Below are positions 1 through 32,472 of a stretch of 32,472 bases of DNA, piece after piece. The DNA comes from a virus. Numbering within the stretch: the first letter of the stretch is position 1; every line of letters starts with the position of its first letter. The stretch covers positions 1-32,472 of the IMG/VR virus record IMGVR_UViG_3300037635_000469. One strand, 5' to 3'. The position numbers and the translations under genes are program-made. The notes under the pieces were generated by a model that had not been told where the DNA came from, made no database searches, and worked only from the letters and a program-made list of their open reading frames with translations.

Positions 1-432
1 GTGCAGCCGGTGATGGTTGAACACACCTTTGATGTGCCACTCATCGAAGACAACGAACGTGTTGTCCGCATGACAGGCACCATCGACCTCGTGGAAGAAG
101 ATCGGCTATGGGATTGGAAGTTCCCCGGTCGTGACTACAGCAGGGACGCTTGGCAGTACGAACGATGGGATGTCCAATCCATTGCGTACTGCTACGCAAT
201 GGGCATCCCCAACTTCTCGTATGCGGTCATGCACCCCAAGGGTGTAGGTCGCATGGATCTAGTGCGTGACGGGTCACACTTCGACTGGTTACGTACAAAG
301 GTGTTGGCACTCTGCCGACTGTTGGAAACTCAGACGGGTCCGTACCCGTTGGGTGATAACGGTTGGTGGTGTTCTAGCAAATGGTGCGAAAATTTCGCAC
401 GGTGTAAAGGCGCAACGCAAGGAGGCGCATAG
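1..432 (+). CDS. PD-(D/E)XK (RecB/Cas4-like) nuclease, 5' truncated by window edge
   Basis: The visible 143 residues hold the core of a PD-(D/E)XK nuclease. A GTIDLV segment supplies the first acidic residue and, about ten residues on, DWKF supplies the D-x-K pair. A later QSIAYCYAM helix resembles the QxxxY motif of RecB-type nucleases. The C-terminus has clustered cysteines (WWCSSKWCENFARCKG), as in phage Cas4/RecB-like nucleases that may bind an iron-sulfur cluster or zinc. A GTG sits at base 1, but the domain should have about 80-120 more residues upstream, so the real start is probably outside the window. It is first in the replication operon and is followed two bases later by the next gene. 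A role in end processing or recombination with the downstream RusA is likely. The fold is a good call; substrate and cluster are inferred. Confidence 0.8.
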   Translation: MQPVMVEHTFDVPLIEDNERVVRMTGTIDLVEEDRLWDWKFPGRDYSRDAWQYERWDVQSIAYCYAMGIPNFSYAVMHPKGVGRMDLVRDGSHFDWLRTKVLALCRLLETQTGPYPLGDNGWWCSSKWCENFARCKGATQGGA

Positions 433-434
433 TT

Positions 435-1154
435 ATGGCTTTCAAGCCCATGAGTCCGCATGAGCGGGCAAGTATTGAGGCGCAAGTTTGCCTCAAGGGT
501 GGCATCGAACTCGCTGCCGCCGAGTTAGCAAACAACCCAGACGGCGTAGCCGTCACGATGGCTATTGAAAATGCTAAGGCTCTCGCTGATTCCCTTTCGG
601 GCATCAAGGAGACTTTGGTTGGAGGCGCTGGCGCTGAAATCGCCAGCGCACCTGAGGCTGCTGTCGTTGAAACAGTTACTGCGGCGTTCCCCGGAGCAAC
701 GCAGGTAAACGCACCCGCATACAGCGGAGGCGGTGAATCCAAGTACGTGGCTGACGAAGAGTACGGTCAGGTGCTTGCGATCTGGCAAGCAGAACAGAAC
801 GCTGGCGTTGCATTCGCTGGCAAGGATTCCATGTTCCTGTGCAATCAGGCGATCCGGCAGTTGTTCGGGAGTGGCACACGCCAGTTCCCCGCCGACTACT
901 GGGCTGAAGCATTGCAGAACAAGGACATCCCGGTTACCAAGAACGGCAAGTGCGGGCTTGGTGACTTCAAAATCAAGAAGAGCGTTAGCGTCAATGCAGA
1001 CGGTAGCCCCTTCTTGGGTCAGGGTGAGGGCAACCATCCCTTGTCCAGCAAGAGTGGGTACTTCGCTGCTCTGGTGAAGAACACTTCCTTCAACTGGGGT
1101 GACCGCCCCGACCCTGTAGATCCGCAGGGCTGGCTGGCTAAGGCCGGTGGCTGA
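435..1154 (+). CDS. Hypothetical protein between nuclease and helicase-like ATPase
   Basis: This 239-aa protein has no motif I can name. The N-terminal 50 residues are helical and Ala-rich (ERASIEAQVCLKGGIELAA). Residues about 50-100 form a low-complexity Ala/Gly/Val linker ending in SGGGESKY. The C-terminal half is globular with aromatic and Lys residues and ends in WLAKAGG. The start ATG lies two bases after the nuclease stop, with the purine-rich GGAGG of the nuclease tail as ribosome-binding site. The gene overlaps the next by eight bases, so it is translationally coupled within the replication operon. Small proteins in this position in other phages are sometimes single-strand DNA-binding or recombination accessory proteins. 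That role is a guess from position only. Confidence 0.75.
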   Translation: MAFKPMSPHERASIEAQVCLKGGIELAAAELANNPDGVAVTMAIENAKALADSLSGIKETLVGGAGAEIASAPEAAVVETVTAAFPGATQVNAPAYSGGGESKYVADEEYGQVLAIWQAEQNAGVAFAGKDSMFLCNQAIRQLFGSGTRQFPADYWAEALQNKDIPVTKNGKCGLGDFKIKKSVSVNADGSPFLGQGEGNHPLSSKSGYFAALVKNTSFNWGDRPDPVDPQGWLAKAGG

Positions 1155-2163
1155 GGAACTCAGTCTGGAGGAAGCGTTGACGCGAGTCGCCAACGCACGG
1201 GCCGGGGAAGGGGCATCCGTTGATGCCCCGACCCCGGCACCCTCGCAGCCTCCAGCAGAAATAGAGGGAATATCCGCAGCAGACCTGCAAAGACTATTCA
1301 CACCGAAGCGTGAGCAAGTCAGGCGTATGCGCCATGACCTGCGTTCCGGCAGCGAATGGTCTTTCGGAGTGCGGGTGTTCGATGAAGCCACCTTGGGTGG
1401 GGCACGCGCCGGTCAGTTGGTGACCGTTATCGGTCGCTCGCACACAGGCAAGACGCTGCTGGCCTTGAACATGGTGGCCCGCAACCGCAACCACCGCACC
1501 CTGTGGGTTAGTCCAGATGAAACCGAAACAATGTTCTGGGGCCGATACGCAGCCATACGTATGCAGATCGACCAGAAGGATTGGATCGGTCGCCTCATCA
1601 GGGAAGACCCGACCGCTTGGGAACGTGTCGAACAACTCATGCGTGACGAAACGAACCTGCACTTTGAATCCACAGGCATGTCCGTTGACGACATCGACAA
1701 GGCCATGCGTATCGCTTCAGTTGAGTTGTGGGAAGGGCAACGACCCGAAGTGCTGGTGTACGACTACTTGGAGTTGATTCGGGGTGGAGGCTCTGGCGAT
1801 GCGGCCAGCGTGCAAGCCAAGATCGAATCGTTCAAGCAGTTGGTATCTGACTGGCGTGTCGTAGGCGTGATCTTGCATCAGTCTGGCCGGGGTTCAGGGA
1901 ACCGTGGCCGGGCCGGTGGCATCGAAGCCGGGCGTTACGCATCCACCAGTGAAAGCCACTTCCTGATTGAAACGTGGCGCAGGTGGGATGACACCAACAT
2001 GGATGAAGCAGAGCGGACGCACTATGAAAATGAAATCAGTGCGGGTTTGTGGAAGAATAAGTCAGGCGATGGAGAGAAAGCGGAAGTCAACCTGACCATC
2101 GACGCAAGCGGAAGGTTGTTGGAACCGGGGATCGTATGGGAGCAGATGATTCTGGATGAATGA
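1147..2163 (+). CDS. RecA/DnaB-fold ATPase, putative replicative helicase
   Basis: The 338-aa protein has a P-loop GRSHTGKT at residues 96-103. Its Walker B strand VLVYD is at 202-206, followed by YLELI. A GVILHQSGRGSG segment near 240-250 matches the sensor/H4-type motif of DnaB and KaiC-like ATPases. This is the RecA-fold domain of DnaB-type helicases (AAA_25/DnaB_C group). The N-terminal 60 residues are a Pro/Ala-rich tail, so the canonical DnaB N-terminal helical domain is missing. It starts at GTG 1147, inside the end of the upstream gene, and overlaps the primase gene by eight bases. The natural reading is a replicative helicase paired with the AEP primase encoded next. A recombination ATPase of the RecA/Sak4 type is an alternative that the sequence alone does not exclude. 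Confidence 0.85.
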   Translation: MAEELSLEEALTRVANARAGEGASVDAPTPAPSQPPAEIEGISAADLQRLFTPKREQVRRMRHDLRSGSEWSFGVRVFDEATLGGARAGQLVTVIGRSHTGKTLLALNMVARNRNHRTLWVSPDETETMFWGRYAAIRMQIDQKDWIGRLIREDPTAWERVEQLMRDETNLHFESTGMSVDDIDKAMRIASVELWEGQRPEVLVYDYLELIRGGGSGDAASVQAKIESFKQLVSDWRVVGVILHQSGRGSGNRGRAGGIEAGRYASTSESHFLIETWRRWDDTNMDEAERTHYENEISAGLWKNKSGDGEKAEVNLTIDASGRLLEPGIVWEQMILDE

Positions 2164-3211
2164 GATACTTCCTGCTTCACAGATGCGAACCCTTTTCATC
2201 GGGTTCAACCTTGCCTACGGGACTGACGCCGGTGGCTGCCGGTGGGCAGACGTTGACGACACGCTATTGGAGCGGCACCTATCGGGCGAAGAGATGATCG
2301 GGATTTATCCGATGGTCTACGACCCCCATTATGAACGGGGCGGCTCCGATACATGGCGTGAAGATATTGATGATAACCGCTATTACGTGGAGATGGAGCC
2401 AGACCTGTGGATGTGCCGGTGGGGTTCCATCGACATCGACGAAGGCGATGACTCCCTGACTTACGCAAGAAGCGTTCAAAACATTTTGCGTGCGTTGGAC
2501 ATTCAATGCTGGTTGGAACGCTCACGCAGCAAGGGCTATCACGTTTGGGTATTCAACAAGGACTGGGTGAAGGCATCGACTATGCGCCGCGCCATGAAGG
2601 CGGCGCTTGACCTTGCCGACATTCCTTACGATGCCGTCTATCCGAAACAGGATTCGTTGAAGGGTCCACCCGGCAACTACATGCGCTTACCGTATGGTGG
2701 TAAACGTCCTGAGCATCGGCAGGTTGTCGTAGATAGCAGCAGCGATAGCGAAACCGACGAGGAATGGTTGGATCTATTCGACTTCATCATCCTCGCAGAA
2801 CAAGGACGGACGCCTACAGCCACGCTGGAGGCGGCTGCCGCCTTGTATCAGGAACCGGAACCCATCTACCCAGACCTGCCACCCAAGCGGGACTACAGCA
2901 AGGAACCCCTAATGAACGTGGATGGCTCACGCTTGCGTGGGCTATCAGCGGAGATGTACGAGAATGGTCCCGTCCCGTACTATCGTGGTACTGGTGCTGG
3001 CCGTGGTCGGCACGGCTTCCTCAACAGGTTCGCCCGTTCGATGATCGAATCGGGTTACTCTCAAGGGGACGTTACGTCATGGACGAAAGACCTAGACACA
3101 CGATTGGGGCAATGGTGGGAAGACGGACCCAAGTTCACAGGCAGGCATGACTGCGACCGACAAATCGAAAGGCTTGTCCAAGACGCAAGCCGAAGAGCCA
3201 GCGTTAGATGA
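2156..3211 (+). CDS. Archaeo-eukaryotic-type (AEP, TOTE-like) DNA primase
   Basis: This 351-aa protein carries the AEP primase signature. The metal-binding DID is at residues 93-95 (GSIDIDEGDD). The nucleotide-binding Ser/Lys-x-x-His stretch SRSKGYHVWVF is near 123-133. Downstream, YPKQDSLKG and GNYMRLPYG (about 162-181) match the conserved Q-to-LP stretch of the primase domain found in TOTE-type and many phage primases. Residues 240-351 form a separate C-terminal helical part with DRQIERLVQDASRR at the end. It is coupled to the upstream helicase-like gene by an eight-base overlap, so the two probably form a priming-unwinding pair. This differs from T7, where one DnaG-type polypeptide does both. 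Family assignment rests on the motifs; replicative use is inferred. Confidence 0.85.
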   Translation: MNEILPASQMRTLFIGFNLAYGTDAGGCRWADVDDTLLERHLSGEEMIGIYPMVYDPHYERGGSDTWREDIDDNRYYVEMEPDLWMCRWGSIDIDEGDDSLTYARSVQNILRALDIQCWLERSRSKGYHVWVFNKDWVKASTMRRAMKAALDLADIPYDAVYPKQDSLKGPPGNYMRLPYGGKRPEHRQVVVDSSSDSETDEEWLDLFDFIILAEQGRTPTATLEAAAALYQEPEPIYPDLPPKRDYSKEPLMNVDGSRLRGLSAEMYENGPVPYYRGTGAGRGRHGFLNRFARSMIESGYSQGDVTSWTKDLDTRLGQWWEDGPKFTGRHDCDRQIERLVQDASRRASVR

Positions 3212-3548
3212 GTTCTCATTTGTCGTACCCGGAAGACCGCAGCCCAAGGGTCGTCCCCGGATGTCGCGCAAAGGCCGTGTCTACACGCCTAAAGAAACCG
3301 TTCTGGCTGAAAAATCTTACATCGACGCTGTTCCTGAAGACCCGCCGGTCTTTGAGGGACCGGTTGCGGTGGAGATGACGTTTTGCGAAGAAGCGACTTA
3401 CGTCACTGTCCGCTCCTTGACGGAATGGCAGACTCCTTTGCGTGGCGATCTGGACAACTACGTCAAACTGTGCCTAGATGGGTGCCAACGTGCGGGAATC
3501 ATCCCGAACGACCGGCTTGTGGTTCAATTGGAAGCGAGCAAACAATGA
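3147..3548 (+). CDS. rusA: RusA family Holliday-junction resolvase
   Basis: The 133-aa product matches RusA in length and motifs. FVVPGRPQPKGRPRMSRKG (residues 25-43) is the N-terminal strand-turn. LRGDLDNYVKLCLDGCQ (98-114) supplies the catalytic D101/D103, N104, K107 and D111. IIPNDRLV (118-125) gives the third aspartate, D122. RusA is a dimeric Mg-dependent nuclease that cuts four-way DNA junctions symmetrically. In phages it resolves recombination intermediates or trims branches before packaging. The gene overlaps the primase by 65 bases. No good later start exists in frame, so ATG 3147 is kept, although the first 20 residues are not conserved sequence. The stop overlaps the next ATG (ATGA). 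Confidence 0.92.
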   Translation: MTATDKSKGLSKTQAEEPALDEFSFVVPGRPQPKGRPRMSRKGRVYTPKETVLAEKSYIDAVPEDPPVFEGPVAVEMTFCEEATYVTVRSLTEWQTPLRGDLDNYVKLCLDGCQRAGIIPNDRLVVQLEASKQ

Positions 3549-4054
3549 TCCTCGTTGAGTTGGAAACATGGGAATACGAATGGGCTTCCCATGTAGGCGC
3601 CCGTCGGTACATTGAGAACTGGGGGAAGAAGGACGCCCCCTACTACGACAAGAAACGCATGGAAGATGACCGAACGGCGCAGGTCGCAGCCTGTGTCGGA
3701 GAGTTAGCGGTAGCAAAGATCACTAACCAATACTGGTCGGGCCATGTGTGGCACCAGTCCGTGCATAAGGAGTACCGGCACATCCCTGATGTTGGGCACA
3801 ACATTGAGGTGCGTCGGGTGAGGACCAGTACCAGCGCAGCCGTGAGGCAGCGCCAGTTAGACAAGGGGTTGACCCTGTTTGTGGTGAAGCCTGTTGCGCC
3901 TGAGTTTCGGGCAGTTGAAATCTTAGGGTGGATCGACCACGACGAAGCATGGGAGAAGGGTGAGCCTTCGGGTTACAGCGAAGATACTCGCGTGATCGCT
4001 GAAGAGTTCCTCAACGCACCCATGACTTACACTGACACTGATGGCAAAACGTGA
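3545..4054 (+). CDS. Phage protein, possible diverged PD-(D/E)XK fold
   Basis: I start this gene at ATG 3545, which overlaps the RusA stop as ATGA and gives 169 aa. A longer frame from 3383 would run antiphase through the conserved RusA core and is not credible. The protein contains VGELAVAKIT (52-60), a WSGHVW segment and PDVGHNIEVRRVRT (81-94). The layout Glu, then Asp, then Glu-x-Arg on a beta strand resembles a PD-(D/E)XK nuclease with Lys replaced by Arg. I recognise similar proteins (GE-AVAK...YWSG...DVG...VRT) from other phage genomes, where they are unannotated. A nuclease-like or DNA-binding role fits the operon, but the catalytic reading is speculative. Confidence 0.8.
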   Translation: MILVELETWEYEWASHVGARRYIENWGKKDAPYYDKKRMEDDRTAQVAACVGELAVAKITNQYWSGHVWHQSVHKEYRHIPDVGHNIEVRRVRTSTSAAVRQRQLDKGLTLFVVKPVAPEFRAVEILGWIDHDEAWEKGEPSGYSEDTRVIAEEFLNAPMTYTDTDGKT

Positions 4055-4412
4055 GTATTCCTTTGACCCCATAGCGTTAGTTTCTCTTTCTCAACGCTAC
4101 GGAAATCACAGTCAGTTACCAGCAACGCCGATGGAGGCGTTGCAGCGGGCCGGTCCCGACGAGCCGCTCACCTCCAAGGACGAGCAGGCTGAACTCCAAG
4201 AAATAGTGTTGAACGCACTAAATCATTTGGAAGATTGGGAACAATGGTTACTCAACGCCCTGCTTTTTGAGAAGATGAGCCTGCGTCAAGTTGAGTTTGT
4301 ATTAGGAATGCCGAAGACAACTGTCGCCAGAAAACGTGATGCGTTGTTGCACAAATTGAAAACATATCTAGCAAATGATCCGACAATCAGGAGGTATTTA
4401 CGTGGAGAATGA
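4041..4412 (+). CDS. Sigma-70 region-4-like HTH protein
   Basis: The 123-aa product has an acidic linker, then ELQEIVLNALNHLEDWEQWLLNALLFEKM and a helix-turn-helix (about residues 79-105) with LRQVEFVLGMPKTTVARKRDALLHKLK. This is the arrangement of sigma factor region 4: a helical bundle, then an HTH whose recognition helix is followed by a basic helix. Regions 2 and 3 are absent, so it is unlikely to be a complete sigma factor. It could contact -35 elements or RNA polymerase, as other phage region-4-like regulators do, or be a simple DNA-binding protein. It overlaps the upstream gene by 14 bases and the next start by 11. Possible targets are the control region at 30.4-30.9 kb; that link is inference. 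Confidence 0.82.
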   Translation: MAKREYSFDPIALVSLSQRYGNHSQLPATPMEALQRAGPDEPLTSKDEQAELQEIVLNALNHLEDWEQWLLNALLFEKMSLRQVEFVLGMPKTTVARKRDALLHKLKTYLANDPTIRRYLRGE

Positions 4413-4944
4413 AGTTCCTCTTATCCAGCCGAAGACTTGGGAAAGCGCAGCCGGGCTTTGCGCTTGGCAAATAGACAAGGCCCATCATTCGCGGCTTGAA
4501 GCAATCCAGTCGCATCCGTCGTGGAGTAGTTCCACGGACTGGCTCGTCAGCCTGCGTGAAGAATACGACGGGCTGACGGAGCAATGGTACGGGTCTGACG
4601 ACGGGCCTGCTTGGGAATGGTTCAAGAGCCTTGCGAGCGCGACGATGCTTGCCGCCTACAGCACTGGTGCGTGCGTTGCGTTGACAGCAGAGTCCATACT
4701 TCCGCTGCTTGGGCGCAAGCAAAACGACTACGGCTACGAGAACATCAGCCGGTTTGGGCGTGACGGAATCTTGGTGCGGATGCACGACAAGATCGCACGC
4801 ATAGAGAATCTAGTGAATCGAACGGATGAACCCAGTAACGAATCCTTAGCGGATTCGTTTGTGGATCTGGTCGGCTATTCCGTCATCGGTATGATGTGGG
4901 AATACGGCCTTTGGAATCTGCCGATGGCAGCGAATCAGTCGTAA
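4402..4944 (+). CDS. Nmad1 (DUF1599) nucleotide-modification-associated protein
   Basis: The start is GTG 4402, seven bases after a strong AGGAGG; an upstream in-frame ATG at 4375 has no such site. The 180-aa product carries the Nmad1 signature. It has RKQNDYGYEN (residues 105-114), VRMHDKIARIENL (125-137) with the conserved R and DK, and NESLADSFVDLVGYSVIG (146-163). These acidic and Lys/Arg residues are the conserved part of the family, which genome-context work links to phage and bacterial base-modification gene sets. The N-terminal 95 residues are not part of the recognised domain. No glycosyltransferase, thymidylate-synthase-like or kinase modification gene is visible nearby, so its substrate cannot be said. 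It is last in the + operon and its stop overlaps the convergent gene by ten bases. Confidence 0.85.
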   Translation: MENEVPLIQPKTWESAAGLCAWQIDKAHHSRLEAIQSHPSWSSSTDWLVSLREEYDGLTEQWYGSDDGPAWEWFKSLASATMLAAYSTGACVALTAESILPLLGRKQNDYGYENISRFGRDGILVRMHDKIARIENLVNRTDEPSNESLADSFVDLVGYSVIGMMWEYGLWNLPMAANQS

Positions 4945-5246
4945 TCCAACTCGTCTAAAGCATCCATGCTGCCCATAATGAGGGCAGTCAGGGTGGAGAA
5001 TACGTAGTTGTGGACTGGGCTGTCGTCGAAATCACCGACGATATTTTCCGCAGCGAACGCCATAGCGCGTTCGTAAGGAAGAACGATCAGCACACCCAGA
5101 TCGGATTCGTTCCACTTGGCGTGATTCCCGTCGGTTATGTCCAACAGGTGCGAAGTCTTTCGAATCTCTTTATAGATTTCGGTAGCCATATAGCCGTACT
5201 CGTCATGCCATTTGGCAAACGCCGCGTCTACAGGCTCCCCTGACAT
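4935..5246 (-). CDS. Hypothetical protein at end of late module
   Basis: ATG 5246 overlaps the holin stop by one base (TGATG), so translation is probably coupled; a longer frame upstream would only cover the holin gene. The 103-aa product is acidic and mostly helical, with DAAFAKWHDEYGYMATEIYKE at the N-terminus and a C-terminal hydrophobic helix VFSTLTALIMGSM before ALDELDYD. I do not recognise it. It is not a clear membrane protein. Its place after amidase and holin would suit a lysis accessory gene, but nothing in the sequence proves it. Confidence 0.75.
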   Translation of the reverse strand: MSGEPVDAAFAKWHDEYGYMATEIYKEIRKTSHLLDITDGNHAKWNESDLGVLIVLPYERAMAFAAENIVGDFDDSPVHNYVFSTLTALIMGSMDALDELDYD

Positions 5247-5404
5247 CAGCCGAGGCGATCCTTTGCGTAACCCTTCACGACCGAAAGGGCCGCAGCCGCA
5301 CCCGCTATCAACGCTACCTTCAAAGTTCCCTGATCTCCGATCACGAACACGGCTAGAAAAGCCTGAACGAAAGTCCAACCAGAGCGTTCCATAATATCCA
5401 TCAT
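5246..5404 (-). CDS. r1t-type small holin
   Basis: A 52-aa membrane protein starts at ATG 5404 (a second in-frame ATG follows directly). It overlaps the amidase stop as ATGA. ERSGWTFVQAFLAVFVIGD is followed by LKVALIAGAAAALSVVKGYAKDRLG. That gives one clear hydrophobic stretch at about 10-23, a second Ala/Val-rich one at about 28-43, and a basic tail. The sequence matches the r1t holin family, common in phages of actinobacteria and other Gram-positives. Holins collect in the cytoplasmic membrane and open it at a set time so the endolysin reaches the wall. The immediate endolysin-holin coupling supports the call. Confidence 0.9.
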   Translation of the reverse strand: MMDIMERSGWTFVQAFLAVFVIGDQGTLKVALIAGAAAALSVVKGYAKDRLG

Positions 5405-6144
5405 GCTGTCCACAACACCTTCCATGTGTCTGAATCAATGACCCCGTTCGCTTTCAAAGCGAACTGGGATTGCCATTCTTTGCAGGCATTCCGAGACTTC
5501 GCTCCGTAAATGCCATCGACCTTTAGGTTCGCGCCCCTGTCATTCAAACGCTTCTGCGCTAGCGCAACCCACTTACCTTTAGAACCCCTCCTAATAGGAA
5601 GGGCGCTTTGTCCCGCCTCCAGAATGTAGCGGACAATCCCATTCCAATCGACAGCCACGTTCGCTGGCTTGTCGCCAGCAGGCGTCCCTTCTTGGACCCA
5701 CGCTGTCAGTTTCTCGCCGGGGCATGTCGTAGACGAGAAATCCTTATGGCACCGTACCCACAGGTGGTCACCATATTGTTCCCTAATTGCCCCGACGACG
5801 GTAAGAAACGCATTCTTACCGGATTCTGTGAACGCATCATCGGTATCTCCAATGTACGCAACAGAAATAGACTTGGAGTTCCAACCACGGGTGGCAGCGC
5901 CACGCTTCCACCCGCGTCCCTCAAATATCTCACCCGTTTCACCAGATACCAGCCAGTTGTAGGCGATGGAATCCCACCCACGGGATTCCACATGGTACCT
6001 GTCGTGTCCTCTCACACGGTCCCACGGGCTGTGTGACGGCCCCGTCGTGTGATGGGCGACAATCCCTTGCACCGGACGCCAGAAGCCGTGTAAACGCTTC
6101 CCAGTGTCGATGGCCCCCCATTCCTCGCGCGAGATGTAGTCCAT
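5401..6144 (-). CDS. Endolysin: N-acetylmuramoyl-L-alanine amidase with C-terminal PG-binding domain
   Basis: The 247-aa protein begins with SREEWGA, the usual entry of the PGRP/Amidase_2 fold. Zinc ligands are visible as H31/H32 (GIVAHHTTG), H133 (VRCHKDF) and C141 (TTCPGEKL). The middle ISVAYIGDTDDAFTESGKNAF and YNWLVSGETGEIFEGRGW are typical of the family. Residues about 185-243 (IRRGSKGKWVALAQKRLNDRG ending in VIDSDTWKVLW) are a peptidoglycan-binding-1 domain with its repeat of Gly-x-x-Gly and Asp-Gly-x-Tyr-Gly turns. The enzyme should cut the amide bond between N-acetylmuramic acid and L-Ala in the host wall. No signal peptide is seen, in keeping with release by the neighbouring holin. 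Confidence 0.95.
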   Translation of the reverse strand: MDYISREEWGAIDTGKRLHGFWRPVQGIVAHHTTGPSHSPWDRVRGHDRYHVESRGWDSIAYNWLVSGETGEIFEGRGWKRGAATRGWNSKSISVAYIGDTDDAFTESGKNAFLTVVGAIREQYGDHLWVRCHKDFSSTTCPGEKLTAWVQEGTPAGDKPANVAVDWNGIVRYILEAGQSALPIRRGSKGKWVALAQKRLNDRGANLKVDGIYGAKSRNACKEWQSQFALKANGVIDSDTWKVLWTA

Positions 6145-6168
6145 ACCCTAAGACTACTTTGTCCCTCG

Positions 6169-9100
6169 CTACAAATGCGACCTTCTCAACGCCCGCTCCT
6201 GCGCACGCTCTTCCCGCATGTCGTACTGGCGAGAAATAATCTCCTGCTGCTGCTCCCACTTCGTGTTCGTTCGCAACCCAATACCAGCAAACCAAGAAAT
6301 CCAATTGCTCACAGAGCGCTGCTGATACTTCTCTTCATCAGGGAACAACCGCCGATAATCCGTGAACGTAGGCAACAACTGTGCCATGCCATGCAACGCA
6401 TGGTCTGGCATCACCCAGTCACCCTCGTAATTCTTTGAAGCGATACCAAGTATCTGCAAGCCATTCATCATGCCGGGAATCATCGAATACGCAGTCGGTA
6501 CAGGCTCCGGGCGACCATCGAAACTGTAACCCTTCCAAAGATTCTGCTTCGCCTTCCACTCATAAGGCGCCTTGATGATCGGCGTCAACTGTGTACCAAT
6601 CGTTCCCAACGCAATCTCCGCACGCTCCATGATCCCAAGGTCTTTATCGAAAGCAAGCGCAGGATCAAGCAGTTCAAGCGGAGCCTTGAACGGCATGTCA
6701 GGCAAGATCATCATGTTCTCACCCTCATACTTCCACGGCAAACGGATAGCGCCCTGACGTTGCATCCAACGCGGAGTGACACCCCCCTCATCGTCCTTCG
6801 ACATGAGTTCAACTTCCTTCTTCAAACTCACGTACCGGTTGAACACCTCTGGCTGGCGCGCAAACTGTTCCATCATCAAAGGCATGTTCTTACGAGTCCA
6901 CGTATAGAACGGAACCACCCGCTTCACGACGTTGCGTTCAAAGTCCGACAGATCGTCGTAATCGAAATGGAACTTCATGATGTTGTCGAACGCTTCGCTG
7001 GCGTTGCCGCCCTTCTTCAACGTGTCGAAACCAAGCGACCCACGCAAGAAAGTCTCAGTTGCCATACCGAAATTCTTAGACAAACGCAACGGGGCGTTGC
7101 GTGTATTCATCGGGTTGATGGCGTCAACTATGTTGACTTCCTTCCCACCGATGCGGACGTTGGCGTTCGGCGCCAACCGGCGAGCCAATATCCCGCGACC
7201 GGAAGACTCCACAAACTCAGAAGCAACCTGACCAGAAGCAGAACCCAAACTCCCCGTCCGCGCCAACTCCCTAACAATCTCCACATCCGCTTTGTTTACA
7301 TTCCCCGGATCAATCATCCGACCACGCATCGCCTTACGCATCCGCGCAGCCTTCTTCGTCAACCCCGCAGAAACCGCCTCTTCCTCCTGATACTTCCAAT
7401 ACGCACGCATGAACTTGCGGTAACTAGACCAATCCATACCAGCAAGATGATTCATAAACGCACCAGACAGGAAGTTGCGCCCGTGAAACCCCGGCTTCGC
7501 AATCATGTAAGCACGCAAAAGATTATGCAACTTGTCGTACTTGCTCAAGAACCCCGCAGCGCCACCACGCGCAGCAAACATCTCAGTCGCAAGCATCGAA
7601 TCAACCAGAGTCTCATTGCCCTGTAAGCGACCAAACGATTTCATCCCAGAGAAGAAAATGTCCTCAACCATTTCCTCCGCTTGCGGCACCTTATGAAGAT
7701 CGCCCAACTTCTGGTCAGGCAACTTCGACACCAGATCAGTCCACCCCTCAGCGCCGCGTTGGAACTCATCCAACGCAAGGTTCAACATCGCGTTGTCACC
7801 CTCAATGAGAGCGCCTACAGCCAACCGCAACTCAATCAAATCATCCGGTAGATCCTCCAACGGAGTATCGACCGGGGCACCCAAACGATCCAGCATGTCC
7901 AAAGCCTCGTCGATCTGACGCTGCTTCTCATCCATGCCGCTACTGACAAGCCACCTTTCAGTGTCCGCTAGATCGGCAACCCACGAATCAGGAGGTGTTC
8001 CACGTTCAATCGCTTCCCTAGCCGCCTTGAGTTCCATCTCAGAAAGCATCTGGCCTGCGGTTTCAACATAAGCCTGAGTGGCGAGTTGCTGGTCTGCGAC
8101 GAGTTCGGCGCGCCGTTCAACCAACTGTTGTAGAAGATCCTCTGGCGACTTGTTGCTGCCCACAGTCCGTTTGGGCATCTCAGATATTTCTTGGAACCAT
8201 TCGAAGAACGCAGCAGAATCAATGAACGTGGTGTCGCCAAGAGGGGAACCCCCTTGTGCTTGTTGCACCGCTGTCATTACGGCAAGGTCGGGACCGTCTA
8301 TCATGTCGGAAGGTTGCCCCCCCACCGCATCTCCCTCTAGCCCATTTTCATATATCCACTGTTGAGTCTCAGGTTCGTAGGACGAATCCGTCTGATAAGT
8401 ATTTAGATATGCGTCTTCAAGGATTTCCTCTATTTCAAATTGAGACTTCTCTAAGTTGGAATTCGCTAGGTCGTTACCCATAGCGTCCCAGAACGGATGT
8501 GCTTGGTCCCCCGATTTATTCTGATTGACGGTCCGCCACGTTACATTTCCGAACTGCTGTGTTTCTGTAATGGATTCGTAACTTGACGGGTCAGGAACCG
8601 CATCAGCAAACGCATCCATCAACTGCTCGTCAGCCGCCTCACCAGTCCAATCCGCAGCCCTAACATCGCCCTCTTCCACGATACGGGAGATGTTGCGATG
8701 CGTCATCTTCACATCCCTTGACCTCAAAGCCAATGGGTTTGTAGCCATGAAATTGGGGAACTTGCCAGTATGCAAGTTTGCTGCCCCGCTACTCATCTCC
8801 TGAAGGTTTACGCTGTCACCATATGTTCCCCCGTTCACCCAGAACGCGGCAGAATACCCGTCGGCTGTCAGCGAATTCTGAAACTCCTGATTGAACTGCG
8901 TTAGATACCACCGACGCATTGTTGCGTCTTTGCCGCTATCGCCACCAGTTCCGGCCCTCAATTGCTGATGGCCTCCCCCGCGACCTGCGGTTGCGGGGGA
9001 TTCCAACATCCCTTCCCACCCGAAGGCACCTCTCGCTACCTCGTCCTCATCCGCAAAGTCCACCATCCAAGCGCCTACAAGTTCGTCGCCCTCACCAGTG

Positions 9101-12100
9101 AATGCAGCATTTATTACCTGTCCGAACTGGACTCGCCGCGAATCTATTTGGTGGAAGTTTCCTCCGGCACCTCCACCGGGGTTGAGGTCCGGGTCCATCT
9201 CCCAAAGGTATTTGGTAAATTCTTCTGACAAATTTTTATTGTCTAGCGGCTGTTCCCGCTGCAACCACATGGCGAATTCAATGCGGTCCCTATAAGAAGA
9301 ATCGGCAATCTTCTGAACAACTTCAGAAGAACTTGCCGTTTCCGTAGTCCAATTACTGATGTCAGTAGGTACCCGCACATCCCCCAGTTCATCCGCATAC
9401 CGCAGCGCATCCAATACCTGCACCACTTCAGGGGCTACGTCGTCACCCCTAGCAACCCATGCCTGCATGACCTGACGCATCTGCCGTACCAACTGGGGGT
9501 TCGACTCATAGACACGAGAGAACTGATCTAAATAGTAATCACCTTGAGCGTTGAGTTTACCCTTAGTGTTTGCCCAAGGAGAACTCTGTGAAACATTGGG
9601 CACCCCATGTACGGCATCGTCTACAATCTGTCTGACTTCATCGGGGCTACTCGCCCGCGAAATATTGATAGCCACCTGCGCCGCATCAGCCTCGCTTGCC
9701 CCATAGGCAAGCCCATAAACCTTGATATTGTTCGCACCTTCAGGCAAATCCAGCAACAGGTTGTACCCATACTTTGTCCCCGAAGATGTGTAATACATAT
9801 TGCCCGGCGTCGAATTCAAAAATGTTGTATCAAACCACCCCTCCCCCTTGTTCCCGTATGTGGAAGTCAACGATACGGGTGGCGCATTGTCCGTGTAATG
9901 GAACAACTGCATCGTGGTCCCAGCCTCATCAGCCGCTTGAATAACTTCCTGCGAGAAACCACGTTGAGCCAAAGCAGCCTTAAGGAAATCAGGATCATCT
10001 GTTGGTACGAAGTCCAAACCAAACTGGTCAGCCAAAACCTCCAACCGCTTCTCAAGGAACTCAACAAACGGGTCCAACTCATCCAACGCATCTTCAGGAG
10101 TGGGCATCATCCGGCGAACCCACGCCTCCATCCCCCCCGCCTGTAAGCGCATATCCAAAATCTTTCCGACCTGAAGTGCCAATTCCGCAGTAAGGTCGTC
10201 ACCCATGCCAAGATTCGCCAAGCGCCCATAATTCTCATTCATGGCCTGATCCAACATCCCGCCTTGGCTGTCGATGTCGGACATCGCAGCCCAGTTCCAA
10301 CCGCTGTCGGCCTTAGCGGCCCCCTCGGCGCGATAGAAGAACGACGAACCCTGATCTATCCGAACCAACCCATCAATAGATGAAACACCTATGTTGTTGT
10401 AACCCCCACCAACGACATCCCAGTTAGCCAACAACAAGTCAGCCGCCATCCCCTTCGAAACCACCACCGCAAGCGGTGCCGACGTTTCGTTAGGAAGAAC
10501 ATTATCCAAGGTTGTCAAACGCATAAGACCATCAACATCGCGTGCAACCACTGTTGCGTCCACAGCGACACCAGTCGCTTGATAGAACTGTTGAACAGTT
10601 TCGATGTTCTCTATCCACGGAGACACATGCCACAGCGACCCATCTGCCATATTGCGTGACGCATACGAGTCAGGAACGGCAAGACCCAACTCCCGATACA
10701 AGGCGTTGCCCAGAACCTCACCGGTAAGACGCCTTCTACCGGTGCCCGCAGGCATCGGATCGCCACCAGCAGTCATGTCGTCATACCGTTTGACGTAATA
10801 CTTTCTTCCGTCGTATTCAAATAGCCCCCCCTCGTTGCTACCTAGGGGCCCGTCGCTCAATGGTGTCCCATTGAGGATGTCTTCAACTTCGGGTCGCGTA
10901 TTAGCAATAGGCGAACTCATCGTTGAACGGTATTGTTCCATCGCCTTGTAGTGGTGTTCCAACTGCACGTAATCGGCAACAGTCAACAAGCGTTCCGTAC
11001 CATCGGCGTCAACAACCCGCAAGCGGACAGGCTGACCAGCCGCTGCGGCAGTATCTTGGATTGTTTTCAGAACACTGTTGACCCCATCAACGCTGCCCTC
11101 CAACGTCGAACGAATCTGCGTCAACACACCATCAAGGTCAGCGCCCCCCTCAATAAACTGCGACACAGGCAGACTTGACCCCGCGTAATAGGTTTGCAAC
11201 GCCTCCCGAACCGCCGGGTCACTCATCACGGCAGCATCAGAAACTGCGCCATCAGACGCATCAAGGATCACCTGCTGCGCTGCCACCACCTCATCAGGTG
11301 TAGGCAGCGGACGCCCCCCATTAGGGGCAAGAACCTCAGGGGCCACCTCAGCGTATTCATTGATGACACCAGCCATCTCATCAATGTCTTTACGCATCCG
11401 GGTCAAAGCGAAATCAATCTTTGCGGCATCGTTCGCCAAATGATCTACAACATTCAAGTCGGCTTCGACGCTCACCCATTGGCCTATGCCATCCGCATCC
11501 GTCTGCCCCAGAACCTCATCAAGATCCATGAACAGTTTTTCCATCTCAAGGGACTTGCCCTCAGGAGTCTGGTAAACCCACTTGCCATCAGGTCGCTGAA
11601 CAACAGACTCTGGCAGATTGTCTGCCATTTCTGTCAGGCTCGCATCAATGTCGCTTACACGCATGGTCCGCAGCAAATCGTCGCCAACGAACGCTTCAAA
11701 CGCTTCAGGCGTACCAAAGATCCTGCTAACAGCACGCTCAAGTTTCATGACCTGAATGGTGCCTGAAGTCAAAGTGTCATATGCGAACCGCAACGTCGGA
11801 GCATCGTTGGAAGCGTGCGCCAAAGCATTGTTTAGACGTATGCGCTCCTTCTCCAGTTTCACCAGTTGAGGACCAGCAGGGGTGGAAGCAATCTCTGCTT
11901 CCAACTGCTGCATCTGATCCCCAAGTTCACGCATCTCCTTGCGGTTGGCAGCGAAACGATCCGATGCCTCCACATGCCGCTGCAAAAGATCCTCTTGGTG
12001 AACATTCAAACGATCAAGTTCATCGGCCTTCTGCTTGATGATCTGATTCAACTTGTCTTGCTGCTGACGATTCCTTGCCAAATCAATAGTTGGATCAGCC

Positions 12101-14691
12101 GATTCCCGAATCGCATTCTGCAAATCAGCGGTCGCCCGAACCAACCCATCGCGGACCTTCTGAATATCACGCGCCGTCTTTACCGCAGCAGCATCCGGCA
12201 ACTTCACATACTGGGCGATGCTGGACTGCAACACCCCCTCGTTGAACAACAGGTTCTCAGCGAAAACCTCGCCCGCCCTGTGCGAAACCTGATTGATGTA
12301 CCCGTCCAAAGCGGTCTGTAGGTCATCCGTGAACAGCATGTAATCGGCGCCAGATGCGACAAGGATGTCAGCGATCTGATCCTCAATGGAGCCTGCGACT
12401 ATTTCTTGACCGGTCTTAGGATCAACCATTCCTGTTTTGGAACCGGGTTCCAACAGTTCCGTTCCCCAGAAATCGCCTTGCACCGCTCGCGCGTCCAACC
12501 CACCATCGTCCGAACGAACGAATCGCTCGGCCTCTTCCTTTGATACCAAAGGGTTCTGTTCCCTGTACTTCTCTACTCTCTCAGCAAACTCTTGCTTTGA
12601 AATATACTTACGCCCGATTTCTGGACCCTTAGGCTCACCAGCAGCACCTCGGAAACGAGAAGTACCACGCCCTCTCGCAAGTAAAGCAGTTCGTACTTTC
12701 TCGCGCGCCTCACCAGTCAACGTGCGCGGCACATAGTTATCCACTGAACCCAAGAAACCGCCAGCACGACCACTAGAAGTGTTGGCAAGATCCCGCAACT
12801 CATCCATCATCCCCCGGCCACTATCAAGCAGACCCGGAGCAACAGCCTCAATTTCCCTTATCGCATCTTGGTTTCCACCCAAAGCGCTATAAACAGTTTT
12901 CCTAGAAACCGCATCATTATCTACAGCGAAAGCATCAACCTCGTCAATGTAGGCGCGTACACGGGCAGACATCTGAACCTTCAGACTCCGGCCCACATTC
13001 TTCCCACGCGCCAAAGCATGAACAACACGCTTGCCCTGCTGGACAAGAATGCCGTCATCAGATTCTCTGATGACGGCTTTCAAGTCAGCCAACTTGCCTG
13101 ACATCTTGCCCTCTTTACCGAAAGGCTTACCAGCCAAACGGAACAAACCACCACGCCTGAGAGCCTTTGGAACAGTCTTGGCTCCGGCAGCCTTCGCTGC
13201 TTGAGCCAAGATGCCGTTACGAATACCCTGCGGAATACCCGTAACCATCTTGCCAAGAATCGGTGCTTCAGAACTAAGCAGTTTCAAACCTACTGCGTTG
13301 TCAAGTCCCTTCCCGAAAACCTTTCGGCTGAGATCATCTATCTTCTTAGCGACCCCCATCTTCCTGCCCAAAGGCCCAGTGCCGGGCACCTTCAAACCGA
13401 AACCCAACTTCATGTTCGCTGCGTCTTCGGCTGATAGCCAACCGATATTGCGACGTTCAGAAGGCGAAGCGTAACTATTGCGTAGCCGCGACCGCGCCTT
13501 GTAGGCGTCAGTATCTACAACCTGACGGCCAGTCCATTTCTTGATTGTCGTTTCAACGCTCTCGTCCAACCCGGACTCAGCCACCTGCTCGCGGATACCC
13601 TTGCCGAACTCGTCAAAGAACTCGTCTGCGCCATGACGCATGTTCCTGTCCAGACCACTGTCGGCCATCATCTTCGCAGCAAAGCGAAGATCATCTCCAG
13701 CGACAGCAGTAGCCCCCTTCTGCTGTGCGTCCCCGATCAGACCCCCCAATCGTTCCAAATCGTTTACTTCCGCATTGGAAAGAATAATCTTCTGCGCAGG
13801 AACACCCTCACCCGCCCTGACGGACAACTCCCAACCATTGTCGCCAAGATCTACCAAAGTATTCTTGATGGTGCCCTTCTTGCCACCAGCAGAAGCCTTC
13901 TGTGCAAGATCATCGGCCAAAGCGTGCCAATCACCCTGCTTCATGTTCTTCCCAATAGTGGTCATGGCGTCCCCGCCAAGATCACGCAACCTACCCATCA
14001 CAGTCTTACGGGCCACCTCACGAGTGATGTTCCTCGCACCCGCAGTAGTGAGTTTCGCCCCAAACCCAATCCCCTTACCAACCAACCCCAAATAGGAAAG
14101 CGGATCAAGAAGAACATCGCCAGTAAACCCGATAGCGGCAGCACCAAACTTCTGCCACCCACTATCACGATCCTGCAACAAATCGTAATCATGCAGCAAC
14201 CGACCATACGTATAGTTGTCGTTGTACTGCTGCTTGAAGTCACTCCAACTGGCATCCTCACCAGTGAATACGTCAATCGTTTCCTTCAAAGCAGACGTAG
14301 TAAAGGCCAAAGGCTTTTGAATAGCGTTGAGAAAGCCGCCTACAGGCCCCGAAGTCAGAGTCTTCACATACCACGGAGCAGTATTAGCGATATGAGACTG
14401 CGCCGCCCAACGCTGCGTTGACTCCGAAACAGGGCGACCCACCACGCCGGGGGTGACACGCCCCAATGCGCTCTGGTCTACATTGAGAATATTGGCAAGG
14501 CGCTCACGCGGCGTGCCAATCCCTGAAGACTGAATGGGGGCCGGTGACGTATCCGGTGCCGCAGCGACCGTCGGTCGCATGGCAACCGTGGGTCGTGTGA
14601 TCTCCCGCTTGGGAAGATTACTGGTGTCCGTTACTCCTGCGAGAGCATCGTATGCGATGCGTCTTTGAGATTCGGGGTTAGTAGTAACCAC
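6169..14691 (-). CDS. Giant virion-associated (internal/ejection-type) protein with embedded kinase-like domain
   Basis: One 2840-aa reading frame, GTG start at 14691. The N-terminal ~200 residues include amphipathic AAAIGFTGDVLLDPLSYLG, seen in very large phage virion proteins. A long coiled coil lies at about 835-975. Residues about 1285-1560 look like a protein/lipid-kinase fold: YYVKRY (K1301), TGEVLGNALYRELG (E1325), LLANWDVVGGGYNNIG (D1425) and VRIDQGSSF (D1446). Spacings are right for the Lys-Glu pair, catalytic loop and metal-binding Asp. After it, LFHYTD...GEGWFDTT...GNMYYTS near 1595-1640 faintly recalls an ADP-ribosyltransferase-like fold. The C-terminal third has FERNVVKRVVPFYTWTRKNMP (about 2582-2602), a motif widespread at the end of such phage giants. 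Its position between virion and lysis genes and its size suggest an ejected or inner-core protein. Function of each part is inference. Confidence 0.85.
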   Translation of the reverse strand: MVTTNPESQRRIAYDALAGVTDTSNLPKREITRPTVAMRPTVAAAPDTSPAPIQSSGIGTPRERLANILNVDQSALGRVTPGVVGRPVSESTQRWAAQSHIANTAPWYVKTLTSGPVGGFLNAIQKPLAFTTSALKETIDVFTGEDASWSDFKQQYNDNYTYGRLLHDYDLLQDRDSGWQKFGAAAIGFTGDVLLDPLSYLGLVGKGIGFGAKLTTAGARNITREVARKTVMGRLRDLGGDAMTTIGKNMKQGDWHALADDLAQKASAGGKKGTIKNTLVDLGDNGWELSVRAGEGVPAQKIILSNAEVNDLERLGGLIGDAQQKGATAVAGDDLRFAAKMMADSGLDRNMRHGADEFFDEFGKGIREQVAESGLDESVETTIKKWTGRQVVDTDAYKARSRLRNSYASPSERRNIGWLSAEDAANMKLGFGLKVPGTGPLGRKMGVAKKIDDLSRKVFGKGLDNAVGLKLLSSEAPILGKMVTGIPQGIRNGILAQAAKAAGAKTVPKALRRGGLFRLAGKPFGKEGKMSGKLADLKAVIRESDDGILVQQGKRVVHALARGKNVGRSLKVQMSARVRAYIDEVDAFAVDNDAVSRKTVYSALGGNQDAIREIEAVAPGLLDSGRGMMDELRDLANTSSGRAGGFLGSVDNYVPRTLTGEAREKVRTALLARGRGTSRFRGAAGEPKGPEIGRKYISKQEFAERVEKYREQNPLVSKEEAERFVRSDDGGLDARAVQGDFWGTELLEPGSKTGMVDPKTGQEIVAGSIEDQIADILVASGADYMLFTDDLQTALDGYINQVSHRAGEVFAENLLFNEGVLQSSIAQYVKLPDAAAVKTARDIQKVRDGLVRATADLQNAIRESADPTIDLARNRQQQDKLNQIIKQKADELDRLNVHQEDLLQRHVEASDRFAANRKEMRELGDQMQQLEAEIASTPAGPQLVKLEKERIRLNNALAHASNDAPTLRFAYDTLTSGTIQVMKLERAVSRIFGTPEAFEAFVGDDLLRTMRVSDIDASLTEMADNLPESVVQRPDGKWVYQTPEGKSLEMEKLFMDLDEVLGQTDADGIGQWVSVEADLNVVDHLANDAAKIDFALTRMRKDIDEMAGVINEYAEVAPEVLAPNGGRPLPTPDEVVAAQQVILDASDGAVSDAAVMSDPAVREALQTYYAGSSLPVSQFIEGGADLDGVLTQIRSTLEGSVDGVNSVLKTIQDTAAAAGQPVRLRVVDADGTERLLTVADYVQLEHHYKAMEQYRSTMSSPIANTRPEVEDILNGTPLSDGPLGSNEGGLFEYDGRKYYVKRYDDMTAGGDPMPAGTGRRRLTGEVLGNALYRELGLAVPDSYASRNMADGSLWHVSPWIENIETVQQFYQATGVAVDATVVARDVDGLMRLTTLDNVLPNETSAPLAVVVSKGMAADLLLANWDVVGGGYNNIGVSSIDGLVRIDQGSSFFYRAEGAAKADSGWNWAAMSDIDSQGGMLDQAMNENYGRLANLGMGDDLTAELALQVGKILDMRLQAGGMEAWVRRMMPTPEDALDELDPFVEFLEKRLEVLADQFGLDFVPTDDPDFLKAALAQRGFSQEVIQAADEAGTTMQLFHYTDNAPPVSLTSTYGNKGEGWFDTTFLNSTPGNMYYTSSGTKYGYNLLLDLPEGANNIKVYGLAYGASEADAAQVAINISRASSPDEVRQIVDDAVHGVPNVSQSSPWANTKGKLNAQGDYYLDQFSRVYESNPQLVRQMRQVMQAWVARGDDVAPEVVQVLDALRYADELGDVRVPTDISNWTTETASSSEVVQKIADSSYRDRIEFAMWLQREQPLDNKNLSEEFTKYLWEMDPDLNPGGGAGGNFHQIDSRRVQFGQVINAAFTGEGDELVGAWMVDFADEDEVARGAFGWEGMLESPATAGRGGGHQQLRAGTGGDSGKDATMRRWYLTQFNQEFQNSLTADGYSAAFWVNGGTYGDSVNLQEMSSGAANLHTGKFPNFMATNPLALRSRDVKMTHRNISRIVEEGDVRAADWTGEAADEQLMDAFADAVPDPSSYESITETQQFGNVTWRTVNQNKSGDQAHPFWDAMGNDLANSNLEKSQFEIEEILEDAYLNTYQTDSSYEPETQQWIYENGLEGDAVGGQPSDMIDGPDLAVMTAVQQAQGGSPLGDTTFIDSAAFFEWFQEISEMPKRTVGSNKSPEDLLQQLVERRAELVADQQLATQAYVETAGQMLSEMELKAAREAIERGTPPDSWVADLADTERWLVSSGMDEKQRQIDEALDMLDRLGAPVDTPLEDLPDDLIELRLAVGALIEGDNAMLNLALDEFQRGAEGWTDLVSKLPDQKLGDLHKVPQAEEMVEDIFFSGMKSFGRLQGNETLVDSMLATEMFAARGGAAGFLSKYDKLHNLLRAYMIAKPGFHGRNFLSGAFMNHLAGMDWSSYRKFMRAYWKYQEEEAVSAGLTKKAARMRKAMRGRMIDPGNVNKADVEIVRELARTGSLGSASGQVASEFVESSGRGILARRLAPNANVRIGGKEVNIVDAINPMNTRNAPLRLSKNFGMATETFLRGSLGFDTLKKGGNASEAFDNIMKFHFDYDDLSDFERNVVKRVVPFYTWTRKNMPLMMEQFARQPEVFNRYVSLKKEVELMSKDDEGGVTPRWMQRQGAIRLPWKYEGENMMILPDMPFKAPLELLDPALAFDKDLGIMERAEIALGTIGTQLTPIIKAPYEWKAKQNLWKGYSFDGRPEPVPTAYSMIPGMMNGLQILGIASKNYEGDWVMPDHALHGMAQLLPTFTDYRRLFPDEEKYQQRSVSNWISWFAGIGLRTNTKWEQQQEIISRQYDMREERAQERALRRSHL

Positions 14692-14692
14692 A

Positions 14693-16981
14693 TCAACCGT
14701 ATGGGCGTCGCCGCGCTAGATCATTCACAATGTCCCGTGCACCCCCAGCAGCCGTTCCCAACCAGCCGAAGGTATAACCTTCGTCGTTTGGAGGGGTTGT
14801 TCCGGGGGCTTGTCCTTGTGCAACATTACCCCCCGGTCGCATCGACGCGCCAGCAGGGTCAGTCAAATCGCCACGAACTGGAGTCCTTGCTGCTCCACGC
14901 CCGCCGGTTCCAGCCCCTCCACTACGATTACGCAGATCAGTTGCCTGCTGTGCGGCTATATGATTCGCTGCCTGAACCGCCTTGTTCGCAGCATCAATCT
15001 CCGCAAAGAACAATCGGATTCGACCAATATCGTCCGCATCCATCGCACCGCCCTCTAGCCCAACCTCAGCCTGCAACGCTTCCAGATAGACTTTCTGCTC
15101 ATCTTCAGTCATCCCGACCATGTGTTCAGCATGAAGGATATGGCTGCTGTTTTCCTGACCGTACTTACCAACCATATTGGCGTAAGAACCCGCATTCCAA
15201 CGGGCACCCTGCGTGTCCTCAGCAGCCACCTTATCCTTATACATCTGAGTCTTCGCTGCCTCCGGTAGCGCATCCCACAACGCTGCACCTTCAGGACCAT
15301 CTACACCCATGAAGAAACTAGCCGCTTCAGCAGAACCAGCCGCCACCGCTGCAGCAGCCGCACTCTCTGCCGCACTGTTAGCAATCCTGATCCGATCCTG
15401 TTCAGTGTTCGCTTCACGAATCTGCTGCTGCTGACGCTGGAAGTTTGTAGTCGCAGCATCCGTCTGGGCCTTCCGATCCAAACTACGCTGGCGCCCACTC
15501 TCAGCCATCTGATCGCGCTGAAGATCCCGACCCAACTCCGCTTCACTAACCCGCAAAGCCCGATCCAACACTGACTCACCCTCACGCCAAGCACGCTCAT
15601 CAACAGCCTGCTCACCCTGCCACTTACGCTGATCCGTGGCCTGATCGCCCTGCCACAGCCTCTGCGCCGCCTGCTCATCCGACTGGAAAGCCTGCCCCTG
15701 TAGGCGCTCTGCCTCACGGGTAAGGAAGTCCTCGCGGCGACCCATGTCGCCAAGCAACGCCCCAATCATTGCCTCATCACGTTGCGTATTGAACTCTTCC
15801 TGACGCATCGACTCTGACAAGAGGCGCTGCGTTTGCTCCTGATCCAACCCCTGCAACATCCGGAAAGCCTCATCGCCCAAAGCCAACTTCGCTTCAGCAC
15901 CCAACTGGCCCGGCGCAGCAGCACGCTCCGCAGAAGCCATATTGGCGATCTGAGCAAGACGCGACATGGCGTCCTGCGAAGAAGCAGCCTGAGAACCAGC
16001 CTGACCCCCAACCAACTGCGCGACCTGTTCAAACTCATCCGTAACCTGCGGACCCAAATCCGCACGAGCCGTAGCCAAACGATCCGCAACCCCACCAGTC
16101 AAACCAGAAGCACGACCAGCAACAGCATCAATCAAAGCCTTCTGCTGTTCAAGACGACCAGTTTCAAGGGCGCCTACATCAATCCCCAACTGTCGGGCAA
16201 TCTCATCAATCTGAGTACCCCTGCGGCTCTCAGCCTCAGTAACACCAGTCCGACGTTCACCAATCATCTCTCTAATCTTTGCGCTGTAATCGGTTGTAGT
16301 GAGTTCACCCATCAACCTGCGGATTTCAGAATCCAAATCCGCTGGACGATAAAAGTTTGATGGGTCCGATGCAGGCAAAGGGGCTGGCCCCGGTGGTACA
16401 TACGGTGGTACATACGGATCGGGGTCAACGACGGGATCTACAACAGTCCCGTCAACAACAGGAACCTCTGTAGTTGTGGGAACATTTGTAGTTGTAGCGG
16501 GAGCATCTGTAGTTGTACCGCCATCATTCGACGGCGCAAGAGTGCTCAAGAAAGCAGCCAACTCGGCGGCAGTATCAGCCCCCGTCTTCGTTATCGCTGC
16601 CGAAAAATCTGCCGGATTGTAAGCATCCCGATAATTGGTGGGCATCGGCTGACCCGGACGCTGCTGAACACCAGCAGCCGCAGCACCTTCCGCTACCGCA
16701 TTTCTGATAATCGCCTGCATGTTAGGTGAACCACCAAGTCGGCTTCCGTCTGTTTGTGGCGCTGCTTGCAACGCCTGCAAGTCACCCCACTGAAAGGGGG
16801 TGTTTGGGGACGGGGCAGCGCCACGAATCGCTGCCGAAAAGTCAGCAGGATTGTAACTACTCTTCTGAGCAGTTCTAGCAACCGCATCCTCCAAAGCCTT
16901 AGCCTGCTTAGAACGAACTACCGATTCCATCGGACTAGAAACACGCGCTGAACGCGCCCGCTGACCGGGGTCCATAGCCAT
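14693..16981 (-). CDS. Internal virion-like protein, coiled coil with short repeats
   Basis: This 762-aa protein is rich in Ala, Gln, Glu and Arg. Its N-terminal third carries YNPADFSAAI twice (residues about 43 and 120) and a related YRPADLDSEI near 210. These are spaced by low-complexity linkers, including a Thr-rich stretch and a Pro/Val/Asp stretch (VDPDPYVPPYVPP). Residues about 340-520 are a long charged helix with roughly 11-residue repeats built on WQGEQAVDER. The C-terminus is Gly-rich. There is no enzyme motif. Start ATG overlaps the upstream stop by one base and the giant gene follows after one base, so the two are co-translated. It probably belongs with the 138-aa and 2840-aa proteins to the material ejected with the DNA or the inner core; this is by analogy with T7 gp14-16. 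Confidence 0.8.
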   Translation of the reverse strand: MAMDPGQRARSARVSSPMESVVRSKQAKALEDAVARTAQKSSYNPADFSAAIRGAAPSPNTPFQWGDLQALQAAPQTDGSRLGGSPNMQAIIRNAVAEGAAAAGVQQRPGQPMPTNYRDAYNPADFSAAITKTGADTAAELAAFLSTLAPSNDGGTTTDAPATTTNVPTTTEVPVVDGTVVDPVVDPDPYVPPYVPPGPAPLPASDPSNFYRPADLDSEIRRLMGELTTTDYSAKIREMIGERRTGVTEAESRRGTQIDEIARQLGIDVGALETGRLEQQKALIDAVAGRASGLTGGVADRLATARADLGPQVTDEFEQVAQLVGGQAGSQAASSQDAMSRLAQIANMASAERAAAPGQLGAEAKLALGDEAFRMLQGLDQEQTQRLLSESMRQEEFNTQRDEAMIGALLGDMGRREDFLTREAERLQGQAFQSDEQAAQRLWQGDQATDQRKWQGEQAVDERAWREGESVLDRALRVSEAELGRDLQRDQMAESGRQRSLDRKAQTDAATTNFQRQQQQIREANTEQDRIRIANSAAESAAAAAVAAGSAEAASFFMGVDGPEGAALWDALPEAAKTQMYKDKVAAEDTQGARWNAGSYANMVGKYGQENSSHILHAEHMVGMTEDEQKVYLEALQAEVGLEGGAMDADDIGRIRLFFAEIDAANKAVQAANHIAAQQATDLRNRSGGAGTGGRGAARTPVRGDLTDPAGASMRPGGNVAQGQAPGTTPPNDEGYTFGWLGTAAGGARDIVNDLARRRPYG

Positions 16982-17397
16982 TACGGCACCAAACCCTGCA
17001 ACGTCTGCGACACCGCAAACCTACGCATCGCATTAGCGATCTGGTCATCGACCAGACCGCCATACAAATTCTCTTCCAACAAGTTGCGCTGCTTATCCAA
17101 CTGGCGGCGCGCCGCCTCCGCAGAAGACTCAACCCCCGAACGGCCCAACTCGGCCTGCCCAGCAGCAATCTCACGGCCCCTACGGAACTGACCCGAATCC
17201 AACATGCCTCGCCTGTTGAAAGAACCCGGCAACTCACGGGCTGCCTTCTTGATCTGCTGATTAGTACGGAACATATTCATAGACTGCTCCCGACCTAAAC
17301 GGTCGGAAGCACGCTGAATATCATCAAGACCATAGCCGTACTCTTGAGTACGACGCCCCATAGACCCTGAGCGTTCTGCATAACCCGAATACGCCAC
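16981..17397 (-). CDS. Small virion-like helical protein
   Basis: The 138-aa product starts at GTG 17397. It has a Gly/Tyr/Ser-rich N-terminus (MAYSGYAERSGSMGRRTQEYGYG) and a long helix of charged residues with ARELPGSFNRRGMLDSGQFRRGRE in the middle. It has no predicted membrane segment. Proteins with the same 'LPGSFNRRGMLDSG' turn sit beside the large internal proteins in other phages as I recall them. Its stop overlaps the ATG of the 762-aa gene (TAATG), which ties it to that module. A role in the inner-core or tail complex is inferred from position. Confidence 0.75.
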   Translation of the reverse strand: MAYSGYAERSGSMGRRTQEYGYGLDDIQRASDRLGREQSMNMFRTNQQIKKAARELPGSFNRRGMLDSGQFRRGREIAAGQAELGRSGVESSAEAARRQLDKQRNLLEENLYGGLVDDQIANAMRRFAVSQTLQGLVP

Positions 17398-17400
17398 CGA

Positions 17401-17649
17401 TTACCCCCACACAGCCACAGTATTAGAAACCAAAACCTTCTTCGTCGCGGTCCCATCTGTGTCGTACATCACCAGATAATCCGTCGTAGCGATGGTTGCG
17501 CCAAGAGCCGTCAGATTGTTCGCATCCACAGTAAGGGCAATAGCGCCACTCGTTCCACCCCCGGACAAGCCCCCATTTGAAGGCGTCGTCACAGCAGTTA
17601 TATCCCCGGTGGGAACCTGATCTATACGTTGGCTTATCCTTGAAGGCAT
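17401..17649 (-). CDS. Small fiber-repeat-like virion protein
   Basis: A strong AGGAGG lies four bases ahead of ATG 17649. The 82-aa product includes GDITAVTTPSNGGLSGGGTSGAIALTVD, a motif shared with the larger fiber protein encoded at 20433-21272 (GDITAV...ISGGATSGSATVNL). This Gly/Thr/Ser beta-rich repeat is common in phage tail fiber shafts. The C-terminus (YLVMYDTDGTATKKVLVSN) is also typical of the segments joining shaft repeats. It may be a minor fiber or decoration protein, or a detached piece of a longer fiber. Confidence 0.72.
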   Translation of the reverse strand: MPSRISQRIDQVPTGDITAVTTPSNGGLSGGGTSGAIALTVDANNLTALGATIATTDYLVMYDTDGTATKKVLVSNTVAVWG

Positions 17650-17657
17650 CGTTCCTC

Positions 17658-17942
17658 CTAGCCGAAGTAAGTGACATGGGCGGTACTGGTTGAAGAAACC
17701 CGAATAAACTTCACATCGGTCAAATCATCTTCATACAAATCAATCACACTATACGGATTGATGTAATGCCCGACGCTCGCTGTAGGCGTATCCCAACGCA
17801 TCCGAATCGGTTCAGCACCATTCGTAACCATCGCAGCAATAGCGCCAGCGGGTCGTGTCAACCCAACAGCGGTACCCGCAACGGATAATGCCTGATCGCC
17901 TATAACGGACCCGTACTCTGCCGCTGATCTTCGGATGCCCAT
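17658..17942 (-). CDS. Small hypothetical virion protein
   Basis: A 94-aa protein with a TAGGAGC ribosome-binding site ahead of ATG 17942. It is predicted beta-rich, with PAGAIAAMVTNGAEPIRMRWDTPTAS in the centre and VIDLYEDDLTDVKFIRVSSTSTAHVTYFG at the end. Proteins with this 'trAIRMRWDG..PTAS.G' and terminal 'F.r.s.sa.v.v.Y' pattern occur in phage structural modules, often near fibers. I cannot name a function; a small surface or decoration protein is likely. Confidence 0.72.
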   Translation of the reverse strand: MGIRRSAAEYGSVIGDQALSVAGTAVGLTRPAGAIAAMVTNGAEPIRMRWDTPTASVGHYINPYSVIDLYEDDLTDVKFIRVSSTSTAHVTYFG

Positions 17943-17950
17943 ATCTGCTC

Positions 17951-18082
17951 CTAACCGCCGAGCGCGGTTACTCGCGCTTCCAAATTGTCTAACTTCTCTT
18001 GAATCTTGCGAAGTTCGTACTCAATAGACTGCGCATTCTGTCCCAACATCTTACGAGTTGGCTTGTACACGACTGTAGGCAT
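17951..18082 (-). CDS. Tiny coiled-coil protein
   Basis: A 43-aa product starts at ATG 18082, overlapping the upstream stop by one base (TGATG), and ends eight bases before the next gene's start. It reads MPTVVYKPTRKMLGQNAQSI and then an amphipathic helix EYELRKIQEKLDNLEARVTALGG. The heptad pattern (I, L, L, V, L) suggests a short oligomerisation coil. The perfect stop/start packing supports it being a real gene. It may be a partner of the membrane-anchored coiled-coil protein just upstream; no function is known. Confidence 0.65.
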   Translation of the reverse strand: MPTVVYKPTRKMLGQNAQSIEYELRKIQEKLDNLEARVTALGG

Positions 18083-18429
18083 CAGTCCTCCCAGAAAGAC
18101 TGCTCGTCCTGCATCAATAAGGCGCTTACAGAGGAAGCCACCCCAGCGACCAGTTCCTCCATTGCGTCCACACGGCTACACAGGTCTTCCATCGCTGCCA
18201 ACCGTGTTTCTAAATCCCGAATGTCTTCCGAAACATCTTCCACTCGCGCATAAGCGTGCATATCCATCGAATCTTCAATGGATTCAACCGACTCTTCGAG
18301 GCGGTCGATGCGTGCCACTGTGCGTGCTGACGACCATGTGATTGTTCCTGCGATGACCGCTACGGACAGTATGAGTCCGACCGCGATGGTCGGGATCTTT
18401 ACCTGTCGGATGTCGGTCGGTTCGTTCAT
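18082..18429 (-). CDS. Single-pass membrane protein with coiled-coil domain
   Basis: The 115-aa protein has a short polar N-terminus, one transmembrane helix at about 12-32 (IPTIAVGLILSVAVIAGTITW) and then a heptad-rich helix to residue about 105 (RIDRLEESVESIEDSMD, VSEDIRDLETRLAAMEDL). This topology resembles small holin/spanin-type or membrane-anchored phage proteins and xhlA-like hemolysin proteins. It is far from the main lysis cassette and lies among fiber genes. Start overlaps the previous stop (TAATG). It could act in lysis or in the virion; the sequence does not decide. Confidence 0.75.
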   Translation of the reverse strand: MNEPTDIRQVKIPTIAVGLILSVAVIAGTITWSSARTVARIDRLEESVESIEDSMDMHAYARVEDVSEDIRDLETRLAAMEDLCSRVDAMEELVAGVASSVSALLMQDEQSFWED

Positions 18430-18761
18430 TACTCAGGCGGTGTGGGCCACTCAGGCAGACCGAGTACGGTGCCGTCGCTTGAAGTCGCCGGATAGTCTCG
18501 TAGCGCCTGACGGTATGTAGCCCATTCGGCCACCTTCTCCGTAGACAACGGGGCATCTGCCCCTTGCGTCCAATCGCTGCTAGACAAGTATCCGTTGCGC
18601 GCATCTCTCGTCATTGTGAAGTCAACTGCGCTGGCTGACCTGAGAGCGGCCATCTCAGCGTTCTCCTCGTCGGTGAGGGGAACATATTCCCAAGACCCTG
18701 ATGCGTTGGTGTATTTGACCGCCACATCGGCTGGGTATGGATTTTCTACTAGGTCTGGCAT
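18429..18761 (-). CDS. Tail assembly chaperone-like protein (Phage_tail_APC/XkdW-like)
   Basis: The 110-aa product has an AAGGAG site nine bases before ATG 18761. Its second half, RNGYLSSSDWTQGADAPLS followed by WATYRQALRDYPA, is the hallmark of the tail assembly chaperone-like proteins that sit next to fiber genes in many phages. The first half (YPADVAVKYTNASGSWEYVPLTDEE) also fits. Known members are thought to help fold or attach tail fibers. It follows the group of fiber-type genes, which agrees with that role. Confidence 0.85.
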   Translation of the reverse strand: MPDLVENPYPADVAVKYTNASGSWEYVPLTDEENAEMAALRSASAVDFTMTRDARNGYLSSSDWTQGADAPLSTEKVAEWATYRQALRDYPATSSDGTVLGLPEWPTPPE

Positions 18762-18773
18762 TCTTTTTGCTCC

Positions 18774-19325
18774 TTAGGAAGCCTTGGTTCCATATACGGT
18801 GAGAGTGCTACCGGCGGCTAGATTGTAACCGGAACCCGACCACACCGACATATCCGAAATCTCTCCGGTCATACCGCTAGTACCTTGATAACCGGCGGTA
18901 CCAAAATCGAGCCGTTGAGCGCTGGTGGTGGAACCGTTATACATGGTGGCTGCCCACACCGACCAGTTCCAGTTGTAGGTGCCCCCAGTGTTTTGGTGGA
19001 TAATCCAACCAACCGCACATGAGTAGTAGTTCCCGGCGTTGACATGCTGACCGGCCAAACTGCCGAAATAAGCGTTACTATTTATATCACCACTGGGGTA
19101 GCCAGCAGACGCGCTTGCATCTTGATACACCCTGTGTGTTTTGTCGTCTGAGGTCTTGGCGTTCAGGGACATATTCAGCCATGTCGGAGCGGCTCTACTC
19201 TGTACGTCCCGACATTGGGCGATGACGAACAGATCCAGAGCAGAGTTGTTGTTCAACGAACTCAGAGCGATAGACGAAGCGGCGCTACCCAACTCCGCAT
19301 GACCTAATACTTCAACGTAAGCCAT
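18774..19325 (-). CDS. Fiber/adhesin-type protein A
   Basis: A 183-aa beta-rich protein, rich in Ser, Thr, Asn, Gly and Trp. It ends in YNLAAGSTLTVYGTKAS, the closing strand seen in a common phage receptor-binding beta-sandwich (usually AGSxFTLYGIK). The N-terminus lacks the helical signature that would mark a baseplate protein. It is coupled to protein B by a one-base stop/start overlap (TAATG). It shares only the C-terminal strand and general composition with proteins B and C. Together they look like diverged copies or receptor-binding variants. Role in host recognition is inferred. Confidence 0.8.
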   Translation of the reverse strand: MAYVEVLGHAELGSAASSIALSSLNNNSALDLFVIAQCRDVQSRAAPTWLNMSLNAKTSDDKTHRVYQDASASAGYPSGDINSNAYFGSLAGQHVNAGNYYSCAVGWIIHQNTGGTYNWNWSVWAATMYNGSTTSAQRLDFGTAGYQGTSGMTGEISDMSVWSGSGYNLAAGSTLTVYGTKAS

Positions 19326-19822
19326 TAGTTAGAGTCCTTCAATCCCCACAGTTTGAACTGACCGCCGGATTTCAGGTTGCTGGCTACCGGAGTGTAAATC
19401 TTTATGCTATTTATTGCTGCGGTGCTTTTCCAAGCCCCCCCGCTCTGGCTCCACCATTTCTTGTTCATGACCTTTCCAACAACACTTTTCCATCTGCCGG
19501 TATCCGCATAGTTGGGAATCCAAAGGTCGATACTCCCAACAGTTGATTGGGCGATTGCGTCACCAATGCTTATCTCACCACTTGGGTGGGCATCGAACTG
19601 GATGCCCTGACTAGAGGTGCCGTTATACGAATAATACCTGAACCACGTATAGTTTGAGGTGGCGTCGCCGTTGAACTGCACATAAACGGGTTCGTCACTA
19701 GAGTTGGCTTCCACCGTCATCTCAAAATGCAAGTGCGCGTATGTGGCAGGAATAGATGAAAACGTGACATTAGTCGCGTTCGACCCCAACACCTGTTCTT
19801 CGATTAGATCAAACGCAGCCAT
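19325..19822 (-). CDS. Fiber/adhesin-type protein B
   Basis: ATG 19822 overlaps the upstream stop by one base, so I prefer it to a longer frame beginning at 19861. The 165-aa product contains FSSIPATYAHLHFEMTV, then VQFNGDATSNYTWF, then YADTGRWKSVVGKVM and finally AINSIKIYTPVASNLKSGGQFKLWGLK. This is the ordered pattern of a widespread phage tail beta-sandwich, with strands around a FNGD turn and a terminal AG-F-LYG strand. Such domains form trimer tips or surface decorations that bind host glycans. The specific ligand cannot be read from sequence. Confidence 0.85.
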   Translation of the reverse strand: MAAFDLIEEQVLGSNATNVTFSSIPATYAHLHFEMTVEANSSDEPVYVQFNGDATSNYTWFRYYSYNGTSSQGIQFDAHPSGEISIGDAIAQSTVGSIDLWIPNYADTGRWKSVVGKVMNKKWWSQSGGAWKSTAAINSIKIYTPVASNLKSGGQFKLWGLKDSN

Positions 19823-20433
19823 CAGTCGGCTCCCTTGATGCCGTACACCTGAGCCTTGCAACCAGCCTCTAAGTTGAATGAGCCACCGCCGAAGAACGCA
19901 AAGGAAGTGATGGCGGTCGTCCCCATCACCGAGTTCTCCCCCATAATATGTTGATGTGCATTGGCGTTGGCGAGGTCTTGATAGTACGACTCAATCTGAA
20001 CATTACAATGCGTACTCAGGGCTGAATAGTCGTTGATGGCGTTCAACCGGACGATACAAGACTGCCACTGATCCTCAAAGAAACTAGCATTTACACCCGG
20101 CAAACCGCCTGTGGGCGCCCTGAAGAACCCCGACTGGTTGTATCTGTTGATATTACCACTACCCCCTTCGTTGAACGCCGTCCACTCAAAGTTGTTATAG
20201 GTGTCGTTGACCTTGTAATAACATTGAGTTTGCCAATCTCCCGCGTTTTTCAGACGGGCGTGGATAACAATATCCCGAAAGCCTGACCATGCTTCGCTGG
20301 AACCCGCCGACGTAACCTCAAACGTGCTGGCGTCGCTTCCCAGTGTAGAAGTCAACAAGGGAACCCAATAGTCCTCGTCGCCTCCCGCGCCAGCGGCTCC
20401 CATCAATGCGGTTTTAGCCGCCCCAAGAGGCAT
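19822..20433 (-). CDS. Fiber/adhesin-type protein C
   Basis: A 203-aa protein starting at ATG 20433, which overlaps the upstream stop (TAATG). A small-residue N-terminus (PLGAAKTALMGAAGAGG) precedes a beta-rich body with YYKVNDTYNNFEW and ESYYQDLANANAHQHIMG. It ends in SFNLEAGCKAQVYGIKGAD, the same terminal strand as proteins A and B. The start MPLGAAK...GAAGAGG is often seen at the N-terminus of phage and cyanophage tail proteins, where it may dock on the shaft. Third member of a tandem set; a receptor-binding role is inferred. Confidence 0.82.
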   Translation of the reverse strand: MPLGAAKTALMGAAGAGGDEDYWVPLLTSTLGSDASTFEVTSAGSSEAWSGFRDIVIHARLKNAGDWQTQCYYKVNDTYNNFEWTAFNEGGSGNINRYNQSGFFRAPTGGLPGVNASFFEDQWQSCIVRLNAINDYSALSTHCNVQIESYYQDLANANAHQHIMGENSVMGTTAITSFAFFGGGSFNLEAGCKAQVYGIKGAD

Positions 20434-21272
20434 TAGCCCATCGCCAGCCCAGCAGCGAACCCGTACCAGATGGTCCCACCGTCTACTGTCATAAAGGTAA
20501 GGATATCAATACCCGACGTAGTGAGCGTCGGGGCGGTGGCCGCAGGCCAGTCAACGGAACCGGGCCAGTTCACCGTCTGCGACCCACCATTGGTCAGGAT
20601 CAAAGTGAACGAACACGACTTACCCGTAGCAGACGGGTTGCTGAACGTAAACGTCGTTGTTGAAGTGTCCACCGTTCCGGTGACAACATTGCCTGCCGTG
20701 ATGTCAATGTCCTGCGTGCCGCCACCGATGGAACCAATAGCGTTGACGGTTTCGGCGTAATCCTTCATTTCTGGCGTTTCGATGAGGTTGTCGCCCATCG
20801 TGATCTTCGCGTCTGTGAACTCCAACGCCTTGTCGCTGGCATCCCACAACATGAGATCGCCAGCAGTTCCGCTATGGAAACTTACGTCAACACCAGATCC
20901 GTCAGCCCCGACATCCACGGCAGCGTCAATCGCCAGATTTACGGTAGCCGACCCGCTGGTCGCACCCCCACTGATGTTCGTGCCTGCCACAACGGCGGTG
21001 ATATCACCCGTCGTAGGCGCAACCCATGCCAAACCAGAACCCGTCGAAGAATCAGCAGTAAGAACATGGGTGTCCGTACCAGCCGCCAGACGCGCCACAG
21101 CGTCAGCACCCGTAGCGACAATCAGGTCGCCCTTTACGTCAACAATGTCGTTCTGAACAACACCGGGCGTCGTATTGATAAACGCTTCGATATCGTCATT
21201 GTTCTGATTTACGTCCGCTGCGACGATAGTCGTTCCAGCGGAGAATGTGTTCGTAACAGCGAGAGTTGCCAT
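20433..21272 (-). CDS. Tail fiber shaft protein
   Basis: The 279-aa product starts one base after the nozzle gene's stop. The first 50 residues (FSAGTTIVAADVNQNNDDIEAFINT) match the N-terminal attachment region of many phage fibers, in which 'G..I.AsdvN.Nf..i' recurs. A shaft follows with VKGDLIVATGADAVARLAAGTDTHVLTAD, GDITAVVAGTNISGGATSG and similar repeats. The C-terminus, TFSNPSATGKSCSFTLILTNGG followed by a Trp-rich strand segment and TFMTVDGGTIWYGFAAGLAMG, is a common fiber end module. It is probably the main trimeric fiber that carries adhesins A-C or competes with them. Confidence 0.87.
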   Translation of the reverse strand: MATLAVTNTFSAGTTIVAADVNQNNDDIEAFINTTPGVVQNDIVDVKGDLIVATGADAVARLAAGTDTHVLTADSSTGSGLAWVAPTTGDITAVVAGTNISGGATSGSATVNLAIDAAVDVGADGSGVDVSFHSGTAGDLMLWDASDKALEFTDAKITMGDNLIETPEMKDYAETVNAIGSIGGGTQDIDITAGNVVTGTVDTSTTTFTFSNPSATGKSCSFTLILTNGGSQTVNWPGSVDWPAATAPTLTTSGIDILTFMTVDGGTIWYGFAAGLAMG

Positions 21273-22856
21273 CTACCTGAGTCTCCTTGGCGTATACGTG
21301 AAAGCCAACGCGTTGACTTCCCAGTGGTTATTTGTGGAAGGACCGCTGACCTTCATACTAATACTTCTTCCTGTCCCAAGTGTGGGCAGATTCTGCACGT
21401 TTGCCGTCAAATTGGAAGCAATCGCATCCCATTCAGCCAAATACGGCGAATCTGGATCGGCATTATCCCATTTAGCCGTACCCCACCGGGACTGAGATAC
21501 CTTCCCCGTCACCGACAAGGTGAAAGAATTTGATTGTTCTGACTTGTCGTAATCCTTGTAAATCTGAATAGGCAACGAGATCGTGGATTCCGCAGATAGC
21601 ACAACCCTTGGTCGGCCCCACCGTTTCTTCACGATGGGATCGCGGCCTGCGACCCATCGTGTCACAAAGTAGGATTCTATATGAACTTCAGTTGATCCGC
21701 TGTACCGGTCGCTTGTGCGATTCTGCGCATCCTCCACATCCACCAGAATTCCGGTGTTGGCGACACAACCGGCATAGACGGTTGCGGTCGCATTCGGAGG
21801 GTTGAACGCGTACAGGGGGGCGGCATCAATATCAGTCGTAACCCATGCGCCACCTTCCCCCAAGGTTGGGTCGTAAATCAGGGTGCGGCGAGTGGTTGTG
21901 CCGCCTTCGGTCCAATCCACGGATACGTACAGTTTGTTGTTCCCCCATGCCAGTTGGGGAGGGTTGCTGTCTAGGTTCCGTATGCGCCCATCATCAATGG
22001 CGGGCTGCAATTTGGCGAACAGCCACATGAACTGTTGCCCGTCGTAAACGTAGACCCCATTGTTTCCATACCAGAAGAATGTTCCGAAGGTTGTGGAAAC
22101 GGGGGACGACAAGGGGATGGACCCAACGTCGTTGGTTACGTTTACAACTTGAAACGAGTCGGAGTCCCACCCGTAGATGGCGTGAATACTATTCGATTTA
22201 AAAACTAGGAGGCGGTCACCCATTGGGAGAAGACCGGTGATGTAATCACCGTGTTCTCCCTTGTCGATGTCCACGTAATCGGCAGCCGCCCACTTCTCCG
22301 GCTCGTTAGCGTTACTCCATCGAACCCGGTATTTGTGGTTCGTTGCAGATTCGACCGTGTTGGCTGCCCACGCAAAGTTGTTCCAAAATGTGACGTATTG
22401 GGCTTGAGGAAAGTTGCCCGCAGAACCATTTAAGGTAAGACCCAGATCCGCTGCGGAAGAACCATCCCACTTGAATGAAACCTTGTCGCCTGAAACCCCG
22501 TAAGCGACATTGTTCATCGTCATCCCGTACACGCGGGTACCAGCGGTACGGGCGGTAATGCCCGTCAGGTCTGTGAAATTGGAGGTGGTGGCGTAAGCAA
22601 CCTTGGTTCCGTAGTTGACCATCACCTGAGCGGTACCGCTATCAGTGAAGAACCCCCAGATCCCTTCGATGTCCGCACTCAGGGCTGTGGTATTCAACCG
22701 GTCCACGCCGTCGCGCTGGCGGATACCGCCACGCGGGTCAACAACCACGTTTAGAAGGTCAGGTGATTCGTTTTCTGCCAGATTGAACTGGTCGGATCGA
22801 AGATTCAATCCGCCGGTAAAGGCTTCAAGAACTTCTAGTTTGAATTGGCGGGCCAT
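21273..22856 (-). CDS. Tail nozzle protein (T7 gp12 / tail tubular protein B-like)
   Basis: At 527 aa this is near the size of the nozzle proteins of short-tailed phages. The N-terminus EAFTGGLNLRSDQFNLAENESPDLLNVVVDPRGGIRQRDG fits, where the phage sequence defines which data points are loaded. In the middle, VRWSNANEPEKWAAADYVDID and ITGLLPMGDRLLVFKSNSIHAIYG are the characteristic repeats of the beta-propeller platform. GTFFWYGNNGVYVYDGQQF adds another blade. The protein forms the hexameric end of the tail tube below the adaptor. Its place between the adaptor and fiber genes agrees. Confidence 0.88.
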   Translation of the reverse strand: MARQFKLEVLEAFTGGLNLRSDQFNLAENESPDLLNVVVDPRGGIRQRDGVDRLNTTALSADIEGIWGFFTDSGTAQVMVNYGTKVAYATTSNFTDLTGITARTAGTRVYGMTMNNVAYGVSGDKVSFKWDGSSAADLGLTLNGSAGNFPQAQYVTFWNNFAWAANTVESATNHKYRVRWSNANEPEKWAAADYVDIDKGEHGDYITGLLPMGDRLLVFKSNSIHAIYGWDSDSFQVVNVTNDVGSIPLSSPVSTTFGTFFWYGNNGVYVYDGQQFMWLFAKLQPAIDDGRIRNLDSNPPQLAWGNNKLYVSVDWTEGGTTTRRTLIYDPTLGEGGAWVTTDIDAAPLYAFNPPNATATVYAGCVANTGILVDVEDAQNRTSDRYSGSTEVHIESYFVTRWVAGRDPIVKKRWGRPRVVLSAESTISLPIQIYKDYDKSEQSNSFTLSVTGKVSQSRWGTAKWDNADPDSPYLAEWDAIASNLTANVQNLPTLGTGRSISMKVSGPSTNNHWEVNALAFTYTPRRLR

Positions 22857-22862
22857 CGCCCG

Positions 22863-23588
22863 CTACCAGATCACGCCACCGGTATTGGCGTAGCGTAACC
22901 GCCCGAATCCTGCCAAATACCGTGTGGGCCGTCGGCTGTTAGCCACCATCGGCTGAGGGGCCGGAACATCCGCATAACGCCTCGCCACATTGTCCAAATC
23001 GGCAAGAAATTGTGCATGGTACTGGTTTGCCATTGTTGGATCTTCCTGCTGCAAGTACGCCTTAGCGGTCGCATACGTTACGAGGACAGGATGAAACGGT
23101 TCAGGCAAATCAGGGGTCGTGGAATCAGAACTGCCGACACCAAACGAATCGGCTTTCCTGAGTCCGCGAACGTAAACTGTTTCCACCGCGCTGGGTGTCG
23201 GGTACAGGCGTACCGTGTCGTTCCAGAAACTCCACTCCCAAGGCGAACCTGACGTTGCCACATTCAACGGGTAGTTCCAGTCGGCATCGTCGGAGCCGAT
23301 GTATTCAAGAACATGGTCGTCGTTGCGCATGGCAACAACTTCGCGCATCCCTTGCGAAATCGCATCAGGGGCGCCAGCAATCGTTGTGAGAGTGTAATCC
23401 TTGGTGCCGTCAACGGTCGAAAAGGTTGTGCGTGCTTCAAAGAACGGCCAACGCTTCTCACTGTAAACAATGGTGTCGTAACCCTGACCAAGCATATTGT
23501 TCAAAACGGTGTCAGAAATGTCGGTTGCATCAATATCGACAACCGAACGCACCTGCGCACGCATTTCCGCAATGGTCATTGCTGTCAC
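22863..23588 (-). CDS. Head-tail adaptor protein (gatekeeper, T7 gp11-like)
   Basis: The 241-aa protein begins IAEMRAQVRSVVDID...LNNMLGQGYDTIVYSEKRWPFFE, the helical opening of phage adaptors that sit below the portal. The centre has VRLYPTPSAVETVYVRGLRKA, and DLPEPFHPVLVTYATAKAYLQQEDP is the typical C-terminal helix. GTG 23588 overlaps the upstream stop (GTGA); an ATG nine bases later is an alternative start. The order capsid, adaptor, nozzle is conserved in podoviruses. It probably forms the dodecameric ring joining portal to nozzle. Confidence 0.85.
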   Translation of the reverse strand: MTAMTIAEMRAQVRSVVDIDATDISDTVLNNMLGQGYDTIVYSEKRWPFFEARTTFSTVDGTKDYTLTTIAGAPDAISQGMREVVAMRNDDHVLEYIGSDDADWNYPLNVATSGSPWEWSFWNDTVRLYPTPSAVETVYVRGLRKADSFGVGSSDSTTPDLPEPFHPVLVTYATAKAYLQQEDPTMANQYHAQFLADLDNVARRYADVPAPQPMVANSRRPTRYLAGFGRLRYANTGGVIW

Positions 23589-23848
23589 GATTTAGCCGCC
23601 TGTTGCTTCGTGTGTCCGATGCAGAGGGGTGACCCAGCCACGGGACGCGCTTTGCAGGGCGCCCCGTGGCGGGTCGTAGCGGAACAAAAACCATCCAAAG
23701 AAACGGGAGGTTCCCCCAAGGCGTCGGTCACTCCCGGCACCATCCGCGCCCCGGAGCGTGAGCCCGGTGCGTAGTGGGATGGAGCCGACCCGCGTGACCC
23801 CGCTATTTCAGCATTGCTGCTGTATACGAGGGCGATTTCTCTGGACAA
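23585..23848 (-). CDS. Small Cys3His zinc-binding-type protein
   Basis: The likely start is TTG 23848, five bases after GGGAGC; an in-frame ATG at 23743 lacks a ribosome-binding site. The last 35 residues, GFCSATTRHGAPCKARP then GSPLCIGH, place C55, C65, C76 and H79 as a probable zinc site. I recognise 'C.a.T..G.pC...p..gs..C..H' from small proteins of actinophages and actinobacteria. Residues 1-45 are Ser/Gly/Arg-rich and may be linker or a mis-chosen start. The gene lies between capsid and adaptor. Its mRNA also folds a long hairpin (arms about 23636-23646 and 23660-23670, with one G-U pair). Confidence 0.65.
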   Translation of the reverse strand: MSREIALVYSSNAEIAGSRGSAPSHYAPGSRSGARMVPGVTDALGEPPVSLDGFCSATTRHGAPCKARPVAGSPLCIGHTKQQAAKS

Positions 23849-23861
23849 TTTTGCTCCCGGT

Positions 23862-24821
23862 TTAGTCAGTCAGCCCGTAAATCATGCCCTGACGCGAGCG
23901 GTTGCTCGTAGTCAAGTTGCCGTAGCACAGGATCTGCGCGTAACGCGCATCCTGATTCGTCGGCCGCACAAATGGGGTCGTCTGGAACCAAGTCTCGGTG
24001 TGAGCAACGAGGCGCAGGTACTTGGTGTTGAGGAAGAACATCTTCCCATCCAAGTCTGTGTCGCTGTCAAACGTCACCGGGGCACCCTTGAATAGCAGAT
24101 TCTGGAAACCAGCATCCGCAACATTGGTGTCGGTGTACCGCAACTGTGGCTGAAGCAGGGCTTCGTACTTCTCGTACTCGTCCTGATCCGTAATGATAAT
24201 GGTGGGCTGATCGTTACCGACCGACACGTTGTTGTACATCGTTGCCATAGCAGCGATGGTCAAAGCGCCACCCTGATTGGTGAGAGTTGACCTCCACCAA
24301 GAGTTGTCGGAATCAGTAGCATCAATGCCACCGATAGCGGAACCGGAATCGTTGCCAACACCGACTAGAGCGTTCAAGCCCAGCCAGTTCTTGCCACCGT
24401 TACCGGCACCGTTACCCCAAAACATGGTGTTCATGTTCTGGATAATGGTTTCCTCGGCCTGCATTACCTTGCCTTCCAGCAAGTCAATGATCTCGGCCTC
24501 ACCGTTGTTCTTTGCCTCTTCGATACCCGTAATGGTAACGGTCGCGGCATACTGCTTCCAGTCGTACTCAGCAGCAGAAATGCCGGTCTGAGCAGTCGTG
24601 GAAATAGTATCCGAACCCTCGTAAGAGGCTGCGGTGCTGTTGGTCCCATAGATGATGGGGACAACGATCTTTGCGCCCCCGCTGATGCGCCGAATGGTCT
24701 GTCCATTGGTCAGCGCATAAAACAGCGGTCGCGCAGAGAAGACGTTATCCGCCAACTTAGGGACATAATTCTTCAGCGTGGTGCTGAGAATCTGATCAAA
24801 GTCTGCGTTTCCAGCAGCCAT
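23862..24821 (-). CDS. Major capsid protein (HK97 fold)
   Basis: The 319-aa protein follows a strong AGGAGA site and ATG 24821. The start LSTTLKNYVPKLADNVFSARPLFYALTN and the P-domain stretch AAEYDWKQYAATVTITGIEEAKNNGEAEIIDLLEGKVMQAEETIIQNMNTMFWG show the pattern of capsid proteins of the short, non-cleaved HK97 group. The A-domain part contains TIIITDQDEYEKYEALLQPQLRY, FKGAPVTFDSD and FLNTKYLRLVAHTETWFQTTPF. The upstream gene encodes a scaffold, as expected. It should assemble the icosahedral head. Identification is by motif pattern and gene order. Confidence 0.92.
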   Translation of the reverse strand: MAAGNADFDQILSTTLKNYVPKLADNVFSARPLFYALTNGQTIRRISGGAKIVVPIIYGTNSTAASYEGSDTISTTAQTGISAAEYDWKQYAATVTITGIEEAKNNGEAEIIDLLEGKVMQAEETIIQNMNTMFWGNGAGNGGKNWLGLNALVGVGNDSGSAIGGIDATDSDNSWWRSTLTNQGGALTIAAMATMYNNVSVGNDQPTIIITDQDEYEKYEALLQPQLRYTDTNVADAGFQNLLFKGAPVTFDSDTDLDGKMFFLNTKYLRLVAHTETWFQTTPFVRPTNQDARYAQILCYGNLTTSNRSRQGMIYGLTD

Positions 24822-24836
24822 GATTTTCTCCTATGT

Positions 24837-25499
24837 TTAGACGTTGGATAGTTCTTCTTGCGCCAGCGACCAAGCATCACGAAGAGAATTGACTGCGGTA
24901 GAAACATTGCTAGTCACAGACGATTCAGGACTTCCCGCAGTCGATTCGACCACGCTCGCTGCACGCTTCTCATCCACAATGTCAGCATTCTTTGCCTTCT
25001 CGCTCATATCACCGTAGGTCATATGGGCGTAAGCGGCTTCAAGATTGCCAATGTTGTGCTTTAAAGCGTGAGCGTAAAGTTCCCGTTCGTCAATGTCTGC
25101 GCTGAACTTCTCTCGCAGTCCCTCTACTTCGCCTGACATGGTTTGCTGTCGTAGTGCGCGATTATGTTCCTCAATGGAAGATTCCAGTCGTCGCAAGCGA
25201 ACTTCCTCTGGGTCCAAATCTTCTTCCGGTTCATTCTGGTTGTTGATTTGGTTACCCCCCGCAACCCCAAAAGCGTCAGCCAAAGCCGAAACTGCTTCCT
25301 GTGGGTTTGCTTCTAATGCTTGGACGATTGCCTCTCCTTGAGCCAATCTCTCGCGTTCGGATGCCAACTCCTGCGTCTTACGGGTGTAATCCGCCTGTCG
25401 TTGGTAACCATTCTGGAGTTCATCCAATGTGACCTCATGCACCTCGCCGTCAATCTTGACGTTGTACGTGTCACTTGTTGGGTTTGCTTCCATATTCAT
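24837..25499 (-). CDS. Capsid scaffolding protein
   Basis: I place the start at ATG 25499, six bases after GAAAGGA, rather than at ATG 25535. The 220-aa product opens with YNVKIDGEVHEVTLDELQNGYQRQADYTRKTQELA, a scaffold N-terminal signature common in tailed phages. A charged coiled coil follows at about 45-140 with Gln/Asn/Glu spacers. The C-terminus (VNSLRDAWSLAQEELSNV) is a short amphipathic helix that in known scaffolds contacts the capsid protein. Its place between portal and capsid genes supports the call. Confidence 0.88.
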   Translation of the reverse strand: MNMEANPTSDTYNVKIDGEVHEVTLDELQNGYQRQADYTRKTQELASERERLAQGEAIVQALEANPQEAVSALADAFGVAGGNQINNQNEPEEDLDPEEVRLRRLESSIEEHNRALRQQTMSGEVEGLREKFSADIDERELYAHALKHNIGNLEAAYAHMTYGDMSEKAKNADIVDEKRAASVVESTAGSPESSVTSNVSTAVNSLRDAWSLAQEELSNV

Positions 25500-25544
25500 C
25501 GGAATCCTTTCGGGTGTTCCTAGTAAGAGGGACATGATGTCCCA

Positions 25545-27464
25545 TTACATATTAGGCAGTTCAACTCCCATTTGGTTTTGAAGTTGCGCTAATAGTTCTG
25601 GAGGGACACCACCGGTCGCCTCAAAGACCTGATCTGGTACCGGCCCCGGACCCATACCGCCGCTCATAGCGGGCGCGGGCATACCGGGCTGATTGCCAAA
25701 CGGATCTGGAGCCGCACCGGCTTCCGCCTGAGCGGCAGCCATGTCCTCTGGTGTTGGTTGCTGCACCATAAACTTTTCGCCATCGGTGATGCCGAAACCA
25801 AACTGGAGTACATACTTTGCAAGTTCTGCCGGATCAACTACGACGCCTACAAGCGGGGCCATAGCGTTCATCAGGGAGATTGCCTGCTGGCGTCGTGCCG
25901 TTTCGTTCAAAGGCTGTGTCGAACCGCCCTGAACAGAGAAGTCGTATTCGCCAAGGATGTCGTCCCGCGTGTAGGCGACAAAGTAATCTTGTTCGTCCTT
26001 GCCGGTGACTCTAATCATCTGCGCGTCTGTCATGTACTGCTGCACAAGTTGCATCACCATGCGGGCAACAGAACTAATGATGTGTTCAATCGTTGCCAAC
26101 TTGTCGCCAGCCCTAGCGTTCCCGGCATCAGCAATGATGCTGGCTTCTGTCGCTGTGCGCCTTGTCTCAGGCATCTGCCCGCGCGAATATTCGGATACAC
26201 CAGAAACAGTATTGATGTCAGCCTCAATGATTTGAGAATGATTGTACATTTCCGGCGACAACGGAACCTGCGGAAGCGGAACAACAACCCCGCTCAAATC
26301 CCGGTTCTCATCAACGACGGGAACAAACCTGCCGTCTTCGTCTGATTCAAGCGCTTCGCGGCCTTCAGGACCAAATGAGCGTTCGTGATACAGGTACTTG
26401 CGGGCGTAACGCTTGCGATGGTTGACCATCTGCGTGCGCGTCTTGTTTAGTTCTTCCTGCAAGGATTCGATCTGGGAAAGATCACCCATCGGGTAGAACG
26501 TGTCAGGTACGTCATAGTTGCGAAGCATGACGTATGGGTGCCCGAACGTGTACGGCATCGGCGTCGGGTCCAATAGGTAATCTTCGCCAGAACTAGCGCA
26601 TACAGACATCGTGCCGCGTTGGATGTCGTAATACTCGTAAAGGCTTACCCGATCAACAAGATCGGAGTACCTTTCGCGTTCAGAATCGTTATCCCACCGG
26701 TACCGCACACCGGCATCAGCGGTGAGCGCACGACGCACCCCACCCTTGAAGCGTTTGTCCTTCTTGACTTCCGACAATGGCCGCACGATACGTTGAACAA
26801 TCCATTTAGCGTCCTCTAGGCAGGTCGCTTCAGGATCAACAAGCATGTCGAACGGGCTGATCCGTTCAACGAATGCCTGATCTTCTACAATTTCCATTCG
26901 TGTCGAAGGTGCCGACGCGATGATGTCTTCATCGGTGGGGAGATCCCCAGCCATCGCAGGGTTCGCATAGGCAAAGTCCTGTACTTCTTGGGCGGCGTTA
27001 GCGATCTCTGCGTCTTTTTGGCCCTGATCTAGTTGGCGTTCCTCTTCGACGAAACGCCACCCGACTTTGAGCCACCCGTGACCCAGAATCAGGTAATCCT
27101 TCACGGCCCGCCGGAAAGGCTTCCGGTAGTCGTGATGCCGCCACAGGTAATTGATGACCGCCTCAACAAACACGGCGCGATCTTCGTCGCCTTCCTTGTT
27201 TGCCGTAACAGTGATCTTCGGATGGTTGACCGCCACCGAAGGGGCGATCACATTGATGGTGCTGAAAGCAAGATTCACAGACACACGGTCGTAGCCGACA
27301 TTGCCGACTGTTCCCGCAGAACCCCCGAAGTATGTTTTACCCCGGTACATGTCGATCATACGACGCCACATGGTGTCGTACCCCTCATCGACACGCCAAC
27401 GGTGCGTCATGTCAATGCGTTCTTTTACCTTAGCGAATTCCTCCGCCTTGGTTTCGCGTGCCAT
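25545..27464 (-). CDS. Portal protein
   Basis: The 639-aa protein has the length and order of a portal gene of short-tailed phages. The N-terminal helix is followed by VNLAFSTINVIAPSVAVNHPKITVTA, then VINYLWRHHDYRKPFRRAVKDYLILGHGWLKVGWRFV. FVERISPFDMLVDPEATCLEDAKWIVQRI and ESLQEELNKTRTQMVNHRKRYARKYLYH are the stem and wing region. SEYSRGQMPETRRTATEASIIADAGNARAGDKL resembles the crown-proximal helices. The Pro/Gly/Met-rich C-terminus is common in barrel-type portals. It should form the dodecameric ring that DNA enters through. ATG overlaps the previous stop by one base. Confidence 0.92.
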   Translation of the reverse strand: MARETKAEEFAKVKERIDMTHRWRVDEGYDTMWRRMIDMYRGKTYFGGSAGTVGNVGYDRVSVNLAFSTINVIAPSVAVNHPKITVTANKEGDEDRAVFVEAVINYLWRHHDYRKPFRRAVKDYLILGHGWLKVGWRFVEEERQLDQGQKDAEIANAAQEVQDFAYANPAMAGDLPTDEDIIASAPSTRMEIVEDQAFVERISPFDMLVDPEATCLEDAKWIVQRIVRPLSEVKKDKRFKGGVRRALTADAGVRYRWDNDSERERYSDLVDRVSLYEYYDIQRGTMSVCASSGEDYLLDPTPMPYTFGHPYVMLRNYDVPDTFYPMGDLSQIESLQEELNKTRTQMVNHRKRYARKYLYHERSFGPEGREALESDEDGRFVPVVDENRDLSGVVVPLPQVPLSPEMYNHSQIIEADINTVSGVSEYSRGQMPETRRTATEASIIADAGNARAGDKLATIEHIISSVARMVMQLVQQYMTDAQMIRVTGKDEQDYFVAYTRDDILGEYDFSVQGGSTQPLNETARRQQAISLMNAMAPLVGVVVDPAELAKYVLQFGFGITDGEKFMVQQPTPEDMAAAQAEAGAAPDPFGNQPGMPAPAMSGGMGPGPVPDQVFEATGGVPPELLAQLQNQMGVELPNM

Positions 27465-27721
27465 CAGGCAGACGCCCTCTCAATCGTGCGCCCCGCAGCA
27501 TGGGCTTCATCAATGATCTTCTGTTCTCGCTGGCGCAAAGTCATGTCCTGTTCATCAACAGGTAACTGGGCGCGCATTCCCCGCCCGGTATCTATTCGGA
27601 TACCTTGCAGTTTCTGACGCCACTCCCACAACTCCGCCAACTCCAAACGACTCTTCGGACCCTTCAGGTCCGTAACATACGCTTCGAACTGTTCGTAAGT
27701 TGCGTTACTTGGAAGAATCAA
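27464..27721 (-). CDS. Small hypothetical protein before portal
   Basis: An 85-aa helical, charged protein. The start appears to be TTG 27721, which overlaps the previous stop as TTGA; no separate ribosome-binding site is obvious, so it relies on coupling. LKGPKSRLELAELWEWRQKLQGIRIDTG is a predicted helix with charged faces, and QREQKIIDEAHAAGRTIERA ends the protein. It does not match a family I know. Being coupled to portal, it may be a portal-associated accessory. No membrane segment is visible. Confidence 0.7.
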   Translation of the reverse strand: MILPSNATYEQFEAYVTDLKGPKSRLELAELWEWRQKLQGIRIDTGRGMRAQLPVDEQDMTLRQREQKIIDEAHAAGRTIERASA

Positions 27722-27966
27722 CTCGGATGGTTGGCGCTCTTCGGCTGCTTGGCCGAAGGCTCAACCGAACCATGAATGCCATGCTGGTTGTGCGGCGTTG
27801 AACGCGGTGCCTGCTCGTTGCTGTGCTGGCGGTTCCCGCCCTCATCGGCACGCAACGTGGCCTTCTGCGAACCGCCCGGACGGGCAGGGCCATTATACAA
27901 CTGCTTCGAATTGAGAACCGGGTTGGCTCCCATGCCAGAAGCGTTGTACTTGTTCGGCTTACTCAT
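27718..27966 (-). CDS. Small hypothetical protein, basic and disordered
   Basis: An 82-aa protein following an AGGAGAG site seven bases before ATG 27966. It is rich in Asn, Gly, Ser, Pro and Lys (YNASGMGANPVLNSKQLYNGPARPGG) and has no hydrophobic core. This looks disordered. Lys/Arg-rich disordered proteins near terminase genes can bind DNA, but nothing specific is visible. Genes of similar composition are common next to portal in actinophages, from general knowledge of such genomes. Confidence 0.65.
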   Translation of the reverse strand: MSKPNKYNASGMGANPVLNSKQLYNGPARPGGSQKATLRADEGGNRQHSNEQAPRSTPHNQHGIHGSVEPSAKQPKSANHPS

Positions 27967-28004
27967 AAAGGACTCTCCTAGTCTAGTTATGTCCTATACA
28001 ACAC

Positions 28005-28670
28005 TCAGGGTGTCCCACGGATCGTGTTCAAACCGATGGTATCAGCATCCGGGGTACCCGTAGGCACCTGTCGGCGCCACCAATCAAACGTCCAAGAATC
28101 ATCAACCTTCTGCACGTACTCAGGCACAAAAGCGTACTTGCGCATCTGGTTCGCCAAAGCCAAAGCCATAACACGGTCGTCATACGGCGACCCATTCATC
28201 GAACCCCGCTCATTGCGAACAAACGTCCGCAACTCGCCCATCGTGTCCTTGCAATGAAGAACCAATTCTTCATTCTTCAACGCCATAGCCAAATCATCAA
28301 TCATCAAAGGCTTCGACGTTCGCGTCGTCTTCCAACCAAACTCCTGCGACATCCGATTCGTTTCCTTATTCAACGAACGCTTACGAAACAGATTCGGATA
28401 CCCCAACTGACGCAACTGAACAATCGTCGTCAACCCATGATTGTTCGACTCCACACAACACAAAGCATTCCCATACCAAATACCAAGATTGTAAACCTCA
28501 TGAGCCAACTCATCAGGCGGAATACGGCCATGCCACACAGCAACCTGCTGACATTCCTTCACATCTATAACCTGCACGCACGAATAATCGCCGTGACCCA
28601 AACCCTCCGCAGTATCCACACCCAACACGTAACCGCTCCAACGCTGCGGATACTCCCACACAGTCAGCAT
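28005..28670 (-). CDS. terL: Terminase large subunit, nuclease half
   Basis: A 221-aa RNase-H-fold nuclease domain that in most phages is the C-terminal part of TerL. The three acidic positions are D19 (YVLGVDTAEGLGHGD), E74 (CCVESNNHG) and D164/D165 (SPYDDRVMALALA). The start ATG 28670 lies inside the ATPase gene end, sharing ATGCTGA. Its first residues, LTVWEYPQRWSGYV, match the usual bridge between the ATPase and nuclease domains, so little or nothing is missing between the two genes. It cuts concatemeric DNA at headful or site-specific ends. Either this is a true two-gene terminase or a -1 frameshift links the halves. Confidence 0.88.
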   Translation of the reverse strand: MLTVWEYPQRWSGYVLGVDTAEGLGHGDYSCVQVIDVKECQQVAVWHGRIPPDELAHEVYNLGIWYGNALCCVESNNHGLTTIVQLRQLGYPNLFRKRSLNKETNRMSQEFGWKTTRTSKPLMIDDLAMALKNEELVLHCKDTMGELRTFVRNERGSMNGSPYDDRVMALALANQMRKYAFVPEYVQKVDDSWTFDWWRRQVPTGTPDADTIGLNTIRGTP

Positions 28671-29551
28671 CGAAACTCCAACACATTCTTCTGAAGTTCA
28701 TGCAGATAACCCTGCTCCCCCGCACGCAAATGCACATACATGCGATCAAGAACATCCAGATCAAACACCGGGTTACCAGACCTCACAAACGCTTCCTCAG
28801 GCGACGTTGGATACTCCTGAGCCAACTGCCACGGCAACATCGACTGCCGCTTACCCTCATACCACGACTCGTCCCGATCCTCCGACGCAGACCACGGAAA
28901 AAACATCGGATCAAACTTGTTGTTCCCCGTCGTCGCACCCGTCCATAAGTGATGAAAGAAGTTTCCGCTTCCATTCGCCGTGCTAAGACCAATGATTCGG
29001 CCTCCGACATCGGCCACTGGCTCAATGGACGCCCACGCTTCCTCTGGGTTAGGTAAAAATGCCCACTCATCAACTACAACCAGCGACGCAGACTCGCCAC
29101 GGGCAGGGTCCGACGCCGAAGGCATCGAAGTAATCTGACTACCATTGCTAAAAACCATCCTCTGTTGATGATCGACCAACGACCGTGGGCCACGATCCAA
29201 CATCCAATCCGGCAAATACTTGTGCCCATACTTCGTCTTACGCAAAAGCAGCACCGCTTCCCGCTCTGTACGCGACAAATCAATAATATTCTGATCTTCC
29301 TTAAAAAACGCCAACCAAAACTGGTGGGCGGCGACCAACGTCGTCCACCCAATCTGCCGGGCCTTCAAAGTCAACGAATAACGGTTATCATCCCACCGCT
29401 TCAAAGCCTCAGACTGGGCACCCCGAAGATCAAACAATATTCGGCCATGAGCAGGATGGGCAATATGCCAATACATACGCAAGAAGTACGACTCATCCGC
29501 AACACAGTGCCGCCACTCGGCTTCCTGCCGCAGTTCACTCAGACGCCCCAT
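28664..29551 (-). CDS. terL: Terminase large subunit, ATPase half
   Basis: The 295-aa protein is the packaging ATPase domain. LTLKARQIGWTT (residues 60-71) holds the variant P-loop of terminases. LVVVDEWAFLP (157-167) is Walker B with catalytic E162, and IIGLSTANGSGNFF is the coupling motif III. RLSELRQEAEWRHCVADESYFLRMYWHI is the N-terminal helical part. The frame ends at TGA within ATGCTGA, just where a nuclease domain should begin. Start ATG 29551 follows the previous stop after one base (TAGATG). It powers DNA translocation at the portal. The split is discussed in the findings. Confidence 0.9.
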   Translation of the reverse strand: MGRLSELRQEAEWRHCVADESYFLRMYWHIAHPAHGRILFDLRGAQSEALKRWDDNRYSLTLKARQIGWTTLVAAHQFWLAFFKEDQNIIDLSRTEREAVLLLRKTKYGHKYLPDWMLDRGPRSLVDHQQRMVFSNGSQITSMPSASDPARGESASLVVVDEWAFLPNPEEAWASIEPVADVGGRIIGLSTANGSGNFFHHLWTGATTGNNKFDPMFFPWSASEDRDESWYEGKRQSMLPWQLAQEYPTSPEEAFVRSGNPVFDLDVLDRMYVHLRAGEQGYLHELQKNVLEFRC

Positions 29552-29650
29552 CTAATCGAACAACGACTGTAACGTCCGACCCAAACCCCAAACCATAAAC
29601 GCAACAAACAGAAACAGGGCAGTCACCGCTATCGACATCCCCCACCTCAT
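29552..29650 (-). CDS. Tiny single-pass membrane protein
   Basis: A 32-aa product from ATG 29650, overlapping the upstream stop as ATGA, ending one base before terL. It is almost entirely a membrane helix (SIAVTALFLFVAFMVWGLG) with a short polar tail (RTLQSLFD). The tight packing between genes and the clean hydrophobic helix support a real gene. It might be a cryptic holin-like or membrane-anchoring peptide. Its place in the packaging operon gives no clear function. A longer Cys-rich frame over the same region is rejected. Confidence 0.6.
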   Translation of the reverse strand: MRWGMSIAVTALFLFVAFMVWGLGRTLQSLFD

Positions 29651-29799
29651 TGACACGACTCACAAACCTCAGGGTCTTCAACGCCGCATACAAGCGGCCC
29701 ATCATCCAAAAACGGGTCCAACACAGGGCGCTCACCCAACGCCTCTTCCCGCACATAATACGGAACCCACTTCCCCTCATGCAACACAAGCCCCGGCAT
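29647..29799 (-). CDS. Small hypothetical protein with terminal cysteines
   Basis: A 50-aa acidic protein, ATG 29799 overlapping the previous stop by one base (TGATG). It starts MPGLVLHEGKWVPYYVREEA and ends VCGVEDPEVCESCQ, where C-x-x-C follows an earlier cysteine. The end could be a small metal-binding or knuckle segment. No family is recognised. The stop overlaps the next start (ATGA), so it is part of a chain of coupled small genes between terS and terL. Confidence 0.62.
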   Translation of the reverse strand: MPGLVLHEGKWVPYYVREEALGERPVLDPFLDDGPLVCGVEDPEVCESCQ

Positions 29800-29912
29800 C
29801 ACTTACGCTTCTTAGCGTGAGTAACCTTCTTACCAGTCCGCTTCGCCGCCGCCTTAGCAGCAGCCCTACCCTTCGCACTATACGAATAATGCTTCTTACC
29901 AACCCTAGGCAC
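29799..29912 (-). CDS. Tiny basic protein
   Basis: A 37-aa product from GTG 29912, overlapping the terS end by eight bases. MPRVGKKHYSYSAKGRAAAK is followed by a Lys/Ala-rich helix ending in HAKKRK. Very similar tiny basic peptides (VGKKHFPY...GRKAAKAYAKKTGK) are found in other phages, from memory, usually near structural or packaging genes. It probably binds nucleic acid or acts as a small virion component. Its strong positive charge and conservation of the N-terminus are the evidence. Confidence 0.68.
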   Translation of the reverse strand: MPRVGKKHYSYSAKGRAAAKAAAKRTGKKVTHAKKRK

Positions 29913-30363
29913 TCTCCACCATCCTCAAATGTCGCACCTCAGCCTCCAAAGCAGAAGCCAACTCCTCATCACTAAAGCCCGCAACGTCCCGCTCATCATC
30001 AACAACAACCTTACGCTTAGGCGTAAACTTCTCAATGTACTGAAGATACAAAGAAGCCGCCTTCACATCGCCATCGGAAGCCCTCTGCCAGAGCGAGTCG
30101 ATTACGCTCTGAACCCGTTCCGGGTTGATGTTCAGTTCTGCTGCACGCCGGTCCCATTCTTTGATGAACCGGTGGTCGCGTTTGATTCGCCGTAGCGAAT
30201 CTTCATGTATTTTGTTTTCTGTCGCCCAGTCGCGCTGTGTGCGCGGCTGGCGCTCTGGTCCTCTGAGTAGCCAGTCTAGGAAGTCTTGCCAGCGGTCAGG
30301 CATGATCTGTTGGCCGCTTTCTTCGTCCCAATGCCAGCCTTGTCCGCCACCGTTTTGCGGCAT
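29905..30363 (-). CDS. terS: Terminase small subunit
   Basis: The 152-aa protein has a helix-turn-helix near residues 41-62 (RTQRDWATENKIHEDSLRRIK) and the following helices RFIKEWDRRAAELN and VQSVIDSLWQRASDGDVKAASLYLQYIEKF. These are the DNA-binding and oligomerisation parts of small terminases. The KRKVVVDD segment leads to an acidic C-terminal tail for TerL contact. Start ATG 30363 follows GGAGAC by several bases. It recognises phage DNA for packaging. It is the first gene of the leftward late operon, next to the noncoding control region. Confidence 0.88.
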   Translation of the reverse strand: MPQNGGGQGWHWDEESGQQIMPDRWQDFLDWLLRGPERQPRTQRDWATENKIHEDSLRRIKRDHRFIKEWDRRAAELNINPERVQSVIDSLWQRASDGDVKAASLYLQYIEKFTPKRKVVVDDERDVAGFSDEELASALEAEVRHLRMVESA

Positions 30364-30485
30364 GTTTGTCTCCGTTCTGTATGCGTCTTCACCATAACAT
30401 GCCGGTGTCCCATTCGGGCGTCTGGGGGGGGTATCGGTAAAACAGATAGCAGGTATCTGTAGAAACTGTGGGACAAACGGTCTTT

Positions 30486-30496
30486 ACTATAGGGAG
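30486..30496 (+). promoter_or_regulatory. T7-promoter-like core, or host promoter -10 region
   Basis: ACTATAGGGAG equals positions -6 to +5 of the T7 RNA polymerase promoter consensus exactly. The upstream recognition part (-17 to -7) matches poorly, 14 of 23 bases overall. It lies on the + strand 417 bases before the first small gene. No RNA polymerase gene is present in the window, so a phage polymerase would have to lie outside. TACTAT could instead serve as a weak host -10 box; no convincing -35 is seen. Confidence 0.4.
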
Positions 30497-30502
30497 GGAG
30501 GC

Positions 30503-30562
30503 GGTACTAAGTACCATCTCCCGGCCCCCAGCCGGGAGATGATACTAAGTACCTACTGAGTA
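30503..30562 (+). promoter_or_regulatory. Three palindromic operator-like sites, TACTNAGTA
   Basis: GGTACTAAGTACC at 30503-30515 is a perfect 13-base palindrome. GATACTAAGTACC at 30541-30553 is the same with one mismatch, and TACTGAGTA at 30554-30562 is a third core. The first and second flank the 11-bp GC hairpin at 30515-30541. They start ten or so bases downstream of the promoter-like core. Repeated palindromes here are the classic form of dimeric repressor or activator sites, or of short origin iterons. The binding protein is not known; the HTH protein at 4041-4412 is one candidate. Confidence 0.55.
30515..30541 (+). promoter_or_regulatory. GC-rich perfect hairpin between operator-like sites
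   Basis: Arms CATCTCCCGGC (30515-30525) and GCCGGGAGATG (30531-30541) are perfect 11-bp complements around loop CCCCA. There is no T-run after it on either strand, so a simple intrinsic terminator is unlikely. It may fold in the 5' leader of the rightward transcript. Confidence 0.6.
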
Positions 30563-30613
30563 CCTTTATGCGCATACAGGCCAAAGGTATATAACAGAAC
30601 GCACCGGGAACCC

Positions 30614-30631
30614 ATATCTATACATAGATAT
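30614..30631 (+). repeat. AT-rich inverted repeat
   Basis: ATATCTAT (30614-30621) and ATAGATAT (30624-30631) are perfect complements separated by AC. This is the most AT-rich palindrome of the control region, and sits next to AAAGGTATATAACAG. It could be an unwinding element or a protein-binding site. Confidence 0.5.
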
Positions 30632-30643
30632 AGACTGGACCCC

Positions 30644-30797
30644 CACCCCCCGTAGGGGGGTGCCCCCCGCAGTCCGACGGTCCTCGGGCGCGCGCACGGC
30701 ATTTCCGTAGGAAATGCGAGCCAAACCGGCCAAATCAGAACTCCCGAAGGGAGTTCAACGCGCAGCCGACCGGGCAGGCGCTGTTGCTCTGCAACAG
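30644..30797 (+). repeat. Series of four perfect 7-8 bp triloop hairpins in the leader
   Basis: Four hairpins occur in 154 bases: 30644-30662 (CACCCCCC, loop GTA), 30699-30717 (GCATTTCC, loop GTA), 30738-30756 (GAACTCCC, loop GAA) and 30781-30797 (CTGTTGC, loop TCT). Each stem is perfect but unrelated in sequence to the others. The form, not the sequence, is repeated. This suggests selection at the RNA level in a long 5' leader, or repeated quasi-palindrome formation during replication. Confidence 0.65.
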
Positions 30798-30828
30798 TAC
30801 GTGGGCGAGAGGTTCGGCGGCAGCGGAG

Positions 30829-30877
30829 CATCCCCAGATATTCCCTTGAACGTAGTGAAAGGGAATATCGGGGGATG
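30829..30877 (+). promoter_or_regulatory. Long hairpin 36 bases before the first small gene
   Basis: Arms 30829-30847 and 30859-30877 pair at 18 of 19 positions with one A-G mismatch. The 11-base loop GAACGTAGTGA sits within TTGAACGTAGTGAA, closely like the loop of the hairpin at 32029-32077 (TTGAACAAAGTGAA) although the stems differ. An A-run, not a T-run, follows, so it is not a standard terminator. An RNase III-type processing site, a stabiliser or a protein-binding RNA is more likely. Confidence 0.65.
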
Positions 30878-30912
30878 GCCCCTCGAAAAAAAATCCCAAT
30901 CGGAGGAAATCC

Positions 30913-31293
30913 ATGACGAAGACAATCACCCTCACGAACGATCAACTGGAGTTGATCGTAAAGGCCGCTGTGGAGACTGCTTTGCAGTCCGTGGCACCGG
31001 AGCCGAAGGCTCCGGCGAAGAAGAAGACTTCTTCGAAGAAGAAGGTTGATCCGTTGGCCCCGAAGAAGACGGCGAAGCCGTCGGCACCGAAGGTGGACCG
31101 GGCAGCCCGGAAAGCACAGAACAAGGTTCTGTGGCGTCAGATCAACGGCAAGGTTCAGAAGGCGGAGAACGCCAAGACCTTGGTCTTGGCGAATGGCTTC
31201 CTGAAGGAAGCCATGGCGATGACTCCGGCGTCTTGGACTTCAGTCCAGAACAAGATTGTCGCCAAGCAGGAACTGCTTGGTATCACGGTCTAG
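30913..31293 (+). CDS. Small basic protein, first of the hairpin-rich cassette
   Basis: A 126-aa protein with a clear CGGAGG site six bases before ATG 30913. The N-terminus TLTNDQLELIVKAAVETALQ is one amphipathic helix. Residues 28-66 are a Pro/Ala/Lys-rich linker (APEPKAPAKKKTSSKKKVD, KKTAKPSAPK), reminiscent of histone-H1-like tails. The C-terminal 60 residues are helical (LWRQINGKVQKAENAKTLVLANGFLKEAM, WTSVQNKIVAKQELLG). It is probably a nucleic-acid-binding protein, but no family is recognised. The coding sequence itself contains at least ten perfect inverted repeats (listed under 30938-31588), a very unusual density. Confidence 0.82.
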   Translation: MTKTITLTNDQLELIVKAAVETALQSVAPEPKAPAKKKTSSKKKVDPLAPKKTAKPSAPKVDRAARKAQNKVLWRQINGKVQKAENAKTLVLANGFLKEAMAMTPASWTSVQNKIVAKQELLGITV

Positions 31294-31588
31294 TTCAGCC
31301 GAAACACCCGGTCCCTGAAGGGACCGGGTGTCGGTCGGGATTCGCCATCCGGCCCTGATGAGGTAGGCGCGTACAGGGAGGTGCTATGAAGAACTTGCTT
31401 CGCAAGTTTGTGTGGAACCTGATCGAAGATCAGGTTTGGGATGCTATTTCCGAGTTTGATGAGGACTTGGATGCCGTACTCTTCGGTAACGAAGAGTACG
31501 GCATTGAGTCGGCCATTGGATCTCTCGTAAGGCGGGAGATTCGGAAGGCTGATATCCGGCGCACGAATCTTCGTATCAATACGAAGAT
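30938..31588 (+). repeat. Tiled perfect inverted repeats inside two coding sequences
   Basis: Inside the gene at 30913-31293: 30938-30959 (10-bp arms), 30975-30989 (6, loop TTT), 30997-31015 (8, GAA), 31028-31044 (7, GAA), 31098-31110 (5, CAG), 31115-31133 (8, AAG), 31170-31191 (10, TT), 31193-31214 (9, TGAA), 31234-31247 (6, TC) and 31262-31280 (8, GAA). Inside the gene at 31386-31667: 31392-31408 (7, TTC), 31416-31436 (9, GAA), 31471-31504 (15, GTAA), 31520-31540 (8, one G-U pair) and 31567-31588 (10, CA). Stems have different sequences and are not copies of each other. Confidence 0.8.
31304..31331 (+). promoter_or_regulatory. Intergenic hairpin between first and second small genes
   Basis: Arms of 12 bp (31304-31315 and 31320-31331, core CACCCGGTCCC) pair perfectly around loop TGAA. 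It follows the first gene's stop by ten bases. TCGGTCGGG, not a T-run, follows, so intrinsic termination would be weak at best. It sits where the hairpins ahead of the other small genes sit. Confidence 0.65.
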
Positions 31589-31667
31589 CAATGCGGCTCT
31601 AGCCAATGCCACTGTCGCCCCGCATATGGCAGGCGACATCGGATGCCCCGGACTGGACGACTTCTAA
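31386..31667 (+). CDS. Small hypothetical protein, second of the cassette
   Basis: A 93-aa protein with a strong GGGAGGT five bases before ATG 31386. It is helical and charged: KNLLRKFVWNLIEDQVWDAISEF, DAVLFGNEEYGIESAIGSLVRREIRKADIRRTN, and then a short tail GDIGCPGLDDF. The N-terminal amphipathic helix could bind membrane or RNA. No family is recognised. Its coding sequence holds a perfect 15-bp-arm hairpin (31471-31504) and four others, so silent codon positions appear constrained by base pairing. Confidence 0.78.
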   Translation: MKNLLRKFVWNLIEDQVWDAISEFDEDLDAVLFGNEEYGIESAIGSLVRREIRKADIRRTNLRINTKINAALANATVAPHMAGDIGCPGLDDF

Positions 31668-31675
31668 CGGTAAGA

Positions 31676-31724
31676 CTCCTGTCCATCTCTTCTCTTATGA
31701 AGTAAGAGAAGAGATGGACTGGAG
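31676..31724 (+). promoter_or_regulatory. Very long intergenic hairpin with conserved flanks, copy 1
   Basis: Arms of 22 positions (31676-31697 and 31703-31724) pair at 21, with one T-T mismatch and loop TGAAG. The outer part CTCCTGTCCA...TGGACTGGAG is shared with the hairpin at 32029-32077, while the inner stems differ but stay paired. It lies nine bases after the second gene's stop and 33 before the third gene. AGTCC and a purine-rich stretch follow, not a T-run. Confidence 0.75.
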
Positions 31725-31756
31725 AAGTCCAAAGTTTCGACGATGAAAGGGATGCC

Positions 31757-32020
31757 ATGACAATGAAGAACACAACCCACGAGGAAGCAACTTTCAAGCA
31801 GATTGCCCGGTGTTTGAAGGCGTATAGGGATCTGGACGCTGCGTTCTGGCCGTTCGTTCACGCTATAGCCGACGATGACGAGACTGCCAACGATCCTAGT
31901 GCTGCCGCTGAGTTGATGCGACGGATGCTGGCGGTAACGCTGTCCGACATCTACTTTGCCGCCGTTGGCGGTGATCGTGACGAGTTCCTAGCAGCAGCAG
32001 ACGCAGACATACTGCGCTAG
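31757..32020 (+). CDS. Small hypothetical protein, third of the cassette
   Basis: An 87-aa protein; AAAGGG lies five bases before ATG 31757 (a second in-frame ATG follows two codons later). It is acidic and helical: EATFKQIARCLKAYRDLDAAFWPFVHAIADDDE, then SAAAELMRRMLAVTLSDIYFAAVGG. The second helix is hydrophobic on one face. No family is recognised. Unlike the two genes before it, I see few inverted repeats inside it (only a 5-bp CCGCC/GGCGG pair). It is flanked by the two paralogous hairpins. Confidence 0.75.
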   Translation: MTMKNTTHEEATFKQIARCLKAYRDLDAAFWPFVHAIADDDETANDPSAAAELMRRMLAVTLSDIYFAAVGGDRDEFLAAADADILR

Positions 32021-32028
32021 ACAACGGA

Positions 32029-32077
32029 CTCCTGTCCACTCTCTCTTGAACAAAGTGAAAGAGAGAGTGGACTGGAG
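32029..32077 (+). promoter_or_regulatory. Very long intergenic hairpin with conserved flanks, copy 2
   Basis: Inner arms of 14 bp (32034-32047 and 32059-32072) plus outer CTCC/GGAG across a single T-T mismatch. The 11-base loop GAACAAAGTGA matches the 30829-30877 loop at 9 of 11 positions. The flanks match the 31676-31724 copy (GACTCCTGTCCA and TGGACTGGAG). It therefore combines features of both other hairpins. An AGTCCAAAAAAA stretch follows and the next gene starts 36 bases on. Confidence 0.75.
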
Positions 32078-32113
32078 GACAGTCCAAAAAAACCATGACA
32101 AAAGGGAGATGAT

Positions 32114-32472
32114 ATGAAAACGATTCATGACGAGATTCAGCGTCTACGGAAGTTCATCGTGTGGGATGACGATGATGCTTTTGTGCCTAGGACTGCGTTG
32201 GCGCAGTTCAAGATAGACGCTGGTTGTCCGAACGTAAGCGGTGGGATGGGGCGTGAGCCGTGGCGTTACGAGTTGTCGAATAACGAGCGGTTGCGTTTGT
32301 ATGGGATTGACTTCAACGAGTCGCCTATGCCGCACTTGAAGACAGTGAAGGGTTCGGAGTACCCGGAGGTGCCGTCGTCTGGTATGACTCGTAGCGAGTA
32401 TGAGGCGTGGTGGGTGCAGTCGGAGTCCGATGAGCATCGGGCTGCGCCTGCGTACCGTGAGGCGGTGGCAGC
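32114..32472 (+). CDS. Hypothetical protein, fourth of the cassette, 3' truncated by window edge
   Basis: AAGGGAG lies seven bases before ATG 32114 and the frame stays open to the last base (119 codons). It reads KTIHDEIQRLRKFIVWDDDDAF, then KIDAGCPNVSGGMGREPWRYELSNNERLRLYGIDF, then MPHLKTVKGSEYPEVPSSGM and YEAWWVQSESDEHRAAPAY. I do not recognise it. Its acidic cluster and many Trp/Tyr residues suggest a compact, non-membrane protein. It lies in the same + operon that probably runs on toward the replication genes outside the window. Confidence 0.72.
   Translation, partial: MKTIHDEIQRLRKFIVWDDDDAFVPRTALAQFKIDAGCPNVSGGMGREPWRYELSNNERLRLYGIDFNESPMPHLKTVKGSEYPEVPSSGMTRSEYEAWWVQSESDEHRAAPAYREAVA

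Follow-up and report, generated by a model that had tools for sequence, protein, structure and literature searches.

Ordered RNA structure on a genome scale, pervasive through coding sequence, is a feature of RNA viruses, in which it is diffuse, imperfect and genome-wide, and DNA hairpins recognised by their structure, among them integron attC sites, are cases in which form outweighs sequence. At the level of mutation, template switching both makes and maintains hairpins (PMC8794818), and mutations of this kind, which homogenise arms and invert spacers, produce non-synonymous changes in coding genes (PMC8604942) and have been studied in highly transcribed yeast DNA (PMC3820800). Hammerhead and pistol ribozymes, for their part, occur between phage genes (PMC3088659, PMC4604425).

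The stretch of DNA analysed here (the window) comprises all 32,472 bases of IMGVR_UViG_3300037635_000469 (record G000), which is linear in IMG/VR and belongs to a tailed phage with its late genes running leftward and its early genes rightward. The late genes include terS (so named from its position before the terminase, no family match having been found for it), the terminase, a portal of the SU10/P22 type, a major capsid protein (PHROG 9953) and an amidase, and the early genes a DnaB-type helicase, an AEP primase and a RusA resolvase. The primase is of the AEP type found in TOTE conflict systems and adjoins the helicase; visual inspection of the early ORFs listed for the relative G001 revealed no DNA polymerase. 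The terminase large subunit is apparently encoded by two overlapping genes, one matching terminase families and the next, which overlaps it by 7 bases, without a Pfam match.

Two small early genes, ORF126 and ORF93, had been predicted from their sequence to be tiled with perfect inverted repeats. This observation is confirmed, and the array is larger than first described: it lies at the divergent junction of late and early genes, immediately to the right of terS, and spans approximately 30442 to 31724, taking in a 5' non-coding region, both genes and the spacers 31294-31385 and 31668-31756 (Table 1). The coordinates given in the original prediction were right but too narrow, and that reading overlooked the non-coding half of the tract, a hammerhead ribozyme lying between ORF126 and ORF93, and the fact that relatives conserve the tract. 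When perfect stems with arms of at least 6 bases and loops of 2-5 bases are counted, ORF126 contains the ten hairpins claimed and ORF93 four rather than five, the remaining one requiring a G-T pair; the palindrome at 31471-31504, with 15-bp arms and a 4-base loop, is present as claimed.

Table 1. Coordinates of the tract, of neighbouring features and of related loci. Positions refer to the window unless a relative is named.
Feature	Position	Strand	Remarks
terS	29905-30363	leftward	Late gene
Terminase large subunit	28005-29551	minus	Parts 28664-29551 and 28005-28670
Late protein, 2840 residues	6169-14691	minus	
Small late gene	16981-17397	minus	
AEP primase	2156-3211	+	PF22548, E 1.7e-19
Non-coding hairpins	30442-30460, 30515-30541, 30614-30631, 30644-30662, 30699-30717, 30738-30756, 30781-30797		Perfect-stem count
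Three TACTNAGTA palindromes	30505-30513, 30543-30551, 30554-30562		Flank the 11-bp-arm hairpin 30515-30541
Long quasi-hairpin upstream of ORF126	30829-30877	+	Conserved tip TGAACNNAGTGAA at 30847-30859
ORF126 (ORF1)	30913-31293	+	Basic 126-residue protein; ten perfect hairpins in coding sequence
ORF126 hairpins 1-5	30938-30959, 30975-30989, 30997-31015, 31016-31035, 31068-31082	+	
ORF126 hairpins 6-10	31115-31133, 31170-31191, 31193-31214, 31234-31247, 31262-31280	+	
Type II hammerhead ribozyme	31297-31372	+	Rfam RF02276, 37.7 bits
ORF93	31386-31667	+	Hairpins 31392-31408, 31416-31436, 31471-31504, 31567-31588; G-T-paired one near 31520-31540
Long hairpin ending the tract	31676-31724	+	17-bp perfect inner arms (31681-31719), T-T mismatch, then 4 pairs
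Isolated hairpin outside the dense tract	32029-32077	+	Tip TGAACAAAGTGAA; like the long hairpin 31676-31724
Pistol ribozymes downstream of ORF1	L157:144-206, L153:2522-2583	minus	RF02679; 53.5 and 51.9 bits
Type II hammerheads of L131	L131:3704-3767, L131:4023-4086	minus	About 320 nt apart
tmRNA-like genes	L153:2334-2416, L141:837-942, L162:2666-2748, L100:1961-2043, L109:80-161	minus	RF00023

These numbers are far above those expected from the encoded proteins. Against synonymous shuffles made within each gene, with protein and codon usage kept (n = 300), ORF126 has 10 hairpins and 160 stem bases versus 1.5 and 20 (z 9.5), and ORF93 has 4 hairpins and 82 stem bases versus 0.3 and 4.7 (z 10); none of the 300 shuffles matched the observed stem bases of either gene, so that the claim of tiling is not refuted by codon-preserving shuffling. 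The two also stand alone among 24 genes of the genome in stem density (42 and 29 stem bases per 100, respectively, versus 0-12.5 in the 22 others tested), and the next gene (31757-32020) contains no hairpin by the perfect-stem count. A minor second excess is seen in a small late gene (4 hairpins, 52 stem bases versus 3.8 in codon shuffles). In the non-coding part, 30442-30912, there are 7 hairpins with 114 stem bases, compared with 8 ± 10 under a Markov null, and single-strand folding of 30900-31720 gives z values of -14.6 (RNA, plus strand) and -19.3 (DNA, minus strand) relative to 20 shuffles. As had been claimed, comparison within the window did not find the stems to be copies of one another, for which reason a repeat family or mobile hairpin (REP, MITE, CRISPR) was rejected. 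No arm of at least 12 bases recurs in the remainder of its genome, with the exception of one 12-mer in the window, and guide-like targeting is disfavoured because of this.

Several more regular elements accompany the array. The sequence TACTNAGTA occurs three times in the window, compared with 0.09 expected, and nowhere else in it; it is found at the equivalent place in nearly all relatives, in which the hairpin that it flanks is compensated. This module, upstream of terS (30505-30562), looks operator- or promoter-like. In nearly all relatives, a hairpin close to terS is flanked by a pair of TACTNAGTA copies about 40 nt apart (for example at L175:14889 and 14928), several genomes have a second pair elsewhere, and in L014 and L150 the sequence lies inside many of the array hairpins. 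The tip motif TGAACNNAGTGAA similarly recurs in many relatives, in long hairpins that precede early start codons. The hairpin that ends the tract has a GGAG sequence on its 3' arm, the 3' arm of the isolated hairpin further right ends in GGAG ahead of the next start codon, and in several long tip-motif hairpins (for example in L151 and at window 32029-32077) the 3' arm lies over a Shine-Dalgarno sequence, an arrangement that, as read from sequence, suggests translational control.

Relatives of the phage, judged by capsid and terS, are abundant among environmental virus contigs, which are metagenome assemblies and are called marine here from the look of their sources rather than record by record. 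A scan of genome contigs for a host returned nothing beyond distant prophages and metagenome-assembled contigs from Acidimicrobiaceae and Euryarchaeota bins, and a search for terminal repeats found a 20-base match of the start at the far end in G010 only. With terS as the anchor, the upstream sequence of about 50 relatives was followed in the direction of the early genes. Ten or more hairpins with arms of at least 7 bases are present in the first 1.5 kb of 18 of the 26 non-redundant loci for which 1.5 kb was available, compared with 0.87 expected from the background; in total, 303 distinct hairpins (arms of at least 7 bases) were found in 55.9 kb of tracts versus 101 in 174.9 kb of background, a 9.4-fold difference in density. 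In G001, G002, G004 and G010 hairpins are denser in the tract on the terS side than anywhere else in the genome, and in G003, G011 and G012 the tract is weaker. Within the phage group it is about 1-3 kb long and runs through non-coding and protein-coding DNA at the start of the early genes. L157 and L151 have chains of perfect hairpins with 6-22-bp arms across the leader and the entire first gene, L014 and L066 successive long hairpins with 15-19-bp arms, and L109 a tiling of about 3 kb through several genes.

ORF1, the first early gene, is homologous throughout the relatives. Codon shuffling shows its tiling to be significant in most lineages tested, and it is absent in L104, L106, L162 and L164. 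Hairpin density in fact differs widely among lineages, with few hairpins at the terS-side place in L100 and none or almost none in L131. The stems are mostly unrelated from one lineage to another, with partial sharing of stem cores in L014, L066 and L150, while their place is constant. The proposal that form is kept rather than sequence is thus borne out, since hairpins at the equivalent place in relatives have stems that are either unrelated or compensated. No such tract was found in distant capsid relatives (34-39% identity; L168-L172 and L193-L196), a set that includes Mx8, BUCT555, 45A6, ct52p938 and prophages. One distant relative, the spring-water podovirus MW202803.1 (L193:20387-21487; 38.6% capsid identity), carries an annotated RNA ligase, RusA and primase small subunit.

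The manner in which the hairpins change is the most informative aspect of the comparison. In comparisons of homologous hairpins, counted over pairs of relatives that are not independent, the stem had changed and was still perfect in 71 cases and the hairpins differed in the loop only in 76, while a single pair was broken in 86 and two or more pairs in 96. Between L115 and L117, which are 93% identical, two hairpins are altered on both arms and one loop is flipped, with none broken; the coding changes are GATCACC-TTC-GGTGATC versus GATCGGC-TAC-GCCGATC, ACGGTCTTGG...CCAAGACCGT to ACGGTTCTGG...CCAGAACCGT, and GTCACTTTAGTGAC to GTCACTAAAGTGAC. L153 and L157 differ by five compensated hairpins, and one of the paired changes is non-synonymous (VPSEP to VPSAP). 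In two-base loops, seven of eight distinct changes are exact reverse-complement flips, versus 1.6 under the null and none as extreme in 5,000 simulations; three-base loops looked enriched for flips by eye, but the count (4 of 38, null 3.5) gives no excess. Two-arm changes together with loop flips are the signature of DNA template switching. A quasi-palindrome process, one of the options raised in the original prediction, has therefore left clear marks, and the compensatory changes looked for in homologs are present, both arms changing together with complementarity kept. Template switching is accordingly the probable maker of the hairpins, and we infer the enzyme-level mechanism from these marks.

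Whether the hairpins are also retained by selection is a separate matter. Pooled over all pairs, loops diverge about twice as much as linkers and stems about half as much, the stem/linker ratio being 0.46 in non-coding DNA and 0.67 in ORF1, which is weak evidence for selection because the choice of perfect hairpins alone can halve stem divergence. In the L153/L157 pair, divergence is 0.033 in stems, 0.151 in linkers and 0.474 in loops, and the resulting ratio of 0.22 lies below the bound set by this choice. These values bear on the possibility that the tract is a mutation hotspot without function, in which template switching is most frequent in the first early unit, near a likely replication zone or zone of replication-transcription conflict, and hairpins pile up by self-repair in a first early gene that tolerates them. 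We regard this as a serious alternative, albeit a somewhat unlikely one. It would account for the hypervariable and flipping loops, the joint change of arms and the wide variation in density between lineages, and the study of such mutations in highly transcribed yeast DNA is in keeping with it. It is less easily reconciled with a tract that is confined to one unit and long-lived across unrelated stems, with the occurrence of a 36-41-nt size class of long non-coding hairpins in separate lineages, with hairpins that overlap conserved ORF1 residues such as N70, or with the 4.6 times lower divergence of stems than of linkers between L153 and L157.

The loops have a restricted vocabulary. Three-base loops are commonest, 131 of 155 being closed by 5'-C...G-3' (background 26 of 88), and 75 of the 155 are of the form C-GNA-G or its complement C-TNC-G, compared with 6 of 88 in the background, a bias that would also be expected from easy fold-back at a hotspot. 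According to Yoshizawa (1997), as cited in PMC6479982, C-GNA-G forms an extraordinarily stable DNA mini-hairpin. This stability, in addition to Watson-Crick pairing and loop types that are nearly symmetric between strands (GAA 28 and TTC 26, AA 18 and TT 17, GA 5 and TC 5), would suit a function in DNA, the hairpins or cruciforms acting at a replication origin or control region, for example by offering sites for landing or priming on open strands. Such a role might be served by the phage-encoded DnaB-type helicase and AEP primase, and the cumulative GC skew has its minimum at 30-31 kb, where the genes diverge. GC skew, however, tracks gene direction too and is no proof of an origin; moreover, the tiling follows genes and stops at the ends of ORF1 or ORF2 in several lineages, and L131, which lacks hairpins there, presumably still replicates. 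We therefore consider a DNA-level function unlikely. The linker motifs TTTGG/CCAAA and GGCTGG are used in both orientations, with no clear rule.

A single G-U pair had been taken to favour folding at the RNA level, an argument that the wobble counts do not support. Unique single-mismatch states on the early strand comprise 25 G-T, 16 A-C and 34 others (p = 0.21), two other counts gave G-T to A-C ratios of 21 to 13 and 11 to 18, and both loop orientations are used about equally; wobble as a proof of the RNA level was rejected for lack of a significant G-T excess over A-C. Loop types are near-symmetric between strands overall, an excess of GNA over TNC (20 to 8) being confined to the leader and non-coding part (19 to 17 in ORF1). 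Any early-strand preference in wobble or loops is thus at most weak. RNA-level selection could nevertheless go unseen in wobble pairs, because fast repair to Watson-Crick pairing by template switching would hide them.

Also of note is a predicted RNA-processing element within the tract. In an Rfam search, the hammerhead of the window starts 4 bases past the stop codon of ORF126 and scores 37.7 bits against a gathering threshold of 37 for RF02276, its relatives scoring 37.7-46.9 bits. The intergenic 13-bp hairpin at 31304-31331 is its stem III, cleavage is predicted after C31332 (GUC), and a pseudoknot, read by eye, is possible between 31343-31346 (CGCC, loop I) and 31366-31369 (GGCG, 3' tail); published type II hammerheads show similar pseudoknot pairing (PMC3088659). 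A type II hammerhead directly follows ORF1 in the window, L089, L093, L112 and L141, hammerheads being found at the equivalent place in L112/L005, L141, L089 and L093 and likewise in L100 and L101. The core CUGAUGA / CGAAA / GUC is invariant in the alignment, and the stem III sequences differ in L100 and L112. In L153 and L157 a pistol ribozyme further downstream takes the place of the hammerhead, and in L150 a terminator-like hairpin with a T-run comes right after ORF1. The tiled unit therefore has a defined 3' end in several lineages. Hammerhead and tiling are associated by place rather than tied to each other, because L100 and L131 carry hammerheads without dense tiling; the contig of L131, almost without a hairpin tract, has two of type II. 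Early-strand tmRNA-like genes of 82-106 nt, scoring 62-81 bits against RF00023, are also present in five loci; they are limited to the tRNA-like domain, with CCA or the like at the 3' end, and have no space for a tag reading frame. That of L153 lies about 100 nt after the pistol ribozyme.

The best reading of these observations, which we put forward tentatively and as falling short of probable, is that the hairpins owe their origin and repair to template switching and that their form is retained in a ribozyme-processed early RNA. The array covers the leader and the first gene or genes of the presumed early transcript. A polymerase that switched template between two close inverted-repeat arms would copy one arm onto the other, so that a single switch could render the arms perfect in one step, change both together and flip the loop. 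The form of the hairpin, and not the sequence of its stem, would then be retained, most likely because an early RNA folded into successive tight hairpins, and thereby largely free of single-stranded stretches, is useful; single-strand-specific RNases of the host or its defences, for example, might be unable to attack it. Such an RNA would be separable from the downstream message by the predicted type II hammerhead cut and, in relatives, by a hammerhead, a pistol ribozyme or a terminator-like hairpin. The coincidence of the tract with the unit of early leader and first gene, with the hammerhead between genes, supports this view; we infer both that selection retains the hairpins and that they function at the level of the early RNA. 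Evidence against it is the lack of a significant strand preference in wobble, the near-symmetry of loop orientation, the relatives that have a hammerhead or ORF1 with few or no hairpins (L100, L131 and the four untiled ORF1 genes) and, in L109, the continuation of tiling past the first gene.

The product of the tiled gene offers a further possibility, namely that the hairpins are protein binding sites, perhaps for the ORF1 product on its own message. ORF1 is basic and its C-terminal part is predicted to form a three-helix bundle (pLDDT about 97) with a faint bS20/TPR-like resemblance; its profile scores 27.7 against one bS20, compared with a maximum of 19.6 for shuffled columns. The hhalign probability is 43%, however, the fold search gave no significant match and the bS20 family search no hit, so that identification of ORF1 as bS20 was rejected, the shape being suggestive only. 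ORF1 also exists without hairpins, and protein binding appears very unlikely as the explanation. The short stems and three-base loops are reminiscent, too, of the N4-type hairpin promoters read by a virion RNA polymerase, and the late region does encode a protein of 2840 residues. This protein has no Pfam match and a weak PHROG tail match; as it lacks any match to an RNA polymerase, N4-like promoters were rejected, and with stems that have no common promoter sequence and occur in tens of copies through genes we find the idea scarcely credible.

No papers on such hairpin arrays were found in the open-licence literature, and the arrangement, in which form is kept without sequence, through coding DNA and at a place fixed within the clade, is undescribed in the literature and libraries searched. 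Whereas template switching is generally inferred from isolated, rare events, the tract preserves a natural and dense record of it, and it asks whether a mutation process can build and keep a functional structure. It also cautions against taking compensatory changes at two sites, by themselves, as proof of selection at the RNA level. Should the folded early RNA prove functional, the phage would be shaping its first transcript in a novel manner and using a ribozyme to form the end; if the hotspot reading is true, the tract is an extreme variant of template-switch mutagenesis. In its most far-reaching form, which we consider rather unlikely as a whole, the proposal is of a self-renewing array, in which template switching would continually rebuild perfect hairpins of arbitrary sequence over the whole early unit, yielding a ribozyme-trimmed hairpin-chain RNA that functions, for example, against single-strand RNases of host defence and also encodes a small basic protein.

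No known system fits the tract, each of those considered failing a tested defining feature or covering one component only. In contrast to the ordered structure of RNA viruses, the phage is a DNA virus with short, local, perfect hairpins in one tract of 1-3 kb. REP/BIME elements, MITE-type palindrome arrays and CRISPR arrays likewise consist of many (inverted) repeats in series, but these are copies of one sequence, whereas the phage stems differ, apart from the partial core sharing described above. Compared with integron attC sites, no recombinase, conserved boxes or cassettes were seen, and the phage loops are of 2-5 bases with perfect stems. The type II hammerhead and pistol ribozymes of phages are matched directly, by RF02276 in the window and its relatives and by RF02679 in L153 and L157, in both cases between phage genes; the ribozymes of the tract are ordinary family members, and the surrounding hairpins lie outside both families. 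Quasi-palindrome mutations of E. coli, yeast and rRNA genes share with the tract arm homogenisation, two-site changes, loop inversion and non-synonymous coding changes (PMC8604942, PMC8794818), but there they are scattered single events, whereas the phage tract consists of tens of perfect hairpins at one conserved place.
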